The position numbers and the translations under genes are program-made. Of a stretch of 64,000 bases of DNA, positions 1 through 64,000 are shown piece after piece. Origin of the DNA: Sphingomonas sp. URHD0057 (lineage in GTDB: Bacteria > Pseudomonadota > Alphaproteobacteria > Sphingomonadales > Sphingomonadaceae); NCBI RefSeq assembly GCF_000620665.1, contig NZ_JIAU01000007.1, positions 62,001 to 126,000 of the forward strand, in the 5' to 3' direction. The stretch's first letter is position 1, and each line of letters starts with the position of its first letter. The notes beneath the pieces were generated by a model. That model searched no databases. It was given only the letters and a program-made list of their open reading frames with translations, and was not told the DNA's origin.

Positions 1-321
1 AGCTTCGCCGACCGCTTCAGCCGCGCGATCTCAGAAGCCGAGCCGCAGACCTTCACCGCCAACATCCGCAAGGTCGAGCGCAAAGGACGCATCTTCCTCG
101 ACTGGCTGCGCAATCAGCGAGGGGCGACCGCGGTCATGCCGTTCTCGGCGCGCGCCCGCGAAGGGGCGCCCGTCGCCGCGCCGGTCGCATGGAGCGAGCT
201 CGGCAAATATGAGAGCGGACATCACTTCAGCATCCGCGACGCCGACCAGCTGCTGAAGCGCGCGAGCTCGAAGGTGCTTGCAGGTTGGGGCAAGGCCAAG
301 CAAGCCTTGCCCGATGCATAA
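1..321 (+). CDS. ligD: DNA ligase D, C-terminal end of the polymerase domain (partial)
   Basis: The frame is open from the first base and stops at 319-321, so only the last 106 residues are present. The segment KGRIFLDWLRNQRGATAV, followed by PFSARAREGAPVAAPV and a W-x-E-L, is the conserved C-terminal part of the primase/polymerase domain of LigD, the bacterial non-homologous end-joining ligase that works with Ku. The polymerase domain is therefore at the C terminus, as in many alphaproteobacterial LigD proteins. The stop overlaps the ATG of the next gene by 8 nt. The ligase and phosphoesterase domains would lie to the left of the window. Confidence 0.78.
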   Translation, partial: SFADRFSRAISEAEPQTFTANIRKVERKGRIFLDWLRNQRGATAVMPFSARAREGAPVAAPVAWSELGKYESGHHFSIRDADQLLKRASSKVLAGWGKAKQALPDA

Positions 322-2497
322 ATCCTCGGCGCTTCTCCCGCTCCTTTTCGTCCTCACCGCTGCTTCGCCGCCCGAGTCTTCGCGCTGGCGCGCCGAAGCG
401 TCTCGCGTGACGATCACTCGCGACGATTGGGGCATCGCGCACGTCCACGGACAGACGGACGCCGACGCGGTGTTCGGAATGATCTACGCGCAGGCCGAAG
501 ACGACTTCCCGCGGATCGAGGCGAACTATCTCACCAACCTCGGCCGAACCGCCGAAGCCGACGGCGAAAAAGCCATCTGGCAGGACCTCCGCGCCCGCCT
601 GTACGTCAGCGACGCCAAGCTCAAGGACGAATATGCCAAAAGTCCGGAGCCGATGCGCAAGCTCATGGACGCCTGGGCCGACGGGCTGAACTACTTCCTC
701 GCGACCCACCCCGACGTTCACCCACGGGCGATCAAGCGGTTCGAGCCTTGGATGGTGCTGAGCTTCACCGAAGGCAGCATCGGCGGCGACATCGAACGCA
801 TCGACCTGGACGCGTTGCAAGACTTCTACTCACCCGCTTCGCCGTCCGCGGGAGAAAGAGCGGATCGCTCACCCAGTCCCGAAGAGCGCGACGCGAAAGA
901 ACTGCAGGGGTCGAATGGCATTGCGATCGCGCCGTCACTGACCAGCGGCGGTCACGCGCTCCTGCTGATCAACCCGCACACCAGTCACTATTTTCGTTCG
1001 GAACAGCAGGTCACCAGCGACGAAGGGCTGAACGTCTACGGCGCGGCGACCTGGGGCCAGTTCTTCATCTACCAGGGCTTCAACGCCCATGCGGGCTGGA
1101 TGCACACGTCGAGCGGCGTCGATAATGTCGACGAGTTCTCCGAGGTGGTGGAGCAGAAGGGCAAGGGCCGCTGTTATCGTTACGGCGCGACCTGTCGTCC
1201 GCTCGGCGTTCGCCTTGTCACCATTCGGTACAAGCTGCCCAACGGGCGAATGACCACGCGCACGGTTACCACCTATTACACCCATCGCGGCCCGATCGTT
1301 CGCGCCGCGAACGGCCGCTGGATCGCGTTCGCAATGATGGATCGCCCGATTGAAGCGCTGCAGCAGAGCTTCAATCGCACCAAGGCCACCGATCTCGCCT
1401 CGTTCATGGAGGTCGCGCAACTGAAGGCCAACAGCTCGAACGACACTGTGTTCGCCGACGACAAGGGCGCGATCGCTTATCTTCATCCGCAGTTCGTGCC
1501 GAGCCGGGATGACCGCTTCGATTTCACCAAGCCGGTCGACGGCAGCAATCCGGTCACCGACTGGGGGAACCTGCACCGCCTGAGCTCGCTGCCCAACAGC
1601 ATCAGCCCGCCCAACGGCTGGGTACAGAACACCAATACCTGGCCCTATCGCGCCGCCGGCGCCTACAGCCCGGATCCGCGCTACTTCCCCAAATATATGG
1701 ATACGGTTGGGGAGAACTTTCGCGGCATCCACGTCCAGAAGCTGCTCACCGGAAGCCGCGGCTGGACGATCGAGCGGCTCCAGGGCGCTGCCTTCGATTC
1801 GTTTCAGCCCGGGTTCGCCGAGCTCGTGCCCGCGCTGGTTCGCGCTTACGATTTCTTGCCAACGAACGATCCGCGACGAGGGCGATTGGAGGCGCCGGTC
1901 GCGCTGTTGCGGTCGTGGGATTACCGGTGGAGCGCGGACTCGGTGGCGCAAACCGTCGCAACCTTGTCGGGCAACGCCCTCATCGTCGCGCTCAACCCGC
2001 CGGCGGACCAAGATAGCAATGTCTACATGGCGCGGCTGGCCCACGACACCACCGACGCACAGAAGGTCGCCGCGCTCGATGAGGCAGTCGGGCAGCTTCA
2101 GCGCGACTTCGGCCGTTGGCAGGTGCCGTGGGGCGAGATGAACCGGTTCCAGCGCATTTCGTCGTCGATCTCGCCGCGGTTCAGCGACGACGCGCCGAGC
2201 ATTCCGGTGCCGTTCGCTCAAGGAAAATACGGGTCGCTCGCGTCTTTCGAAATGCACGTGCCGAAGACGACCAAGCGCTTCTACGGCACCTACGGCAACA
2301 GCTTCGTCGCGGTGGTCGAATTCGGACCGCGCGTGCGGGCCCACGCCATCACGGCCGGCGGCGAAAGCGGCGATCCCAAATCGCCCCATTTCGACGACCA
2401 GGCCCAGCGCTACGCGTCAGGCAATCTGCGCGACGTCTATTTCTATCCTGATCAGCTGAACGGCCATACCGAACGGGTCTATCACCCCGGTGAGTGA
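314..2497 (+). CDS. Penicillin acylase family protein (N-terminal nucleophile hydrolase)
   Basis: This 727-residue protein has an N-terminal signal peptide (MHKSSALLPLLFVLTAAS), which is why ATG 314 is preferred over an upstream in-frame start inside ligD. The early stretch TRDDWGIAHVHG and the GSNGIAIAPS motif are typical of the penicillin/aculeacin/acyl-homoserine-lactone acylase family. Ser200 of GSN is the expected new N-terminal nucleophile after autocleavage into alpha and beta chains. A short polar linker (about residues 174-197) precedes the cleavage site, as the family requires. It would act in the periplasm, hydrolysing an amide-linked acyl group. The substrate (beta-lactam, AHL or another acyl amide) cannot be told from sequence. 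The 3' end meets pip convergently with no gap. Confidence 0.9.
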   Translation: MHKSSALLPLLFVLTAASPPESSRWRAEASRVTITRDDWGIAHVHGQTDADAVFGMIYAQAEDDFPRIEANYLTNLGRTAEADGEKAIWQDLRARLYVSDAKLKDEYAKSPEPMRKLMDAWADGLNYFLATHPDVHPRAIKRFEPWMVLSFTEGSIGGDIERIDLDALQDFYSPASPSAGERADRSPSPEERDAKELQGSNGIAIAPSLTSGGHALLLINPHTSHYFRSEQQVTSDEGLNVYGAATWGQFFIYQGFNAHAGWMHTSSGVDNVDEFSEVVEQKGKGRCYRYGATCRPLGVRLVTIRYKLPNGRMTTRTVTTYYTHRGPIVRAANGRWIAFAMMDRPIEALQQSFNRTKATDLASFMEVAQLKANSSNDTVFADDKGAIAYLHPQFVPSRDDRFDFTKPVDGSNPVTDWGNLHRLSSLPNSISPPNGWVQNTNTWPYRAAGAYSPDPRYFPKYMDTVGENFRGIHVQKLLTGSRGWTIERLQGAAFDSFQPGFAELVPALVRAYDFLPTNDPRRGRLEAPVALLRSWDYRWSADSVAQTVATLSGNALIVALNPPADQDSNVYMARLAHDTTDAQKVAALDEAVGQLQRDFGRWQVPWGEMNRFQRISSSISPRFSDDAPSIPVPFAQGKYGSLASFEMHVPKTTKRFYGTYGNSFVAVVEFGPRVRAHAITAGGESGDPKSPHFDDQAQRYASGNLRDVYFYPDQLNGHTERVYHPGE

Positions 2498-3472
2498 CTA
2501 GACCCCGGCGAACTTGTCGGTCGCGCGCACCAGCCCGTCGGTGACGCCCGGCTCGCTGAATAAGTGACCGCCGTCAGGGATAATGTTGAGCTCGACCTCG
2601 GGCCACGCCTGCTTCAAGCGCCACGCGGCGATCGGCGGGGTGCAGCTGTCGTGCCGTCCCTGGACGATCACGCCCGGAATCCCCCTGAGCCTGGTCGCAT
2701 CGCGCAACAGCTGGCCTTCGCCGAGCCAGCCGTGGCTGGCCATGTAATGGTTCTCGATCCGTGCCACCGCGACCGCCACTTCGGGCGAGGTGAAATGTTC
2801 GACCGTCTCCGGGCTTGGAAGCAAAGTGACGATGTCGCCTTCCCACTTGCTCCACGCCTTGGCCGCGGTCAGCTGCTCGTCCTTGTCGTCACTGGTCAGG
2901 CGCTTGCGGTAGGCTTCGACCAAATCGCCGCGCTCGCCTTCGGGGATCGGCGCCAGGAACTCCTCGAACTTGTCGGGATAGATCTGCGATGCGCCGCCGT
3001 CCTTGTACATCCAGTCGATCTCATATTGGTCGAACAGGAAGATTCCGCGCAGCACCAGCTCGGTCGTGCGCTCGGGGTATTTCTCGGCATAAGCGAGCGC
3101 GAGCGTCGAACCCCAGCTGCCGCCGAACACCTGCCATTTGTCGACCTTGGCGACTTGTGTGCGCAGCTTCTCGATATCCTCGACCAGGTCCCAGGTCGTG
3201 TTGTTGTCGAGGCTCGCATAGGGCGTCGACTTGCCGCAGCCGCGCTGGTCGAACACCAGGATCTTGTACTTCTCGGGATGGAACTGACGACGGTGGTCGG
3301 GGCTCGAGCCGCCGCCGGGCCCGCCGTGGAGGAACACGACCGGCTTGCCGTCGGCATTGCCGCTTAGCTCCCAATAAAGGGTGTGGCCGTCGCCGACGTC
3401 GAGCATGCCGGTCTCATAGGGCTCGATCTCGGGATAGAGCGTGCGGCGCGTGCGGGTCTGGGCGTCGGGCAC
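2498..3472 (-). CDS. pip: Proline iminopeptidase (alpha/beta hydrolase)
   Basis: This 324-residue cytoplasmic peptidase of the S33 family releases N-terminal proline from peptides. The HGGPGGG oxyanion motif, the nucleophile elbow GGSWGS (Ser119), the acid in GRHDSC (Asp275) and the base in DGGHLF (His303) are all present. I start it at GTG 3472 because AAAGGA lies at normal spacing just upstream and the product then begins MPDAQTRTRR. A longer frame would run into gshA. It lies 11 nt downstream of gshA on the same strand, so it is probably the last gene of an rsmE-gshA-pip transcript. Confidence 0.93.
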   Translation of the reverse strand: MPDAQTRTRRTLYPEIEPYETGMLDVGDGHTLYWELSGNADGKPVVFLHGGPGGGSSPDHRRQFHPEKYKILVFDQRGCGKSTPYASLDNNTTWDLVEDIEKLRTQVAKVDKWQVFGGSWGSTLALAYAEKYPERTTELVLRGIFLFDQYEIDWMYKDGGASQIYPDKFEEFLAPIPEGERGDLVEAYRKRLTSDDKDEQLTAAKAWSKWEGDIVTLLPSPETVEHFTSPEVAVAVARIENHYMASHGWLGEGQLLRDATRLRGIPGVIVQGRHDSCTPPIAAWRLKQAWPEVELNIIPDGGHLFSEPGVTDGLVRATDKFAGV

Positions 3473-3483
3473 GGGCGGTCCTT

Positions 3484-4869
3484 TCAGAAGCTGAATTCGG
3501 AATAGATGCGTCGGACGTCGCCGTGCCACTCGTTCTCGAACTTGTCGAGCAAGCGATCGGCCGGCGTCATCCCGGTTGCGACGACCTCGCGCAGCGGGTC
3601 GAGGAAGCCGCCTTCATTGTCGCCGGCGCTGTTCAACTGGGCGCGGTTGGTGAGGCCCGTCGCGGCAATCTCGAGTACCTCGCCGGCGAATTCGCGCATC
3701 GAGCGCCCGCCGGGCGTCTGCGCATCCAGCGCCAGGCGCGGCACTTCGTGGCGCAGTTTCTCCCGCTCGGCGATGGTCCAATGCTTGACCAGGTCCCAAG
3801 CCGAGTTGAGCGCGCTGTCGTCGTAGAGCAGCCCGACCCACAAGGCCGGAAGTCCACAAATCCGGCCCCAGCGGCCGCCATCGGCGCCGCGCATCTCGAG
3901 GAAGCTCTTCAACCGCACTTCCGGGAACGCCGTCGACAAATGATCGACCCAATCGGTCACGAGCGGCTTCTCGCCCGGCATTTGCGGCAGCTTGCCGTCG
4001 AGGAAAGCGCGAAAACTTTCGCCGGCGACATCGATGTACCGGCCCTCGCGGTAGACGAAGTACATCGGCACATCGAGCATGTAGTCGCAATAGCGCTCGT
4101 AGCCGAAGCCATCCTCGAACACGAACGGCAGCATGCCGGTGCGGTCGGGGTCGGTGTCCTCCCAGATGTGGCTGCGGAAGCTCTTGAAGCCGTTGGGCTT
4201 GCCCTCGGTCAGCGGCGAGTTCGCGAACAAGGCAGTCGCCACCGGCTGAAGCGCGAGCCCGACGCGGAACTTCTTCACCATGTCGGCCTCGGACGCATAA
4301 TCGAGGTTCACCTGGATGGTGCAGGTCCGCAGCATCATGTCGAGCCCGAGGCCGCCGACCTTGGGCATATAGTTGAGCATGACCTGGTAGCGGCCCTTGG
4401 GCATGACTGGCAGCTCGGCGCGGGTCTTGTCCGGCCACATGCCGAGCCCGAGGAAGCCGAGCCCGAGGCGGTCGCCGATCATCTTGCACTGGCCGAGGTG
4501 GCGCGCCGCCTCCGCGCAGGTCTGGTGGAGGTTCTGGAGTGCCGCGCCCGACAGCTCGAACTGGCCGGCGGGCTCGAGGCTGATGGTGCCGTCGGCGCCG
4601 CTCAGCGCAATCACGTTTTCTTGTCCGTTCGGGCCGGTCTCGCGCACCGGCGCCCAGCCGAATTCGGTCAGGCCCATCAGGAGGTCGCGGATGCCGCCCT
4701 TCTCGTCGTAGCTCGGCGCGCGATGGTCGTCGCAGCGAAACACGAACTTCTCGTGCTCGGTGCCGATCCGCCAATCGTCGCGCGGCTTCTCGCCGCCGGA
4801 GAAGACGGCGAGCAGGTCGGCACGGCTTTCGATCGGCGGGCCGTACCCCGTGTCGGTGCGCTGGGTCAT
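3484..4869 (-). CDS. gshA: Glutamate-cysteine ligase (plant/alphaproteobacterial type)
   Basis: The 461-residue enzyme makes gamma-glutamylcysteine from glutamate and cysteine with ATP, the first step of glutathione synthesis. It belongs to the GCS2/plant-type class: the IGTEHEKFVF segment near residue 36 carries the conserved glutamates, and the blocks around GRYQVMLNYMPKVG and LDYASEADMVKK match that class. The length is normal. It follows rsmE by about 50 nt and precedes pip on the same strand, so co-transcription is likely. No redox-sensing element is visible upstream. Confidence 0.95.
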   Translation of the reverse strand: MTQRTDTGYGPPIESRADLLAVFSGGEKPRDDWRIGTEHEKFVFRCDDHRAPSYDEKGGIRDLLMGLTEFGWAPVRETGPNGQENVIALSGADGTISLEPAGQFELSGAALQNLHQTCAEAARHLGQCKMIGDRLGLGFLGLGMWPDKTRAELPVMPKGRYQVMLNYMPKVGGLGLDMMLRTCTIQVNLDYASEADMVKKFRVGLALQPVATALFANSPLTEGKPNGFKSFRSHIWEDTDPDRTGMLPFVFEDGFGYERYCDYMLDVPMYFVYREGRYIDVAGESFRAFLDGKLPQMPGEKPLVTDWVDHLSTAFPEVRLKSFLEMRGADGGRWGRICGLPALWVGLLYDDSALNSAWDLVKHWTIAEREKLRHEVPRLALDAQTPGGRSMREFAGEVLEIAATGLTNRAQLNSAGDNEGGFLDPLREVVATGMTPADRLLDKFENEWHGDVRRIYSEFSF

Positions 4870-4919
4870 GCGGCGGCGGTGGTTAGCGGCGCTCCATCAC
4901 CCGCGCCAGCCTTTCCCGC

Positions 4920-5669
4920 TTATGGAGCAACAAGCCAGTCCCCGGCGACCGCCATGTAGATGGCGAGCGCCGCGAGCGCGGCGGTCTCGGCGCGGAGGAT
5001 GCGCGGGCCGAGCGAGATCGCGATGCTGTTGGGCGCAGCACGGATGGCGACGCGCTCCTCGTCGGTGAAGCCGCCCTCGGGACCGACCAGAATCAGCGCC
5101 GGTCCGGGCTTGAAGGCGGTGGCGGCGTGCTCGCCCCCGTTTTCATCGGCAAAATAGAATGTGCGCTCGTGGTCACGGCCCTTGAGCAACGCCTCGAGCG
5201 AGAGCGGTTCGGCTATGTGCGGGACGCTGGTGCGGTTGCACTGCTCCGCCGCCTCGATGGCGATCGCTTCCAGCCGTTCCAATTTTACCCGCTCGACGAT
5301 GGTCCGGCGAGTGATCACCGGCATCAGCCGCGCGACACCGAGCTCGGTCGCCTTCTCGACCAGCCAGTCGGTCGGGGACCGTTTGACGGGCGCAAATGCG
5401 AGCCAGCAATCAGGCACGGCTTCCTGGTCGCCGGTCTTGCGCTCGATAGTGAGCGTCATGCGCTTCTTGCCCGCATCGCTGACACGGGCCAGCCATTCGC
5501 CCGACGCCCCATCGAACAGCAGTGCCTGATCTCCGGTCTTCAGGCGCATGACGTTGCCGAGATAATTGGCCTGGCCCCCGTCGAGCTCGAGCGAAACGCC
5601 GGGTCCGAGCGGACCGGGCACGAACAGCCGCGGCAAGCTCTTCGGCGGCCAGGCGGGGGTTGCGGGCAC
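4920..5669 (-). CDS. rsmE: 16S rRNA (uracil-1498-N3)-methyltransferase RsmE
   Basis: This 249-residue SPOUT-class methyltransferase modifies U1498 of 16S rRNA. The N-terminal PUA-like part (PRLFVPGPL, NYLGNVMRLKTGD) and the C-terminal knot with LVGPEGGFT and SLGPRILRAETAA identify it. The start is GTG 5669. A TTG at 5636 would give the more compact MPRLFVPG start and has GAAGAG just upstream, so the first 11 residues are uncertain. A palindromic repeat lies immediately upstream. It is probably the first gene of a run with gshA and pip. Confidence 0.93.
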   Translation of the reverse strand: MPATPAWPPKSLPRLFVPGPLGPGVSLELDGGQANYLGNVMRLKTGDQALLFDGASGEWLARVSDAGKKRMTLTIERKTGDQEAVPDCWLAFAPVKRSPTDWLVEKATELGVARLMPVITRRTIVERVKLERLEAIAIEAAEQCNRTSVPHIAEPLSLEALLKGRDHERTFYFADENGGEHAATAFKPGPALILVGPEGGFTDEERVAIRAAPNSIAISLGPRILRAETAALAALAIYMAVAGDWLVAP

Positions 5670-5684
5670 GATGCCCGCCTACGT

Positions 5685-5706
5685 CATTCCCGCTCGTGCG
5701 GGAATG
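5685..5706. repeat. Dispersed palindromic repeat, family A (CATTCCCGC type)
   Basis: Perfect 9-bp inverted repeat CATTCCCGC-tcgt-GCGGGAATG between rsmE and the next minus-strand gene. The same core recurs at 25814-25841 and twice at 41904-41973, always in spacers, so it is a dispersed REP-like element. It may also act as an RNA hairpin downstream of the secreted-protein gene that ends at 5713. Confidence 0.8.
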
Positions 5707-5712
5707 CCCGTC

Positions 5713-6036
5713 TCAGCCGTTAGGATTGCCGGGGTCGCGGAAAGGATCGGTATGGCCGTTGCAACCGCCCAAGTCCCCGGGACTGAAGTCCTGCGGGTCA
5801 AGGTCGAAGATCTGCATTGTATGACCCCAGTTTTGCACCCTTCCGCCAGGGCCATTGGGGCCGTCAATAGGCGCGGTCGGATCGTCATTCTGGCCTGAAA
5901 ATTTGCAGATCGAGACCCCGTTCGAAAAGTCTTCCTTGGGGTTCTTGGTGCTGCCGTTAACTTCGCCGGCGAGCGCCGCGGAAGACCAGGCGGCGACGCC
6001 GATGGAAAGCATTGCCAAGCGAGTAGCTTTCGTCAT
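5713..6036 (-). CDS. Hypothetical small exported protein
   Basis: The 107-residue product starts MTKATRLAML and has a clear signal peptide that would be cut after ...SSAALA. The start at 6036 is supported by an AAGGGG ribosome-binding site 6-11 nt upstream; an earlier in-frame start adds 12 residues that are not signal-like. The mature part is Gly/Pro/Asp/Asn-rich, with one pair of cysteines (SICKF and GGCNG) that could form a disulfide. I recognise no domain. It is divergent from ubiA with about 115 bp between the starts. Confidence 0.7.
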   Translation of the reverse strand: MTKATRLAMLSIGVAAWSSAALAGEVNGSTKNPKEDFSNGVSICKFSGQNDDPTAPIDGPNGPGGRVQNWGHTMQIFDLDPQDFSPGDLGGCNGHTDPFRDPGNPNG

Positions 6037-6152
6037 GTCGGACCCCTTCGTTGAAGGATACAGGCGACTCACGCGCCTGCGCTGAATACTCCTCGAACCG
6101 ATGTATCAGACACTTAACGAAGGTGAGGGTCATCATTACAGGCTCCAGCGAC

Positions 6153-7067
6153 GTGACCATTCGCAGCGACATCGTCCCCGACAGCGAGCGGCGCGGCTTC
6201 ATCGGCGCGCTGCCGCCGCGGCTGAGGCCGTATGCGTCGCTGATGCGGCTCGACCGGCCCATCGGGACGTGGCTGCTTTACTGGCCGTGCGCGTGGAGTG
6301 TCGCGTTGGCGGGCATCGGCGGTCGCTGGGACCTGTTCCTGTGGCTGGCGCTCGGCGCGTTCGCGATGCGCAGCGCGGGCTGCGTCTATAACGACATCGT
6401 CGACCGCGATCTGGATAAGCGGGTTGAGCGAACCCGCCTGAGGCCGCTGGCGAGTGGCCGCGTGTCGCTGCGCTCGGCCTGGATTTTGATCGCGCTGCTG
6501 TGCGCGATCGGGCTGGCTGTTCTTCTCCAGCTCAACCTCACGGCAGCAGTTGTCGCGCTGGCCAGCATCGCGCCGGTCGCGGCTTATCCCTTCATGAAAC
6601 GGATCACGTGGTGGCCGCAGGCGTGGCTTGGGCTGGTGTTCTCGTGGGGCGCGCTGGTCGGCTGGCCGGCGGTCACGGGCACCCTCGGCTGGACTCCGTT
6701 CTTGTTGTGGTTCGGAAGCATCGCCTGGGTCGTCGGCTACGACACGCTCTACGCGATCCAGGACATCGAGGATGACGCGCTGGTCGGGGTCAAATCATCG
6801 GCGCGGCGCCTCGGCGACAATGCGCCGCTCGGTGTGGGACTCTTCTATGCGGCCGCGATCGCACTGTGGGGCGCGGCGATCTGGTCGGTGCGTCCCGATT
6901 GGCTGGCGCTGATCGCGCTCGTTCCCGCCGCAGCGCACCTCGCCAACCAGGCGCTGCGTGCCGATCCGAAGGATGGCGCGCTGGCGCTTCGCCTGTTTCG
7001 TTCGAACCGCACCTGCGGCTTGCTCGTCCTTCTGGCCATGCTGGTCGTCGGCCTTTCGCCGCGCTAG
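6153..7067 (+). CDS. ubiA: 4-hydroxybenzoate polyprenyltransferase
   Basis: This is the integral membrane prenyltransferase that attaches the polyprenyl tail to 4-hydroxybenzoate in ubiquinone synthesis. Both Asp-rich motifs are visible, NDIVDRDLD in the first half and DTLYAIQDIEDD in the second, with about eight hydrophobic segments and the MRLDRPIGTWLLYWP entry typical of UbiA. I chose GTG 6153 (304 residues), because the protein then begins close to the conserved region. In-frame alternatives further upstream would overlap the divergent promoter region, and no strong ribosome-binding site decides between them. pmbA begins 11 nt after its stop. Confidence 0.93.
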   Translation: MTIRSDIVPDSERRGFIGALPPRLRPYASLMRLDRPIGTWLLYWPCAWSVALAGIGGRWDLFLWLALGAFAMRSAGCVYNDIVDRDLDKRVERTRLRPLASGRVSLRSAWILIALLCAIGLAVLLQLNLTAAVVALASIAPVAAYPFMKRITWWPQAWLGLVFSWGALVGWPAVTGTLGWTPFLLWFGSIAWVVGYDTLYAIQDIEDDALVGVKSSARRLGDNAPLGVGLFYAAAIALWGAAIWSVRPDWLALIALVPAAAHLANQALRADPKDGALALRLFRSNRTCGLLVLLAMLVVGLSPR

Positions 7068-7078
7068 GCGCCCGTCGC

Positions 7079-8428
7079 ATGCAATCCCCAGAAGCCGCCA
7101 GGAACATCGCCGAGTCCCTGGTCGAACGCGGTATCGCCGCTGGAGCGACCGCCGCCGACGCACTCTATGCCGGCGATCGCTCGTCGAGCGTCGAAGTCCG
7201 CCTCGGCCAGCTCGACAGCGTCGACCGCTCCGAAGGCGAGCAGATTGGCCTCCGGCTGTTCGACGGCCGGCGCTCCGCCACCGTCGCTTCGTCGGACCTT
7301 TCCGAAGATGTGCTGGCGACCCTGGTCGAGCGCTGCCTGGCGATGGCGCGCGAAGCACCCGAGGACGCTTTTGCCGGGCTCGCGCCGTCGGAGCTGCTTC
7401 AGCGCGGCGAGCCCGCCTCGCTCGACCTCGTCGACGACCACGGCGAGCCGGATCCCCAGGCCCTCCGGGCACGGGCGTTCGAGGCGGAGGCCGCCGCGCT
7501 TGCCGTCCCGGGCGTGACCAACTCGAGCGGCGGCAGTGCCAGCGCGTCCGGAAGCACCATCGCTCTTGCAACGTCGGGGGGCTTTTCCGGCGCCTATCGC
7601 CGCACTGGGCACGGCTGTTCGGTGACGGTCGTCGCGGGCGAAGGCGCGACCATGCAGCGCGACTATGCCTGGCACAGCGCGCATCATCTCGAGGACCTCG
7701 ATCCCGCTGCCGACATCGGCCGAAGGGCCGGGACACGCGCCGTGTCGCGGCTCAATCCCGCGCGGCCCAGGCCCGGCAAATATCGGGTCCTGTTCGACCC
7801 GCGCGTCGCCTCCAGCCTGCTCGGCCATTTCGCCGGCGCGATCAGCGGGGCGGCGATCGCCCGCAAGACCAGCTTCCTGCTCGACAAGCTCGGCGCCCAG
7901 ATCTTCGCTTCAGGCGTGGTGATCGTCGACGACCCGCTTCGTCCCCGCGGCCTGCGCTCCCGGCCTTTCGACGGCGAAGGCGTGCGCGTCGCGCGCTCGA
8001 ACATCGTTCGGGATGGAATCCTCGCCAGCTGGATGGCGGAAAGCGAGTCGGCGCGGCAGCTCGGCATCCGTCCGACCGGCCACGCCGCGCGCGGCGCGGG
8101 CGGCTCGCCCGGTTCCGCACCCAGCAATTTCTACTTTGAGCCAGGGCCGCGCAGCCGCGCGGAATTGCTCGGCGCCTTTCCCGAGGCGCTGCTGGTCGTC
8201 GAGCTGATCGGCCAGGGCGTGAATTCGGTGACCGGCGATTACAGCCGCGGCGCGGTCGGCTTCATGGTGCGCGGCGGTGAAATCGCCGAGCCGGTCGCGG
8301 AGATCACGATCGCTTCGAACCTCATCGACATGTTCGCGACGCTCGAGCCTGGCTCCGACCTCCAGTTCCGGCGCGGCATGGATGCGCCGACCTTGCTCAT
8401 TCCGGAAATGACGGTGGCGGCGGCTTAG
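7079..8428 (+). CDS. pmbA: TldE/PmbA-type metalloprotease component
   Basis: The 449-residue protein belongs to the TldD/PmbA (U62) family. TldD and TldE form a heterodimeric protease that clips unfolded or modified peptides. TldE contributes to the complex and lacks the metal-binding HExxxH, and I see no such motif here. Family blocks include SSSVEVRLGQLDSVDRSEG near the N terminus, SFLLDKLGAQIFA in the middle and GVNSVTGDYSRGAVGFMVRGG near the C terminus. ATG 7079 is 11 nt after ubiA. The stop overlaps that of the convergent CoA-binding protein gene by 2 nt. Confidence 0.9.
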   Translation: MQSPEAARNIAESLVERGIAAGATAADALYAGDRSSSVEVRLGQLDSVDRSEGEQIGLRLFDGRRSATVASSDLSEDVLATLVERCLAMAREAPEDAFAGLAPSELLQRGEPASLDLVDDHGEPDPQALRARAFEAEAAALAVPGVTNSSGGSASASGSTIALATSGGFSGAYRRTGHGCSVTVVAGEGATMQRDYAWHSAHHLEDLDPAADIGRRAGTRAVSRLNPARPRPGKYRVLFDPRVASSLLGHFAGAISGAAIARKTSFLLDKLGAQIFASGVVIVDDPLRPRGLRSRPFDGEGVRVARSNIVRDGILASWMAESESARQLGIRPTGHAARGAGGSPGSAPSNFYFEPGPRSRAELLGAFPEALLVVELIGQGVNSVTGDYSRGAVGFMVRGGEIAEPVAEITIASNLIDMFATLEPGSDLQFRRGMDAPTLLIPEMTVAAA

Positions 8429-8862
8429 GCCTCGGCGGCGATCCGCGGAATGCCGAGCCGGGGAATCTCGATCTTCGGGCAACGGTCCATCACGACTTTG
8501 AGCCCGGCTGCTTCGGCGCGCGCCGCGGCCTCTTCGTTAATGACCCCGAGCTGCATCCACACCGCCTTCGCGCCGACGAAGATGGCCTGGTCGACCGCTT
8601 CGCCCGCCGCTTCGGGGCGGCGGAAAATATCGACGATGTCGATCGGAACGCCGATCTGCGCCAGCTCGCGCCAGACGAACTCGCCATGAACGTGCTCGCC
8701 GGTGATCTGGGGGTTCACCGGAATGACGCGATAGCCCGAATCCTGAAGGAATTTCATCACGCCGTAGGACGCGCGGTCGGGGCGGTCCGAGGTGCCGACC
8801 ATGGCGATCGTACGCGCATTCTTCAGGAGTTTGGCGATATCCTCGTCGCGGGTCAGCGGCAC
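8425..8862 (-). CDS. CoA-binding domain protein (YccU-like)
   Basis: This 145-residue protein has a single Rossmann-type CoA-binding domain: the glycine-rich entry RTIAMVGTSDRPDRASYGV, then YRVIPVNPQ and VDIFRRPEAAGEAVDQA, as in the YccU family. The conserved C-terminal MDRCPKIE cysteine segment is present. GTG 8862 is chosen because GAAAGGAACG sits just upstream; a much longer frame overlaps mrp and is not protein-like. It lies 20 nt downstream of mrp on the same strand, so the two are probably co-transcribed. The physiological role is unknown. Confidence 0.88.
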   Translation of the reverse strand: MPLTRDEDIAKLLKNARTIAMVGTSDRPDRASYGVMKFLQDSGYRVIPVNPQITGEHVHGEFVWRELAQIGVPIDIVDIFRRPEAAGEAVDQAIFVGAKAVWMQLGVINEEAAARAEAAGLKVVMDRCPKIEIPRLGIPRIAAEA

Positions 8863-8882
8863 TTGCGTTCCTTTCACTCGGC

Positions 8883-9830
8883 TCAATGCGCGACGGCTTC
8901 CAACAGTTTCGCCGCGAGCGCCGCAAAGGCTTCGGCTTCGAGGCCGTCGGACGCCGCCGGCGGCGTCCCGGCGTCGGACTGCTCGCGGATGGTAAGCGAA
9001 AGCGGCAAGCGGCCGAGGAAGGGAACGCCGAGCGCCTTTGCCGCTTCCTCCGCGCCGCCAATCCCAAACGGGTGAGACGTCTCCCCGCAATGGGGGCAAG
9101 CGTAGGTGGCCATATTCTCGATGATCCCGAGCACCGGCACGCTCGTCTTGTTGAACAGGTCGACCGCGCGCCGGGCATCGATCAGCGACAGGTCCTGCGG
9201 GGTCGAGACAATCACCGCTCCGACGGGTCGCGAGCGTTGGATCAGCGACAGCTGCACGTCGCCGGTCCCCGGCGGCAAGTCGACCAGAAGCAGCTCGACA
9301 TCGCCCCATTCGGCCTCGACCAGATTGGCCAGCGCGCCGGTCGCCATCGGGCCGCGCCACGCGAGCGCGTGCCCCGGCGCCACCAATTGCCCCAGTGACA
9401 GAAATCTAATTCCGTGCGCTTCGACCGGCAGCAGCTTCTCGTTTTCAGCCTCGGGCTTCTGGTGCGCGCCGAGCAAGGTCGGCTGCGACGGGCCGTAGAC
9501 GTCGGCATCGATGATGCCGACTTTTTTTCCCGCCCGGGCGAGCGCGATCGCGAGGTTCGCGGTGACCGTCGACTTGCCGACGCCGCCCTTGCCGCTGCCG
9601 ATCGCGATCATCGTCCGCGCTACCTGCGCCGCGGTCATAGCAATTCGTGCTTCGGTGACGCCGGGGAGGGCCAGCGCGGCCTCGCGCAGCTCCCGCTCCA
9701 GCGTCTGCCCTTCGGCCTTCGACAGGCCGCTGGCGTCGGCGATGATGGTCGCGATGCCGTTCGCCAGCTTGCGCGAGCGGATTCGCTCGTCGTGGGGCAA
9801 GCCGGTCAGCGGGTCCGCGGGATGGGCCAT
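8883..9830 (-). CDS. mrp: Mrp/NBP35-family iron-sulfur cluster carrier ATPase
   Basis: The 315-residue P-loop ATPase of the Mrp/ApbC family carries and inserts Fe-S clusters. The deviant Walker A GSGKGGVGKST is near residue 78, the switch region is VDLPPGTGD, and the cluster-binding pair is the CPHC near residue 240. The N-terminal 70 residues are a reduced DUF59-like domain (GVTEARIAMT). It is divergent from hflK with only about 70 bp between starts. The CoA-binding protein gene follows by 20 nt. Confidence 0.93.
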   Translation of the reverse strand: MAHPADPLTGLPHDERIRSRKLANGIATIIADASGLSKAEGQTLERELREAALALPGVTEARIAMTAAQVARTMIAIGSGKGGVGKSTVTANLAIALARAGKKVGIIDADVYGPSQPTLLGAHQKPEAENEKLLPVEAHGIRFLSLGQLVAPGHALAWRGPMATGALANLVEAEWGDVELLLVDLPPGTGDVQLSLIQRSRPVGAVIVSTPQDLSLIDARRAVDLFNKTSVPVLGIIENMATYACPHCGETSHPFGIGGAEEAAKALGVPFLGRLPLSLTIREQSDAGTPPAASDGLEAEAFAALAAKLLEAVAH

Positions 9831-9902
9831 GAACGCGACATAGGAAGCGCCGCGCCGCTTGCCACTGTTTTTAGTTCCGGCGCGTACCTATACAGGGCGG
9901 CG

Positions 9903-10982
9903 ATGAGCATCTTGATCGGGTGGGGGGATCGCGTCCGCGGTCTGTTCGCAAACAGCAAAGGTCCCTGGGGCTCCGGCGACGGCGGCGGCGACGAGCCGCC
10001 CGGCGACGACGGCAACGCCGGTCCATGGGGTGAGCCGCGGCGCGGGCGCAAGGGCGCGATCAACCCGGCCGGCAACGTATCCTCGCTCGACGACTGGCTG
10101 CGGCGCAGTCGCATGCGGTTCGGCGGCGACGGCGGGCTTCCCGGCCGTCCCAATCGGTCCTTGATCATGTGGGCGATCATTGCGGTCGCCTGCCTGTGGC
10201 TGATCGGGACCACCTTCCACTCGGTCTCCCCCGGTCAGCGCGGCGTCGTCACCCGCTTCGGGCGATACAGCTATACGCTCGGACCGGGCGTCAGCCTCAC
10301 TCTCCCCTCGCCGATCGACCGCGTGACGAAGATCGACGTTGAAAATATCCGCTCGGTGGAGCTCGGCGCGGGCGACTCCGACGATCTCATGCTGACCGGT
10401 GACCAGAACCTGCTCGACATCGCGTATTCGGTGCGGTGGAACATCCGCACGCCGGAGCTCTATCTGTTCCAGCTGGCGCAGCCGGACGAGACGATCGGCG
10501 AGGTCGCCAATAGCGCGATGCGCGCCGTCATCAGCCAGGTCAGCCTCAATGACGCGATGGGCGATCGCCGCGCCGACATCGAGACTCAGGTCACCGAAAA
10601 CATGCAACGGATCCTCGATGGCTATCGGTCCGGCATCCAGATCCAGGGCATTGCCATCAAGCAAGCGGATCCGCCGGCCGAGGTCAACGATGCGTTCAAG
10701 GAAGTGACTGCCGCGCAACAGGACGCGCAGACGTACATCAACAATGCCAACGCTTATTCGCTGCAGCTGAGGCAGAAGGCGCAGGGCGAAGCGACCGCGT
10801 TCGACAAGGTCTATGAGCAGTACAAGCTCGCTCCCGAAGTCACTCGTCGGCGCATGTATTACGAGACGATGGAGCAGGTTCTGTCGAAGGTCGACAAGAC
10901 GATCGTCGAGGCGCCCGGGGTGACCCCTTACCTGCCTCTTCCCCAAGTTCAGAAGTCGCAGCCGCAGGAGCGGCAGCAATGA
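9903..10982 (+). CDS. hflK: HflK, SPFH-domain regulator of FtsH
   Basis: The 359-residue membrane protein has a Gly/Pro-rich cytoplasmic N terminus (about residues 15-85), one transmembrane helix (SLIMWAIIAVACLWLIGTTF) and a periplasmic SPFH/band-7 domain starting at SVSPGQRGVVTRFGRY. HflK and HflC form the large assembly around the FtsH protease. The start at 9903 follows the divergent mrp promoter region. The stop overlaps the hflC start by 4 nt (ATGA), which indicates translational coupling. Confidence 0.95.
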   Translation: MSILIGWGDRVRGLFANSKGPWGSGDGGGDEPPGDDGNAGPWGEPRRGRKGAINPAGNVSSLDDWLRRSRMRFGGDGGLPGRPNRSLIMWAIIAVACLWLIGTTFHSVSPGQRGVVTRFGRYSYTLGPGVSLTLPSPIDRVTKIDVENIRSVELGAGDSDDLMLTGDQNLLDIAYSVRWNIRTPELYLFQLAQPDETIGEVANSAMRAVISQVSLNDAMGDRRADIETQVTENMQRILDGYRSGIQIQGIAIKQADPPAEVNDAFKEVTAAQQDAQTYINNANAYSLQLRQKAQGEATAFDKVYEQYKLAPEVTRRRMYYETMEQVLSKVDKTIVEAPGVTPYLPLPQVQKSQPQERQQ

Positions 10983-11842
10983 CCGAATTTATTCGCCGCC
11001 ACCCGGTCGTTTCGGGATTGGCTCTCCTGATCTTCCTATTCATCGTGCTCAGCAGTTTCCCGATCGTGCCGGAAACCAAGCAGGCGGTCGTCGTGCGGTT
11101 CGGCAAGCCGGTGCGGATCCTCAATCGCTATGAAGCCGGTCGGCCGATCGGCGCGCCTGGCGCGGGCATCTCCTGGCGGATGCCGTTTGCCGAGCAGGTC
11201 GTGTGGATCGACAAGCGCGTGCTCGACGTCGACATGCAGCGTCAGCAGGTGCTCTCGACCGACCAGCGCCGGCTCGAGGTCGATGCCTTCGCCCGCTACC
11301 GCATCGTCGACCCGCTGTTGATGTACATCCGCGCCCGGTCCGAAGCGCAGCTCAAGGAGCAGCTTCGCCCGATCCTCGGTTCCGAAGTGCGCAACGAGCT
11401 CGGGAAAGTGTCGTTCGCCGCGCTCCTGACGCCGGAGCGCCAGGGCATCATGCAGGACGTGCGGACGTCGCTGAACCATATCGCCGGTCAATATGGCGTC
11501 GAGATCATCGACGTCAGGATCAAGCGCACCGATCTCCCCGACGGCACCCCGCTGCAGTCCGCCTACGACCGCATGCGCACCGCCCGCCAGCAGGAGGCGC
11601 GGTCGATCCGCGCGCAGGGCGGAAAACAGGCAGCGATCATTCAGGCGCAGGCCGACGCCGATGCTGCGCAAACCTACGCCGCGAGCTTCGGCAAGGACGC
11701 CGATTTCTACGACTTCTATCGCGCGATGCAGAGTTACCGCAGCACCTTCGTTGGTGATTCCAACAAGCCGGTTGCCAACACCAGCATCGTCTTGTCGCCG
11801 CAGAATGACTATTTACGGGAATTCACTGGACGTTCGCGCTGA
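10979..11842 (+). CDS. hflC: HflC, SPFH-domain regulator of FtsH
   Basis: The 287-residue partner of HflK has an N-terminal transmembrane helix (PVVSGLALLIFLFIVLSSF), the SPFH entry VPETKQAVVVRFGKPVR and the C-terminal coiled segment with QQEARSIRAQG and a Q-A-D-A-D-A-A repeat. Its start overlaps the hflK stop. About 100 bp separate it from degP, and the hflKC-degP/Q order is a common alphaproteobacterial arrangement for membrane and periplasmic protein quality control. Confidence 0.95.
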   Translation: MTEFIRRHPVVSGLALLIFLFIVLSSFPIVPETKQAVVVRFGKPVRILNRYEAGRPIGAPGAGISWRMPFAEQVVWIDKRVLDVDMQRQQVLSTDQRRLEVDAFARYRIVDPLLMYIRARSEAQLKEQLRPILGSEVRNELGKVSFAALLTPERQGIMQDVRTSLNHIAGQYGVEIIDVRIKRTDLPDGTPLQSAYDRMRTARQQEARSIRAQGGKQAAIIQAQADADAAQTYAASFGKDADFYDFYRAMQSYRSTFVGDSNKPVANTSIVLSPQNDYLREFTGRSR

Positions 11843-11943
11843 ACTTCCCGCGTTCAAATAGCGTTCAGGCGACGGCGACATTAGCGCCCTTGCGTCCCGA
11901 GCCAATTGATGGAGTATCGATGAGACCGAAGGAGTCCGGAAAA

Positions 11944-13494
11944 GTGCGCTACGCCTATGGGGTCGCCATGGCCCTGCTCTTGGGAGGAACGGCATTTTCT
12001 CTCGCCACGGGGCAGGCGGGCGCTCAGATCCCGCAGAACGCACCCGGCACGGCCGCGCTCGCTCCACGGCCTGGCGCGCCGATGTCGTTCGCCGACCTCG
12101 TCGCCAAGCTTCAGCCGGCGGTGGTCAATATTTCCACCAAGCAGCGCATCCCGGTCCGCGCTCAGACCGATCCGTTCGAGGAATTCTTCCGCCGCTTCGA
12201 TCCAAACGTTCCGCCGAGCGGCGGCAACAGCCAGGGTCAGGGCCAGGGCCAAGGCCAGCCGCGGACGCGGGAGGCCGGCTCGCTCGGCTCGGGGTTCCTG
12301 ATTTCACCCGACGGCTACATCGTCACCAACAACCATTTGATCCAGGGACTGACCGGGACCGGCACCGTCGACACCGTCACCGTCACCACCATCGACCGCA
12401 AGGAATATACCGCGCGGATCGTCGGCCGCGATGAAACCTCCGACCTCGCGCTGCTCAAGATCGAGGGCCGCGGACTGCCGTTCGTCCAGTGGGGCGACAG
12501 CACCCGTGCGCGCGTCGGCGATTGGGTAATTGCAATCGGCGACCCCTATGGCGTCGGCAGCACCGTCACCGCGGGCATCATCTCGGCGCTCCACCGCGCC
12601 ATCACCAACACCGGCGCTTACGATCGCTACATCCAGACCGACGCCGCCATCAACATGGGCAACAGCGGCGGTCCGATGTTCGATCTCAACGGCAATGTCA
12701 TCGGCATCAACTCGGCGCTCATCTCGCCGACCGGCGCGTCGGTCGGCATCGGCCTCGCGATTCCGACCGAGCTGGCGAAGCCGGTGATCGATTCGCTGAT
12801 GCGCGGGCAGCGGCCGTCGCGCGGCTATCTCGGCGTCGGCCTCCAGCCGATCGATGACGATAGCAAGGCGAATGCCACGGGCGTTCCCAAGGACAGCGGA
12901 GAGATCGTCCGCTCGGTCGTGGCCGGCGGCCCCGGCGCCCGCGGCGGGCTGCAGCAGGGCGACGTGATCGTCCGCGTCAACGGTCAGGCGGTCACCCCCG
13001 ATCAGACCGTCTCCTACCTGGTCGCCAACACGCCCGTCGGATCGCGGGTTCCGCTCGACATCATCCGCGGCGGCCGTCGCCAGACGGTCACCGTCGCGGT
13101 CGGCCAGCGCCCGACGGAGGAGGAAGTCGCTCGCCAGGGCGGGCTCAACCCGACTCCGAACAGCAACGACAATTCGCCCACGGTTACGCCGCAGAAGGCG
13201 TTGGGCCTCTCGCTCGCGCCGCTCACTCCCGATCTCGCGCGCGCCGCCAACCTTCCGGCTGATGCTCACGGTGTCATCGTCACCGCGGTCGACCCCAACA
13301 GCGGTGCGGCGGAGGACGGCTTCCGGCGGGGCGACCTGATCATCTCGATCAACAATCAGCTGGTGACGACGCCGGCACAGGTCGTCGCCGCGGTCGATGC
13401 CGCGCGGAAGGCCGGACGGTCGAGCGTCTTGCTGCTGGTCAAGCGCGCCAATACGCCCGAGCAGTTCGTCGGGGTCGATATCGCCGCTCGCTAA
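11944..13494 (+). CDS. degP: Do-like periplasmic serine protease (DegP/HtrA family)
   Basis: This is a 516-residue exported trypsin-like protease with two PDZ domains. From the chosen start the catalytic triad is His131 (TNNHLI), Asp167 (TSDLALL) and Ser241 (GNSGGP); the PDZ domains are at about residues 300-390 and 430-510. GTG 11944 is preferred because AAGGAG sits 9 nt upstream and it puts the signal peptide (VRYAYGVAMALLLGG) at the N terminus. ATG 11920 with GGAG upstream is a real alternative adding 8 residues. A Gly-Gln run (residues 95-105) lies in the LA loop. Confidence 0.94.
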   Translation: MRYAYGVAMALLLGGTAFSLATGQAGAQIPQNAPGTAALAPRPGAPMSFADLVAKLQPAVVNISTKQRIPVRAQTDPFEEFFRRFDPNVPPSGGNSQGQGQGQGQPRTREAGSLGSGFLISPDGYIVTNNHLIQGLTGTGTVDTVTVTTIDRKEYTARIVGRDETSDLALLKIEGRGLPFVQWGDSTRARVGDWVIAIGDPYGVGSTVTAGIISALHRAITNTGAYDRYIQTDAAINMGNSGGPMFDLNGNVIGINSALISPTGASVGIGLAIPTELAKPVIDSLMRGQRPSRGYLGVGLQPIDDDSKANATGVPKDSGEIVRSVVAGGPGARGGLQQGDVIVRVNGQAVTPDQTVSYLVANTPVGSRVPLDIIRGGRRQTVTVAVGQRPTEEEVARQGGLNPTPNSNDNSPTVTPQKALGLSLAPLTPDLARAANLPADAHGVIVTAVDPNSGAAEDGFRRGDLIISINNQLVTTPAQVVAAVDAARKAGRSSVLLLVKRANTPEQFVGVDIAAR

Positions 13495-13502
13495 GCGCTA
13501 AA

Positions 13503-14375
13503 TTATCCCGCTTGAGTCGCGGCGGCTTTATCGGCGTTCGTGCCGGCGAACCCGCACTGCTTCTGTTCCATCGGGATCTGCTTGGTGATGCGGGTCGCGT
13601 TCTCCGCATATGCCTGTGTGACAGAGCCCTTATTCACGGTCTTGCCGCGCATCGGGCTCACCGCTTGGCAGATGTGGAAGACATGCGGCGTCGCCGACTT
13701 CTTGGCGCCGTTCTCCGGAGCGATCCAATAGACGACATCCTGGCCGTTAGGGTTCGCGTCGCTCTTGGTGGCTTCGGCCACGGTGGCCGAGTCCTGCGCG
13801 ATGGCCTTCGCTTGTTCGGCGACCTCGGGTGAACAATCTTTGGTTGGCTGATTTCCCTTAATTTCGGCCGCGCACTTGTTCATGTCCTGCGTGTACTGCT
13901 CGACCGACGGCGGTTTGAAATCGATACCGATCAGTGTCGCGGCCGCGGCCAGGACGACGCCGATGCCGCCGGCAATCTTCTTGTTCTTCGGGTCCATGTC
14001 CTTGTCCATGAAGATCAGGACAATGAGCGGGAGGAAGGCGAGCACCGTGATGATCGCGCCGAGCTGATTCTGGACGAAGAACTTGACCGGCTCGGACTTG
14101 CTGGCCGGATCGTGCTTGTTGGCCGCCTTCCACATCAGGCTGCCGGCGATCGCGAAGATGGCGATCACGACCAGCAGGCCGATCAGCAGCGGAAGGTTGC
14201 CGTGGTCGAACTTGTGCTGACGGAGCAGGACGATCCCCGCGATCTCGGTGCCGATCGCGACGATCCAGGACAGCGCGGCGAAAATGCGAAGGCGTTTGGC
14301 GGCGGACTCCTGGCCGTGCGTCGCGCGCCATTCCTTGGTGACGTCGACGTCCGCGGCGGGTTTTTCGTCGGGCAT
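13503..14375 (-). CDS. Hypothetical membrane protein with periplasmic Cys-containing C terminus
   Basis: The 290-residue product has four predicted transmembrane helices (near residues 30-50, 60-82, 105-122 and 133-150). A hydrophilic C-terminal half of about 140 residues contains four cysteines (NKCAAE, TKDCSP, FHICQA, QKQCGF) that could form two disulfides. ATG 14375 is preferred because GGGGAG lies 6 nt upstream. I recognise no family. The repeated N-G/N-P pattern and PMRGK-TVNKGSV segment give no functional hint. It is convergent with degP, 8 bp apart, and divergent from the NTF2-like gene. Confidence 0.75.
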   Translation of the reverse strand: MPDEKPAADVDVTKEWRATHGQESAAKRLRIFAALSWIVAIGTEIAGIVLLRQHKFDHGNLPLLIGLLVVIAIFAIAGSLMWKAANKHDPASKSEPVKFFVQNQLGAIITVLAFLPLIVLIFMDKDMDPKNKKIAGGIGVVLAAAATLIGIDFKPPSVEQYTQDMNKCAAEIKGNQPTKDCSPEVAEQAKAIAQDSATVAEATKSDANPNGQDVVYWIAPENGAKKSATPHVFHICQAVSPMRGKTVNKGSVTQAYAENATRITKQIPMEQKQCGFAGTNADKAAATQAG

Positions 14376-14577
14376 GTTCAGCTCCCCCATATCGACACTT
14401 CTGCGCAACGACATGAGTGGCCGACGTTGCTCTCAGGATCAACCCTGACAAGAGATTGTTATTATGGCGGAGAGAGGGAGCGGTTATGGGCCAACGGCGT
14501 TCGACGACGGCGAAGGACGGAGTCGCAACAATTGACCTAGCGTGCTTCTTCGGGTTCGGCTCTAAACGACAGCAGCG

Positions 14578-14991
14578 ATGAGGAACGGCGTGGCCGAAAA
14601 CAATCGGGAGTTGATCGAGGCCCTCGAGAACGAGTGGCGGGACGCGCTGTGCAGTCAGGACATGGATCGGCTGCGGTCGCTCGTTCATCCCGACTTCGTG
14701 CTGATCGGATCGCGCTCGACCGGCGCCTTCATGATGGGGCGCGACGACTGGCTCGAGGCGATTCAGCGCCGCGATGTGGACGCGATCGAGATCGAAATTC
14801 GCGATGCGACGGCGCTCGAACGGGTCATGGTCGGGACCGTGCTGGCCAAGTGGCGGGTCAAGTACCTCGGCCGTATCATCGAAGATTGCGTGCTTCTGAC
14901 CGACGTCTGGGTATTTGACGGGGGTCGCTGGCAGGTGGTCCGCCGGCACTCGACGCCGGCACCGGCGGGCGAGTGCGCCAAGGGCTCATGA
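14578..14991 (+). CDS. NTF2-like (DUF4440/SnoaL-type) protein
   Basis: The 137-residue cytoplasmic protein has the length and pattern of a DUF4440 fold: an N-terminal helix ENEWRDALCSQDMDRL, then the strand HPDFVLIGS, and a C-terminal sheet ending in DVWVFDGGRWQVVRRHSTPA. Members of this fold bind small ligands or act as isomerase-like enzymes, but the ligand cannot be named here. GTG at 14590 is an alternative start. It lies 13 nt upstream of the OPT transporter gene and is probably co-transcribed with it. Confidence 0.75.
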   Translation: MRNGVAENNRELIEALENEWRDALCSQDMDRLRSLVHPDFVLIGSRSTGAFMMGRDDWLEAIQRRDVDAIEIEIRDATALERVMVGTVLAKWRVKYLGRIIEDCVLLTDVWVFDGGRWQVVRRHSTPAPAGECAKGS

Positions 14992-15004
14992 AGGGGAAGA
15001 TTTG

Positions 15005-17050
15005 ATGGCCAGCCAGACGGCGCTTCGCGTGGGCGAGCATGTCAAGGAACTGACCGTCCGAGGGATCATCCTCGGCGCGCTGATCACCGTCGTGTTCACG
15101 GCTGCCAACGTCTACCTTGGCCTCAAGATCGGTATCACCTTCGCAACGTCGATTCCGGCCGCGGTCATTTCGATGGCCGTGCTCAAGGCATTCCGCGACG
15201 CCACCATCCAGGAAAACAACATCGTCCAGACGATCGCGTCAGCGGCGGGCACGCTGTCGGCGATCATCTTCGTCCTGCCCGGCCTGATCATGGTCGGCTG
15301 GTGGACCGGCTTCCCGTACTGGCTGTCCGTCGCCGTGATCGGCATCGGCGGCATCCTCGGCGTCATGTATTCGGTGCCTCTGCGGCGCGCTTTGGTGACG
15401 GGAACCGACCTTCCCTACCCTGAAGGCGTGGCGGCGGCCGAAGTGCTCAAGGTCGGCGCCGGCGTCGGCGGAGCGGAGGAAAACCGCCGCGGCCTCATCC
15501 TGATCGCCGGCTCCACGATCGTCTCGGCCCTCTATTTCTTCCTCGCCAAGACCCGCCTGCTAACCGACACCGCCGCACGGACGTTCCGCGTCGGGACTGG
15601 CGGGTCTGCGATTTCCGCCAGCCTGTCGATGGCCTTGATCGGAGTCGGTCACCTGGTCGGGGTCGCCGTCGGGATGGCGATGGTCGTCGGCATGCTGATC
15701 ACCTGGGTAGTCATCGTCCCGCATTGGACGCAGGACGCCGCCTTCGTTGCCCAGATCGCCGCGCCGGATCTCGAGACGTTGGTCAGCGCCGCCTTTCGCC
15801 AAAAGGCTCGGATGGTCGGTGCCGGGACCATCGGTGTCGCTGCCATCTGGACCTTGCTCAGGATCATCGGGCCGATCGTCGCCGGCATCCGCTCGGCCCT
15901 CGCCGCCAGCCGCGAGCGCAAAGCGGGCCGCGCCGCCGAGCTGCCGATCACCGAGCGCGACATCCCGATCGGCATCGTCACCGCCACCATCCTCGCGTCG
16001 ATGATCCCGATCGGTCTTTTGCTCTACGCGTTCGGTAACACGGCGCCGATCGCCGCCGAGCCCGGCCTGACCATCACCCTCAGCATCATTTACACGCTGA
16101 TCGCCGGCGTCGTGATTGCCGCTGTGTGCGGCTACATGGCCGGCCTGATCGGCGCTTCGAACAGCCCGATTTCCGGCGTCGGCATCCTGTCGGTGCTGGG
16201 CATTGCGCTGATCCTCGCCGCTCTCTTCCCAGGCGTCAGCGGGGACCAGACCAAGTCGCTAGTCGCTTTCGCTCTGTTCGTGACCGCGATCATCTTCGGT
16301 GTCGCCACCATCTCCAACAACAACCTCCAGGATTTGAAGACCGGGCAGCTGGTCGACGCGACCCCGTGGCGGCAGCAGGTCGCCCTTATCCTCGGCGTCG
16401 TGTTCGGCGCGCTCGTCATCCCGCCGATCCTCGACCTCATGAATACCGCCTTCACCTTCCAGGGCGCGCCGAACGCCAAGGCGACGGCGCTGGCGGCGCC
16501 CCAGGCGGCCATCATTTCCACGATTGCGCAAGGCGTGCTTGGCGGGAACCTCGATTGGCCGATGATCCGCCAGGGCGCCATGATCGGCGTCGTCGCGGTG
16601 ATTGTCGACGAGGCGCTGAAGCGCGTTTCGAACAAGCGGCTTCACCTGCCGCCTTTGGCGATCGGCATGGGCATCTATTTGCCGCTCGAAGCGGATTTGC
16701 TGATCCCGTTCGGCGCGGTTCTCGGCTGGTTCTACAACCGCTGGGCGATGACCTCGCGCAGCCCCGCCTTCGCCGAACGGATGGGCGTGCTGATGGCAAC
16801 CGGGCTCATCGTCGGCGAAAGCCTGATGGGCGTCGTCTACGCTTTCGCCGTGGCGGGGGCCGAGCGGGCGGGGTCCGCCGACAGCGCCGGCGTCTTCGGC
16901 CTGGTCCAAGCCTATCCGGCGGTGATGCTGGTCAGCCTGGTGGTGTTCGCCGCAGCCATCGGCGCGCTCTACTTGTGGACCAGGAACAGGGCGTCCGATG
17001 CGCCCGCTCCGGGCGACGATGCCTACGCGCCGGAGACCGACTTCCGCTAA
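15005..17050 (+). CDS. OPT-family oligopeptide transporter
   Basis: This 681-residue integral membrane protein with about 14-16 hydrophobic helices belongs to the oligopeptide transporter (OPT) superfamily. The blocks [20 protein letters not shown] near the N terminus, [13 protein letters not shown], and the later [13 protein letters not shown] match bacterial members. The family imports peptides or metal chelates using the proton gradient; the substrate cannot be told. ATG 15005 has AGGGGAAG upstream. Its stop overlaps that of the convergent queF by 2 nt. Confidence 0.93.
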
Positions 17051-17493
17051 CCGCGCCCGCGGTAGGGCTGCACGCCCTGGTCGGGCAGCCACAGGCCGTC
17101 GGGCGGCGTTCCGGTCTGCCAGAAGACGTCGATCGGCATCCCTCCGCGCGGGTACCAATAGCCGCCGATGCGCAGCCATTGCGGCTTCATCTCGGCCGCG
17201 AGCCGCTGCCCGATGCCGACCGTCACATCCTCGTGGAAGCCCGAATGGTTGCGGTAGCTGCCGAGGAACAGCTTGAGGCTCTTGCTCTCGACGATCGTCT
17301 CGCCCGGCGCATAGTCGATCACGAGATGCGCGAAGTCCGGCTGTCCCGTCACCGGGCACAGCGACGTGAACTCGGGCGCGGTGAAGCGCACCAGATAGAG
17401 CGCGCCCGACCGCGGGTTCGGCACATAGTCAAGCACCGCCTCGCCGGGCGAAGCGGGCAGCGCGCTGGCCTGTCCGAGGCGGGTCGTCTCCAT
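17047..17493 (-). CDS. queF: NADPH-dependent 7-cyano-7-deazaguanine reductase (QueF)
   Basis: The 148-residue enzyme reduces preQ0 to preQ1 in queuosine synthesis. It is the short unimodular type. The active-site cysteine is in [14 protein letters not shown], followed by the QueF signature [15 protein letters not shown] and [12 protein letters not shown] 17493 (METTRLGQ) is preferred over a start 7 codons upstream because of spacing to a GGTGG element. No preQ1 riboswitch is visible in the short gap to the divergent sulfurtransferase gene. Confidence 0.95.
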
Positions 17494-17541
17494 CGCGCGG
17501 CCACCTAGCAGCAAGGCGCCCCCAAGCCTATCCTCGCGGCG

Positions 17542-18372
17542 ATGGACTCACTGGTCTCGACCGAATGGCTCGCCGCCCATCTTAGGGACGGCGACCTCAA
17601 GCTGGTCGATTGCAGCTGGCACATGCCGGCGAGCGCGCGCAGCGGCCGCGACGAATATCTCGCCGCGCACATCCCCGGCGCGGTCTTCCTCGACATCGAC
17701 GAGGTCGCCGACAAGTCCAACCCGGCGCCCCACGCCATGCCGGACGCGGCCGACTTCGGAGCAGCGATGTCCGCCCTCGGCATCAACCGCGAGGACCGCA
17801 TTATCGTTTACGACAATTCGCCGACCCGCACTGCGTCCCGCGGCTGGTTCATGTTCCGCCATTTCGGCGCCGAGCGCGTCGCCATCCTCGACGGCGGTTT
17901 TCAAAAATGGCTGGCCGAGAACCGTCCTACCGAAAGCGGCGAGTGGGATGTGCGGCCGGCGCAATTCGAGGGGGTGGCAACGGACCAGGTGGTGACCAGG
18001 CAACAGCTGCTCGCCGGGCTCGACTCACCGCTGCTCGATGCGCGCGGCAAGGGCCGCTTCGAAGGCAGCGAGCCCGAGCCTCGCCCCGGCATCGAGCCGG
18101 GCCATATCCCCGGCGCCCGCAACCTGCCCTTTGCCTCGCTCTACCGCGAGGACGGCCGCTTCAAGCCGATCGACGAGCTGCGGCGGCTGTTCGCGGAGGC
18201 CGGGATCGATCCCGAGCGGCCGTTCGTCGCGACCTGCGGCTCGGGCGTCACCGCCAATTCGCTGCTGTTCGCGGCGCACCTCATCGGCAACGACCACACC
18301 CGATTGTACGACGGAAGCTGGAGCGAATGGGGTGCCGACCCGGCGACCCCGAAGGCGGTCGGACCGGCCTAG
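17542..18372 (+). CDS. sseA: Thiosulfate/3-mercaptopyruvate sulfurtransferase (two rhodanese domains)
   Basis: The 276-residue protein has two rhodanese domains. The N-terminal one is inactive (about residues 1-135; [17 protein letters not shown]). The C-terminal one carries the active loop CGSGVTA with Cys232. The CGSGVT loop is the form linked to 3-mercaptopyruvate sulfurtransferase rather than thiosulfate rhodanese. It transfers sulfane sulfur to cyanide or thiol acceptors in the cytoplasm. Its stop overlaps that of the convergent hypothetical gene. Confidence 0.92.
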
Positions 18373-18731
18373 TCGAGAACGACGCGGGCGACGTCCGCCA
18401 GCTCGCGGCGGATCTGGTCGACCAGGAACTTGCTCGCTTCGGGATGCGGGCGCCCGCCCGTCTCGCGCATGGCGAGCATCGCTTCGAGCCCGGCCGCCGT
18501 TGCGCCGACCAATTTGGCCGAGCGCTGGTCGAAGCTGCGTTGCCGGGCATCGCCCGCTTTATCCCAGGCGGAGGCAATGGCGCGGTCTTCTTCGGGAAGG
18601 TCCGGCGAGGGTCCGTCGCCCAGCGTGTGCACCAGCCTCAACGCATGGCGAACGCTCGCCAGCCGCGACACCGCTTCGGCATACGCTTGCGGGCGAGGCT
18701 CGGGGCTCTGGTCAGCGAGTAAATGAAGCAT
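18369..18731 (-). CDS. Conserved-looking hypothetical protein next to the CtrA-like regulator
   Basis: This 120-residue, mostly helical soluble protein has no signal peptide or membrane segment. It starts MLHLLADQSPEPRPQAYAEA at ATG 18731, preceded by CGGGGCA. The composition and codon use look coding and it sits 55 nt downstream of the receiver-less wHTH gene on the same strand. I recognise no domain. The C-terminal half (SAKLVGATAAGLEAMLAMRE) is amphipathic and could mediate dimerisation. Confidence 0.65.
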   Translation of the reverse strand: MLHLLADQSPEPRPQAYAEAVSRLASVRHALRLVHTLGDGPSPDLPEEDRAIASAWDKAGDARQRSFDQRSAKLVGATAAGLEAMLAMRETGGRPHPEASKFLVDQIRRELADVARVVLD

Positions 18732-18786
18732 TGCCCCGAAGTAAGCGGGCAAGGCTAACGAATGGTGAATCCCAATGACGGAGCGT

Positions 18787-19338
18787 TCAGGCCCCGCTGG
18801 TCGCGCCGATGTCGCGCAGGATCCAACCGCGCTGCGGGATCGTCTCGATGAACTCCGCCCCGCCGCTCGCATTCCTGAGCTTCTTGCGCAGCTTGGAAAT
18901 GAACACGTCGATGATCTTGGGCTGGGGCTGGTCGTCCGACCGGCGATAGAGGTGCTTCAGCAGCATCGCCCGGGTGACGACGTTGTTGCGCGCGAAGGCG
19001 AGCAGCTCGAGCACCCGATATTCCATCTCGGTGATGCCGATCGGATGGCCGTCGATGCGGATCAGCCGCTGGACCTGGTCAACCGCAAGCCGGCCGCCGC
19101 ACAATGTCTCGGGCATGTCGCCGCCGCTGGCCTTGAGCGACTGGAGCAGCCGCGATGCCGCTTCCTCGCTGTCCTCGGGTGAAACGACGCGCGGGCTGCC
19201 GATTAGCGCCTGCTGCAGCTCGGCGAGCAGCTTGTGCGCGTCCTCGACCAGCCGCGAGCCTTCCTCGAGCCGGCGGCGCGAGCGCTCCAGCATCGATTCG
19301 ACTTCGACCAGCCGGGCGGAAAGCGTCTCTTCGGCCAT
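18787..19338 (-). CDS. Receiver-less CtrA-like winged-helix regulator with coiled-coil N terminus
   Basis: The 183-residue protein has a C-terminal OmpR/PhoB-type winged helix (about residues 80-175). It shares key stretches with the DNA-binding domain of CtrA, the alphaproteobacterial cell-cycle regulator: TEMEYRVLELLAFAR, LLKHLYR, KIIDVFISKLRKKL and the final FIETIPQRGWILRD. The N-terminal 60 residues carry no phosphorylatable Asp or receiver fold; they form a Glu/Arg/Leu-rich helix (VEVESMLERSRRRLEEGSRL), probably a coiled coil. It should bind DNA as a dimer independently of phosphorylation. Its targets are unknown. It ends the ileS-lspA-lipoprotein run, 12 nt after the lipoprotein gene. 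Confidence 0.85.
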   Translation of the reverse strand: MAEETLSARLVEVESMLERSRRRLEEGSRLVEDAHKLLAELQQALIGSPRVVSPEDSEEAASRLLQSLKASGGDMPETLCGGRLAVDQVQRLIRIDGHPIGITEMEYRVLELLAFARNNVVTRAMLLKHLYRRSDDQPQPKIIDVFISKLRKKLRNASGGAEFIETIPQRGWILRDIGATSGA

Positions 19339-19350
19339 TGGTCCTCGCTT

Positions 19351-19761
19351 CTACTGCCCGGCCTGCGCGGTGGCGACCGTGCTGTTGGCGGGCGGCGCCA
19401 GCAGGATCTGCAGGGTGGTCGGGCCCTTGTCGACGATGCGCGTGTCCGGGTCCCACACGGTCGAGCGAATGCCGGCCTGGGCGCCGCTGCGCCCGGCATC
19501 GTCGAGCAAGCTGGTTTCGGCGGCGCTGCGCGGCGCGGGGCTTCCGAACAGGGTGTCGATCGCCTGCTGCTGCGCGTCGGTCGGGCTGAGCCCGGCGGTG
19601 CCGGCGACCGGCGGCGACAGGCTGAAGTCGGGCGGGATGATCAGCGGCGCGTTGCGCGCGACCGCGAATTCGTCGGGCGCGGCGCGCTTCCCGCTCAGCG
19701 AGGCGCAGCCGCTGGCGGCAACGGCCGCGACGATGACCAAAGCGGAAATGGTTTTACGCAT
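19351..19761 (-). CDS. DUF3035 lipoprotein, BamF-like
   Basis: The 136-residue product has a lipoprotein signal ending in AVAASGC, so it should be lipidated at Cys19 and sent to the outer membrane. The mature N terminus carries the PDEFAVARNAPLIIPPDFSL motif that defines the alphaproteobacterial BamF/DUF3035 lipoproteins, reported as an accessory subunit of the BAM outer-membrane assembly complex. That assignment is from family knowledge, not a search. The rest is low-complexity and divergent. It overlaps lspA, which encodes the lipoprotein signal peptidase, by 8 nt. Confidence 0.8.
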   Translation of the reverse strand: MRKTISALVIVAAVAASGCASLSGKRAAPDEFAVARNAPLIIPPDFSLSPPVAGTAGLSPTDAQQQAIDTLFGSPAPRSAAETSLLDDAGRSGAQAGIRSTVWDPDTRIVDKGPTTLQILLAPPANSTVATAQAGQ

Positions 19762-20272
19762 GTTCGACAGTCTCCTTGGGGCTCTCGCCCTTCGCCGGTT
19801 CCTTAGGGGTCAGGAAAGCTCTCAGCAACAAGATCACGACGGCGATGCTAATCGCTGCGTCGCCGACATTGAATACCAAAAACGGCCGCACGTCGCCGAA
19901 GTGAAGGTCGAGGAAGTCGGTGACATAGCCGTGGAGCGTGCGGTCGAGGATGTTGCCGAGCGCGCCGCCCAGCACCATCCCGAGCGCGGCCTGGTCGATC
20001 CGGTTCTTCTCCCGCCCGATCCAGACGGCGACGGCAATCGCGATCGCGCTGGTCGCCGCGACCAGCACCCAGCGCCCGATCGGGTTGGTCGCGTTGAGCA
20101 GGCCGAGCGAAATGCCCTGGTTCTGGGTGTAGGTGAAATTGAAGATCGGCAGCAGCACCAGCTGGTCGGGGACCTGGTCGATGCCGAGCGGGCCGGTGAC
20201 GATCCACTTCGACAGCTGGTCGATCGCGAACACAACCAACGCGACCGCGAAGCCGAGCTTGCGCTTATCCAT
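19754..20272 (-). CDS. lspA: Lipoprotein signal peptidase (signal peptidase II)
   Basis: The 172-residue inner-membrane aspartic protease cuts prolipoprotein signal peptides before the lipidated cysteine. It has four transmembrane helices, the conserved TQNQGISLGLLN segment, and the catalytic aspartates in GNILDR and YVTDFLDLHF. It overlaps ileS upstream by 8 nt and the lipoprotein gene downstream by 8 nt. The ileS-lspA pairing is classic. Confidence 0.96.
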   Translation of the reverse strand: MDKRKLGFAVALVVFAIDQLSKWIVTGPLGIDQVPDQLVLLPIFNFTYTQNQGISLGLLNATNPIGRWVLVAATSAIAIAVAVWIGREKNRIDQAALGMVLGGALGNILDRTLHGYVTDFLDLHFGDVRPFLVFNVGDAAISIAVVILLLRAFLTPKEPAKGESPKETVEHA

Positions 20273-23132
20273 TCACCACGTCCTCGCAGCGGCCGCACAG
20301 CTCGCCATCGCTTTTGACTTCCGGCAGGTAGCGCCAGCAGCGCCCGCATTTATGGTTGCCCGTCTTCGCCACTTTCACGTCATCGCCGCTGTGGACTGTC
20401 GAGGTGATGAACAGTTCGGCGAGGAAGGACGGGTCCTCGGCGCTCGGCACCGTCACTTCCGCCTCCAGGCTCGATCCGACGACCTTGTCGCGGCGCAACG
20501 GCTCGATCGCTTCGGTCACCTGGTTGCGAAGCGCGCGCAGGGATGTCCACCGCGCGTCATCCGCGTCCACCGCCGGAATCTCCGGCCATTCGAGCAAATG
20601 CACCGAACCCGCGTCGGGGTAGCGCGTCCCCCACACTTCCTCGCTGCTGAATACCAGCACCGGGCTCAGCCACCGCACGAGCGCGTGGAACAGGATGTCG
20701 AGCACGGTGCGGTTGGCGCGCCGCTGGTCGGTCTGGACGCCGGCCTCGGCATTGACCTCGCAATAAAGGACGTCCTTGCGGATATCGAAATAGAAGGCGC
20801 TCAGATCCTCGTTGCAGAAGTCGGTCAGCGCGCGGACGTAATGGTTGAAGTCGAAGTCCTCGACCGCCCGGCGAAGCGTCTTGTCGAGCTCGGCGGTGAG
20901 ATGAAGTACGTAGCGCTCCAGCTCGGGCATCGCCTCGACCGCGACCTTCTCCTCCTCGCCGAAATCGGCGAGCGCGCCGAGCAGATAGCGGAAGGTGTTG
21001 CGGAGCTTGCGATATTGGTCGGCGACCCCGGCCAGGATTTCCTTCCCGATCCGATGATCCTCGGTGAAGTCTACCGACAGCGCCCACAGCCTCAGGATGT
21101 CGGCGCCATAGTCCTTCATCAGGTCGAGCGGGTTGACCGTATTGCCCAGGCTCTTGGACATTTTCATGCCCTTGGCGTCCATGGTGAAGCCATGGGTCAG
21201 CACCGCGTTGAACGGCGCGCGCCCGCGAGTGCCGCAGCTTTCCAGCAACGACGACTGGAACCAGCCGCGGTGCTGGTCGGAGCCTTCGAGGTAGAGGTCG
21301 GCGGGCCAGCGCTGGTCGGGCCAATGTCCGCTCTCCAGCGTGAACACGTGGGTCGAGCCGCTGTCGAACCACACGTCGAGGATGTCGCCGATCATCTCGT
21401 AATCGTCGGGGTCGCGGCCTTCGCCAAGGAAGCTCGCGGCATTCTCCGCCGACCAGGCATCGACGCCCTCCGCCTTGATCGCCTCGACGATCCGCCGGTT
21501 GACCTTCGGATCGACCAGCAGCTCCTGCGTCCTGCGCTCGACGAACAAAGCGATCGGCACGCCCCACGCCCGCTGGCGGCTGATCACCCAGTCGGGCCGC
21601 CCTTCGACCATCGAGCCGATGCGGTTGCGCCCCTTGTCGGGCACGAAGCGGGTGTCGGCGATGGCCTTCAGCGCGACCTGCCGCAGCGTCGGCGTCTGCG
21701 CGATCGCCCCGCCCTCATTGTCCCAGCGCTGCTCGGCGAAGCTCTCGCAATGCCACTTCGGCAATGGCCGATCCATCGCGATGAACCATTGCGGGGTGCA
21801 GCGGTAGATGACCTTGGCCTTCGACCGCCACGAATGCGGGTAGCTGTGGGTGAAGTCGGCGCTGGCGGCGAGGAGCGCGCCCGCCTCACGCAAATCCGTG
21901 CAAATCGGCCCGTCGGGCGCGTTGAACTTGGCGTTGATCACGCTGCCGCCACCGGGGAGCCACGCCCAGTCATCGCGGTAGAAGCCGGCGTCGTTGACCA
22001 CGAACACGGGATCGATCCCGGCCGCCTTGCAGACGTAAAAATCCTCTTCGCCATGGTCGGGCGCCATGTGGACGAGACCGGTGCCGGCATCGGTGGTGAC
22101 GTGGTCGCCCGGGAGCAGCGGGCGCGGTTCGGCGAAAAACCCGCCGAGCTTGTGCATCGGGTGGCGAGCAATCGTTCCGGCGAGGTCGGAGCCCTTGCCT
22201 TGCCAGACTAGTTCTTGCCCCTCGTGGGTCTGCTGACCCCTTCTGAATGTTTGCTCGACTAATTCTTTGGCTACGAGAACAGTCTTGCCCGCCCACGGTG
22301 AAATTGCAGGTCCTTCGTGGAAGGCGTGCACCATTCTGATGGCGACGTAATCAACGTCCGTTCCGTACGCGATCGCCCGGTTGACCGGGATCGTCCACGG
22401 CGTGGTCGTCCAGATCACCGCATGGGTGCCAACCAGTTCGGGGATCGGGCTCTCGACGATCTCGAACGCCACATCGATCTGGGTCGAGACCACGTCCTCA
22501 TATTCGATCTCGGCCTCGGCCAGCGCGGTCTTCTCGACCGGCGACCACATCACCGGCTTGGCGCCGCGGTAGAGCTGGCCGCTCTCGGCGAACTTCATCA
22601 GCTCGCCGACGATCGTCCCCTCCGACGAATAGGCCATCGTTAGATAGGGATGATCCCAGTCCGCCAGCGTGCCCAGGCGCCGCAATTGCTCGCGCTGCAC
22701 GTCGACCCAATGCTGCGCATAGGCGCGGCACTCGGCCCGAAACTCCTTGACCGGCACCTCGTCCTTGTTGAGCTTCTTCTTGCGATATTGCTCCTCGATC
22801 TTCCACTCGATCGGCAGCCCGTGGCAGTCCCAGCCGGGCACGAACGGCGCGTCCTTGCCGAGCAGCGTCTGGGTGCGCACCACCATGTCCTTCAGCGTGC
22901 GGTCGAGCGCGTGGCCGATATGGATGTCGCCATTCGCGTAGGGCGGCCCGTCGTGGAGGATGAATTTCTCGCGCCCCACGCGCGCCTCGCGCACCTGGCC
23001 GTAAAGGTCCTGCTCGATCCACCGCGCGAGGATCGCCGGCTCCTTCTGCGGCAGCCCGGCTTTCATCGGAAAGTCGGTGCGCGGAAGGAAGACGGTCGAT
23101 CGGTAATCTTGTTTGGTCGGAGCGTCGGCCAT
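20265..23132 (-). CDS. ileS: Isoleucyl-tRNA synthetase
   Basis: The 955-residue class I aminoacyl-tRNA synthetase has the HIGH motif (GDIHIGHALD, near residue 71), the KMSKS loop (GMKMSKSLGN, about residue 645), an editing domain between them, and a C-terminal zinc-binding part with two CxxC pairs (CGRCWR and CGRCED). Length is normal for the bacterial enzyme. The start (MADAPTKQDYRS) is at 23132. A long antisense frame overlaps it but is only a shadow. A 94-bp inverted repeat separates it from ribF. Confidence 0.97.
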   Translation of the reverse strand: MADAPTKQDYRSTVFLPRTDFPMKAGLPQKEPAILARWIEQDLYGQVREARVGREKFILHDGPPYANGDIHIGHALDRTLKDMVVRTQTLLGKDAPFVPGWDCHGLPIEWKIEEQYRKKKLNKDEVPVKEFRAECRAYAQHWVDVQREQLRRLGTLADWDHPYLTMAYSSEGTIVGELMKFAESGQLYRGAKPVMWSPVEKTALAEAEIEYEDVVSTQIDVAFEIVESPIPELVGTHAVIWTTTPWTIPVNRAIAYGTDVDYVAIRMVHAFHEGPAISPWAGKTVLVAKELVEQTFRRGQQTHEGQELVWQGKGSDLAGTIARHPMHKLGGFFAEPRPLLPGDHVTTDAGTGLVHMAPDHGEEDFYVCKAAGIDPVFVVNDAGFYRDDWAWLPGGGSVINAKFNAPDGPICTDLREAGALLAASADFTHSYPHSWRSKAKVIYRCTPQWFIAMDRPLPKWHCESFAEQRWDNEGGAIAQTPTLRQVALKAIADTRFVPDKGRNRIGSMVEGRPDWVISRQRAWGVPIALFVERRTQELLVDPKVNRRIVEAIKAEGVDAWSAENAASFLGEGRDPDDYEMIGDILDVWFDSGSTHVFTLESGHWPDQRWPADLYLEGSDQHRGWFQSSLLESCGTRGRAPFNAVLTHGFTMDAKGMKMSKSLGNTVNPLDLMKDYGADILRLWALSVDFTEDHRIGKEILAGVADQYRKLRNTFRYLLGALADFGEEEKVAVEAMPELERYVLHLTAELDKTLRRAVEDFDFNHYVRALTDFCNEDLSAFYFDIRKDVLYCEVNAEAGVQTDQRRANRTVLDILFHALVRWLSPVLVFSSEEVWGTRYPDAGSVHLLEWPEIPAVDADDARWTSLRALRNQVTEAIEPLRRDKVVGSSLEAEVTVPSAEDPSFLAELFITSTVHSGDDVKVAKTGNHKCGRCWRYLPEVKSDGELCGRCEDVVNG

Positions 23133-23174
23133 GGATGCGGCGCCTTAGCGGGGCGCTCGCCCCAAATGCAAACC

Positions 23175-23268
23175 CGTCATTGCGAGGCGCCGCAGGCGCC
23201 GCGGCAATCCAGATAATCCACACGTGCGAATCAATTTCCTGGATTGCTTCGCTGCGCTCGCAATGACG
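23175..23268. repeat. Dispersed inverted repeat, family B (CGTCATTGCGAG type)
   Basis: The element spans 94 bp between ribF and ileS. Its ends are a perfect 12-bp inverted repeat (CGTCATTGCGAG at 23175-23186 and CTCGCAATGACG at 23257-23268), with an inner inverted pair GCAATCCAG (23204-23212) and CTGGATTGC (23239-23247). This is the organisation of the MITE-like palindromic elements common in alphaproteobacteria. It has no coding capacity and could fold into a long hairpin in the ribF-ileS transcript. Confidence 0.82.
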
Positions 23269-23269
23269 C

Positions 23270-24199
23270 TCAGGCGATCGCCAGCAGCTTCCGCGCCATC
23301 GCCTCGTCCTCGCGCATGTGGGCGACCAGTGCCTCCACGCTCTCGAACTTCCGCTCCTCGCGGATGTAGGCGTGCAGCGCGACCTCGATCCGGCGGCCGT
23401 AAAGGTCGCCGTCGAACCCGAACAGATAGGCTTCGAGCAGTTCCTGCGGGGGCTCGAAGGTGGGGCGGACGCCGAGGCTGGCGACGCCGGGATGCTCGCT
23501 CCCATCATCGAGCGTCACTCGCACCGCATAGATCCCGTACTTGGGCCGCTGATAGTCGCCGAGCGCGATGTTCGCGGTCGGATAGCCGAGATCGCGTCCG
23601 CGCGCGTCGCCGCGCTGGACGACGCCTTCGATTGCAAAATCGCGAGTGAGCATGCGCGTCGCCATGCCCGTGTCGCCGGCGACGAGCGCTTCACGGACCC
23701 GGCCGGACGAGATGCGCTCGTCGTCGAGCACGACTTGCGCGACGGCCTCCGCGATCACGCCATACTCGGCGCCCACCCGGGCGAGCAGCGTCACGTCGCC
23801 ACGGCGCCCTTTGCCGAAGCTGAAATCGTCGCCGGTCACGACTCCCGCCGCGCCGATCTGGCGGGCGAGGGCGTCGGCCACGAACTCCTCGGCGTCCATC
23901 GCGGCGAGCGCGGCGCCGAACTCGAACACCAGCATCGCGTCCGCCCCCGCATGGGCGAACAGGGCCTCGCGCTGGTCGAGCGTGGTCAGGCGGAACGGCG
24001 GCACGCCGGGCTTGAAGAACTCGACCGGATGGGGGTTGAAGGTCGCCACGATCGCCGGTCGCCGTTCGTGGAACGCGCGGGCAATCGCGCGGCTCACCAC
24101 CGCCTGGTGGCCGAGGTGGAAGCCGTCGAAATTGCCGAGCGCGACGATGCTCCCCTTCAAGGCTTCGGGGATTCCGCCGGCGAGGGTCACGCGCTGCAT
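23270..24199 (-). CDS. ribF: Bifunctional riboflavin kinase / FAD synthetase
   Basis: The 309-residue enzyme converts riboflavin to FMN and then to FAD. The N-terminal FAD synthetase half has GNFDGFHLGHQ (nucleotidyltransferase HxGH) and the later ISSGRVREAL. The C-terminal riboflavin kinase half has GYPTANIAL and AYLFGFDGDLYG. It precedes ileS-lspA on the same strand, a typical arrangement, though here a palindromic element lies between. No FMN riboswitch is seen upstream. Confidence 0.96.
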   Translation of the reverse strand: MQRVTLAGGIPEALKGSIVALGNFDGFHLGHQAVVSRAIARAFHERRPAIVATFNPHPVEFFKPGVPPFRLTTLDQREALFAHAGADAMLVFEFGAALAAMDAEEFVADALARQIGAAGVVTGDDFSFGKGRRGDVTLLARVGAEYGVIAEAVAQVVLDDERISSGRVREALVAGDTGMATRMLTRDFAIEGVVQRGDARGRDLGYPTANIALGDYQRPKYGIYAVRVTLDDGSEHPGVASLGVRPTFEPPQELLEAYLFGFDGDLYGRRIEVALHAYIREERKFESVEALVAHMREDEAMARKLLAIA

Positions 24200-24210
24200 T
24201 GGTTTGTCGC

Positions 24211-24687
24211 TTAGTGCGTCGGGAGGTGTTTGCGAAGCAGCCGGTATTCGTGGACCGCGAGGTAGATCACGAACAGGTCGAAGAGGGTGAGCAGGATCAG
24301 TCCGAACTCATGCGTGTAGGTGTAGCGGTAGAGCTGGTAGGCGATGAACGCGCCGAACACGACGAAGCTCGCCGGGTAGGACCACAATTTCTCCTTGAGC
24401 AGCCCATAGACGAGGACCGCTTTTACAAGGCCGTGGCTGAGCAGGTAGAAAGCATAGAAATTGTGCGCCTCGACCGAGAAGGTGCGGCCGAACTCGAGCA
24501 CGTGCTCGGCGACCCAGTCGCTCCGGTCCTCGGCCAGCTCGCCATAGCCCCAGCGGTTGATCGCGCGGACGATCGCCTCGGTGCTGACGAGGTAGAGCGC
24601 GGCGCCGCCGACAATCTCGAACAGCGCGTGAGCGCCCTTGAACAGCACGCTGACGACGAAGATCTGGTGGATGGACTTTTCCTGCAT
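24211..24687 (-). CDS. DUF2127 family membrane protein
   Basis: The 158-residue protein has four hydrophobic helices and the DUF2127 pattern: IHQIFVVSVLFKGAHALFE at the start, HNFYAFYLLSHGLVK in the middle and a short basic C terminus. The function of the family is unknown. The start could also be 4 codons upstream at 24699; neither has a good ribosome-binding site. It lies 11 nt upstream of ribF on the same strand and is divergent from rpsM. Confidence 0.85.
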   Translation of the reverse strand: MQEKSIHQIFVVSVLFKGAHALFEIVGGAALYLVSTEAIVRAINRWGYGELAEDRSDWVAEHVLEFGRTFSVEAHNFYAFYLLSHGLVKAVLVYGLLKEKLWSYPASFVVFGAFIAYQLYRYTYTHEFGLILLTLFDLFVIYLAVHEYRLLRKHLPTH

Positions 24688-24825
24688 GGCGCGGCCCATA
24701 GTGGGATGGGCGCCGAAAGCACTGGAAAAATAGGGTTTCGCCCGCCATGGGGAGTGCGCCGGTCGTCCGGGATCGGGCGCGAAGTTGACGAAGTTGACTC
24801 ATCCCCGGGGGGCGATCCGCCGCTC

Positions 24826-24854
24826 TTGACTCGCTTAGAGCGCATTCCTATTTG
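24826..24854 (+). promoter_or_regulatory. Putative promoter of the rpsM-rpsK-rpoA genes
   Basis: TTGACT (24826-24831), a 17-bp spacer and TATTTG (24849-24854) fit a vegetative promoter about 125 bp upstream of rpsM. The rest of the 290-bp gap from the divergent DUF2127 gene holds a tandem GAAGTTGAC repeat (24781-24798) and no gene. The call rests on sequence pattern only. Confidence 0.4.
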
Positions 24855-24979
24855 CATTTCATCCCGTTTAACCGGTTTCCGGCGGCGCATTCGTGCGCGC
24901 GTCGGTTTTTCGTTTGGAGGGGCTTTCTAGCGACGAGATGGGGCGGCAGGCGCCCCGTGGAGCTAAAGAAGGATAACGA

Positions 24980-25348
24980 ATGGCTCGTATCGCCGGGGTC
25001 AACATCCCCACCAACAAGCGCGTGGAAATCGCGCTGACCTATATCCACGGAATCGGCCGCACCACGGCCAAGCAGATCACCGACAAGCTCGGGATTACTC
25101 CGGAAAAGCGGGTCCAGGACCTAACCGACCAGGAAGTCCTTCACATCCGCGAGGAAATCGACCGCGACCATCAGGTCGAGGGCGACCTTCGCCGCGAGAC
25201 TGCGATGAACATCAAGCGGTTGATGGACCTCGCCTGCTACCGCGGGCTTCGCCACCGTCGGGGCCTGCCGGTCCGCGGCCAGCGCACCCACACCAACGCG
25301 CGCACCCGCAAGGGCAAGGCGCGGCCGATCGCGGGTAAAAAGAAATAA
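24980..25348 (+). CDS. rpsM: 30S ribosomal protein S13
   Basis: The 122-residue protein of the head of the 30S subunit contacts tRNA and the 50S subunit. It starts [14 protein letters not shown] and has [13 protein letters not shown] and the C-terminal [13 protein letters not shown], all invariant S13 blocks. A GAAGGA ribosome-binding site precedes ATG 24980. It opens the run rpsM-rpsK-rpoA. secY and adk, which usually precede it, are not in the window. Confidence 0.98.
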
Positions 25349-25355
25349 CGTCGGT

Positions 25356-25391
25356 CCTTCGAGACGCGGCTTCGCCGCTCCTCAGGATGAG
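25356..25391. repeat. Dispersed repeat, family C (CCTTCGAGACGC type), between rpsM and rpsK
   Basis: The 36-bp element runs from CCTTCGAGACGC, through a GCGGC-ttc-GCCGC hairpin, to CTCCTCAGGATGAG. I recognise this as a repeat type often seen in intergenic DNA of Sphingomonadales and related groups (from memory, not searched). It fills most of the 68-bp rpsM-rpsK spacer, an unusual place for a mobile palindrome because this spacer is transcribed. Confidence 0.65.
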
Positions 25392-25416
25392 CGGTTTCAG
25401 GGATTAGGAAAGTACC

Positions 25417-25806
25417 ATGGCTCAAGCACCTCAGCGTCTTCGCCGAAAGGAGCGGAAGAACATTTCCGCCGGCGTCGCCCACGTCAACGCCAGCTTCAAC
25501 AATACGATGATCACCATCACCGACGCGCAGGGCAATGCGATTGCCTGGTCGAGCGCGGGCATGATGGGCTTCAAGGGCAGCCGCAAGTCGACTCCCTATG
25601 CGGCGCAGGTCGCGGCGGAAGACGCCGGCAAAAAGGCCGCCGACCACGGCGTCCGCACGCTCGAAGTTGAGGTCAAGGGCCCCGGCTCGGGCCGCGAAAG
25701 CGCGCTTCGGGCGCTCCAGGCGGTCGGCTTCACGATCACCTCGATCCGCGACGTGACCCCGATCCCGCACAACGGGGTGCGGCCGTCGAAGCGGCGCCGG
25801 GTTTAA
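25417..25806 (+). CDS. rpsK: 30S ribosomal protein S11
   Basis: The 129-residue S11 protein of the 30S platform. [38 protein letters not shown] and the C-terminal [18 protein letters not shown] are canonical. ATG 25417 is preceded by AGGAAAG. It lies between two different palindromic repeats in the ribosomal transcript. Confidence 0.98.
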
Positions 25807-25813
25807 TAACGCT

Positions 25814-25841
25814 GGGTTCCCGCTTTTGCGGGAATGACGAG
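25814..25841. repeat. Dispersed palindromic repeat, family A, between rpsK and rpoA
   Basis: GGGTTCCCGC-tttt-GCGGGAATGACG: a 7-bp perfect stem with the same flanking GGGTT...ATGACGA bases as the copies at 41904-41973. It starts 8 bp after the rpsK stop and lies in the transcribed spacer before rpoA. Confidence 0.8.
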
Positions 25842-25891
25842 ATTAAGGTTTGAAATCAGGGGCTCAGGCCCCCAACTGCCAAGGGAACAAA

Positions 25892-26965
25892 ATGGCCGTC
25901 AACGCAAAGAACTGGCAGGAACTGAAAAAGCCCAACGCGCTCGAGAAGAAGATCGGCGGCGGCGACAGCCGGCGCCGCGCGTCCTTCGTCGCCGAGCCGC
26001 TCGAGCGCGGCTTCGGCATGACGCTGGGCAATTCGCTCCGCCGCGTGCTCTTGTCCTCGCTTCAGGGCGCCGCAATCACCTCGATCAAGATCGACGGGGT
26101 GCTCCATGAATTCTCGAGCCTGACCGGCGTGCGCGAGGACGTCACCGACATCGTCCTCAACGTGAAGCAGATCGCGCTCAAGATGGAAGGCGAGGGGCCC
26201 AAGCGGCTGCACCTTTCCGCAACCGGCCCGGCCGACGTCACCGCCGGCATGATCGCGACCAGCGGCGATATCGAGGTCACCAACCCCGACCTCCTCATCT
26301 GCCACCTCGACGAAGGCGCGACGCTCAACATGGAGCTGATGGTCGACATCGGCAAAGGCTATCAGCCGGCCCAGGCCAACCGCCCGGCCGACGCGCCGAT
26401 CGGCCTCATCCCGGTCGACGCGCTGTACAGCCCCGTGCGCCAGGTCGCCTATAAGGTCGAGAACACACGCGTCGGGCAGGAGCTCGACTATGACAAGCTC
26501 ACGCTGACCATCGAGACCGACGGCACGGTCAACCCGGAAGACGCGCTCGCTTACGCGGCGCGGATCCTCCAGGACCAGCTGCAGCTGTTCGTCCACTTCG
26601 ACGACAGCCAGGTGCGAATGGCGCCGTCGCCGATGATCGGCACCGCCGCCGCGGCGATGCCGATGGAGACCCAGGCCGACACCAACCAGCTCAACCGCTA
26701 CCTCCTGAAGAAGGTCGACGAGCTCGAGCTGTCGGTGCGCAGCGCCAATTGCCTGAAGAACGACAACATCATCTATATCGGCGACCTCGTCCAGAAGACC
26801 GAGGCCGAGATGTTGAGGACGCCGAACTTCGGCCGGAAGAGCCTGAACGAGATCAAGGAAGTGCTCGCCTCGATGGGCCTTCGCCTCGGGATGGACATCC
26901 CCGGCTGGCCGCCCGAGAACATCGAGGAAATGGCCAAGAAGCTCGAGCAGGAAATGCTGGGATAG
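25892..26965 (+). CDS. rpoA: DNA-directed RNA polymerase alpha subunit
   Basis: The 357-residue alpha subunit has the N-terminal assembly domain ([20 protein letters not shown] at about residues 37-56) and the C-terminal DNA-binding domain ([20 protein letters not shown] and [14 protein letters not shown]). ATG 25892 ([11 protein letters not shown]) has AAGGGAAC upstream; an in-frame start 14 codons earlier reads into the repeat region. A strong terminator follows 31 bp after the stop, so rplQ, the usual next gene, is not co-transcribed here. Confidence 0.98.
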
Positions 26966-26996
26966 TTTCGATCAGACTGATACTTGAGACAAGGAA

Positions 26997-27024
26997 GGGC
27001 CGTCCCGCGGGGCGGCCCTTTTTT
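26997..27024 (+). terminator. Rho-independent terminator after rpoA
   Basis: GGGCCG (26997-27002) pairs with CGGCCC (27013-27018) around a 10-nt G/C-rich loop and is followed directly by six T residues (27019-27024). This closes the rpsM-rpsK-rpoA transcript. Confidence 0.92.
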
Positions 27025-27153
27025 GTTAGCGGTAGTCCGTGCACCAGACCGGCTGAACCAGCGGCTGCGCAGGCTGCGTTAACGGCGGCGCCAAGGCTAT
27101 CCTCGGGCCGGGTTCGCCTGGCGCCTCGCGCCGGCGAAATGGGGGAAATGATC

Positions 27154-27681
27154 ATGCAGCGAATCGTCGTCCTTGCCTGCGCAACCCTGGCGTTCGGGAT
27201 GTCCGCAGCTCCAGTCGGCGCGCAGGACGTGCCGGGCGGACCGGTGCCGCAGGCCGCGCAACCGGCGGCCGACCTGCCGCCGCCCGTTCCTGAGCCGCAA
27301 GCCGAGCAGCTGCCTCCGCCGCCGCCGTTCCCGCCGATGCCCAGCGCGCGGCCGAGCCATCGCTGGGTCGACGTCGGCGGCCATCACTCCAGCCGCGCAC
27401 GCCACCACGCGCGCAAGGCCCACGCCCACGCGACGCCGAGCAAGCATCGGCGGGCGCACGCCAGTCATCGGTCGGCCCACAAGGCCAGGCCGATGCATTT
27501 CTCGCGGAAGACCGTCCGCTCCTGCCACGGCATGAGCTACCGCCAGATCATGCGGCACCCCAGTTGCCGGGCGCTGATCAAGCAGGAGCTCGCCGCGCCC
27601 GCCCACCGGCATCGCGCAGCGCATCACAAGGCGTCGGCGCACAAAGCGCGGTCTCATCACTCGGCAAAGCGGCGCCGATAA
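27154..27681 (+). CDS. Hypothetical exported His/Arg/Pro-rich basic protein
   Basis: The 175-residue product has a signal peptide (MQRIVVLACATLAFGMSA, cut near PVGAQ). A Pro-rich stretch follows, then a long His/Arg/Lys/Ala-rich region rich in HH and HR pairs, interrupted by a small Cys-containing core (RSCHGMSYRQIMRHPSC). ATG 27154 is chosen because GGGGGAA lies just upstream. The histidine density suggests metal or polyanion binding in the periplasm, but that is inference. No family is recognised. Confidence 0.65.
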   Translation: MQRIVVLACATLAFGMSAAPVGAQDVPGGPVPQAAQPAADLPPPVPEPQAEQLPPPPPFPPMPSARPSHRWVDVGGHHSSRARHHARKAHAHATPSKHRRAHASHRSAHKARPMHFSRKTVRSCHGMSYRQIMRHPSCRALIKQELAAPAHRHRAAHHKASAHKARSHHSAKRRR

Positions 27682-27796
27682 CCGGGTAACGACTGGACGC
27701 GGGTTTTTGTCGCCGAGCCGAGCTGGATTAACCGTAAAATCGGCAGCATCCTCCGCCGCTTAAGAGTCGAGCGCGGGTTGGAGCAGGGGTCGGAAC

Positions 27797-28879
27797 ATGG
27801 ACAGCACGGTCAAGGCACGGCCGAACCACTATGAAGTGCTTGGGCTCGCGCCGACCGCAAGCGCCGAGGAGATCGCACAAGCCTTCGCTCGGGAAATCTC
27901 ACGGCCGCGGGCGTTCGGCGCTATCGCCGGCGTGAGCATCGCCTACGAAACGCTGCGCAACGCCGACAAGCGGCGCGCCTATGATGCCTCGATCGGGTTG
28001 GGCACGAAGCCAGAGACGCCACCGTCGCCGTTCAAGCCCTATGCGGCGCACGCGATGGTCGCGACTCCCCATCTCAGGGCCGAGCCGAGAGCTGAGCCGC
28101 GCACCGCTGCGTTCATCGCGGCATCGCTGCGCCCGCCCGAGACAGCGCCTTCACCCGCCCCCGAGCCCGAGGCGCAGCCGCAATCGGACCTGCTGCGACG
28201 GATGGAAGCGGTGGCGAGCCCCACGTATCCGACGCGCGTCAGGGCCGATCCGCCGCCCGCACCCGTCGAGCTCGAGGCGGTGCCGGACGCCGAGGATCGC
28301 CCGATCGCCTGGCAGCGCCCGGCCGCAGTGGCCGCCGGACTGATTGTCGCGGTCGGGTTGCTCGGCGCGCTGATCGGTCTCGATGCCGGGGGCGATGCGC
28401 AGAGCGCGGAGCCGGCACCTGCCGCGACGCACGCGGTGCCGCCGGCACGCACGGCGAGCCGGCCCGCGCCTTCGACAGGAACGAGCTTCGCCGCGCTCGA
28501 CGTGGCGCCGGCGCGGAGATCGCAGGCGGTCGCCGCCATGCGGAGGACCGAGCCCGCCCGTTCCCGGCCGCCAAGCGGTCTCGCCGACCTGCAGCTCGAT
28601 CCGCCCGCACCCGAGGCGAGCGCGGCCGCGGCGCCGCCCGTCGCGCAAGCGGCGGCGGAAACGGTGGCGCCGGCCGTCGTCGAGGCGAGCATGCCGCTGG
28701 CCAACGCGACGATTGCGCGGACGATCGGGCGGATCGGCTATGCCTGCGGACGGGTGGCGTCGACCTCGGCGATCGAGGGCGAAGGAACGGGCGTGTTCAA
28801 GGTGACCTGCACTTCGGGCCATTCGTACAAGGCGGCGCCGGTGCGCGGGCGCTATCACTTCCACCGCTTGAGCAACTAA
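27797..28879 (+). CDS. Membrane-anchored protein with degenerate J domain
   Basis: The 360-residue protein begins with a DnaJ-like fold (about residues 8-68): NHYEVLGLAPTASAEEIAQA for helices I-II and YETLRNADKRRAYDASI for helices III-IV. The loop between helices II and III, where HPD should stimulate DnaK, reads SRP instead. A single transmembrane helix (AAVAAGLIVAVGLLGALIGL) follows at about residues 174-196, after a long Pro/Ala/Glu-rich linker. A second linker leads to a small C-terminal domain with two cysteines (YACGRV and KVTCTSG). It is probably anchored with the J-like domain inside the cell. It is unlikely to be a normal DnaK co-chaperone. Confidence 0.75.
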   Translation: MDSTVKARPNHYEVLGLAPTASAEEIAQAFAREISRPRAFGAIAGVSIAYETLRNADKRRAYDASIGLGTKPETPPSPFKPYAAHAMVATPHLRAEPRAEPRTAAFIAASLRPPETAPSPAPEPEAQPQSDLLRRMEAVASPTYPTRVRADPPPAPVELEAVPDAEDRPIAWQRPAAVAAGLIVAVGLLGALIGLDAGGDAQSAEPAPAATHAVPPARTASRPAPSTGTSFAALDVAPARRSQAVAAMRRTEPARSRPPSGLADLQLDPPAPEASAAAAPPVAQAAAETVAPAVVEASMPLANATIARTIGRIGYACGRVASTSAIEGEGTGVFKVTCTSGHSYKAAPVRGRYHFHRLSN

Positions 28880-28889
28880 GCTTCGACGA

Positions 28890-29081
28890 TCAGGTCGCGG
28901 CGGGCGGCGGCATCGGGTTCTCGGCCTGGACCCGCTCGGCTTCGACCCGGGCGATGTCGGCCTCTCCTTCATCGGCCATCTGGCGGAGGATCGCCGCGGC
29001 CCGGGCGTCGGTGATCGATCCGGCGAGGCGGCGGCACTGCGCGACGCGCGCGCGCATGTTCGCGAGGGTCGCGTCGTCCAT
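28890..29081 (-). CDS. Small hypothetical helical protein
   Basis: The 63-residue product (MDDATLANMRARVAQCRRLA...) is helical, with alternating charged and Ala residues and a Pro-rich tail. A pattern of CRRLAxxxxDxRAAxIL-xQMADE resembles a small conserved protein I have seen in sphingomonads, but I cannot name it. The start at 29081 avoids overlap with the divergent small gene. No good ribosome-binding site is visible. It lies 10 bp from the convergent J-domain gene. Confidence 0.5.
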   Translation of the reverse strand: MDDATLANMRARVAQCRRLAGSITDARAAAILRQMADEGEADIARVEAERVQAENPMPPPAAT

Positions 29082-29208
29082 CCGAGTAGAATTCACTGGG
29101 AACAGCCGCGGTTCCTGACGCCGCGCCGGCCAAGCGGGATTTGGGTGCAACTGTGGCGTGGAGGCAACGCGGTCCTTTCGTGCTATGGCGCGCCCGGGGG
29201 GCAAGCCG

Positions 29209-29388
29209 ATGAGAGAGAAGTTCGAGCGGCACCGCCAGCCGTGGCGCGCGGATGAGCTGCACAAGCTCAAGGTGCTCGCGGGCAAGGGCATGGCTTTGAA
29301 GGCGATCGCCAAGGCCTTGGTGCGAAGCGAGGAATCGGTGAAGCAGCGCGCACGCGAAGACGGCCTCAGGATCGCCAAGCTTCGATGA
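29209..29388 (+). CDS. Small helix-turn-helix-like (SANT/Myb-like) protein
   Basis: The 59-residue basic protein MREKFERHRQPWRADELHKL... has the W-x-x-x-E-L-x-x-L pattern, then a second and third helix (MALKAIAKALVRSEESVKQRA) of the small homeodomain/Myb-like fold seen in GcrA-type and related DNA-binding proteins. ATG 29185 and GTG 29158 in frame are alternative starts adding 8 or 17 residues. It is probably a small nucleic-acid-binding protein; targets are unknown. Confidence 0.55.
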   Translation: MREKFERHRQPWRADELHKLKVLAGKGMALKAIAKALVRSEESVKQRAREDGLRIAKLR

Positions 29389-29519
29389 TCGCCACCGCGC
29401 CTGGAAGCGTGGTTGGAAGTGACGCAAAATTTTGTTAATCCACGTTAATTCGACTCCGTGAGTCGAAGCTTAAGGCCGACATAAGAAAATCGAGGGCGTC
29501 TTCCTCAAAAGGAGGGGCA

Positions 29520-29972
29520 ATGAAGCCAATTTGCTCAGCGGCAATCGCTTTGGCCCTCGTCCTCGCGCCATCGGCCGCCGTGCTCGGCGCCAAGAAGCAG
29601 GCGGCGAGCCTGCCCGAGCCGAAGCTGCGGTTCGTCGGGACCGAGCCCTACGAGGCAAACGGGTTCGACTTCATCCGCTACAAATATGAAGTCACCAATC
29701 GCGACAAGTTCAGGAAGGAATTGTTCGCGGCGTCGCCGGACCTTCCGGCGTGCAACGAGAACCCCAATGCATCGCGGACATGGATCGACCTCTATGACGG
29801 CAAGGGCAAGAAGCTCTACTGGTTCTGCGCGCTGACCGGCCCCGACGACCTCAAGGACCTGTGGTTCGCGATCACCGGCGGCGCCTCACCGCCGGGCGAA
29901 GTCTATATCGAGATGACCGATCGGCGGACGGGCGCGCACATCCGCTCCAACTTCGCATCGACCCCGAAGTAG
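29520..29972 (+). CDS. Hypothetical exported protein
   Basis: The 150-residue product has a signal peptide (MKPICSAAIALALVLAPSAA, cut near VLGA). The mature part reads as a compact beta-rich domain (LRFVGTEPYEANGFDFIRYK) with a cysteine pair (LPACNEN and WFCALTG). A very strong ribosome-binding site, AAAGGAGGGG, precedes ATG 29520. The region upstream (29389-29519) is A/T-richer than its surroundings. No family is recognised. Confidence 0.72.
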   Translation: MKPICSAAIALALVLAPSAAVLGAKKQAASLPEPKLRFVGTEPYEANGFDFIRYKYEVTNRDKFRKELFAASPDLPACNENPNASRTWIDLYDGKGKKLYWFCALTGPDDLKDLWFAITGGASPPGEVYIEMTDRRTGAHIRSNFASTPK

Positions 29973-29977
29973 GAATT

Positions 29978-30043
29978 ATATTCAACTGAACGGTTGACAA
30001 TCGCGACTCCCGGCGTGATATTCAACCACATGGTTGATAATCG
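29978..30043 (+). promoter_or_regulatory. Duplicated ArsR-type operator with embedded leaderless promoter
   Basis: Two copies of ATATTCAAC-n5-GGTTGA-y-AATCG lie at 29978-30003 and 30018-30043, exactly 40 bp apart. Each contains a dyad: TCAACtgaacgGTTGA in the first and the perfect palindrome TCAACC-acat-GGTTGA in the second. The first copy supplies a consensus -35 box (TTGACA, 29994-29999); after 17 bp the second copy begins with GATATT (30017-30022) as a -10. Transcription would then start at about 30029-30030, on the ATG of the regulator at 30030, giving a leaderless mRNA. A dimer bound at either dyad would cover the promoter, which fits autorepression by the ArsR protein. Confidence 0.75.
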
Positions 30044-30368
30044 ACTCGATACCGTGTTCCATGCGCTGGCCGACCCAACGCGGCGCGGCATGCTCGCGCA
30101 GCTCGCTTTGGGCGAGACCTCGATCGGCGATCTCGCCGAGCCTTATCGCATGACCCTCGCCGGCGCTTCCAAGCACGTGAAGGTGCTGGAATCGGCGGGG
30201 CTCGTCGCGCGCAAGAAGATGGGACGCACGCATTGGTGCAGCCTCAACGCCAAGCCGCTGGAGGAAGCCGAGCGGTGGCTCCGCCAGTGGGAGAAATTCT
30301 GGACCGTCCGCCTCGACCGGCTCGAAGCCGCGATCGACGCCGGCAAGCACAAGGAGAAGAAGAAGTGA
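30030..30368 (+). CDS. ArsR-family winged-helix transcriptional regulator
   Basis: The 112-residue regulator starts MVDNRLDTVFHALADPTRRG, the signature of the ArsR subfamily paired with SRPBCC proteins. The recognition helix is in TLAGASKHVKVLESAGLV. No metal-binding CxC motif is present, so it likely senses something other than arsenic-type metals. ATG 30030 lies inside the second operator dyad and near the predicted transcription start; an earlier in-frame codon would lie upstream of the promoter. Its stop overlaps the SRPBCC start by 4 nt (GTGA). Confidence 0.92.
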   Translation: MVDNRLDTVFHALADPTRRGMLAQLALGETSIGDLAEPYRMTLAGASKHVKVLESAGLVARKKMGRTHWCSLNAKPLEEAERWLRQWEKFWTVRLDRLEAAIDAGKHKEKKK

Positions 30369-30904
30369 CCGATACCATGCAAGCGAGCGCGCCGATCACC
30401 CGGCCGGCGGCGGATTCGATCCGGCTCGAGCGGCTACTCGACGCTCCGGTCGAAACCGTGTGGCGCTATCTGACCGAGGCCGACCTCCGCCGCGAATGGT
30501 TCATGGGCGGGACCGATGCGAGCCCGGGCGGCAACTTCGACCTGCTTATCGATCACGACAATCTTTCGGCCGACGAGGTCGAACCGCCGGAAAGTTATGC
30601 GGCGATGAAAGGCGCAGTGTGGAACGAGCAAGTGATCCGCTTTGAGCCGCCGCGGCTGCTCGAAACGACCTTCCAGAGCGGCAAGAACGGCAACGTCACC
30701 TATGAGCTGAGCGACGAAGGCGGGCGGACGCGCCTCGTGCTGACGCACAGCGGGATCGTCAGCGGCACCGGTGCGCAGGATTTCGGCGCCGGCTGGAATT
30801 CGCACCTGACCGTGCTGCAGAAGAAGCTTGCGGGCGAGACGGTCCGCGACTTCTGGGCGCTTCACGCCAAGTCGCGCGAAGCCGTCGCGCAAGCGCTGCG
30901 CTAA
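30365..30904 (+). CDS. SRPBCC/AHSA1-type ligand-binding protein
   Basis: The 179-residue protein has the Bet v1-like START fold of the AHSA1 family: LERLLDAPVETVWRYLTEADL at the start, then the W-F-M-G turn and the C-terminal helix HLTVLQKKLAGET. Such proteins bind hydrophobic ligands, and the gene is very often coupled to this type of ArsR gene. GTG 30365 is chosen for its 4-nt overlap with arsR; ATG 30377 is an alternative. Confidence 0.88.
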   Translation: MTDTMQASAPITRPAADSIRLERLLDAPVETVWRYLTEADLRREWFMGGTDASPGGNFDLLIDHDNLSADEVEPPESYAAMKGAVWNEQVIRFEPPRLLETTFQSGKNGNVTYELSDEGGRTRLVLTHSGIVSGTGAQDFGAGWNSHLTVLQKKLAGETVRDFWALHAKSREAVAQALR

Positions 30905-30907
30905 GCC

Positions 30908-31327
30908 ATGGCCGAGCCATATACCGGGGGATGCGCGTGCGGAGCCGTTCGCTACGCCGTCGCGGCCGAGCCGGTCGTTATGAACGAGTGCCGCTGCCGC
31001 CAATGCCAACGCGACAGCGGCACCGGTCACGGATCGCACCTGACCTTTTCGGGAGCGCCAGTGACCGTCACCGGCGAAGCAAGTCAGTGGACTGTCGTCG
31101 GCGAGAACGGCACTCGTAAAAGCCGCGGCTTCTGTCCGACATGCGGGGCTCCGGTGTTCATCGCCTTCCCCGACATGCCCGACGTGTTCGTGGTCAGCGC
31201 GGCCAGCCTCGACGACCCGAGTCGCTTCAGGCCCGCGATGGTCATGTGGACGGCCGCTGGCCAAGCCTGGGATCCGCTCGAATCCGAGGTGCCCAAGTTC
31301 GACAAGATGCCGCCGGCGGCGGACTGA
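30908..31327 (+). CDS. GFA (CENP-V/glutathione-dependent formaldehyde-activating) domain protein
   Basis: The 139-residue zinc protein has the GFA fold. Metal ligands are the cysteines in GGCACGAVRY, NECRCRQCQ and GFCPTCGAPVF. The family is named for glutathione-dependent formaldehyde activation, but most members have unknown function. It starts 3 nt after the SRPBCC stop and clearly belongs to the same operon. Confidence 0.9.
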   Translation: MAEPYTGGCACGAVRYAVAAEPVVMNECRCRQCQRDSGTGHGSHLTFSGAPVTVTGEASQWTVVGENGTRKSRGFCPTCGAPVFIAFPDMPDVFVVSAASLDDPSRFRPAMVMWTAAGQAWDPLESEVPKFDKMPPAAD

Positions 31328-31330
31328 ACG

Positions 31331-31465
31331 ATGTGCCCGCTGTGCATTTCGGCGCTGGGCTGGGCCGCCATCGGCACCGCTTCGGCGGGAGGGATCGGCG
31401 CGCTGTTCATCAAACGGGGACGACAAGGAGAAGGTCATGACGACGCACGCAATCGCCAGCCGTGA
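31331..31465 (+). CDS. Small CxxC membrane peptide
   Basis: A 44-residue frame begins MCPLCISALGWAAIGTASAG and continues as a single Gly/Ala-rich hydrophobic helix, then a basic end (IKRGRQGEGHD). The CPLC pair at residues 2-5 followed by one membrane helix suggests a small thiol- or metal-binding membrane peptide. It starts 3 nt after the GFA gene and overlaps the next gene by 29 nt in another frame, which fits the tight packing of this operon. Short length makes the call tentative. Confidence 0.5.
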   Translation: MCPLCISALGWAAIGTASAGGIGALFIKRGRQGEGHDDARNRQP

Positions 31466-32201
31466 GGAATGGCTCGGGCGACGGCTCGAGCTGCTCAAGG
31501 CGGAAAAGGCGCTGACGCATCAGAGCGACGCTTTGGCGAAGCAGCGCCAGGCGCTGCCCTGGGTCCGGGTCGCGAACGATTATTGCTTCGACACCGACAA
31601 GGGCCAGGCGAGCCTCGCCGATTTGTTCCGCGGGCGGTCGCAGATGATCGTCTATCACTTCATGTTCGGGCCCGATTTCAAGGCGGGCTGCCCATCCTGT
31701 TCGGCGATCGCCGACGGGTTCGACGGCGTGTGGCAGCATCTCGCGCATCACGACGTGATGTTCTGGGCGATCTCGCGCGCACCGCTCGAAAAGCTCGACG
31801 CGTACAAGGCACGAATGGGCTGGAGCTTTCCGTGGGCGTCGTCGTTTGGGAGTGACTTCAACTATGATTTCGCGGCCGGCATCACCGAGCAGCAGCAGAG
31901 CGACGAGGGCTACGAGTATAACTTCCAGGCCCAGCCGCCGAGCGGCTCAGCGGCGCCCGGCGAGTCCAATCCGTGGGCGAGAGCGGCCGGGACCGACAAC
32001 CGCACCTTCATGCGCGAGCTGCCGGGAATGAGCAGCTTCGTGCTCGAGGACGGCGAGGTTTATCACACCTATTCGGCCTATGCGCGCGGGCTCGACGGGC
32101 TGTGGGGGATGTACCAGTGGCTCGATCGCGCGCCCCTCGGCCGCAATGAAGAAGGTGCCGGCCTGTGGTGGAAGCGCCGCGACGAATATGGTGCTCTCTA
32201 G
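31437..32201 (+). CDS. DUF899 thioredoxin-like protein
   Basis: The 254-residue protein belongs to the DUF899 family, a thioredoxin-fold group. Markers are REEWLGRRLELLKAEKALTHQSD at the N terminus, YHFMFGPDFKAGCPSCS with the CxxC pair, and FWAISRAPLEKLDAYKARMGW. The family's function is unknown, but genes are often next to ArsR/SRPBCC/GFA genes as here. ATG 31437 has AAGGAGAAGG upstream. It is probably the last gene of the ArsR operon. Confidence 0.9.
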   Translation: MTTHAIASREEWLGRRLELLKAEKALTHQSDALAKQRQALPWVRVANDYCFDTDKGQASLADLFRGRSQMIVYHFMFGPDFKAGCPSCSAIADGFDGVWQHLAHHDVMFWAISRAPLEKLDAYKARMGWSFPWASSFGSDFNYDFAAGITEQQQSDEGYEYNFQAQPPSGSAAPGESNPWARAAGTDNRTFMRELPGMSSFVLEDGEVYHTYSAYARGLDGLWGMYQWLDRAPLGRNEEGAGLWWKRRDEYGAL

Positions 32202-32269
32202 CGAGCATGGTTCACGACCCCTTTACCTCTTGGCGCGATGGATAGCTGAGAACAGGAACGGGGAATCGC

Positions 32270-33007
32270 ATGGAACGCGCGGTGTTCGACCGGATGGCCG
32301 AACTGGACCAGGAGCATTGGTGGTTCCTCGCGCGGCGCCGAATCCTCGACACACTGATCCAGCGCGTCGTGCAACCGCCACACGGTGCGCGGGTGCTCGA
32401 GGTCGGGTGCGGGACCGGTCACAATTTGGCGATGCTCGGGCGCTTCGGCGCGGTCGAGGCGTGCGAGCTCGACAAGTGCGCACGCGCGCTCGCCGGTAAG
32501 CGGCTTGGTCGCAGGGTGAAGGACGCGCGGCTGCCCGATCTGTCGATGTTCGAGCGCAATGGCTACGACCTTGTCGCTTTGCTCGACGTGCTCGAGCACG
32601 TGCCCGACGACATCGGCTCGCTGCGCGCGATCCACCGGCGGCTGAAGCCGGGCGGCGCTCTGCTGCTGACGGTGCCGGCCAACCCGTGGATGTGGAGCGC
32701 GCATGACGTCGCCCACCATCATTTCCGCCGCTACACGCGCGCCGGTCTCGACCGATTGTTCGAGCAAGCCGGGTTCGAAGTGCAGCTGCTGAGTTATTTC
32801 AACAGCCTGCTGTTCCCGCCGATCGCGGCGGCGAGGCTGATCGGCAAAGCGCGGCGCAACGACAGCGCCGACGACGCGCTGCCCGGGGCGCGGGTGAATG
32901 CGGTGTTGAATGCGGTGTTTGGGCTCGAGGCGGGGATGATTGGCCGGGTGCCCATGCCGTTCGGCGTAAGCCTGGTCGCGGTCGTGCGGCGGCCGGTCCT
33001 GCAATAG
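32270..33007 (+). CDS. Class I SAM-dependent methyltransferase
   Basis: The 245-residue enzyme has the SAM-binding motif VLEVGCGTGHNL at residues 43-54, the acidic ACELD after the second strand, and a post-motif LLDVLEHVPDD. The N-terminal DQEHWWFLARRRIL stretch is typical of the methyltransferases found with polysaccharide and lipid genes. The C-terminal part has a hydrophobic stretch (LLFPPIAAARLIG) that may contact membrane. The substrate is unknown. It is convergent with lptG, 5 bp apart. Confidence 0.88.
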   Translation: MERAVFDRMAELDQEHWWFLARRRILDTLIQRVVQPPHGARVLEVGCGTGHNLAMLGRFGAVEACELDKCARALAGKRLGRRVKDARLPDLSMFERNGYDLVALLDVLEHVPDDIGSLRAIHRRLKPGGALLLTVPANPWMWSAHDVAHHHFRRYTRAGLDRLFEQAGFEVQLLSYFNSLLFPPIAAARLIGKARRNDSADDALPGARVNAVLNAVFGLEAGMIGRVPMPFGVSLVAVVRRPVLQ

Positions 33008-33012
33008 CGCCG

Positions 33013-34116
33013 CTACTCCTCCGTCCGCACCAGCACGGTCTCCCCGATCAGCAGGAATAGAAGGAACGGCGCCCAGGCCGCGATCAGGGGCGGGTAGGCG
33101 CCGGCATTGCCCATCGCCAGGCTGAAATTGTCGGCGACGAAGTAAGCGAAGCCGAGCGCCATGCCGATTACCGCGCGGACCATCACCTGGCCGGAGCGGG
33201 CGAGGCCGAAGGCGGCCACCGCGGCGAGCAGCGGCATGAGCAGGGTCGAGATCGGCCCCGAAATCTTGTGCGCCAGGCCGGCCCTGGCCTCGTCGGCGGG
33301 GCGCCCCGCCGCCTCGAGCTCTGCGATGCGCTGTTTCAAGGTCCAATAATCGAGTTCGGCGGGATCGACCTTGGCCAAGGTCAGCTGTCCTGCCGTCACT
33401 CCCTCCAGCGCGGGCATTTGCGGCTGGCGGGAAATGACGTTCATGCTCGCGTCGTAGATGCGGACGTCCTCGAGCAGCCAGTCGTTGGCGGACGGCCGGG
33501 GAACGGCCCTGGCGGCGATAATGGTTCGCTGGAGGATGCCGCCGCCGCGATCGTAGATCTGCAAGTTCTGGACGCGAAGGTCGCGGCCATGGCCGATCAC
33601 GAGGCCGGCGCGGACGAGATCGTCGCCGTTGAGCAGCCACACATTGCTGAGGATGCCGCTGTCCGGCGGGACCGGCTTGTAGTCGTTATCCGACCAGGCG
33701 GTGACCACGCGCCCCGATTTGACCACCACCGTCTCGTTGAAGGCAAACAGGGCGATGGCGATGCCGATGCTGGCGATGACCAGCGGGGCGAGGATCTGGT
33801 GCGCCGACAGGCCCGCGGCCTTCATCGCCACCACCTCGCTGTGCTGATTGAGCCCGACGAAGGCGATCAGCGTGCCCAGCAACACGGAGAAGGGGAGGAA
33901 GCGCGAAACGAGCAGCGGAAGCCGCAGCGCGACATAATGCCACAGCTGGGCATCGCCGTTGCCGGGCACCGCGAGGATCTTGCCGGACTCGCCCAACAGA
34001 TCCAGGGTCATCAGGATCAGGATCAGCGCGATCATCACCGCCAGGCTGCGGGTGAGGAACAGCCGCACCATGTAGAAAGCCAGCCGGTGCGATGGAAAGA
34101 AGCTGAGGTTGATCAT
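33013..34116 (-). CDS. lptG: LPS export ABC transporter permease LptG
   Basis: The 367-residue inner-membrane permease has three N-terminal and three C-terminal transmembrane helices flanking a periplasmic beta-jellyroll, as in the YjgP/YjgQ family. Typical blocks are YMVRLFLTRSLAVMIAL, LLGTLIAFVGLNQHSEVVAMKAAGLS and the C-terminal GPISTLLMPLLAAVAAFGLA. With LptF and the ATPase LptB it extracts LPS (or, in LPS-poor sphingomonads, an equivalent outer-leaflet lipid) from the inner membrane. ATG 34116 overlaps the lptF stop by 4 nt. Confidence 0.95.
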   Translation of the reverse strand: MINLSFFPSHRLAFYMVRLFLTRSLAVMIALILILMTLDLLGESGKILAVPGNGDAQLWHYVALRLPLLVSRFLPFSVLLGTLIAFVGLNQHSEVVAMKAAGLSAHQILAPLVIASIGIAIALFAFNETVVVKSGRVVTAWSDNDYKPVPPDSGILSNVWLLNGDDLVRAGLVIGHGRDLRVQNLQIYDRGGGILQRTIIAARAVPRPSANDWLLEDVRIYDASMNVISRQPQMPALEGVTAGQLTLAKVDPAELDYWTLKQRIAELEAAGRPADEARAGLAHKISGPISTLLMPLLAAVAAFGLARSGQVMVRAVIGMALGFAYFVADNFSLAMGNAGAYPPLIAAWAPFLLFLLIGETVLVRTEE

Positions 34117-35390
34117 GCCGGGGTGCTCGCCGCTCTCGGCCGCGGCACGGCGTTGGCCGTCTTGCGCACATATTTCGCGCTCTTGGCGAAGAACCATTCG
34201 AGAGCGCCGATCGGCTGACCGCCCGGCTTGTGCGCGAGAATGTGGTACATCCAGAAGATCAGCGCGGCGAGCAGGATGAAGGGCGACCAGAGCGCGACGG
34301 CCGGATCGATGTGGCCGCGGGCGCCGGCGGCCTCCGCATATTGGTTGATCTTGTGATAGGCGACCACGATCACGATGCCGACGAAGATGCCGAGGCCCGA
34401 GGAGCTGCGCTTGGGCGGAATTGCCAGCGCGATGGCGAGGAACGGCAGCATCAGCATCATCACGACTTCGACGAGCCGGAAGTTGAAGTGCGCCTGCGCT
34501 TCGAGGCGCTGGTGGCGGTCGGTGGCCCCGCCGCCATAGCCGAGCCGCCAAAGCTCATGCAGGTAGAGCTCGTCGGACTCGTTGCTGCCACGGCCGCGGA
34601 ACTGATCGATCATCGGCAGGCTGATCGGCAGATCATAGCTGTCGAAGGCGAGTGTGCGCGGGGTCGGGAACTTGGGCGAATCCTGGACCAGGCGGCCCTT
34701 GGACAGGCGGAACAGGATGACGTCGGCGTCGTCGGTCGAGAGGAACCGGCCGCGCTCGGCGGTCGCCGCGACGGATTCCCCCTTGCCCCGGTCCATCTGG
34801 ATGAAGATGCCCTGGAGCTGGGTTCCCTTATGCTCGCTGCGGTCGATGCGCAGCGTCAAATGCTTGCCGAGGCGGTTGAACTCCCCGACCTTGATCGCGG
34901 CGCCGAGTGCGCCGGACTTCAAGTCGAAGCGCAGCCCCTCATATTGATAGTGGGTGTAAGGCTCGAGATAGCCGACGATGAACAGGTTGAGCGCGGCGAG
35001 CGGGACCGCGTATAAGAACGGAACGCGGAGCAGCCGGTTGTAGCCGATGCCGATGCCGCGCAGCGCGTCGAGCTCGGACGACAGCGCGAGCTTGCGGAAG
35101 GCAAGCAGGATGCCGAGCATGAGGCCGATCGGGATGCCGAGCGAAAGATATTCCGGAAGCAGGTTGGCGAGCATCCGCCAGACGACGCTGACCGGCCCCC
35201 CGGCATCGACCACATATTGGAACAGCCGCAGCATCTTATCGAGCACCAGCAGCATCGCGGCGAGGACCAGCGAGCCGAACAAAGGAACGGCGATCGAGCG
35301 GGCAAGATAGCGGTCGATAAGGCCCAGCCGGCTCAACTTCGTCGTCCCACCACCATCATTTGGCCGCAAAGGCAGCCGAAACCAGAGCAT
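34113..35390 (-). CDS. lptF: LPS export ABC transporter permease LptF
   Basis: The 425-residue partner of LptG has the same six-helix plus jellyroll plan: DRYLARSIAVPLFGSLVLAAM, the LPEYLSLGIPIGLMLGILLAFRKLALSSELDA segment (positions about 80-110) and the C-terminal helices after LVEVVMMLMLPFLAIALA. A TTG at residue 19 (near 35336) is an alternative start that removes the weakly conserved N terminus. lptF and lptG are translationally coupled. The gene is divergent from the diacylglycerol-kinase-like gene, 63 bp between starts. Confidence 0.93.
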   Translation of the reverse strand: MLWFRLPLRPNDGGGTTKLSRLGLIDRYLARSIAVPLFGSLVLAAMLLVLDKMLRLFQYVVDAGGPVSVVWRMLANLLPEYLSLGIPIGLMLGILLAFRKLALSSELDALRGIGIGYNRLLRVPFLYAVPLAALNLFIVGYLEPYTHYQYEGLRFDLKSGALGAAIKVGEFNRLGKHLTLRIDRSEHKGTQLQGIFIQMDRGKGESVAATAERGRFLSTDDADVILFRLSKGRLVQDSPKFPTPRTLAFDSYDLPISLPMIDQFRGRGSNESDELYLHELWRLGYGGGATDRHQRLEAQAHFNFRLVEVVMMLMLPFLAIALAIPPKRSSSGLGIFVGIVIVVAYHKINQYAEAAGARGHIDPAVALWSPFILLAALIFWMYHILAHKPGGQPIGALEWFFAKSAKYVRKTANAVPRPRAASTPA

Positions 35391-35453
35391 GGACGGAATG
35401 CGCGCGCGGCGCGTCCGTCCGGCGATGCCTATAGCGAACCGGTCCGTGAATTC

Positions 35454-36518
35454 ATGCTGAAATCGAACTCAGAGACGGGAACAGGAGCCGCCGCCGCAGC
35501 GGGCGCCCTCGATTGCCCGTCGCCCGAGTGCCACAAGCATGTGTCGCGCCCGCGCATCGCGCTGCTCTCGAACCCCAAATCGACCGGCAACCTCGCCCAG
35601 CTACCGCGCATTCGCGAATATTGCGCCGACCATCCCGACGTCTTTCACTATGAGGTCGAGCACGCGCACCAGATCGGCGAGGCGATGAAGGTCATCGCCC
35701 GGGTCCGCCCCAAGGTGCTGGCCATCAACGGCGGCGACGGAACCGTGCAGGCGGCGCTGACCGAGATCCACAACGGCGGGCATTTCCGCGATTCACCGCC
35801 GCCCGTCGCCGTGCTTCCGAGCGGCAAGACCAATCTGATCGCGCTCGACCTCGGCGCGCGGACCGATCCGATCGAGACCCTCGAGCGGTTAATCCAGCTC
35901 GCGCGCACCGACCTCACGCCCCACACCGTCGCGCGCGAGCTCATCGCCCTGCGCCACGGCGACGGCGAGCAGCGGCCGGTGATTGGGATGTTCATGGGCG
36001 GTGCGGGCCTTGCCGACACGATGCTGTATTGCCGCGACAAGATCTATCCGCTGGGCCTGCCCAACGGTTTCGCGCACGTGCTGACCGCGGCTGCGTTCTT
36101 GATGAAGGTGTTCCTGGGCATGAAGGCGGGCTTCCTGCCGCCGGACCCGAAGCCGCTGCAGGTTTCGGTCCATGAAAATGGCGGAACGATCACCGGCCGG
36201 TTCTCGTTTCTCGCCGTGACTACGCTCGAGAAACTGCTGATCACCAATCCATTCGACGGACAGCGGTCGGGCTCGCTCAAGCTGCTTGCGATCGAGCAAC
36301 GGCCGTCATCGATGATCGGTGCGATTTTTGCGCATCTCAGCGGCAAGCTTGGCCGATCCCAAGTGCGCGGCGTGCATTTCGAGGAAGCCGACGGAATCAC
36401 CATCGAGAGCGACAGCTCCAACATCATTCTCGACGGCGAGACGTTCCACGCCGAGCGCGGACGACCGATTCATCTTCGTCCCGCAATGCCGCTGTCCTTC
36501 GTCAAGCTCGCCGCTTAA
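35454..36518 (+). CDS. Diacylglycerol/lipid kinase family protein (DAGKc)
   Basis: The 354-residue protein has a diacylglycerol kinase catalytic domain: IALLSNPKSTGN as the first strand/loop, the nucleotide-binding INGGDGTVQAALTEI at about residues 94-108, and PVAVLPSGKTNLIALDL, the GTAND-like loop in variant form. The C-terminal half has the second domain of LCB5/YegS-like kinases. It would phosphorylate a lipid alcohol such as diacylglycerol or, given the sphingolipid genes nearby, a sphingoid base. ATG 35454 lacks a clear ribosome-binding site. A nucleotidyltransferase-like gene follows 9 nt later. Confidence 0.85.
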   Translation: MLKSNSETGTGAAAAAGALDCPSPECHKHVSRPRIALLSNPKSTGNLAQLPRIREYCADHPDVFHYEVEHAHQIGEAMKVIARVRPKVLAINGGDGTVQAALTEIHNGGHFRDSPPPVAVLPSGKTNLIALDLGARTDPIETLERLIQLARTDLTPHTVARELIALRHGDGEQRPVIGMFMGGAGLADTMLYCRDKIYPLGLPNGFAHVLTAAAFLMKVFLGMKAGFLPPDPKPLQVSVHENGGTITGRFSFLAVTTLEKLLITNPFDGQRSGSLKLLAIEQRPSSMIGAIFAHLSGKLGRSQVRGVHFEEADGITIESDSSNIILDGETFHAERGRPIHLRPAMPLSFVKLAA

Positions 36519-36527
36519 AGGCCGGAC

Positions 36528-37385
36528 ATGACCGAGCTGCGCGAGCTGGTCGCCGAGGAATTAGCGGTGCCGGTCGACCCGCGCGTGACCGGAGTCGCGA
36601 AAGCAATTGCGGCGAGGCAGGGCGGCCCCGGCCGCGCGATTCTGTTCTACGGTTCATGCCTGCGCGAAGAAAAGCTCGAAGGGCGGATGCTCGATTTCTA
36701 CCTGATCGTGTCCGACTATCGCGCCGCTTATGCCAAACGGTGGCTGGCGCTCGCGAACCGGCTCGTTCCGCCCAACGTCTTCTATTTCGAGCACCACGGC
36801 CTGCGGGCCAAATATGCGGTCCTCAGCGAAGCCGACTTCTATCGCCTGAACGGGCCCGAGACGAGCAACGTCGCGGTGTGGGCGCGGTTTGCGCAGCCCG
36901 CGCGCCTGGTATGGGCGGCCGACGAGCTGGCGCGTGACCGCGCGATCGAGGCCGTGGCGCGCGCTGCGCCGACCCTGCTTGCAGCGGCCGGCAAGCGCGC
37001 GCGGGAAAAGCCGCTCGACTGGTGGCGGAGGGCCTTTTCACTCACCTATTCGGCCGAGCTTCGCGCCGAACGGCCCGGGCGACAGGCCTCGGTCGTTGAT
37101 GCCGACCGCGAGCGTTATGTCCGCTTCACCGAGCCGGCGGCGGCAGCGATCGACCGGCAGCCGCGCGCAAGTTGGCGATGGCGGCGGATCGAGGGGAAGA
37201 CGCTGTCGGTGCTGCGGCTGGCCAAGGCGAGCGCGACGTTCGCCGGCGGGCCGGACTATATCGCCTGGAAGATCAACCGCCACGCCGGGACCGAGATCGC
37301 GCTGAAACCGTGGCAGCGGAGACACCCCCTGCTCGCCGCGATCACCCTTTTGCCGCGGCTTTTGAGGTCCGGGGCGGTTCGCTAG
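36528..37385 (+). CDS. Nucleotidyltransferase-like protein resembling TAM41 (putative CDP-DAG synthase type)
   Basis: I do not recognise this 285-residue protein with certainty. Residues 38-64 read LFYGSCLREEK...LDFYLIVSDY, a GS-x(n)-D-F pattern of the nucleotidyltransferase fold. The following WLALANRLVPPNVFYFEHH and LRAKYAVLSEADF match in order the blocks of TAM41/Mmp37, the mitochondrial-type phosphatidate cytidylyltransferase (D-F-x-x-x-V, N-x-x-H/Y, K-Y-G/A-V). It lies 9 nt after a lipid kinase gene, which suits a lipid role (lipid to phospholipid to CDP-lipid). The last 44 bp overlap the convergent kinase gene. Confidence 0.55.
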   Translation: MTELRELVAEELAVPVDPRVTGVAKAIAARQGGPGRAILFYGSCLREEKLEGRMLDFYLIVSDYRAAYAKRWLALANRLVPPNVFYFEHHGLRAKYAVLSEADFYRLNGPETSNVAVWARFAQPARLVWAADELARDRAIEAVARAAPTLLAAAGKRAREKPLDWWRRAFSLTYSAELRAERPGRQASVVDADRERYVRFTEPAAAAIDRQPRASWRWRRIEGKTLSVLRLAKASATFAGGPDYIAWKINRHAGTEIALKPWQRRHPLLAAITLLPRLLRSGAVR

Positions 37386-39333
37386 CGTCGCGCGCGAGGG
37401 CGGCGGCGACCGCGCTTGCCAGCGCACCAACGGTGAAAGGCTTCCTCAGCAATTCGTGGCTGCGAAGGTCGTCGCTCTCGCCCTCGCCGACGTAGCCGGT
37501 GACGAAGAGCACCGAGAAATCGCGGTCGTGGGTCGCCTTGAGGTGGCGGATCAGCTCGGGGCCGGTCATCTCGGGCATGATCACGTCGGTGATCACGAGA
37601 TCGAACTCCTGGCGCTTGAACAGCTCGATCGCCTCAGCGCCGCTGGAGCAGGCGACCGGATCGTAATCGAGGTCCTCGAGCGCATCGACGGTTGCGGTGC
37701 GGACGCGCGGGTCGTCCTCGACGAGGAGGAGGCGGGCACCGGCGACGTGGGCTTCGGAATCGGCGGCGCGCTGGACCGCCGGGTGGATGCGAACCGCGGC
37801 GGCGGCCTCGGTGCGGGGCAGGAAGATCGACACCGTCGTACCCTTGCCGAGCTCGCTTTCGATACCGACTTCGCCGCCGGACTGATGGGCGAAGCCGAAA
37901 ATCTGGCTGAGGCCGAGGCCGGTGCCCTTGCCGACCGGCTTGGTGGTGAAGAAGGGCTCGAACGCGCGGTCGAGCACTTCGGACGTCATCCCACAGCCGG
38001 TGTCGGAGACGCTGATCTTCACATATTCGCCGGGGCGGACGTCGCCGACCTCGTTCGCGGCCAGCTTCACGTTGGCGGCGGCGATCTTCATCACGCCCTG
38101 GCCGTCCATCGCGTCGCGGGCGTTGACCGCGAGGTTGACGATCGCGTTCTCGAGCTGGTGCGGATCGACATAGATCGGCCACGTGTCGGGGGCGATCTTC
38201 AATTTGACGCGGACGCGTTCGCCGAGCGTGCGGTCGAGCAGGTCGGACATGCCGCCGATCAGCTCCTTGCTGTCGATGCGTTCGGGCAGCAGCGGCTCGG
38301 ACCGTGCGAAGGAGAGCAAGCGGCGGGTCAAGGCAGCGGCGCGAGTCGCCCCTTCCATCGCATTGTTGAGGTGGCTCATGACCTCCCGGCGCGGACCATT
38401 GAGGCGGCGGAGGGCAAGGTCGATGCCGCCGACGACCACCGCCAGCATGTTGTTGAAGTCGTGCGCGATGCCGCCGGTCAACTGACCGACCGCCTCCATC
38501 TTCTGGACCTGGCGCAGCTGGGCCTCGGCCGCCTGACGCTCTTCCGCCTCTGCCTTGAGCGCCTGGTTCGCCTCCCACAGCTCCTGCGTGCGCTCGCGCA
38601 CCGCAAGCTCGAGCGCCTCGGACCGCTCGGCTTCGGATTCGACCTGGCGGCGCGCCGCCGCATTCTGGCGCAGCGCCTGGACGGCAACCACGCCGAGGAA
38701 GATCGCGCCGACGCCGACGAGAATCCCCAGCCAGCTCAAATAATCGGTGAAGCGGTCGGCTTCGGCGGAGAAAATCTGGCTCTGGCTCTTGCGCTCGCGA
38801 AGCGCGGCCCGCTCGCTGTTGGTGATTTCATTGAGCTTGGCGTCGAGCCTGCCGCCGGAGCCTTGGGTCGCGGCTTGGTAGTAGTAACTGATGCCGGCGG
38901 CGCCGCCCTGCTTGGCGAGGGCGGCCCGGGCGGCAAGGGCGAGTTCGCTGCCCCGTTGATTATAAAGAGCCTCGAGCTCGCCGACGCGGCGCTGTTGCTC
39001 CGGACTGTTGCGCATCAGATTCTTGAGCTGGCGAATCTGGAAGCCGGCGAGCTGCCAGTCGCTCGAATAGATATTGCCGCTGGTCTTCACATCCTCGTCG
39101 AGGACGAAGCGAGCGAGCGCCGCTTCGGAGCGGGCGACATTCGCGCTGACGTTGCGGACGACCAGGGCGACATCATAGGCGTGGCGCTCGGCCATGAGCG
39201 CCTGCTCGCGCGCGTCGTTGGCGAATTTCACCAAAATCACGATGACGACGAGGAACAGGGCCGCGACGAGACCCGCCGCGGCGGCACCGCCTCGCCGCCA
39301 ATCGAAGCGTATCTCTTCCCCGTCCCCGATCAT
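37342..39333 (-). CDS. Hybrid sensor histidine kinase with CHASE3 domain and C-terminal receiver
   Basis: The 663-residue protein has a transmembrane helix (residues 17-37), a periplasmic CHASE3-type helical sensor (about 40-195), a second helix (198-220), a coiled coil, then the HisKA box GGIAHDFNNML with His291. An HATPase domain follows (N box ENAIVNLAVNARDAMDG; G boxes DTGCGM and GKGTGLGLS), and a receiver domain (about 535-650) has Asp583 in ITDVIMPEMTG. Autophosphorylation at His and intramolecular transfer to Asp are expected. No partner phosphotransferase is in the window. It lies downstream of spt, separated by a hairpin. Confidence 0.92.
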   Translation of the reverse strand: MIGDGEEIRFDWRRGGAAAAGLVAALFLVVIVILVKFANDAREQALMAERHAYDVALVVRNVSANVARSEAALARFVLDEDVKTSGNIYSSDWQLAGFQIRQLKNLMRNSPEQQRRVGELEALYNQRGSELALAARAALAKQGGAAGISYYYQAATQGSGGRLDAKLNEITNSERAALRERKSQSQIFSAEADRFTDYLSWLGILVGVGAIFLGVVAVQALRQNAAARRQVESEAERSEALELAVRERTQELWEANQALKAEAEERQAAEAQLRQVQKMEAVGQLTGGIAHDFNNMLAVVVGGIDLALRRLNGPRREVMSHLNNAMEGATRAAALTRRLLSFARSEPLLPERIDSKELIGGMSDLLDRTLGERVRVKLKIAPDTWPIYVDPHQLENAIVNLAVNARDAMDGQGVMKIAAANVKLAANEVGDVRPGEYVKISVSDTGCGMTSEVLDRAFEPFFTTKPVGKGTGLGLSQIFGFAHQSGGEVGIESELGKGTTVSIFLPRTEAAAAVRIHPAVQRAADSEAHVAGARLLLVEDDPRVRTATVDALEDLDYDPVACSSGAEAIELFKRQEFDLVITDVIMPEMTGPELIRHLKATHDRDFSVLFVTGYVGEGESDDLRSHELLRKPFTVGALASAVAAALARDASEPPRTSKAAAKG

Positions 39334-39353
39334 CCGGCCAATCTAGTCTCGTT

Positions 39354-39378
39354 AACCTTTTGGCGAAAGCCAAAGGTT
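39354..39378 (-). terminator. Hairpin between spt and the hybrid kinase gene
   Basis: AACCTTTTGGC-gaaa-GCCAAAGGTT (stem 39354-39364 with 39369-39378, one bulged base) lies 14 bp after the spt stop. It has a stable tetraloop but no uninterrupted U tract, so it may be a weak terminator or an mRNA-stabilising 3' end for spt. Confidence 0.4.
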
Positions 39379-39391
39379 CCACGCTTTCGGC

Positions 39392-40594
39392 TCAGCTTAT
39401 GCAACCCGTTGCACGGCCTGCCGCAGCGAACATGCCGAGAATCTCGCCGACTTGGTCCTCGGTGTGGAGCGCGCACAGCGAGCAGCGGAGCAAGGTCATG
39501 TTCGCGGGAGTCGCCGGCGGGCGGGCGAGATTGACGTACAGGCCCTCGTTGAGAAGCGCTTCCCACATCGCCGCGCCCGTTTCCAGGTCGGGCATGATGA
39601 CGGCGATGATCGCCGACTGGGGCTCGTCGGTCCCGAGGGTGAAGCCGAGCTGGCGGAGGCCGGCATGGAGGCGCTTCGAATTCTCCCACAAGTGAGCGCG
39701 CTTGTCGGCGCTGTCCATCAGCTTGCGGATCGAGGTCGCGGCAGTCGCGACGACCGAGGGCGGAAGCGAGGCGGTGAAGACGTACGGCCGGCAGACCAGC
39801 CGCAGGATCTCGAACTTCGGGTGGTTGGAGACGCAGAAGCCGCCGACGGTGCCGACCGACTTGGAGAAGGTGCCGATGATGAAGTCGACGTCGTCCATCA
39901 CCCTTTGGGCTTCCGCCACCCCCCGGCCGTGCTCGCCGATGAAGCCCATCGAGTGGGCTTCGTCGACCAGCACCATCGCGCCGTTCTCCTTCGAAACCCG
40001 AACCATGTCCTTGAGCGGTGCGACGTCGCCGAGCATCGAATAGACGCCTTCGAGGACGACCAGCTTGCCGGCGCCTTCGGGAATGCGCTTCAGCCGCTTC
40101 TCGAGCGCCTCGATATCGTTGTGGCGGAACGGCACGATCTGGGCATTGCCGAGCGCGCAGCCGTCGTAGATCGAGGCGTGGCTGTCGATGTCGAGGACGA
40201 TGTAATCCTCTTTGCCGGCAATGGTGGAGATGATTCCGAGGTTCGCCTGGTAACCGGTCGAGAAGACCATCGCGTGGTCCATGGCGTAGAAATCCATAAG
40301 CGCCTGCTCGACCGCCTTGTGCCCGACATAGGTGCCGTTGAGGACCCGGCTGCCGGTGGTGCCCGAGCCGAATTCGTCGAGCGCCTGCTTGCCCGCCGCG
40401 ACGACGTCGGGGTCGAAGGTCATGCCCATGTAATTATAGGTGCCGAGTAGGATCGTGGGTTTGCCGTTGCAGATCGCGACGGTCGGGCTTTCGACTTTCT
40501 CCATCACCAGGTTGAACGGGTCGGTGACCCCGGACTCGAGGAGCGTCTCGCGCATTTCGATCAGCGGATCGAATTTGGAAAGGAGATCAGTCAT
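39392..40594 (-). CDS. spt: Serine palmitoyltransferase
   Basis: The 400-residue alpha-oxoamine synthase condenses L-serine with palmitoyl thioester to 3-ketodihydrosphingosine, the first step of sphingolipid synthesis. It aligns along its whole length with the soluble Sphingomonas enzyme: TILLGTYNYMGMTFDPDV, DSHASIYDGC with the PLP-stacking His139, VDEAHSMGF, and GTFSKSVGTVGGF with the PLP lysine Lys245. The N terminus is about 20 residues shorter than the S. paucimobilis protein. The start overlaps the remnant of an acp gene; an intact acp lies 1.4 kb upstream. Confidence 0.96.
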   Translation of the reverse strand: MTDLLSKFDPLIEMRETLLESGVTDPFNLVMEKVESPTVAICNGKPTILLGTYNYMGMTFDPDVVAAGKQALDEFGSGTTGSRVLNGTYVGHKAVEQALMDFYAMDHAMVFSTGYQANLGIISTIAGKEDYIVLDIDSHASIYDGCALGNAQIVPFRHNDIEALEKRLKRIPEGAGKLVVLEGVYSMLGDVAPLKDMVRVSKENGAMVLVDEAHSMGFIGEHGRGVAEAQRVMDDVDFIIGTFSKSVGTVGGFCVSNHPKFEILRLVCRPYVFTASLPPSVVATAATSIRKLMDSADKRAHLWENSKRLHAGLRQLGFTLGTDEPQSAIIAVIMPDLETGAAMWEALLNEGLYVNLARPPATPANMTLLRCSLCALHTEDQVGEILGMFAAAGRATGCIS

Positions 40595-40670
40595 GCCCGG
40601 CTTCCCTACCTCCGGGAAGGGGCTCGATCAGTTCAAGAACTTTGGTGAGGGTCTGGGCTCGGTCGGGCAT
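40587..40670 (-). pseudogene. Remnant of a second acyl carrier protein gene (5' end only)
   Basis: The minus strand from ATG 40670 reads MPDRAQTLTKVLELIEP, matching the start of the intact acp at 42230 (MSDRQETYAKTVELIAP) at 9 of 17 positions, then jumps to LPGGREAGHD and stops, with the stop overlapping the spt start. The upstream DNA is also shared: the 19-mer TTCGCAACGCAATGGGGCG lies 30-31 bp before both start codons (40701-40719 and 42260-42278). The ACP core with the DSL phosphopantetheine site is absent, so this is a truncated copy. It may be translated as a 27-residue leader coupled to spt. Confidence 0.75.
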
Positions 40671-40890
40671 GCAGCTTTCCGTTAGTGACCGGCCGGTGCT
40701 TTCGCAACGCAATGGGGCGGCAATGCGGCGGCGGTCGGGTAGGGAAGCCCGTATGTCTGCATTGGGCGGAAAGCTGACATTAGCGTCCACTGATCGAAGC
40801 TGCGATGCTTCCCGTCGCGAAACGATTGTCGCGAGGCCCACGCGCATCGATGGATGAGCGAACGCCCACCCTATCCTCGAGGAGGGACCC

Positions 40891-41721
40891 ATGCATGGCT
40901 GCGCTATCGCCGCGTCGTCGCTTCTGTCTGCTTTGGCACCGGCGAAGGCCGAGGTCCTGCCCCACGATTTGCATCCAATCGCCACTGCGACGGCTCCTGC
41001 ACTTTCATCCGCTGGGTCTGGCGCCGGTCAGCTAACGACGACGGTTCATGTCGGCGACGGAACGCTCGATGGGTCGTTCCTCGAGCCATACAACAATGCA
41101 TGGATGTACAACGCGAAGACTGCCGACGGCACGCTTCACCCACAAGGCATCTGGACCGACCACATGCAATGGAGCGTGCTGGACGGAAAACGCGTGATGT
41201 TGCGCGTCCAGGGGACGACTTTCCTCAATGGCAGCGCCAACACGATCGTCAATTTTTTCGAGCCGCGCACCCTGGCGCCGATCAAGTCGGAAACGCATGG
41301 CGTCGACGGGACGGTCTTTCGGCGCACCTTTGATGGCGCGCACGTCACCTCCGTCACGCTTGCCGGTGCCGGCGACAAGAACGATCCCGACGCCGCCGAT
41401 CTTCCGCAAGCGGTCTACGACTTTAACGGCGGAATGTATGGAATCCTTCTGGCCTCGCTTCCGCTCAGGAAGGGACTCAAGGGCACCCTGCCCGCGATCG
41501 CCGACCGAGATGCGACGCTGATGGCCGAGCCCTTCGAAGTTCTCGGCAGGGAGACCGTGCATGCGGGTGCTCGGGGAAACCTGTCCGCGTGGGTCGTCGA
41601 AAGCACCCGTCCCGGCGAGTACACGATGACGTTCTGGCTGAGCAGAAGCGCACCGTACATCATCAGGCTGGTGATGAATGACGTAGCCAATCACCGGGTG
41701 CTGACCTGGGACATGCTGTAG
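40891..41721 (+). CDS. Hypothetical exported protein inserted between acp and spt
   Basis: The 276-residue product has a signal peptide (MHGCAIAASSLLSALAPAKA) and a beta-rich mature part (DHMQWSVLDGKRVMLRVQGT, SANTIVNFFEPRTLAPIKSE, YTMTFWLSRSAPYIIRLVM) that recalls the DUF3108-type periplasmic sandwich, though I cannot assign it firmly. A GGAGGG site precedes ATG 40891. It is the only plus-strand gene in a minus-strand block, flanked by remnants of acp on one side and spt on the other, which marks it as an insertion or the product of rearrangement. Confidence 0.75.
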   Translation: MHGCAIAASSLLSALAPAKAEVLPHDLHPIATATAPALSSAGSGAGQLTTTVHVGDGTLDGSFLEPYNNAWMYNAKTADGTLHPQGIWTDHMQWSVLDGKRVMLRVQGTTFLNGSANTIVNFFEPRTLAPIKSETHGVDGTVFRRTFDGAHVTSVTLAGAGDKNDPDAADLPQAVYDFNGGMYGILLASLPLRKGLKGTLPAIADRDATLMAEPFEVLGRETVHAGARGNLSAWVVESTRPGEYTMTFWLSRSAPYIIRLVMNDVANHRVLTWDML

Positions 41722-41786
41722 CCGAGTTTTGGAGCGACCTCGGTCCACGCTTGGGCGAACCTGGAGCGCGCCTGAAGCGCTCGGCC

Positions 41787-41893
41787 TTACGCACAGATAA
41801 CATTGGGCACCGGCGAAGGATCGGCGTAGCCGGCGCCGACGAGGTCCTTTCGCTGCTGGATCAGCGGGTCGAACTTGGAGAGAGGTCGGTCAC
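41787..41893 (-). pseudogene. Remnant of a second spt-like gene (5' end, frameshifted)
   Basis: From GTG 41893 the minus strand reads VTDL, then after a single missing base LSKFDPLIQQRKDLVGAGYADP before running into a stop at 41787. The intact spt begins MTDLLSKFDPLIEMRETLLESGVTDP. The ribosome-binding region GAGGTAGGGAAG is shared by both copies (41894-41905 and about 40600-40612 on the plus strand). Nothing resembling the catalytic part of an alpha-oxoamine synthase follows. Confidence 0.75.
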
Positions 41894-41903
41894 TTCCCTA
41901 CCT

Positions 41904-41973
41904 CGTCATTCCCGCGAAAGCGGGAACCCATATTTCCTTCTTCAGCTGGGTCCCCGCTTTCGCGGGGATGACG
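41904..41973. repeat. Paired palindromic repeats, family A
   Basis: CGTCATTCCCGC-gaaa-GCGGGAACCCA (41904-41930) and TGGGTCCCCGC-tttc-GCGGGGATGACG (41947-41973) are each palindromic and are near-perfect inverted copies of each other. They are the tail-to-tail pair typical of REP doublets. They lie in the 95-bp gap between the intact acp and the spt remnant. Confidence 0.88.
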
Positions 41974-41987
41974 AAAAGCGAGGCGGG

Positions 41988-42230
41988 TCACGCCTGCAGC
42001 CGCTGGAGCGCGTCGACCAGCTGGCCGACGGTTTCGATCTCGGCCTGCAAGTTCATAGAGATGAGGACGTCGAACTCGTCCTCGACGTTGGCGACGAAGT
42101 CGAGCACGGTGAGGCTGTCCCATTCGAGATCCTGGGCGAAACGCGTCGCCTCGGTAATCGCGATGCCCTTCTTGTTGAATGGCGCGATCAGCTCGACGGT
42201 TTTGGCGTAAGTTTCCTGGCGGTCGGACAT
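41988..42230 (-). CDS. Acyl carrier protein of the sphingolipid region
   Basis: The 80-residue acidic protein has the ACP fold, with the phosphopantetheine attachment serine in EWDSLTVLDFVANVEDEF. It differs from the fatty-acid AcpP by MSDRQETYAKTVELIAP at the start and the KKGIAITEATRFAQD loop. Its location upstream of spt suggests it delivers the acyl group to serine palmitoyltransferase, as reported for the dedicated ACP of the alphaproteobacterial sphingolipid pathway. ATG 42230 is chosen by homology; an upstream start adds 12 basic residues. Confidence 0.9.
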   Translation of the reverse strand: MSDRQETYAKTVELIAPFNKKGIAITEATRFAQDLEWDSLTVLDFVANVEDEFDVLISMNLQAEIETVGQLVDALQRLQA

Positions 42231-42293
42231 GGCTCGCTCGTTAGTGCGGGTGAGCCGCCTTCGCAACGCAATGGGGCGCGATTGAGGCGCTCA

Positions 42294-43358
42294 TCAGGCC
42301 GTCACCGCATAGTCGTCGCCGTAGAATTTGCTGGTGCTTCGCGTGTGGAAGGCGATCGCCTTGATCGGCGGGTATTTGGGGTCGCCCAAGCCGGAGAGCA
42401 CTTCGAGCTGCTCATCCTCCCAGACGTAGACCGCCATCGGGAAGGAGACTCGCGGGGCCGTGAGGTGCGAGCTATTGCCAGGCTTGCCGACGCGATGGGT
42501 GGTCGAGGGCAGGCGGTCGTTGCTGATGCGCTGCAGATAATCGCCGGTGTTGATGATGATCGAGCCGCGCGGCGCGTTGAGACGCACCCACTTGCGGCTC
42601 AGGTGGTTCCAGACCTGCAGGCCCTCGACCTCGGTGGCGGGGAGGATGGTTAACAAATCGACGTCCTCGTGGCCGAGCAGCCGGCCCGCGCCCGAAGCGT
42701 CCTGGTCGCGCGTCATCGGCGGGTAGTAATTGAGGCGCAGGCCGAAGTTGGTCGCGGTCAGCCGGCGGTCGTAGACGTGAGGGTCGACGCCGAGGCCCTG
42801 GAAGATCGCTTGGGCGATCGGCTTGAACAGGGCCTCGTGGGCGAGGACGAGGCGGCGGAAGTGCGGCTCATCATCGGGACGTGGCCAGTAATCGGCGGCG
42901 TTGAACGGCACCTCGCGGTGCTGCGGGATGTCGAACGCACGGCGGCACCACACCCAGCCTTCGACCAGGTCGGGGTGGATGTCGCTGGTCTCCTCGATCG
43001 GGAAATAGCCCTGGTTGACCGAGCCGTGGCGCCGGGCACGAAAGCGCATCTTTTCTTCGAGCGAAGTGGACGTGAAGACGTCGAGCACGCGGTCGTGGAT
43101 TTCGTCGTACAGCGCCGCTTCGACGCCGTGGCCGGTGAGGATCGCGAAGCCGATTTCGCCCAGCGCCTGCGCGAAGTCGTCGGCGAAGCCCGCTCTCTCC
43201 GCCTCGTTGCCGTGGAGGAAGCGGGCGAAGTCCAGTGTGGCGATCTCGTAATCCTCGTCGAATTCGTCGCTGTCGTGCTCGGCAAGGCGATAAGTGTGCG
43301 CCTTCTGCACCTGATCATACTTGGCGAACTCGCGGTTGAGGGCCTGAGGGTCGGTCAT
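42294..43358 (-). CDS. Fe(II)/2-oxoglutarate-dependent dioxygenase (isopenicillin N synthase family)
   Basis: The 354-residue enzyme has an N-terminal DIOX_N domain (LDFARFLHGNEAERAGF, IGFAILTGHGV) and a C-terminal jelly roll with the iron ligands His and Asp of LGHEDVDLLTIL and the distal His of STTHRV. The 2-oxoglutarate-binding Arg-x-Ser is in APRVSFPM. It would hydroxylate or oxidise a small substrate. ATG 43358 overlaps the TauE-like gene's stop by 4 nt. The substrate is unknown; its place 63 bp upstream of acp raises the possibility of a lipid-linked substrate. Confidence 0.92.
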   Translation of the reverse strand: MTDPQALNREFAKYDQVQKAHTYRLAEHDSDEFDEDYEIATLDFARFLHGNEAERAGFADDFAQALGEIGFAILTGHGVEAALYDEIHDRVLDVFTSTSLEEKMRFRARRHGSVNQGYFPIEETSDIHPDLVEGWVWCRRAFDIPQHREVPFNAADYWPRPDDEPHFRRLVLAHEALFKPIAQAIFQGLGVDPHVYDRRLTATNFGLRLNYYPPMTRDQDASGAGRLLGHEDVDLLTILPATEVEGLQVWNHLSRKWVRLNAPRGSIIINTGDYLQRISNDRLPSTTHRVGKPGNSSHLTAPRVSFPMAVYVWEDEQLEVLSGLGDPKYPPIKAIAFHTRSTSKFYGDDYAVTA

Positions 43359-44254
43359 GACGCGGCCACCGCCGCGGTCGCCGTCTCGGCCCGCTGCTCC
43401 CGCCGTCCGACCAAAGCGGCGCGGACCATCACCGCGGCAGCGTAGAGAACCACCACGAACACCAGCCAGCGCAGCACCTCGAGCGGCATCGACTTGACGA
43501 TGAACGCGGCGACCAGCACCCCCGGTACGCCGCCGATGGCGAGGCCGAGGACGATTCTGAGGTCGACCTGGCCGATGGCGATGTGGCGCACGCTCGCGCC
43601 CGCCCCCATCAGCGAGCCGCCGGCGGCCATGATTGGGAAGCACAGCCGCGGATCCATGCCCATCAAGCTCAGCAAAACGAGCGTCGGGGCGTAGTTGCCG
43701 ACTCCGAAATTGGCGAGGATGCCGAAGCCGAAGCTGGCGACGATGGCCACGATCGTCGGGCCAAGCGGCAGTCCGGTTGCGGTTCCCCCACCCGGGAATA
43801 GGTGAAGGTTGGTCATGGCATAAGCGGTGGCGGCAAGCAGTAGCCCAACGGCGACGATCAGCTGCACGATCCAGACTCGGGCGCGAACGACCAGCGGCGC
43901 TCCGATCAGTCCGCCGACCATGGTCGCGATGGCGCAGCCGAACAGCAGCACCGGATCGACGAACACTCCGAGCAGGATGAGGAAGACGATGCTCTCGACC
44001 ATCACCGGCCCGGTCAGGCCGACGATCATGGTCGGCGGGATCAGCCGGTCGGGGACCATCTTGCGGAACTTGAACCAGGCCGCGGTCGGGGCGAACGAGC
44101 CGATCCCAAGCGTATCGAAGAAGTTGACGACTGCGCCGAGGCCGAGCGCCTCGACGTTCGGGCGGACGCGCTGGGCGATGGCGGCGCGGGTGAGTGCGAT
44201 GGCGTAGGCGAGGATCCCGAGGGCCAACGGAATCAAGAGCGCGATCAGCAGCAT
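43355..44254 (-). CDS. TauE/SafE-family membrane permease
   Basis: The 299-residue protein with about eight transmembrane helices belongs to the TauE/SafE family of anion (sulfite/organosulfonate) exporters: GLGAVVNFFDTLGIGSFAP in the first repeat and FGFGILANFGVGNYAP in the second are the paired family signatures. The start is uncertain: ATG 44254 is used; GTG 44284 and TTG 44293 lie in or against the upstream terminator. It is translationally coupled to the dioxygenase, so it may move that enzyme's substrate or product. Confidence 0.85.
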   Translation of the reverse strand: MLLIALLIPLALGILAYAIALTRAAIAQRVRPNVEALGLGAVVNFFDTLGIGSFAPTAAWFKFRKMVPDRLIPPTMIVGLTGPVMVESIVFLILLGVFVDPVLLFGCAIATMVGGLIGAPLVVRARVWIVQLIVAVGLLLAATAYAMTNLHLFPGGGTATGLPLGPTIVAIVASFGFGILANFGVGNYAPTLVLLSLMGMDPRLCFPIMAAGGSLMGAGASVRHIAIGQVDLRIVLGLAIGGVPGVLVAAFIVKSMPLEVLRWLVFVVVLYAAAVMVRAALVGRREQRAETATAAVAAS

Positions 44255-44287
44255 TGCAGCGGCACGTTTGGCATGAATGGTCACCTG

Positions 44288-44314
44288 AAACAAAAATGCC
44301 CGCCAGAGGCGGGC
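44288..44314 (-). terminator. Rho-independent terminator after the obgE-SDR genes
   Basis: On the minus strand GCCCGCC-tct-GGCGGGC (44314-44298) is followed by ATTTTTGTTT (44297-44288). It ends the transcript that comes from obgE and the SDR gene and separates it from the TauE-dioxygenase-acp genes. Confidence 0.9.
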
Positions 44315-44334
44315 GAGCAGTCGACGATCGGTTG

Positions 44335-44466
44335 CTAGGCGATCAGTCGCGCCATCGCGCCGCGAGGGTCGCGCCGCGCCACCAGAGGCGGAAAGTCGAA
44401 CTTGCAGCGATAGCGTTCAGGTGCGTCATCCCGGCGTTGGTAGGGGCGGCGGCGGACCTTCGTCAA
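44335..44466 (-). CDS. Possible small basic protein
   Basis: A 43-residue frame starts at TTG 44466, 7 nt after the SDR stop, and ends at 44335, 21 bp before the terminator stem. It reads as Arg-rich, then YRCKFDFPPLVARRDP and ends MARLIA. Its position between a gene and its terminator is suggestive, but the start codon is weak and there is no clear ribosome-binding site. It could equally be untranslated 3' sequence. Confidence 0.3.
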   Translation of the reverse strand: MTKVRRRPYQRRDDAPERYRCKFDFPPLVARRDPRGAMARLIA

Positions 44467-44472
44467 GCGCGG

Positions 44473-46430
<1,958 letters not shown>

Positions 46431-46581
46431 TTAGGGGGCCAAGTTAATCTTGGCGAGTCTTGGCGAAAATCGTCGTGCTGCCGCGCCATGCCAACGGTCA
46501 GGCGTAAATCGTTCAATTGCCGGAACGATCTCCGCCGCTTTGGGCTTACGCTTCCCGGTTCGGACGAGTCGGCGGGGGAAA

Positions 46582-47088
46582 ATGCTTACGGAAAGCCCAG
46601 CAACAGCGCGCGAAGCGGAGCCGCAGGTCGGCAGCGAGGAGCTGGTCGAAGGGCTGATGCTGATGCGTGCGAGCACGCTCAAGATGATCCGCCTGCAGCT
46701 GGCGATGGAGCGCAACGACCGGCGCCTCGCGCTCGAGACGGTGGACGATTTGGTCGCGCTCGACCGGCGGCTCGAGGATTATCTGGCGGACGTGCCGACG
46801 GCGCAGCTGATGTTCCGCCGCGAGCTCGAGGTGGAGCGCGCCGCGCTCAACCGCGAGAAGCTGACTCTCGCGGCCGAGGTCATCCGCAGTGAAGCGAAAC
46901 CGGAGCCGGTTGCCGAGACCGCGGTCGAAGCGGCCGCGCCGGACGCCGAAACGTGGGAGGACTTCGCCTTCGACGAGCCGCGGCGGACACGCTGGTGGCC
47001 GGTGCTGGTCCTCATTCTTCTCTCGGCGATCGCAGCGGCGGCCTATTGGTTCGGGGCTTCCGATGCCGTGATTAGGTCGCTGTCATGA
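46582..47088 (+). CDS. Hypothetical tail-anchored membrane protein
   Basis: The 168-residue product has a helical, charged cytoplasmic part (EELVEGLMLMRASTLKMIRL, RRELEVERAALNREKLTLAA) likely to form a coiled coil. A Pro/Ala/Glu linker and one C-terminal transmembrane helix (WWPVLVLILLSAIAAAAYWF) complete it. ATG 46582 has GGGGGAAA upstream. The stop overlaps the next start by 4 nt. No family is recognised; the pair may form a small membrane complex. Confidence 0.72.
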   Translation: MLTESPATAREAEPQVGSEELVEGLMLMRASTLKMIRLQLAMERNDRRLALETVDDLVALDRRLEDYLADVPTAQLMFRRELEVERAALNREKLTLAAEVIRSEAKPEPVAETAVEAAAPDAETWEDFAFDEPRRTRWWPVLVLILLSAIAAAAYWFGASDAVIRSLS

Positions 47089-47345
47089 TCGCGTCCGACA
47101 ATGTGCTCCGGGCCAAGGAGCTCGAGGCTTACGAGGCGATCGAGCTCGATCGGCACTCGGAGATCGTGCGACTGATCCTCGCCGAAGTGTCCTTGCTCAC
47201 CGACAAATACCGCTACGTCCGGCGCCACGATGTGCCGCACATCCGCGAGCTTGTGGGTCTGGTCGACCTGTTGTGGCAGGACGTTGAAATGCATGCGGCG
47301 CGCCCCCGCGAGCCGGCGCTGCACGAAGAGATCGGCACCTACTAG
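47085..47345 (+). CDS. Small hypothetical helical protein coupled to the tail-anchored protein
   Basis: The 86-residue soluble protein MIASDNVLRAKELEAYEAIE... is mainly helical and acidic, with RYVRRHDVPHIRELVGLVDL in the centre. It overlaps the preceding gene by 4 nt (ATGA), so it is translationally coupled and probably acts with the tail-anchored product. No family is recognised. Confidence 0.65.
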   Translation: MIASDNVLRAKELEAYEAIELDRHSEIVRLILAEVSLLTDKYRYVRRHDVPHIRELVGLVDLLWQDVEMHAARPREPALHEEIGTY

Positions 47346-47359
47346 ACCTTCTTTGGAGG

Positions 47360-47779
47360 TCAGAATCGGTCGAGCAGGCGGTCGACGGTGTCCGGTGCAC
47401 TTTGCTGCTTCGGGCCTTCCTCGTGAAGCTGCTTGGCGTGCCGCTCGAGCGCAGCGCGCACCAGCTCGATCTGCTGGTCGGTCAAGTGCTCGATGCCGAT
47501 GAACTGCGGGCGGGCCTCGTCGACGGCGCGCAGAAGCTCGTCGAGCTTGGCCTGGATCGCGGCCCCGTCGCGATTTTGGCTATTCTGGATGAGGAAGACG
47601 GCAAGGAAGGTCAGCACCGTCGTCGCGGTGTTGATGACCAGCTGCCAGGTGTCCGAATAATGGAAGAGCGGTCCCGAGATCGCCCATACGATGCAAGCCA
47701 GCGTGGCGCCGACGAAGGCACTGGGCTGGCCCATCCAGATTGCTGTCTTCGACGCGACGGCGGAAAAAAACTTGTACAT
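47360..47779 (-). CDS. Low-affinity iron permease family protein
   Basis: The 139-residue protein has two close transmembrane helices and the signature HYSDTWQLVINTATTVLTFLA followed by VFLIQNSQNRD, which defines the low-affinity iron/zinc permease (Iron_permease) family. The C-terminal part is a cytoplasmic helix. Start ATG 47779 gives MYKFFSAVASKTA; no clear ribosome-binding site is present. It is 47 bp downstream of an NRAMP-like gene on the same strand, so both may serve divalent metal handling. Confidence 0.85.
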   Translation of the reverse strand: MYKFFSAVASKTAIWMGQPSAFVGATLACIVWAISGPLFHYSDTWQLVINTATTVLTFLAVFLIQNSQNRDGAAIQAKLDELLRAVDEARPQFIGIEHLTDQQIELVRAALERHAKQLHEEGPKQQSAPDTVDRLLDRF

Positions 47780-47826
47780 GAGCGCCGTAACGCTGGCGGA
47801 ACATGTTGGTGCCTTGTTGCGGTTCG

Positions 47827-49107
47827 TCAGCCGGCGAAGCTGGTGACGAGCATGGCCCCCGAAGCGAGCGCCATCACCGCGGTCGCGGCCCAGCCGAACC
47901 CGAGCAAGCCCCGGCGCTCGGTAAAGCGGCCCATCACGGCCTTGCGCGAGGCTAGGACCATCATCGCCGCCATGATCGGCACCGCCGCCACGCCATTGAG
48001 GACCGCGCTCCAGAACAAAGCCTTGATCGGATCGAGGCTCGAGAATTCGAGCACCACGCCGGTCAGCGTCGCGGCGACGATGATGGCGTAGAAGCGCATC
48101 GCCTGCTGCGGCTTGTACTCGAGACCCTCGGGCCACCCGCGGGCCTCGCTGACGGCAAAGGCGGCGGAGCCGGCGAGCACCGGAACGGCGAGGATGCCGG
48201 TCCCAATGATGCCCATCGCGAACAGTACGAAAGCAAAGCGCCCGGCGATCGGCTTCAGCGCCAAAGCGGCGTCGGCGGCCGTCTGGATGTCGGTGACTCC
48301 GCGCGCATGAAGCGTCGCCGCGGTCGCGAGCATGATCGCCAGGGCAATGAGGTTGGAGAACGCCATGCCGACGAGCGTGTCGAGGCGGATGCGGCGGTAT
48401 TGCTCGGGCGCCGAGCGTGGCGAGGCCTTGAGCGGCTTGTCGCTGGACGTCGCGACGTCCTCGGCTTCCTGCGAGCTCTGCCAGAAGAACAGATAGGGGC
48501 TGATGGTCGTCCCGAGGACCGCGACCACGGTCAGGATCGCGGCGCGGCCGAGATTGCGCGGCCAGACCATGCCGAGCAGCGCTTGCGGCCAGTCCACGTG
48601 CACGAGCAGGATCACCGCGACATAGGCGAACAGGCTGAGCGTCAGCCATTTCAGGATCTCGGCATATTGGCGGTAGGGCACGAACAGCTGCAAGCCGACG
48701 CAGAGGAGGGCGAAAGCGATGACGAAGACATGCTCGCCGCCCCCGGTCACCAACGCCGCCGACGCCGCCATGGCGGCGAGATCGGCGCCGATGTTGAAGA
48801 TATTGGCGGCGAGCAGGATCGCGACGAGCAAGGTCACGATCCAGCCGGGAAAGGCGCCGCGCAGGTTCCTCGCGAGACCGCAGCCGGTCACCCGCCCGAT
48901 GTGCGCGCTGACCAGCTGTACCGCGCTCATCAGCGGGTAAGTGAGGACGAGCGTCCACAGGAGGCCGTAACCGAACTGCGCGCCGGCCTGAGAATAAGTG
49001 GCGATGCCGCTCGGATCGTCGTCGGCGGCGCCGGTGACGATGCCCGGCCCAAGCTCGTGCAGCGACTTGCCGAGCCGTGCGCGCGCCTGGTGCAATCCCC
49101 ACCCCAC
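47827..49107 (-). CDS. NRAMP-family divalent metal transporter, divergent subtype
   Basis: The 426-residue membrane protein has about 11 helices and an NRAMP-type plan. The unwound TM1 metal-binding motif, DPGN in canonical Mn/Fe transporters, reads DPSGIATYSQAG. The TM6 region reads TTISPYLFFWQSSQEAEDV instead of MPHN. Such substitutions mark the divergent bacterial branch whose metal preference differs (some relatives move Mg). GTG 49107 is the start; its ribosome-binding site is weak. A low-affinity iron permease gene follows. Confidence 0.87.
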   Translation of the reverse strand: MGWGLHQARARLGKSLHELGPGIVTGAADDDPSGIATYSQAGAQFGYGLLWTLVLTYPLMSAVQLVSAHIGRVTGCGLARNLRGAFPGWIVTLLVAILLAANIFNIGADLAAMAASAALVTGGGEHVFVIAFALLCVGLQLFVPYRQYAEILKWLTLSLFAYVAVILLVHVDWPQALLGMVWPRNLGRAAILTVVAVLGTTISPYLFFWQSSQEAEDVATSSDKPLKASPRSAPEQYRRIRLDTLVGMAFSNLIALAIMLATAATLHARGVTDIQTAADAALALKPIAGRFAFVLFAMGIIGTGILAVPVLAGSAAFAVSEARGWPEGLEYKPQQAMRFYAIIVAATLTGVVLEFSSLDPIKALFWSAVLNGVAAVPIMAAMMVLASRKAVMGRFTERRGLLGFGWAATAVMALASGAMLVTSFAG

Positions 49108-49140
49108 GGGGCGGGTTGTGCACCAAGCGCGCGATGCTGG

Positions 49141-49695
49141 CTAGGCGGCGAGCACTTCATCCTCGTCGAGCTCGGCGGCCTGCCCGAGCGAGAGCCGCAT
49201 GAGGCGCGCGGGGACGTCGCTGCCGCGCGCGCAGCTGTGGCGCGGGGCGATGATGCCGAGCGCCCCGAAGCCGAGCTTTTCGAGCACGCGCGCCGAGGCG
49301 GGATTGTCGAGAAAGTGCGCGCCTTCCAGGGTGCCGAGACCGAGCGCCCGTGCGATCTCGATCAGCGCCGCGCAGGCCTCCGTCGCGAAGCCTCGGCTCC
49401 AATAGGGGCGGGCGATCCAATAGCCCATCTCGACGGCGCCCGAGGGACGCCGGCCGAGCCCGCACGAGCCGACCAGCTGCGGCGCGCCGGTGGTGCGCTC
49501 GAAAACGAGCAGCGAGGGCAGGATGGGATCGCGCGGGCTGGCGAGAAACGCCTCGGCATCGCGCAGGGTGTAGGGCCACGGCACGACCGCCAGGTTTCGC
49601 GCAATGGCCGCGTCCGACATGGCGGCGGCAAGCGCCGGCGCATCTTCCGGGAAGCCCGGTCTCAGAAGCAGTCTTGGCGTTCTGGCGAACATCAT
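49141..49695 (-). CDS. GNAT-family N-acetyltransferase (RimJ-like)
   Basis: The 184-residue protein begins MMFARTPRLLLRPGFPEDAP and has the RimJ/RimL-type pattern: PYTLRDAEAFL, EMGYWIARPYWSRGFATEAC with the acetyl-CoA loop, and DNPASARVLEKLGF. It would acetylate a protein N terminus or small molecule; the substrate is unknown. ATG 49695 is chosen because GGGAGGAG sits just upstream. It lies 33 bp upstream of the NRAMP-like gene. Confidence 0.9.
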   Translation of the reverse strand: MMFARTPRLLLRPGFPEDAPALAAAMSDAAIARNLAVVPWPYTLRDAEAFLASPRDPILPSLLVFERTTGAPQLVGSCGLGRRPSGAVEMGYWIARPYWSRGFATEACAALIEIARALGLGTLEGAHFLDNPASARVLEKLGFGALGIIAPRHSCARGSDVPARLMRLSLGQAAELDEDEVLAA

Positions 49696-49789
49696 CTCAT
49701 CTCCTCCCGCACGGCGCGCTGACGCCGCTTGGTGACAGTTTCGGGAGAAGATGAAGAAGGCTTGGGGCGAACCGCCTTCTATTCGGGGC

Positions 49790-49815
49790 AAAAGAAAAGC
49801 CCCCTTGCGGGGGCT
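49790..49815 (-). terminator. Rho-independent terminator after rpmA
   Basis: On the minus strand AGCCCCC-gcaa-GGGGGCT (49815-49798) is followed by TTTCTTTT (49797-49790). It ends the rplU-rpmA transcript 85 bp after the rpmA stop. Confidence 0.93.
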
Positions 49816-49899
49816 TCCCTCTTCTCCCTTGGTGGTCTCGATCGTTTCAGATCTCGTCCGGGCCGCCCCCTTGTGGGAACGGTCCCGTTCTGACCGTTC

Positions 49900-50172
49900 C
49901 TATTTCGCCGCTTCCGTAATCGTCGGCATGACATGGACGTACTTGCGGCCCAGCTTGCCATCTCGGAACGCGACCGAGCCGTCGGTGAGTGCAAAAAGCG
50001 TATGATCCTTGCCCAGGCCGACGTTGGTCCCCGGGTGCCACTTGGTGCCGCGCTGGCGCACGATGATGTTGCCGGCGCGAACGCTCTCGCTGCCGAACTT
50101 CTTCACGCCGAGCCGCTTGCTCTCACTGTCGCGGCCGTTGCGGGAGGACCCGCCTGCTTTCTTATGTGCCAT
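49900..50172 (-). CDS. rpmA: 50S ribosomal protein L27
   Basis: The 90-residue L27 starts [20 protein letters not shown], without the cleavable N-terminal extension of Firmicutes, and contains [20 protein letters not shown]. It lies 6 nt after rplU, the usual order, and is followed by a strong terminator. Confidence 0.98.
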
Positions 50173-50178
50173 GTCGAA

Positions 50179-50790
50179 CTACTTCGCTTTCGGACTCTTC
50201 TTGGCCGCGGCCTTAGCAGGTGCAGCATTTTTTGTCGACGGGGTTTCCGCCTTGGCCTTGGCCGGAGCAGCCTTTTTCGCCGCAGGCTTGGGTGCGCCGG
50301 CCGTTTTATCGTCCTTCGGAGCGGGGTTCGGGGTTGGCTTGCCGGCCACTTCCAGCGCCTTCTGCTCGTCGGTCGTCGCCTCGACAGTTTCCTTCGCACG
50401 CGCAGCAGCCGACTTGTCGGCGCCGGCCTTGGGCGCAGCTTCCGCCTTGGGAGCGGCTTCAGCCTTCGGAGCCGCCTTCTTCTCTTCCTTGTGATCGCCG
50501 ATCGCGACGATCCTCAAGATCGTGTGCTGCTGGCGATGGCCCTTCTTGCGGCGATAGTTGTGGCGGCGGCGCTTCTTGAACACCGTGACCTTGTCGCCCT
50601 TGGCCTGGGCGACGATCTCGGCGGCGACGGTCAGACCGTCGGTCGACTTCAAATTGCCGCCGTCACCGGCCAGCAGCACCTCGCCGAGCGTGATCTTGTC
50701 ACCGGCATTGCCGTCGAGCTTCTCGACGACGATCTTGTCTCCCGGGGCGACGCGATATTGCTTGCCGCCCGTGCGCACGACTGCGAACAT
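50179..50790 (-). CDS. rplU: 50S ribosomal protein L21 with long C-terminal extension
   Basis: Residues 1-103 form normal L21: [40 protein letters not shown] and TILRIVAIG. About 100 further residues follow, made almost only of Ala, Lys, Pro and Glu with [15 protein letters not shown] repeats. Typical bacterial L21 ends near residue 105. ATG 50790 is chosen by homology. The extended tail is probably disordered and positively charged, so it could reach over the 50S surface or bind RNA. No frameshift or fusion junction is visible. Confidence 0.95.
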
Positions 50791-50842
50791 TGGCTCTTCT
50801 CTTGCTCTAGAATTCCGGTTCCCGCGCCGCGTCACGCTCAAC

Positions 50843-50900
50843 AAAAAGCCGCCGCGCTCGGGAAAGCGAGCCGCCTATGGCAGGGGGCGCGGAGTGTCAA
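50843..50900 (-). promoter_or_regulatory. Putative rplU promoter and leader hairpin
   Basis: On the minus strand TTGACA (50900-50895) is followed after 17 bp by TAGGCG, giving a candidate promoter just after hspQ. Downstream lies GCTCG-ctttcc-CGAGC (50871-50856), then CTTTTTG (50847-50841), a hairpin plus short U run inside the rplU leader. This could be the hspQ terminator or an attenuator for the L21-L27 operon. The sequence alone does not decide. Confidence 0.4.
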
Positions 50901-50910
50901 CCAGCGGGGG

Positions 50911-51252
50911 TTATTGCCGGTGCTCGGGCCGCAGTAGGTAACGGCCGTCCTCGAGCCGGTCGAACATGGTCGGGATCGCCGGATGATCGATCGGCTCGTC
51001 GCTGTCGTCGTGCGCCAGGTTCTGCTGGCTGACATAGGCGATGTAGGCGCTTTCGGAATTCTCGGCGAGCAGGTGATAGAAGGGCTGATCCTTGGGCGGA
51101 CGAAGATCCTCCGGAATCGCTTCGTACCATTCCTCGCTGTTCGAAAATTCGGGGTCGACGTCGAAGATCACGCCGCGGAAATCGAACAGGCGATGGCGCA
51201 CGACGTCGCCGATGGCGAAGCGGGCCAGGGGGATTTCGATTTTCGGCGGCAT
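50911..51252 (-). CDS. hspQ: Heat shock protein HspQ
   Basis: The 113-residue protein has the HspQ (YccV-like) fold: ARFAIGDVVRHRLFDFRGVIFDVDPEF, then FYHLLAENSESAYIAYVSQQNL. In enterobacteria HspQ binds hemimethylated DNA and acts as a Lon specificity factor. Starts at 51288 or 51294 would add 12-14 residues and cannot be excluded; ATG 51252 is chosen by homology. It lies upstream of rplU on the same strand. Confidence 0.88.
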   Translation of the reverse strand: MPPKIEIPLARFAIGDVVRHRLFDFRGVIFDVDPEFSNSEEWYEAIPEDLRPPKDQPFYHLLAENSESAYIAYVSQQNLAHDDSDEPIDHPAIPTMFDRLEDGRYLLRPEHRQ

Positions 51253-51380
51253 GGCGCCGGAACGCGTGAGCGGCTCAAAAGGGGTCATGCACACTATCTA
51301 GGCAATGGCGGGCGGCGCTGCTAGAGCGCGCCGCGTCCGACCGGAGCCGGCATTCGCCCGGCCAGCGCAAAACCCCAAGC

Positions 51381-51470
<90 letters not shown>

Positions 51471-51495
51471 TTCGACAATCGTTCGCTGAAAAGCC

Positions 51496-52548
51496 TCAGC
51501 CGCGATCGAGGCGCTGCTTGAGCTCCGACAATTCCCAATAATCGTTGCGGCTGAACGGGAGCAGCTGGTTGAGCTGGGCGTAGATGCTCGGGCCAAGGGC
51601 GCGGCGCAGGCCTTCGCGCTCCTCCAGCGCGGAACGGAGCGCGGCCGCGTCATATTCCGCATCGCCATTGGCTTCCTCCAGCAACGTCTCCTCGGCTTCG
51701 CCAATGAGGAAGGCCTGAAGCTCCCAATAGCGCCGGATGCGTTTCACGGTTTCGGAGTCGAGACGGCCCGACCAGGCGGCGATCTTGGTGCCGCTCGGCG
51801 AATCCGGCCAGGCGCCCGACCGCAACACATCGAGCTGGGCCTTGTGCTCGGCGCGCTCGGCAACCAGCCACGACTGCGCTTCCGAGGTGCCGAAGCCGAA
51901 GATCAACATGAGCGCGACCGGGGCGAACACGATCGCGCCGAGCATCGCCAGCATCGGGCGGTCGGGAAACTGATTGAACAGCATGTGGATCGCGACCGCG
52001 ACGAGGAAGCCGGGGACGAACCACCACGGGCGGAAGTTGAAGCTGGCGGCGGCGCCGCGCGTCTCGCGCTCGGCGAGCTCGTGGGCGATCGCGGCGAGGA
52101 TCGCCAGCGTCGTCCCATGCATGACCGCGGTGCCGAGCCCGCGCACCAGCCAGGTACCGGCGCCATAATCGGGATAGATCGACAGATAGATGATGTTCTC
52201 GACGACCGAGAAGCCGGCGCCGATGGCGAACCCGGAGATGACCGCGTCGAGTTTATAGCCGATCCGGTTGAAGCCGAAGAGCAGGATGATGACCGCGGCC
52301 TTGAATGCTTCCTCGATCCACGGCGCGACGAAGCGGCTGTAATTGGAAAAGCCGATCGGAAGCGTGTCGATGAGCCGGCCGGAGATCGGGTAGACGGCGA
52401 CCGCGGCGATCCCCCCGAGCACGAGGAGCAGAAGGATCTCCTTCAAGCTCATGAGCTTGAACGCGTCGAGCCAGGTGAAAATGGCGAGCAGCACGAGCAC
52501 CGGAACCAGCGCCAGGCCCCAATGGGCGCTTTCGGTCAGGAACTGCAT
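51496..52548 (-). CDS. PrsW-family intramembrane metalloprotease
   Basis: The 350-residue protein has about nine transmembrane helices in its first 230 residues and the PrsW motifs: APWIEEAFKA (EExxK), GFSVVENIIY, AVMHGTTLAILA and AVAIHMLFNQF, which provide the glutamates and histidines for zinc. In Bacillus PrsW cuts the anti-sigma factor RsiW, but no anti-sigma gene is nearby. A soluble C-terminal region of about 110 residues follows. The gene lies 10 bp after the outer-membrane peptidase-propeller protein gene on the same strand. Confidence 0.88.
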   Translation of the reverse strand: MQFLTESAHWGLALVPVLVLLAIFTWLDAFKLMSLKEILLLLVLGGIAAVAVYPISGRLIDTLPIGFSNYSRFVAPWIEEAFKAAVIILLFGFNRIGYKLDAVISGFAIGAGFSVVENIIYLSIYPDYGAGTWLVRGLGTAVMHGTTLAILAAIAHELAERETRGAAASFNFRPWWFVPGFLVAVAIHMLFNQFPDRPMLAMLGAIVFAPVALMLIFGFGTSEAQSWLVAERAEHKAQLDVLRSGAWPDSPSGTKIAAWSGRLDSETVKRIRRYWELQAFLIGEAEETLLEEANGDAEYDAAALRSALEEREGLRRALGPSIYAQLNQLLPFSRNDYWELSELKQRLDRG

Positions 52549-52558
52549 CGGCTCCAGC

Positions 52559-55500
52559 TTACATGATTTTCAGGGACGCAAGCCACTCGGTCTTGCGGTA
52601 GTGGCCGTTGTCGAACCCCGCCGCGGCGCCGACCGAGAAGATCATCGGCAGTCTGAGCGCGACGGTGAAATTGAGATCGAGCTGGGCACCGACGTCGGCA
52701 TACGTGTGGTTGCTGCGGTCGGCGTTGTTGGTCGCCATGACGCCCGCGAAGGCGGCGGGGCGAACGTAGCTCAGGTAAAAGGCGGGCGCGCCGAGCTCGG
52801 CGAAGCGGACCGGCGGCAGGTTGATCTCGCCGGTCACGCGAGCGAAGCGGCGGGCGGCGATCTCGTCGATCGCGAAGCCGGGAAAGCTCTCCATCTCGCG
52901 GTAGCGCTTCTCGCTTCGGTCATCGACATAATTGTTGCGGAACGAGCCAAAATAATAAGCGGCAAGCGGGTTGTCGCGCTGGCCGCCGACCATGCCGGCG
53001 GACGCGTACAGCCAGGCCGAGCTGTTGCTCCACGGCAAAGCGGTGCCGACGTCGACCCCGCCATAGGCGCGAGGGAACCAGTGGCCCTGCGCCTGGTCGG
53101 TGCCGACCGCGATGCGGCCGGCGATGCCCTTTTCATGGTCGACGCCGCCGAGCGACTTGGTGACATTGGTGTATTTCAGCCCGATTTCGCCGGAGCGCAG
53201 GTTCTTGGGGCTCGCAATGTTCTGCGCGCCGGGCAGTTGCTCAAGCCCGAAATAGGTCGCGGCCGAGCCGAACAGGTCGAGCTGTCGCGGCGGATCGTAG
53301 ATCAGCGGCTTGGTGTAATCGGCGATGAACGCGTCGCCCTTGCGGCTGCGCAGGACCGGGCCGGCGAGGTCATAAACGTCGGCGAGATTGTGCCAATAGT
53401 TCAGCTTCCAATAGGGCGTTTGATATTCGACATTGGCATGGAAGCGCTCCGACCCCTTCACCCCATAAGGCGAGGCGGCGAGGCTGACGCTCAGCTGCCG
53501 GAACTGCAGCGGGTCGGCGATGTGGAAATAATAGCCGAACGCTGCCTTGCGGTCGTAGCCCGAGACGATCGGGTAATGGGCATCGAAGCGCATGCGCTTG
53601 AGCGGCTCATAGCTGCCGCGCTGGGTGATGAGCTGGTCGAGCGGGACCTTGGCGGGCGAGCCGATGCCCCATTGCTTGAGCTCTGGCCACTTGTTGACGA
53701 CTTCGGTGCCGAAGAAGCGCACGGCGGCGAGGTCCTCGCGAACCTGCGGCTGGACGATCGATGGATTGAAGCCGTCGCCGGTGTAATCGTAGACGAGCAG
53801 GCTCCCGTCGGGCCGGAGCTGCGGCCGGAAGAAACCGGTCGAGGCGTTGGTCAGCAGGTCGTACTTTCCGGTGGCAATATCGAGTCGGATGACGTTTGCC
53901 GCGCCAGTGTAATAGCTATTGCCGAGCAGCGCCTTGCCGTCGGGCGTGAAGGTGAAATTCTCCGGCACTGACGGTGGCAGCGACAACGCCGCGACCGGAG
54001 CCTCTGCGTTGCCGGCCATGAGGTCGTCGCGCTTCCACACCTTGACCGACTGCTTGCCGTCGATCCCGCCGTAGGAGGCGGAAATGAGTTCGCCATCCGG
54101 CGACACGTCGAGATCGAAGATGACCTCGCCATAACGGAAGGTCTTGATTTGGTTGAAGCTGGTGTAGGGCGCCGGGATCCGCACCAAAGTGACGAACCCG
54201 TTCTGGTGGCGGATGCCCCACAGGCTCTGGTCGGCGCGGTCGAAGGCGAGGTCGCCGATGCGCGCGTCCTTGAGCAGCTTGCGCTTCTTACCCGTGTCGA
54301 CGTCGATCGCGTAAAGGTCGCGATAGGCGTAATTCTGGTTGGTGTAGAAGGCGGTCCGCGTCGACGGGTCGTAAGCGATGCTCGTCACCTTGTAGAGCAT
54401 CATCCCGTCGAGATCGGTGAGGTGGGTGAGCTTGCCGGTGGCGAGGTCCATGCGGCCGATGAAGCCGATGCGGCCGGGATAGCGGAAGGCGGCGATCAGG
54501 CTGTTGGTCTTGTCGTCGACGAAGCCGCGCGACATCGAGCCGAGGCCGCGCGGGCTGAGGTGCCTCGGCTCGCTCAGCGGATATTTGGCGAGCTCGGCGA
54601 GATTGGCTTCCTGGAACTTGCGTTCGGAGGCGATCCAGTCGTCCCACACATCGTCGAGCGGGCGCCCGAACACGTGCTTGAATTGAGCGGAGTAGAAGGC
54701 CTTCGAGTCCTCCGAGCGGCGCAGCCATTCGACCGTCCGTTCCGGACCGTAGGTGAGCGCGAGGTAGGAAAAGAAGCGGGTGCCGTAGAGGTAGCTATTG
54801 GCGCCGACCTGGAAGTCGATCTGGGTGCCTTCGCTCTCGAGCCCGAGCGGCGAGAACAAGCGCTTGTGATCACGGACCTTGGCGCGGAACACCATTTCGT
54901 CATAGCCGCCTTGGGCGCGCCCGAGGCCGCCGGCCATCCAGGTTTCGAAGAAGACCGCGCTGCCTTCCATGTACCAGCGTGGGGTGAGGTTCCGCGGGCT
55001 GGTGAGGAAATTGTAGAGGATCGATTCCGGGTGCTTCTGCAGCGGCGTCGGCTTGCCGCCGAGAAAGTGGCGCCAGAAGGCCTCCTTACTGTTCCACACG
55101 TCGATCGCTGCGACGTGCGCAAGCTCATGGTTGGTGAGGGTGAAGAAGCGCTCGCCCGGCGAAAAGGTCTCCATCGACAGCGACAAGGGCGCCACGTCGA
55201 GCAGCACCATGTTGCTTGGGCTGCCGAGCGCGGCGGCGTTGCCATAGTCGGAGAAGTCCTTGAGCAGGACCGTCGTCCGATCCCACGGCTTCCAGTGGAA
55301 TTCCTTCATGTGGAAGGCGAGGGCGTTCTCGAACGCGCGGGCGAGATACGGCGTCAGATAGGTCTGGATCGGGTCGATGTAGAGGAGCGAGAGGTTCTTC
55401 GTCTCGAGCGTCGACAAGTGGAAACCCGACGCGTCCGGCGGGACGTGCGAGGGCTCGGTCTGCTCGGGCGCGTTGGGCTTGGTCGGCGCCGGGGTGACGG

Positions 55501-55696
55501 GCTCCGAGGGCGGCTGGACCTCGGGCTGCTGCGGGACGTCCTCGGGCTTTTCGACGACAGTCGTGGTGTCGGCCGGCGGCGGCGGCGGAGGCGGGTTCGC
55601 CGGGGTCTGCGCGAAGGCCGGTGTCGCCGCTGCAAGAGTGATGAGCGCCAGCCCGCTACGCGCGAGCCGGCGCCCAATCGGCCATTTTACCCCCAA
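52559..55696 (-). CDS. Exported gluzincin-peptidase / TolB-propeller / outer-membrane-barrel protein
   Basis: This product of about 1045 residues starts at a TTG with a GGGGGG element 6-11 nt upstream (TTG 55711 is an alternative). It has a signal peptide ending TPAFAQT and a long Pro/Glu linker. Residues about 90-360 form a gluzincin-type domain: HELAH (His190, Glu191, His194) and WYMEGSAVFFE with the third ligand Glu244. Residues about 370-710 repeat blocks such as SPDGELISASYGG, TPDGKALLGNSYY and RPDGSLLVYDYTG, typical of a TolB/WD40-like propeller. The last 300 residues alternate polar and aromatic residues as in an Omp85/surface-antigen barrel. I know no characterised protein with this exact architecture. 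Confidence 0.8.
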   Translation of the reverse strand: MGVKWPIGRRLARSGLALITLAAATPAFAQTPANPPPPPPPADTTTVVEKPEDVPQQPEVQPPSEPVTPAPTKPNAPEQTEPSHVPPDASGFHLSTLETKNLSLLYIDPIQTYLTPYLARAFENALAFHMKEFHWKPWDRTTVLLKDFSDYGNAAALGSPSNMVLLDVAPLSLSMETFSPGERFFTLTNHELAHVAAIDVWNSKEAFWRHFLGGKPTPLQKHPESILYNFLTSPRNLTPRWYMEGSAVFFETWMAGGLGRAQGGYDEMVFRAKVRDHKRLFSPLGLESEGTQIDFQVGANSYLYGTRFFSYLALTYGPERTVEWLRRSEDSKAFYSAQFKHVFGRPLDDVWDDWIASERKFQEANLAELAKYPLSEPRHLSPRGLGSMSRGFVDDKTNSLIAAFRYPGRIGFIGRMDLATGKLTHLTDLDGMMLYKVTSIAYDPSTRTAFYTNQNYAYRDLYAIDVDTGKKRKLLKDARIGDLAFDRADQSLWGIRHQNGFVTLVRIPAPYTSFNQIKTFRYGEVIFDLDVSPDGELISASYGGIDGKQSVKVWKRDDLMAGNAEAPVAALSLPPSVPENFTFTPDGKALLGNSYYTGAANVIRLDIATGKYDLLTNASTGFFRPQLRPDGSLLVYDYTGDGFNPSIVQPQVREDLAAVRFFGTEVVNKWPELKQWGIGSPAKVPLDQLITQRGSYEPLKRMRFDAHYPIVSGYDRKAAFGYYFHIADPLQFRQLSVSLAASPYGVKGSERFHANVEYQTPYWKLNYWHNLADVYDLAGPVLRSRKGDAFIADYTKPLIYDPPRQLDLFGSAATYFGLEQLPGAQNIASPKNLRSGEIGLKYTNVTKSLGGVDHEKGIAGRIAVGTDQAQGHWFPRAYGGVDVGTALPWSNSSAWLYASAGMVGGQRDNPLAAYYFGSFRNNYVDDRSEKRYREMESFPGFAIDEIAARRFARVTGEINLPPVRFAELGAPAFYLSYVRPAAFAGVMATNNADRSNHTYADVGAQLDLNFTVALRLPMIFSVGAAAGFDNGHYRKTEWLASLKIM

Positions 55697-55719
55697 CTGA
55701 CGGCCCCCCAAGCCGTCAG
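55697..55719 (-). promoter_or_regulatory. Perfect hairpin over the start region of the peptidase gene
   Basis: GCCGTCAG (55712-55719) and CTGACGGC (55697-55704) are perfect inverted copies with a 7-nt loop. On the mRNA the stem directly precedes TTG 55696, and its loop plus 3' arm hold the G-run that would serve as ribosome-binding site and the alternative TTG 55711. It starts one base after the repeat-protein stop. It may limit translation of the downstream gene or act as a transcript-end hairpin; no U tract follows. Confidence 0.6.
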
Positions 55720-55720
55720 C

Positions 55721-57283
55721 TTACTTCGATCGCGAGTCGGCGGCGGCTTGCGAAACTCCCGCCTGATTGAGCGCAGCGTTGAACGACGGGTTCGCCATGA
55801 CCGCGGCGAGGTTGGGCTGGGCCGCAACCGCGAGCAGCGCTTTCTGGTTGGACGAGAGCGTCGCCAGGGCCGCCGCCTGATTGCTGACCGCAGCAAACGC
55901 GCTCGGGTTGGCGAGCATTGCGGCGGACGCCTGCGGGTTGGCCAGGACCGCCTGCATGGACGCCTGGTTCAGCTTCCCGGCCGCCGCCGCCGAAGCGGCC
56001 AGCGAGTTCGCGTTATAGGCGTTGAGCGCCTTGGCCGCCGCGTTGACCTGGGCGGCGTTGGCAAGATTGCTGAACGCCGCGGCATTGCGGCCGATGGTGT
56101 TCATCATCTGCGGACTGAACGCCTGGGCATTGTTGGCGAGGTTGGCGAACACCGCGGCATTGGCGCTGACCGCCTTGAACATGCCCGGATCTGTCCTGAT
56201 CGCCTGCATCGCCGACGCGTCATTGGCGAGCTTCTGGAACGACGCCGCGCTGTTCGCGAAGCGCGAGTCCTTGCCGGCCGTCGCAGCGAACTGCGAGAAA
56301 GCCGCCGAATTGTTCGCGAACCGGGCGAACTGGTTGGCATTGCCCATGACCGCCGCCAGCGCCTGCGGATAACCGGCAAGGCTGGCAAATGCCGCCGAGT
56401 GCTTGGACACCGCCTCGAGCGCCGCAGGCTGGCCGGCGAGCAAGCTGAAGGCGTTCGAATTGCCGAGAAGCGCCATATATGCCTGCTGCGAAATCCCGGC
56501 GTTGGCCGCGCGCTCCGCCGCACTCGCGGCGCTTTGCAACGTCGCGGCGACCACCTGCGGCTGGCCGGCCGCAAGGCCCTTGAATGAGCCGGCATTGGCG
56601 GCGAGCGACTTGAATACGCCCGGGTCGGCCTGAAGCGAGGCCATCGCCGCCGAGTTGGCTGAGAGCAACCGGAAGGCGTTGGTGGTGGCGGCGTCCGCGC
56701 CCGCTTTCGACCCGGCATCACGGAAGGCGTTGGCGTTGGCCGCGAGGTTTGCGTAGGCCGCCGGATTGGCGAGAACGGCGGCGAGGACTTGCGGCTGCGA
56801 AGCCAGCGACTGGACCGCCTTGGAATGGCCCCAGACGGCCGCGAGCATGCCCGCGTTCTGGGCGCGCGCCGCCGGCGCTGCCTGCTGAAGGCTTTGCGCG
56901 GCTTGCGCGACACTCTTGAAGGCCGCGGGATTGGCAGCGAGCGAGGCGAACGCCTGCGGGTTCGCCATCACCGCCGCCATGACTTGCGGCTGGCTGGCCA
57001 CCGCCTGGAAGCCCGGGCTCGCGGCGAGTGCGCGAAGATTGGGATCCTTGGTGATCAGCTCGAACGCGTCGGTCTGCATCAGCTCGGGCACCGAGGTGTC
57101 GCCGAGCGTGACGTCGCCTTCCGAGACCTGGCTGGACACATAGCGCTGAGCCGGCGCGACCGTGCCCGCGCTCGGGCCGAGCGGCGGATAGACCCGTCCA
57201 AGTCCGTACGCGCCGACGCCGAACAAAAGCACGCCGGCGGTCGTCAAATACATCTTCTGTTGATTTGAAAGCGAAATGGCCAT
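55721..57283 (-). CDS. Membrane-anchored Ala/Asn-rich undecapeptide-repeat protein
   Basis: The 520-residue protein has an N-terminal signal anchor (KMYLTTAGVLLFGVGAYGLG). After a linker (to about residue 60) it is built entirely from degenerate 10-12-residue helical repeats of the form ANPxAFxxLAxN, for example ANPQAFASLAANPAAFKSVA, ADPGVFKSLAANAGSFKGLA and GNANQFARFANNSAAFSQFA. Cys and Trp are almost absent. The regular Phe/Leu/Ala spacing suggests a long helical solenoid or rod exposed to the periplasm. A strong AAGGGGG site precedes ATG 57283. I recognise no family. The peptidase-propeller gene follows 24 bp later. Confidence 0.72.
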   Translation of the reverse strand: MAISLSNQQKMYLTTAGVLLFGVGAYGLGRVYPPLGPSAGTVAPAQRYVSSQVSEGDVTLGDTSVPELMQTDAFELITKDPNLRALAASPGFQAVASQPQVMAAVMANPQAFASLAANPAAFKSVAQAAQSLQQAAPAARAQNAGMLAAVWGHSKAVQSLASQPQVLAAVLANPAAYANLAANANAFRDAGSKAGADAATTNAFRLLSANSAAMASLQADPGVFKSLAANAGSFKGLAAGQPQVVAATLQSAASAAERAANAGISQQAYMALLGNSNAFSLLAGQPAALEAVSKHSAAFASLAGYPQALAAVMGNANQFARFANNSAAFSQFAATAGKDSRFANSAASFQKLANDASAMQAIRTDPGMFKAVSANAAVFANLANNAQAFSPQMMNTIGRNAAAFSNLANAAQVNAAAKALNAYNANSLAASAAAAGKLNQASMQAVLANPQASAAMLANPSAFAAVSNQAAALATLSSNQKALLAVAAQPNLAAVMANPSFNAALNQAGVSQAAADSRSK

Positions 57284-57721
57284 GGTTGCCCCCTTGCCAA
57301 GTGAAGCCCGAGAGGCTGCTCCCGGGTTAATGAAAAGTCAACGAGCTCGTGACTGGTCCCACGCGTACAAAATCACTGAAAACAGGCCGAAAAATCCTAC
57401 TTCGGCGAGTGCTGAGATGGGGTGCACGGATGGCACGTGCCGATGCTGGCGCAGGTTGCGCCCGATTTGCCCGGCAGTGAGATAGCGACTTCATACCAAC
57501 CGGGGCGCCCCTTCCCCGTTATGCGCCGAGTCGCCCCTCGGCATTCCAAGCGGCGAACCTAGGCCAGTTAGGCTTTGCGCGGCAAGACCAAACTAAACGG
57601 GGATTGGGTTTTCTGGGGATAGCTGCCTTCGCGAGTTCGCGACCGAACCTCGATCAATTCCGTCATCGATTGGCGAGATTCGCCTGAAATCGCGAAGCGC
57701 AGTCGGCTATGGCAAGGCCGA
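57284..57721. other. Intergenic region between the repeat-protein gene and the TonB receptor gene
   Basis: These 438 bp separate two divergent genes. I see no tRNA, riboswitch or convincing small gene. The stretch 57350-57420 is A/T-richer than its surroundings (for example ACAAAATCACTGAAAACAGG) and may hold the divergent promoters. The frame of the TonB receptor stays open upstream to 57623, but no usable start codon or signal peptide is found there. Confidence 0.6.
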
Positions 57722-59725
57722 ATGATGCAGGCGCTTCCCCCAAATCCGCCCGCCGCGGCGATCGTCGTCACCGGCACCGCTCTGCCCGAGGCGAAGGCGG
57801 AACGCGTCTATAGCGTCGAGCGCATCGACCGCCGGCGGATGGAGCGGTCGGCCACCCATGAACTCGATCAGCTGCTCAAGGACGTTCCCGGGCTGCAGCT
57901 GTTCCGGCGCTCCGATGCGCGAAGCGGCCATCCGACCAGCCAAGGAGTGACGCTGAGGGCGCTCGGCGGCAATGCGTCGAGCCGGTCGCTGCTGGTGCTC
58001 GACGGCGTGCCGCAGAGCGATCCGTTCGGCGGGTGGGTCAACTGGCCCGCCTACGATCCGCTGGGCCTGAGCGGGATTCGGGTCGTGCGCGGGGGCGGGA
58101 GCGTCGCCAACGGTCCCGGGGCGCTGGCCGGCACGATCGAGATGACCAGCCGTTCGGATGGCGGCGCGTCCGGCGAACTCGACGCCGGGAGCCGCGACGC
58201 CCTGGAGGCGCGCGGCCGTGCCGGGTTCGAGCTGGCCGGGGGAATGCTGAGCCTGTCCGGCCGAGGCGAGCGCGGCGATGGCTTCATCCCGATTACGGAA
58301 GCGACGCGGGGGCCAGCCGACCATGCCGCGCCCTATCGCCAGTGGAGCGGCCGGGGACGGTGGGCGGGACCGATCGCGCCGGCGACGGAGCTTCAGGCGA
58401 GCGTCGACCGCTTCCACGACTGGCGCAACCGCGGCACCGATTTCGGCAGCGACCGGACGAACGGCGCGGATGCGTCGCTGCGATTGGTCGGACGTGGCGC
58501 GTGGCAATGGTCGGCGCTCGGCTATTGGCAATGGCGCAATCTCAAGAGCAGCACTGCCAGCCTGAGCGCCGGTCGCACCACCGCGTCGCGGGTGTTGCTC
58601 CAGGATTCGGTGCCGTCGCACGGGCTTGGCGGAAGCGTGGAGATCCGTCCGCCGCTCTCGCAGGGTATCGAATTGAGGCTCGGCGCCGATGCACGGCGCA
58701 CCAACGGAGAGACACGCGAGCTCGCCAATTTTGTCGCGCAGGCGCCGACGCGGCGGCGCAAGGCCGGAGGCGAGACGTGGACCAGTGGGGTTTTCGCCGA
58801 AGGTTCGGCGGACCTCGGGAGCCTAACGATAAGCGGCGGTGCGCGGCTCGACCATTGGCAGGTGGCCGAGGGCCATTTGACCGAGCAGACGATCGCGAGC
58901 GGCTTCGTCACCCGGGACGAACATTATGCGAAGCGCGACGGCTGGCTGCCGACCGCGCGGGGCGGTGTGGCGGCCCCGCTTGGCGGCGGCGTGAGCCTGC
59001 GCTCCGCGGCCTATCTGGGCTGGCGGATGCCGACCCTCAATGAGTTGTTCCGGCCATTCCGCGCGGGGCTGGATGCGACCGCCGCGAATGCCGCGCTCGA
59101 TCCCGAGCGGCTCGCAGGAGTCGAAGCCGGTGCGCAATATGCGAACGGCCCAATCAACCTGGGGCTGACCGCCTTCGCCAATCGGCTCAACGACGCGATC
59201 GCGAACGTCACCCTTGGCCATGGGCCCGGGATTTTTCCACAGGTGGGAGTGGTCGGGGCGGGCGGGACGTTTCGCCAGCGCCAGAACGTCGATGCAGTCA
59301 AAGTCCGCGGGCTGGAACTGTCGGCCGGCTGGACGCGCGGGCCGTGGTCGCTGCGCGCCGGGGCGAGCCTGACCCATGCCCGCATGCAAGCGTCGGGCGC
59401 TGCCGCGGCCCTGGCGGGACTACGGCCGGCACAGACGCCGAATTTTGCTGCGACGCTGGCGGCCAGCTGGGAGCAAGAGGGCAAGGGGGCCGAGATCGCG
59501 CTGCATCGCGTCGGAGCGCAATTTGAGGACGACCTCAACACACGCGGGCTCAAAGGCGCTACGACGCTCGATGCCTTTGCTTCGTGGCCGCTGACTCGGC
59601 GGCTCCAGCTGGTTGCTCGCGGCGAGAATGTCACCGACGCGTTGGTCATGGCCGGCGTCGGCGGGGACGGCGCGGTCGAGCGTGCCACCCCGCGCACCTT
59701 GTGGATCGGGCTGAGGCTGCGCTGA
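57722..59725 (+). CDS. TonB-dependent outer-membrane receptor, N terminus apparently lacking a signal peptide
   Basis: The 667-residue protein has the plug domain (about residues 12-150: AIVVTGTALPEAKAERVYSV, LDQLLKDVPGLQLFRRSDAR, VTLRALGGNASSRSLLVLDG and the RVVRGGGS segment) and a 22-strand-type barrel ending WIGLRLR, an aromatic-poor final strand. It would import a chelate or other large nutrient powered by TonB. The start at ATG 57722 leaves only nine residues before the plug, and no hydrophobic signal is found in any upstream frame. It may be 5'-truncated. The ligand is unknown. Confidence 0.85.
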   Translation: MMQALPPNPPAAAIVVTGTALPEAKAERVYSVERIDRRRMERSATHELDQLLKDVPGLQLFRRSDARSGHPTSQGVTLRALGGNASSRSLLVLDGVPQSDPFGGWVNWPAYDPLGLSGIRVVRGGGSVANGPGALAGTIEMTSRSDGGASGELDAGSRDALEARGRAGFELAGGMLSLSGRGERGDGFIPITEATRGPADHAAPYRQWSGRGRWAGPIAPATELQASVDRFHDWRNRGTDFGSDRTNGADASLRLVGRGAWQWSALGYWQWRNLKSSTASLSAGRTTASRVLLQDSVPSHGLGGSVEIRPPLSQGIELRLGADARRTNGETRELANFVAQAPTRRRKAGGETWTSGVFAEGSADLGSLTISGGARLDHWQVAEGHLTEQTIASGFVTRDEHYAKRDGWLPTARGGVAAPLGGGVSLRSAAYLGWRMPTLNELFRPFRAGLDATAANAALDPERLAGVEAGAQYANGPINLGLTAFANRLNDAIANVTLGHGPGIFPQVGVVGAGGTFRQRQNVDAVKVRGLELSAGWTRGPWSLRAGASLTHARMQASGAAAALAGLRPAQTPNFAATLAASWEQEGKGAEIALHRVGAQFEDDLNTRGLKGATTLDAFASWPLTRRLQLVARGENVTDALVMAGVGGDGAVERATPRTLWIGLRLR

Positions 59726-59825
59726 ATCGCGCCGTGCAAGGTTGGGAAATCGTATAAAGGCGGAAATCTCGAGCGAAGGTCCGGGCGGCTAGACCGCGGC
59801 TTCCCCTGACGTAAGGAAAATAGTC

Positions 59826-60110
59826 ATGCGTAAACAAGCTTCACTGATTGCCCTCGTTGCCGCGCTCGGCATCGGAACCGCCGCCTATGCGTCGGCTCCG
59901 GCGCCCAAAGTCTCGAAGGCTCGCGCCGAAGCGATCGCCCTCAAGCTCGCGCCGGGCAAGATCATCTCGAGCGAATATGAGAATGAAGGCGGCGGCTGGC
60001 GCTGGTCGTTCGACATCCAGCAGCGCGGTCACGTCCAGGAAATCGGCATTGACGGACGCACCGGCAAGGTCGTCGAGAACAAGTCCGAAGGCAAAGTCGA
60101 CCACGACTAA
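59826..60110 (+). CDS. PepSY-domain small periplasmic protein
   Basis: The 94-residue product has a signal peptide (MRKQASLIALVAALGIGTAA, cut near YASA) and a PepSY domain: ARAEAIALKLAPGKIISSEY, then WRWSFDIQQRGHVQEIGID and the terminal GKVVENK. PepSY proteins often regulate peptidases or act as sensors in two-component loci, and here the gene lies 24 bp upstream of a response regulator gene. Confidence 0.88.
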   Translation: MRKQASLIALVAALGIGTAAYASAPAPKVSKARAEAIALKLAPGKIISSEYENEGGGWRWSFDIQQRGHVQEIGIDGRTGKVVENKSEGKVDHD

Positions 60111-60134
60111 ACTAAGCGGAAAGGGGCCTCGTAA

Positions 60135-60812
60135 ATGAGGATCCTGGTTGCCGAAGACGATCGTGAAATGGCCGAGTTCATCGAGCGCGGTCTCGGCGAG
60201 CTCGGCCATAACGTGACCGCTGCCGCAACCGGTCCCGACGCGCTGCATCTCCTTTCGACCGAGGATTTCGACGTCGCGATCGTCGATCGCATGATGCCCG
60301 AAATCGACGGCCTTTCGGTGGTGCGGAGAATCAGGGCGGCCGAGATCGAGGTCCCGATCCTGATCCTGACCGCGCTCGGCCGGATCGAGGACCGCGTGGA
60401 TGGGCTCAATGCCGGGGCCGACGATTATCTGATCAAGCCGTTCGCCTTCTCCGAGCTGGCGGCCCGGATCAACGCCCTGGCGCGGCGCAAGCCGCTGCAG
60501 GCGGTGGTCACGCGCATCGAGCATGACGGCATTTTCATGGACCTGTTGAAGCGGCAGGTGCTTCGCGACGGCGTGCCGGTCATCCTCCAGCCACGCGAAT
60601 ATCGCCTGCTCGAAGAATTGATGCGCCACGAAGGGCGGGTGGTGACCCGGACCATGTTCCTCGAGCGGGTGTGGAACTACCACTTCGATCCGCAGACCAA
60701 CATCGTCGAAACCCACATCAGCCGCTTGCGCTCGAAGCTCAACGAAGGCGGCAAGCCCGACCTGATCGAGACGGTGCGCGGCGTCGGCTACCGCATGGCC
60801 GGCGATGCGTAG
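60135..60812 (+). CDS. OmpR/PhoB-family response regulator
   Basis: The 225-residue regulator has a receiver domain (RILVAEDDREM with the acidic pocket, phospho-acceptor Asp51 in VAIVDRMMPEIDG, conserved Lys in LIKPFAFSEL) and a C-terminal winged helix (FMDLLKRQVLRDG to GVGYRMAG). It is coupled to the kinase gene by an 8-nt overlap. Its likely targets include the PepSY and membrane protein genes that flank it, which is inference. Confidence 0.95.
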   Translation: MRILVAEDDREMAEFIERGLGELGHNVTAAATGPDALHLLSTEDFDVAIVDRMMPEIDGLSVVRRIRAAEIEVPILILTALGRIEDRVDGLNAGADDYLIKPFAFSELAARINALARRKPLQAVVTRIEHDGIFMDLLKRQVLRDGVPVILQPREYRLLEELMRHEGRVVTRTMFLERVWNYHFDPQTNIVETHISRLRSKLNEGGKPDLIETVRGVGYRMAGDA

Positions 60813-62202
60813 CTGGCGATCGAGCGCGGCGTATCGGATCGCATTCGCGAACCTTGGCGCGCTTCTTCTCGGGCTGGCCGTGCTCGGCGTGGTGGTGTTC
60901 TTCGCCATGCACATCGCCTTCACCCGTCAGCTCGATGCGACGATCACCGACGAAGCGCGAACCCTGATCGACGAATATCATGGTGGCGGCGAGCGCGAGC
61001 TGACCGAAGCCATCGCCGAACGCGAGGCGTCGCGGTCGCCGACGCGACTGCTCTATGCCGTGTTCGCACCCGACGGGCGGCGGCTCGCCGGTTCGCTGCA
61101 GACGCCACGCCCGCCCCTTGGCCTGCACGATATCCAGTTCATCGACCCGGGCGAGGGCCCGGACGCCGGTCGGGGTCTCGCCGTGGACCTGTCGCCGACG
61201 GAGCGCTTGCTGGTCGCAACCGACCGCGAATGGATCGAGCGGATCGACGCCACGCTTCTCGAAGTGTTTGGCGCGGCGTTCATTGCGGCGGGCCTGCTCG
61301 GGCTCGCCAGTGCGGTCGTGCTCGGCGGCTATTTGCGGCGCCGGCTGAACGCGATCAGCGGCACCGCGAAAGCGATTATCGGCGGCGACATCCGCGAGCG
61401 GATGCCGGTCGGCGTGCGGCGCGACGAGTTCGACCAGCTCGCGAGCACGCTCAATCGCATGCTCGACCGGATCGAAGGCCTGCTCGAAAATCTGCGCCAG
61501 GTTTCGAGTGACGTCGCCCACGATCTGAGGACCCCGCTGGCGCGCCTCAGGAACCGGCTCGAAGAAGGTGCCCTGCCGGGCGGTGAGGGGACCGCGGCCC
61601 TGGTCATCGAAGATGCCATCAAGCGCGTCGACGATGTCCTGTCGCTGTTCGCGGCGATCCTTCGCATCGCCGAGGTCGAGGCGGGCGAGACCCGCCGCTA
61701 CTTCGCGCCCGTGGACCTGAGCGCGCTCGTCAGCGATCTCGCTGACAGCTATGCGCCGGCGATCCAGGACGGCGGCCGCAACTTACTGTGGTCAGTTGAG
61801 CCCGAGCTGACGGTCGTTGGCGACCGGGAACTGCTGGCTCAGGCCGCCATCAACCTGATCGAGAATGCGCAACGCCATACCCCCCCGGGGACGCTGATCC
61901 GGATGACCTTGGTCGCGGTCGGCGACCATGTCTGCCTGCGGGTTCTCGATGACGGACCGGGCGTGTCGAAAGCTGACCTCGGGCGGATCGTTAAACGGTT
62001 CACGCGTCTGGAACGCAGCCGCAACACCGCGGGTTACGGCCTCGGCCTCAATTTCGTCACCGCCGTCGCCAAGCTTCACGGAGGACGATTGCTGCTCGAA
62101 GATCGCGGCGGATTGGCGGCTACTCTGGAATTGCCGCGCAATTCGGCAAGCGCGGCCGAAGTCAACGACGGCGGGGGAAGCCACAAGGGAACGAACGCAT
62201 GA
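60805..62202 (+). CDS. Sensor histidine kinase with HAMP domain
   Basis: The 465-residue kinase has two transmembrane helices (about 14-38 and 157-178) around a periplasmic sensor of about 115 residues, a HAMP domain (180-232), the phospho-acceptor His239 in SDVAHDLRTPLARLR, and the ATPase domain (N box INLIENAQRHTPP; D-D-G-P-G; GYGLGLNFV). It pairs with the preceding response regulator. Its stop overlaps the start of the next membrane protein gene by 4 nt. Confidence 0.95.
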   Translation: MRSWRSSAAYRIAFANLGALLLGLAVLGVVVFFAMHIAFTRQLDATITDEARTLIDEYHGGGERELTEAIAEREASRSPTRLLYAVFAPDGRRLAGSLQTPRPPLGLHDIQFIDPGEGPDAGRGLAVDLSPTERLLVATDREWIERIDATLLEVFGAAFIAAGLLGLASAVVLGGYLRRRLNAISGTAKAIIGGDIRERMPVGVRRDEFDQLASTLNRMLDRIEGLLENLRQVSSDVAHDLRTPLARLRNRLEEGALPGGEGTAALVIEDAIKRVDDVLSLFAAILRIAEVEAGETRRYFAPVDLSALVSDLADSYAPAIQDGGRNLLWSVEPELTVVGDRELLAQAAINLIENAQRHTPPGTLIRMTLVAVGDHVCLRVLDDGPGVSKADLGRIVKRFTRLERSRNTAGYGLGLNFVTAVAKLHGGRLLLEDRGGLAATLELPRNSASAAEVNDGGGSHKGTNA

Positions 62203-63005
62203 ACGATTCTCAAGCCCGTTACGAAGCGCTGACCAAAGTCCCCGCGGTCACGCTGGGCTTCTGGCTCATCAAGATACTCGCGACCACGCTCGGCGAAACC
62301 GGCGGCGACAGCGTGACCATGACCTGGCTCGGCGAGACCACGGCGCACCCGATGCCCAACGGCTATCTGATCGGCACCGCGATCTTCGGCGTGCTGCTCG
62401 TGCTGCTGGTGTGGGCGCAGATCAAGGCCCGCAGGTTCAACCCATGGCTCTACTGGGCAACCATCGCCGCCTCGACCACCGCCGGCACGACGCTGGCCGA
62501 CTTCGCCGACCGCTCGCTCGGAATCGGCTATCCGGGCGGTTCGCTGCTATTGCTGTCGTGCGTGCTGCTGTCGCTGTTGACCTGGTACAAGTCGCTCGGA
62601 AGCATCAACATCAACACCGTGACGACGCCGAAAGCGGAGACCTTCTATTGGGTGACGATCACCTTCTCGCAGACGCTCGGCACGGCGCTCGGCGACTGGA
62701 TCGCGGACGCGGGGCTGGGCTATTCCGGCGGCGCGCTGGTGTTCGGCGCGGCGCTGGCGATCCTCGCCATGCTCTATTTCATGACGAAGGTGAGCCACGT
62801 CCTGCTGTTCTGGGCGGCATTCATCCTCACTCGGCCGCTCGGAGCAACTGTCGGCGACTTCCTCGACAAGCCGCTCGACAAGGGCGGGCTGGCGCTGAGC
62901 CGCCCGCTCGCCTCGGCGGTGCTGGCAGTGGCGATTATCGTGCTGATCATGGTCATCCCGCAGCGGCCCGGCCGGCATCCGGGGGCCGCCCAAGCCGCCG
63001 CTTGA
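62199..63005 (+). CDS. Uncharacterised four-repeat membrane protein (COG4705-like)
   Basis: The 268-residue protein has about eight transmembrane helices arranged as four repeats. Each opens with a T-x-G-x-x-x-G-D-type helix: LATTLGETGGDSVTM, STTAGTTLADFADRS, SQTLGTALGDWIADA and TRPLGATVGDFLDKP. Each is followed by a second helix, twice after an L-G-x-G-Y-x-G-G-x-L turn. Polar Thr, Gly and Asp inside the helices suggest an ion pathway. I recall similar proteins only as uncharacterised membrane-anchored proteins (COG4705). It overlaps the kinase gene by 4 nt, so it is regulated with it. Confidence 0.8.
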   Translation: MNDSQARYEALTKVPAVTLGFWLIKILATTLGETGGDSVTMTWLGETTAHPMPNGYLIGTAIFGVLLVLLVWAQIKARRFNPWLYWATIAASTTAGTTLADFADRSLGIGYPGGSLLLLSCVLLSLLTWYKSLGSININTVTTPKAETFYWVTITFSQTLGTALGDWIADAGLGYSGGALVFGAALAILAMLYFMTKVSHVLLFWAAFILTRPLGATVGDFLDKPLDKGGLALSRPLASAVLAVAIIVLIMVIPQRPGRHPGAAQAAA

Positions 63006-63742
63006 GGATCGCGGTTCAGTTTCGCTGCGCGGCGTTCGCGCTGCTGGCCGCACTTGGCGCGACGGCGGCATGGGCCGGACCGCCCTACCAGACCGACGAT
63101 CCCGAGCCGACCGACCTCCATCATTGGGAGATTTACGGGTTCGGCACCGCCGACGGCCGCGGCAGCACGCTCGACGGCGCGGCGGGATTCGACCTCAATT
63201 ACGGCGCGGTCAAAGACGTGCAGCTCACCGCGACCTTGCCGCTCGCCTTCTCGCACGCGCCCGATAGCGGCGGGCGGAGCGGGCTTGGCGACCTCGAAAT
63301 CGGGGTCAAATACCGCTTCGTCAACGACGAGAAGAGCGCGGTCCAGGCGGCGATCTTCCCGCGTGTGATCCTGCCGACGTCGACCCACGGCCTTGGCGGC
63401 ACCCGAACCCGGCTGTTGCTGCCGCTGTGGCTGCAGAAGGATTTTGGCGCGACGTCGGTGTTCGGCGGTGGCGGCTATCTGATCAACCCCGGCGCCGGAA
63501 ACCGCGACGTGTGGCAGGCGGGGCTGGCGGTCACGCACCAGTTCGATGACAAGCTCTCTGTAGGGACCGAGGTCACCTATCAGACTCGCGACATGGTCGG
63601 CGGCGCGAGCGCGACCGGCGCCAACATCGGCCTGATCCGCAAGCTCGGCGGGCCGTTTTCGCTGCTCGCCGCCGGCGGTCCGTCCTTCTCGGCTGGGCGG
63701 ACGAGCTATCATTCCTATCTCGCGCTGGCGCTCAATTATTAA
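63002..63742 (+). CDS. Outer-membrane beta-barrel protein (MetA-pathway/transporter-like)
   Basis: The 246-residue product starts at TTG 63002, overlapping the previous stop (TTGA). It begins with a signal peptide (LRIAVQFRCAAFALLAALGA, cut at AWAG) and YQTDDPEPTDLHHWEIY, followed by amphipathic strands (QLTATLPLAFSHAP, GDLEIGVKYRFVN, FSLLAAGGPSF) and a terminal YLALALNY. This pattern matches small outer-membrane channels of the phenol-degradation MetA-like group. No other start codon fits. It is the last gene of the PepSY-two-component operon. Confidence 0.82.
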   Translation: MRIAVQFRCAAFALLAALGATAAWAGPPYQTDDPEPTDLHHWEIYGFGTADGRGSTLDGAAGFDLNYGAVKDVQLTATLPLAFSHAPDSGGRSGLGDLEIGVKYRFVNDEKSAVQAAIFPRVILPTSTHGLGGTRTRLLLPLWLQKDFGATSVFGGGGYLINPGAGNRDVWQAGLAVTHQFDDKLSVGTEVTYQTRDMVGGASATGANIGLIRKLGGPFSLLAAGGPSFSAGRTSYHSYLALALNY

Positions 63743-63838
63743 AGAGCGGAGGCTGCCCCAGGGCTCCTCATCCTCGCGCTTCCGAAACGGCCGGGAGAAC
63801 ATCCAAAAAGGGAAACAGCATAACCTGAATCAGCATTG

Positions 63839-63863
63839 TGAACCCGGCACGCTGATTGGCGTT
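63839..63863 (+). promoter_or_regulatory. Near-consensus EcfG (general stress response) promoter
   Basis: GTGAAC (with TGAAC at 63839-63843), 16 bp, then CGTT (63860-63863) differs at one base from the alphaproteobacterial EcfG consensus GGAAC-N16/17-CGTT. It is 33 bp upstream of a KGG-type stress protein gene, a typical EcfG target. Confidence 0.4.
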
Positions 63864-63896
63864 CGATTGGCGGCCACTTGAGGCCGGGAGAACGTC

Positions 63897-64000
63897 ATGC
63901 CTACAACCAGGACCGGCACCGCGAAGCGCGGCTTCGCGGCCATGGATCCGGCGAAGCAGCGGGAAATCGCAAGCAAGGGCGGGAAGGCGAGCCACGGCGG
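63897..64000 (+). CDS. KGG-repeat stress-induced protein (partial, 3' end missing)
   Basis: The first 34 residues are visible: MPTTRTGTAKRGFAAMDPAK..., then REIASKGGKASHGG. The F-A-x-M-D-P-x-K-Q-R-E-I-A-x-x-G-G-x-A-x-H motif is the repeat of small hydrophilic KGG (con-10/GsiB-like) proteins made under desiccation, osmotic or general stress. The gene runs off the window. A GGCCGGGAG site precedes ATG 63897. Confidence 0.85.
   Translation, partial: MPTTRTGTAKRGFAAMDPAKQREIASKGGKASHG

Follow-up and report, generated by a model that had tools for sequence, protein, structure and literature searches.

Two incomplete copies of an acp-spt module lie on the minus strand of the 64,000-nucleotide stretch of DNA that was analysed (the window): one copy keeps acp, the gene for an acyl carrier protein, and the other keeps spt, the gene for serine palmitoyltransferase. 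The elements that the earlier note had listed are all present at their positions, in the minus-strand order that it had claimed. Together with further features of the locus they are, in that order:

42260..42278, minus strand: conserved 19-mer CGCCCCATTGCGTTGCGAA, promoter-like block, copy 1, before the intact acp (conservation among acp upstreams)
42239..42246, minus strand: second block CACTAACG, copy 1, 13 nt past the 19-mer (sequence match)
41988..42230, minus strand: intact acp (copy 1), encoding a specialised, AcpR-like acyl carrier protein (Pfam PP-binding, E 3.9e-7)
41903..41974, minus strand: REP pair, an inverted repeat with 28-nt arms, shortly after acp (sequence; RNA fold)
41893..41904, minus strand: spt leader GAGGTAGGGAAG, copy 1 (sequence match)
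41805..41893, minus strand: frameshifted 5' spt fragment of ~28 codons, copy 1, with its 3' limit at about 41805 (alignment)
40891..41721, plus strand: exported-protein gene of 276 codons (831 bp), with a signal-peptide-like start recognised by eye
40753..40778, minus strand: repeat of the TTCCACCCATTGCAGACAT type, from a second family dispersed in the genome, bordering copy 2 (genome matches)
40701..40719, minus strand: 19-mer of copy 2, with the same sequence as in copy 1 (sequence match)
40680..40687, minus strand: second block CACTAACG, copy 2, with equal 13-nt spacing (sequence match)
40587..40670, minus strand: acp stub, a 27-codon frame that joins 17 codons of acp to the spt leader (open frame)
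40601..40612, minus strand: spt leader GAGGTAGGGAAG, copy 2 (sequence match)
39392..40594, minus strand: intact spt (copy 2), the sole one found in the genome (NCBIfam NF047603; PDB 2x8u; own-genome search)

The PP-binding domain (PF00550) of the acp product contains the DSL serine motif (LEWDSLTVLD), the serine of which has an established role in acyl carrier proteins. The search of its own genome returned one acp match at E 1e-15, which is this gene. It is 62-89% identical to the acp of 69 loci in the genus, all of which lie upstream of spt, and nests among them in the tree; on these grounds we regard it as an orthologue of the acp found before spt in relatives. The spt product scores 804.9 bits against the curated NCBIfam model for alphaproteobacterial serine palmitoyltransferase (cut-off, 670) and aligns over its full length with the solved serine palmitoyltransferase 2x8u (residues 3-399, E 2.6e-203); the PLP-lysine motif GTFSKSVGT is visible, and the role of its lysine is well established. 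In comparisons with five relatives, dN was 0.07-0.10 and dS 0.41-0.67 for acp (dN/dS, 0.11-0.23), and dN was 0.055-0.063 and dS 0.48-0.68 for spt; both genes are under purifying selection.

In all 68 other assessable genomes of the genus (69 loci), acp lies within 141 nt of spt, and the split arrangement occurs in none of them; the uninterrupted pair that the earlier note had proposed to look for in relatives is thus the rule. A survey of Rhodobacteria (PMC9386255) treats acpR-spt as an operon, with examples in Caulobacter (CC_1163-CC_1162) and Sphingomonas wittichii (Swit_3899-Swit_3900), and reports that the serine palmitoyltransferases of three species prefer acyl-AcpR. On the one hand, the locus has the same two gene families, order, and strand as the operon described there, and a similar promoter-like block precedes acp across most of the genus. 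On the other hand, acp does not adjoin spt here: the distance from one to the other is 1,393 bases, and between them lie a strong REP hairpin, the spt fragment, the exported-protein gene on the opposite strand, the second dispersed repeat, and the acp stub, so that fragments of both partners are found in the interval. Given the 1.4 kb and the opposite-strand gene that separate the working genes, these are likely to be separate transcription units, as had been suggested. Among titles and abstract openings in a limited literature collection, we found no published report of a split acp-spt pair.

Both partial copies stand far above shuffled sequence, as the earlier note's reading demands. Local alignment of the copies scored 51 in the acp region and 49 at the spt start, versus best scores of 26 and 28, respectively, from 500 dinucleotide shuffles; with looser scoring, the values were 98.3 versus 64.6 and 101.3 versus 79.2. 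The spt fragment has a GTG start and is frameshifted, because it is 2 nt short near codon 4-5 compared with relatives. The claim that the locus holds two module copies, each retaining one working gene, is supported.

The 19-mer, said earlier to be common to both acp copies upstream of the start, is indeed identical in the two and ends at similar distances from it: 29 nt before acp and 30 nt before the ATG of the stub. Its conserved nature had been missed. Among 70 acp upstreams (two of them from this genome; one further row was too short and was dropped), 55 contain the 19-mer at ≤5 mismatches, in 53 of these 55 at 28-31 nt from the start; the best match in the other 15 has 6 to 8 mismatches, which overlaps the range of shuffled upstreams (6 to 10, mode 9). 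The exact 18-mer of the block occurs 11 times, spread over 10 of 71 genomes; every one of these sites lies immediately upstream of acp, and no genome but this one carries two. Allowing ≤2 mismatches raises the count to 40, in 35 of the 71 genomes; 30 of these sites precede acp and 10 do not, and the reversed-pattern control gives 6. Possible second blocks in G016 (contig 63) and G088 (contig 104) were rejected, as no acp frame lies downstream. A conserved block at a near-fixed distance from the start would fit a promoter, and the 19-mer is no neutral scar but belongs to a promoter-like block conserved upstream of acp. A scan of positions 40400-42400 with the sigma-70 consensus gave no promoters, and we therefore call the block promoter-like by conservation and position only. 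Alphaproteobacterial promoters often deviate from that consensus; a literature search on sphingomonad promoters found nothing on Sphingomonas itself.

As the 19-mer common to the two copies is conserved upstream of acp, the acp stub is probably useful rather than merely decayed, and most likely survives as a promoter and a short leader frame of spt. The two copies are identical at 27 of 27 block positions, at 4 of 13 in the spacer, and at 0 of 8 after the spacer (ungapped comparison, with blocks picked after viewing). If another allele was the source of the stub, the spacer differences would predate the split, and the identity of the blocks may reflect youth rather than selection after the split. 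The stub frame opens with the ATG at 40670 and stops at 40587, 8 nt inside spt; this overlap is weak evidence, because ATGACTGA stops both other frames.

We consider it probable that the locus is an acpR-spt operon that was split. Copy 1 would have retained acp and lost spt except for its first codons, and copy 2 would have retained spt and lost acp except for its promoter and first 17 codons. The acp gene would be driven by its own promoter, with a transcript that stops at or near the REP hairpin, and spt by the other copy of this promoter, via the stub; the latter, if transcribed and translated, would be a leader frame of 27 codons running into the start of spt, as acp does in many relatives. 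The carrier protein would then serve the enzyme in trans. What the sequence shows directly is both partial copies, one intact acp and one spt, the paired blocks with their equal spacing, and the unbroken pair in every assessable relative of the genus; promoter function of the block, transcription and translation of the stub, and continued cooperation of the proteins are inferred. Mechanistically the case is ordinary, a tidy instance of operon splitting.

How the second copy came about is a separate matter. The earlier note had seen a decayed tandem duplication, that is, duplication within the lineage followed by the loss of one gene per copy. Two module copies with complementary losses are present, as in tandem duplication-random loss, a process best known from mitochondrial gene order; the tandem origin, as stated, is not supported. 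The copies agree at 118 of 178 sites, below the agreement of copy 1 with G031 (145/179) and of copy 2 with G073 (137/179). The residues of the stub are of the G016 and G005 type (15/17 and 14/17 matches), whereas acp in copy 1 matches the stub at 9/17; dS between the stub and this acp is 1.2, versus 0.39 between the stub and G005, over 16 codons only. By identity and residue type, then, neither copy has the other as its nearest relative, and the two are separated by an unrelated gene. In five overlapping tests, constraining the copies to group lowers the log-likelihood by 8.9 to 18.3 units, and the AU p values for the copies as sisters (0.0085, 0.214, 0.080, 0.189, and 0.076) are suggestive rather than decisive: one test rejects the sister pair, and four do not at the 5% level. 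The rejecting test held a few non-homologous columns at the stub end, without which its p is 0.080. Duplication within the lineage is also favoured by the leader GAGGTAGGGAAG, which both copies share, as the earlier note had claimed, adjoining the spt start (41904-41893 and 40612-40601), and which is absent within 60 nt upstream of spt in 69 genus loci. Moreover, two sister spt genes (100/97) are present in the relative G016, and spt duplication within a lineage may therefore occur in this group. These genes lie at the ends of contigs in a MAG that is 72% complete; reading them as an uninterrupted double module was rejected, as the space between them is unassembled and mixed strains are possible. 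We regard duplication within the lineage as possible but doubtful; a recent tandem duplication is disfavoured by these comparisons, and the second copy is more likely to be acquired or an old allele. The locus resembles a xenologous or allelic second copy left after recombination in that two alleles lie side by side, each nearer another species; it differs in the shared 12-base leader, which argues for some common history, and no donor was found among the genomes compared. Trees built for the flanking genes (epimerase, obg, acp, two halves of spt, and histidine kinase) gave no settled position for this genome and showed no breakpoint. A tentative scenario is that a related allele arrived with the exported-protein gene and split the operon, the truncated acp then being selected as a portable promoter plus spt leader frame; if so, co-regulation outlived the operon, since the promoter, not the gene, was copied.

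Should the stub and the spt fragment instead be dead scars, spt would depend on read-through from acp or on some other promoter. The fragment is indeed frameshifted and diverged, and the sigma-70 scan found no consensus promoter; read-through, however, must cross a hairpin of -62.3 kcal/mol and then an 831-bp gene in antisense, and the block before the stub is intact, its exact copies being dedicated to acp in the genus. We consider this improbable. It is very unlikely that the assembly joined two alleles from a mixed culture in one contig: the copies differ as alleles of different species would, but the contig is 207,615 bases long, the genome is 99.85% complete and 0.03% contaminated, the only spt and the only acp found both sit here, and this genome encodes three further members of the exported-protein family. 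That the short frames are real conserved genes is hardly credible, for although the stub frame is open, the spt fragment is frameshifted and the arrangement is found in none of the 68 other genomes.

The exported-protein gene has three paralogues elsewhere in this genome, and its product has no match in Pfam or NCBIfam. Searching with the single sequence gave a hit in 1 of 71 genomes of the genus and in 1 of 299 of the phylum, this one in both cases. Because a profile of the four paralogues matched 16 of 396 genomes of the order (including this genome, G078, and G091 of the genus), the gene belongs to a patchy accessory family. A mobile-element origin was rejected, with no match in plasmids or viral contigs. 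The profile had no meaningful match in the PDB (best E, 0.37), and a single-sequence structure prediction was useless (mean pLDDT, 36.9).

Operon break-up is reportedly treated in "The life-cycle of operons" (2006). The locus is alike in that a conserved operon loses adjacency, and unlike in that each half keeps the same promoter-like block; therefore, co-regulation could persist. A pair split in this way, in which each half carries the block, offers a natural test of whether one transcript is needed or only equal regulation. More generally, CGCCCCATTGCGTTGCGAA followed by CACTAACG 13 nt on may control the first, committed step of sphingolipid synthesis in the genus.

The interval also contains repeats. 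Terminator-like sites are no commoner in the region than expected by chance (2 versus 1.4 in shuffles). A 12-base inverted repeat (40599-40610/40738-40749) was not spotted previously. An invertible promoter between its arms was rejected: 10 such pairs are listed in the window, two of them within the REP, versus 1 to 14 in 30 shuffles, which is chance level. The REP hairpin folds at -62.3 kcal/mol (z, -8.03), and its family is dispersed in the genome, with 18 matches at ≤2 mismatches and none for the control. The TTCCACCCATTGCAGACAT-type repeat at 40753-40778, likewise overlooked before, has 26 matches in the genome at ≤3 mismatches, versus 0 for the reversed-pattern control.

The observation of two incomplete copies of an acp-spt module at this locus is real and was well described in the earlier note: all parts were found in place, with coordinates and sequence letters correct. 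Here, acp encodes a specialised acyl carrier protein (AcpR-like) and spt a serine palmitoyltransferase.

Features of the locus on the minus strand, 42,300 down to 39,392
Upstream of the intact acp, minus strand: conserved 19-mer and CACTAACG, copy 1
42230-41988, minus strand: intact acp
41974-41903, minus strand: REP pair
Between the REP pair and the spt piece, minus strand: leader GAGGTAGGGAAG, copy 1
41893 to about 41805, minus strand: 5' spt piece, frameshifted
40891-41721, plus strand: 276-codon exported-protein-like gene, on the strand opposite to acp and spt
40753-40778, minus strand: one member of a second dispersed repeat, TTCCACCCATTGCAGACAT type
Upstream of the acp stub, minus strand: 19-mer and CACTAACG, copy 2
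Running into the start of spt, minus strand: acp stub, 17 acp codons joined to the second GAGGTAGGGAAG
40594-39392, minus strand: intact spt

The homology of the two acp regions is supported by a local alignment score of 51 (best of 500 shuffles, 26), and that of the two spt starts by a score of 49 (best of 500 shuffles, 28). The stub is a 27-codon open frame whose stop lies 8 nt inside spt. When three mismatches are allowed, the TTCCACCCATTGCAGACAT-type repeat matches 26 sites of this genome, against none for the control, and related matches of 28-42 nt occur in other genomes of the genus.

By family score (NF047603, 804.9 bits against a cut-off of 670), spt encodes a serine palmitoyltransferase of the alphaproteobacterial type, which aligns to PDB 2x8u over residues 3-399. 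It is single in this genome, the second match being a distant family member with 31% identity over residues 45-385; the small protein is an acyl carrier protein (PF00550) and likewise the sole match in the genome at E 1e-15. Purifying selection acts on both genes: against five relatives, dN is 0.07-0.10 and dS 0.41-0.67 for acp, and 0.055-0.063 and 0.48-0.68 for spt.

The uninterrupted acp-spt pair that the earlier note proposed to look for in relatives is found throughout the genus: acp lies at most 141 nt from spt in all 68 assessable genomes of the 70 others (69 loci, two of them in G093). The genes overlap in 21 loci and are separated by 0-10 nt in 17, 19-77 nt in 25, and 97-141 nt in 6; six of the 69 have an spt truncated by the end of a contig. 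The genus search found neither gene in G036, and G085 has a truncated spt alone, at a contig start. When the comparison is extended to 109 loci (L003-L111, mostly sphingomonads by title, some genomes represented twice), acp is upstream of spt in 108, within 183 nt in 107; the remaining locus, L109, is truncated at the end of its contig. Of these 108, just one other shows a large gap: in L076 the genes are 754 nt apart, with two co-directional frames (5250-5958) in between. Of all the loci compared, only in the window are acp and spt separated by partner fragments and a gene on the opposite strand. A published survey (PMC9386255) describes acpR-spt as an operon.

In the relative G007, a single contig, spt is in two frames (L127 6537-7732; residues 1-256 and 247-399), a frameshift that is either real or a sequencing error. 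A possible parallel to this locus is the 72% complete MAG G016, where a pair of distinct spt genes occurs, each at the end of a contig (L123 1-951, L124 4469-5554), one beside acp, epimerase, and obg and the other beside the histidine kinase; they are sisters (100/97), one with a longer branch, and may represent an unsplit double module or mixed strains.

The 19-mer is more than a duplication scar. Among 70 acp upstream regions (two from this genome; the G093B row was too short and was left out), its best match has 0-5 mismatches in 55, lying 28-31 nt before the acp start in 53 of these; the other 15 have 6-8 mismatches, and shuffled upstreams 6-10 (mode 9). Ten of 71 genomes contain an exact 18-mer from this element, with 11 sites in total, each directly before acp (judged by acp positions), and only this genome has it twice. 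Allowing up to two mismatches gives 40 sites, spread over 35 of the 71 genomes (reversed control pattern, 6), 30 before acp and 10 elsewhere; two of these 10 were inspected, and no acp was found downstream. In both window copies CACTAACG follows the 19-mer by 13 nt, and in an ungapped comparison, with blocks picked after inspection, the copies are identical at 27/27 block positions, 4/13 spacer positions, and 0/8 positions beyond. Because a sigma-70 consensus scan found no promoter at the locus, we base our reading of the 19-mer and CACTAACG as a candidate acp-spt promoter on their conservation and position. Should the -10 element lie in CACTAACG, transcription would start at or near the acp ATG, giving a leaderless or nearly leaderless message.

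The earlier note read the locus as a decayed duplication and missed the likely use of the stub, which the conservation of the 19-mer upstream of acp makes probable. The intact acp would be driven by its own promoter, and its transcript would meet a hairpin of -62.3 kcal/mol and need antisense passage through the opposite-strand gene to reach spt; spt would be driven by the second promoter copy, with the stub in between. Thus acp and spt are probably separate units under copies of one promoter, with the carrier protein serving the enzyme in trans. The stub-spt overlap resembles the acp/spt overlap in 21 of the 69 relatives' loci, but little weight can be put on it, since ATGACTGA at the spt start has stops in both other frames. 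We regard the locus as a tidy instance of a split operon that lends itself to testing, rather than as a system of a new type.

While the anatomy and the split proposed in the earlier note stand, the origin it proposed for the second copy, a tandem duplication, is weaker. On the one hand, the 12-base leader GAGGTAGGGAAG is common to both copies and occurs within 60 nt before spt in none of the 69 genus loci, which favors a duplication. On the other hand, copy 1 (start of the intact acp plus spt piece) and copy 2 (acp stub plus start of the intact spt) agree with each other at fewer sites (118/178) than copy 1 does with G031 (145/179) or copy 2 with G073 (137/179). Similarly, only 9 of the stub's 17 residues match the intact acp, whereas 15 match G016 and 14 match G005, and over its 16 comparable codons only, stub dS is 1.2 against the intact acp but 0.39 against G005. 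Five overlapping tests, each on 26 rows, put the cost of constraining the copies to group together at 8.9-18.3 log-likelihood units; the AU p values are 0.0085 and 0.214 before, and 0.080, 0.189, and 0.076 after, removal of a few non-homologous columns. An acquired or old second allele, perhaps mosaic, therefore seems to us more likely than a recent duplicate, although the acp stub and the second spt start indicate different nearest relatives, which counts against this reading. The flanking-gene trees do not decide between these origins.

The opposite-strand gene (40891-41721) has three paralogues in this genome (L132, L133, and L134; 33-38% identity), and a single-sequence search gave no match in 70 other genomes of the genus or 298 others of the phylum. 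A profile built from the gene and these paralogues also matched, more weakly, 15 of the 395 other genomes of the order, two of them in the genus. Its paralogues and sparse profile matches thus fit a patchy accessory gene, by sequence exported-protein-like and of unassigned family. Upstream of acp, where many relatives have the epimerase gene directly before it, the window carries two genes between them, one for a 2OG-Fe(II) oxygenase and one of the TauE family (42294-44293, minus strand). The same genes (76% and 71% identity) end 2.9 kb before acp in locus L040, and the site looks prone to insertion. Near spt, a DAGK_cat lipid kinase adjoins a 285-codon gene without a Pfam match (35295-37385, plus strand); these may be a ceramide kinase and its partner, as in Caulobacter.
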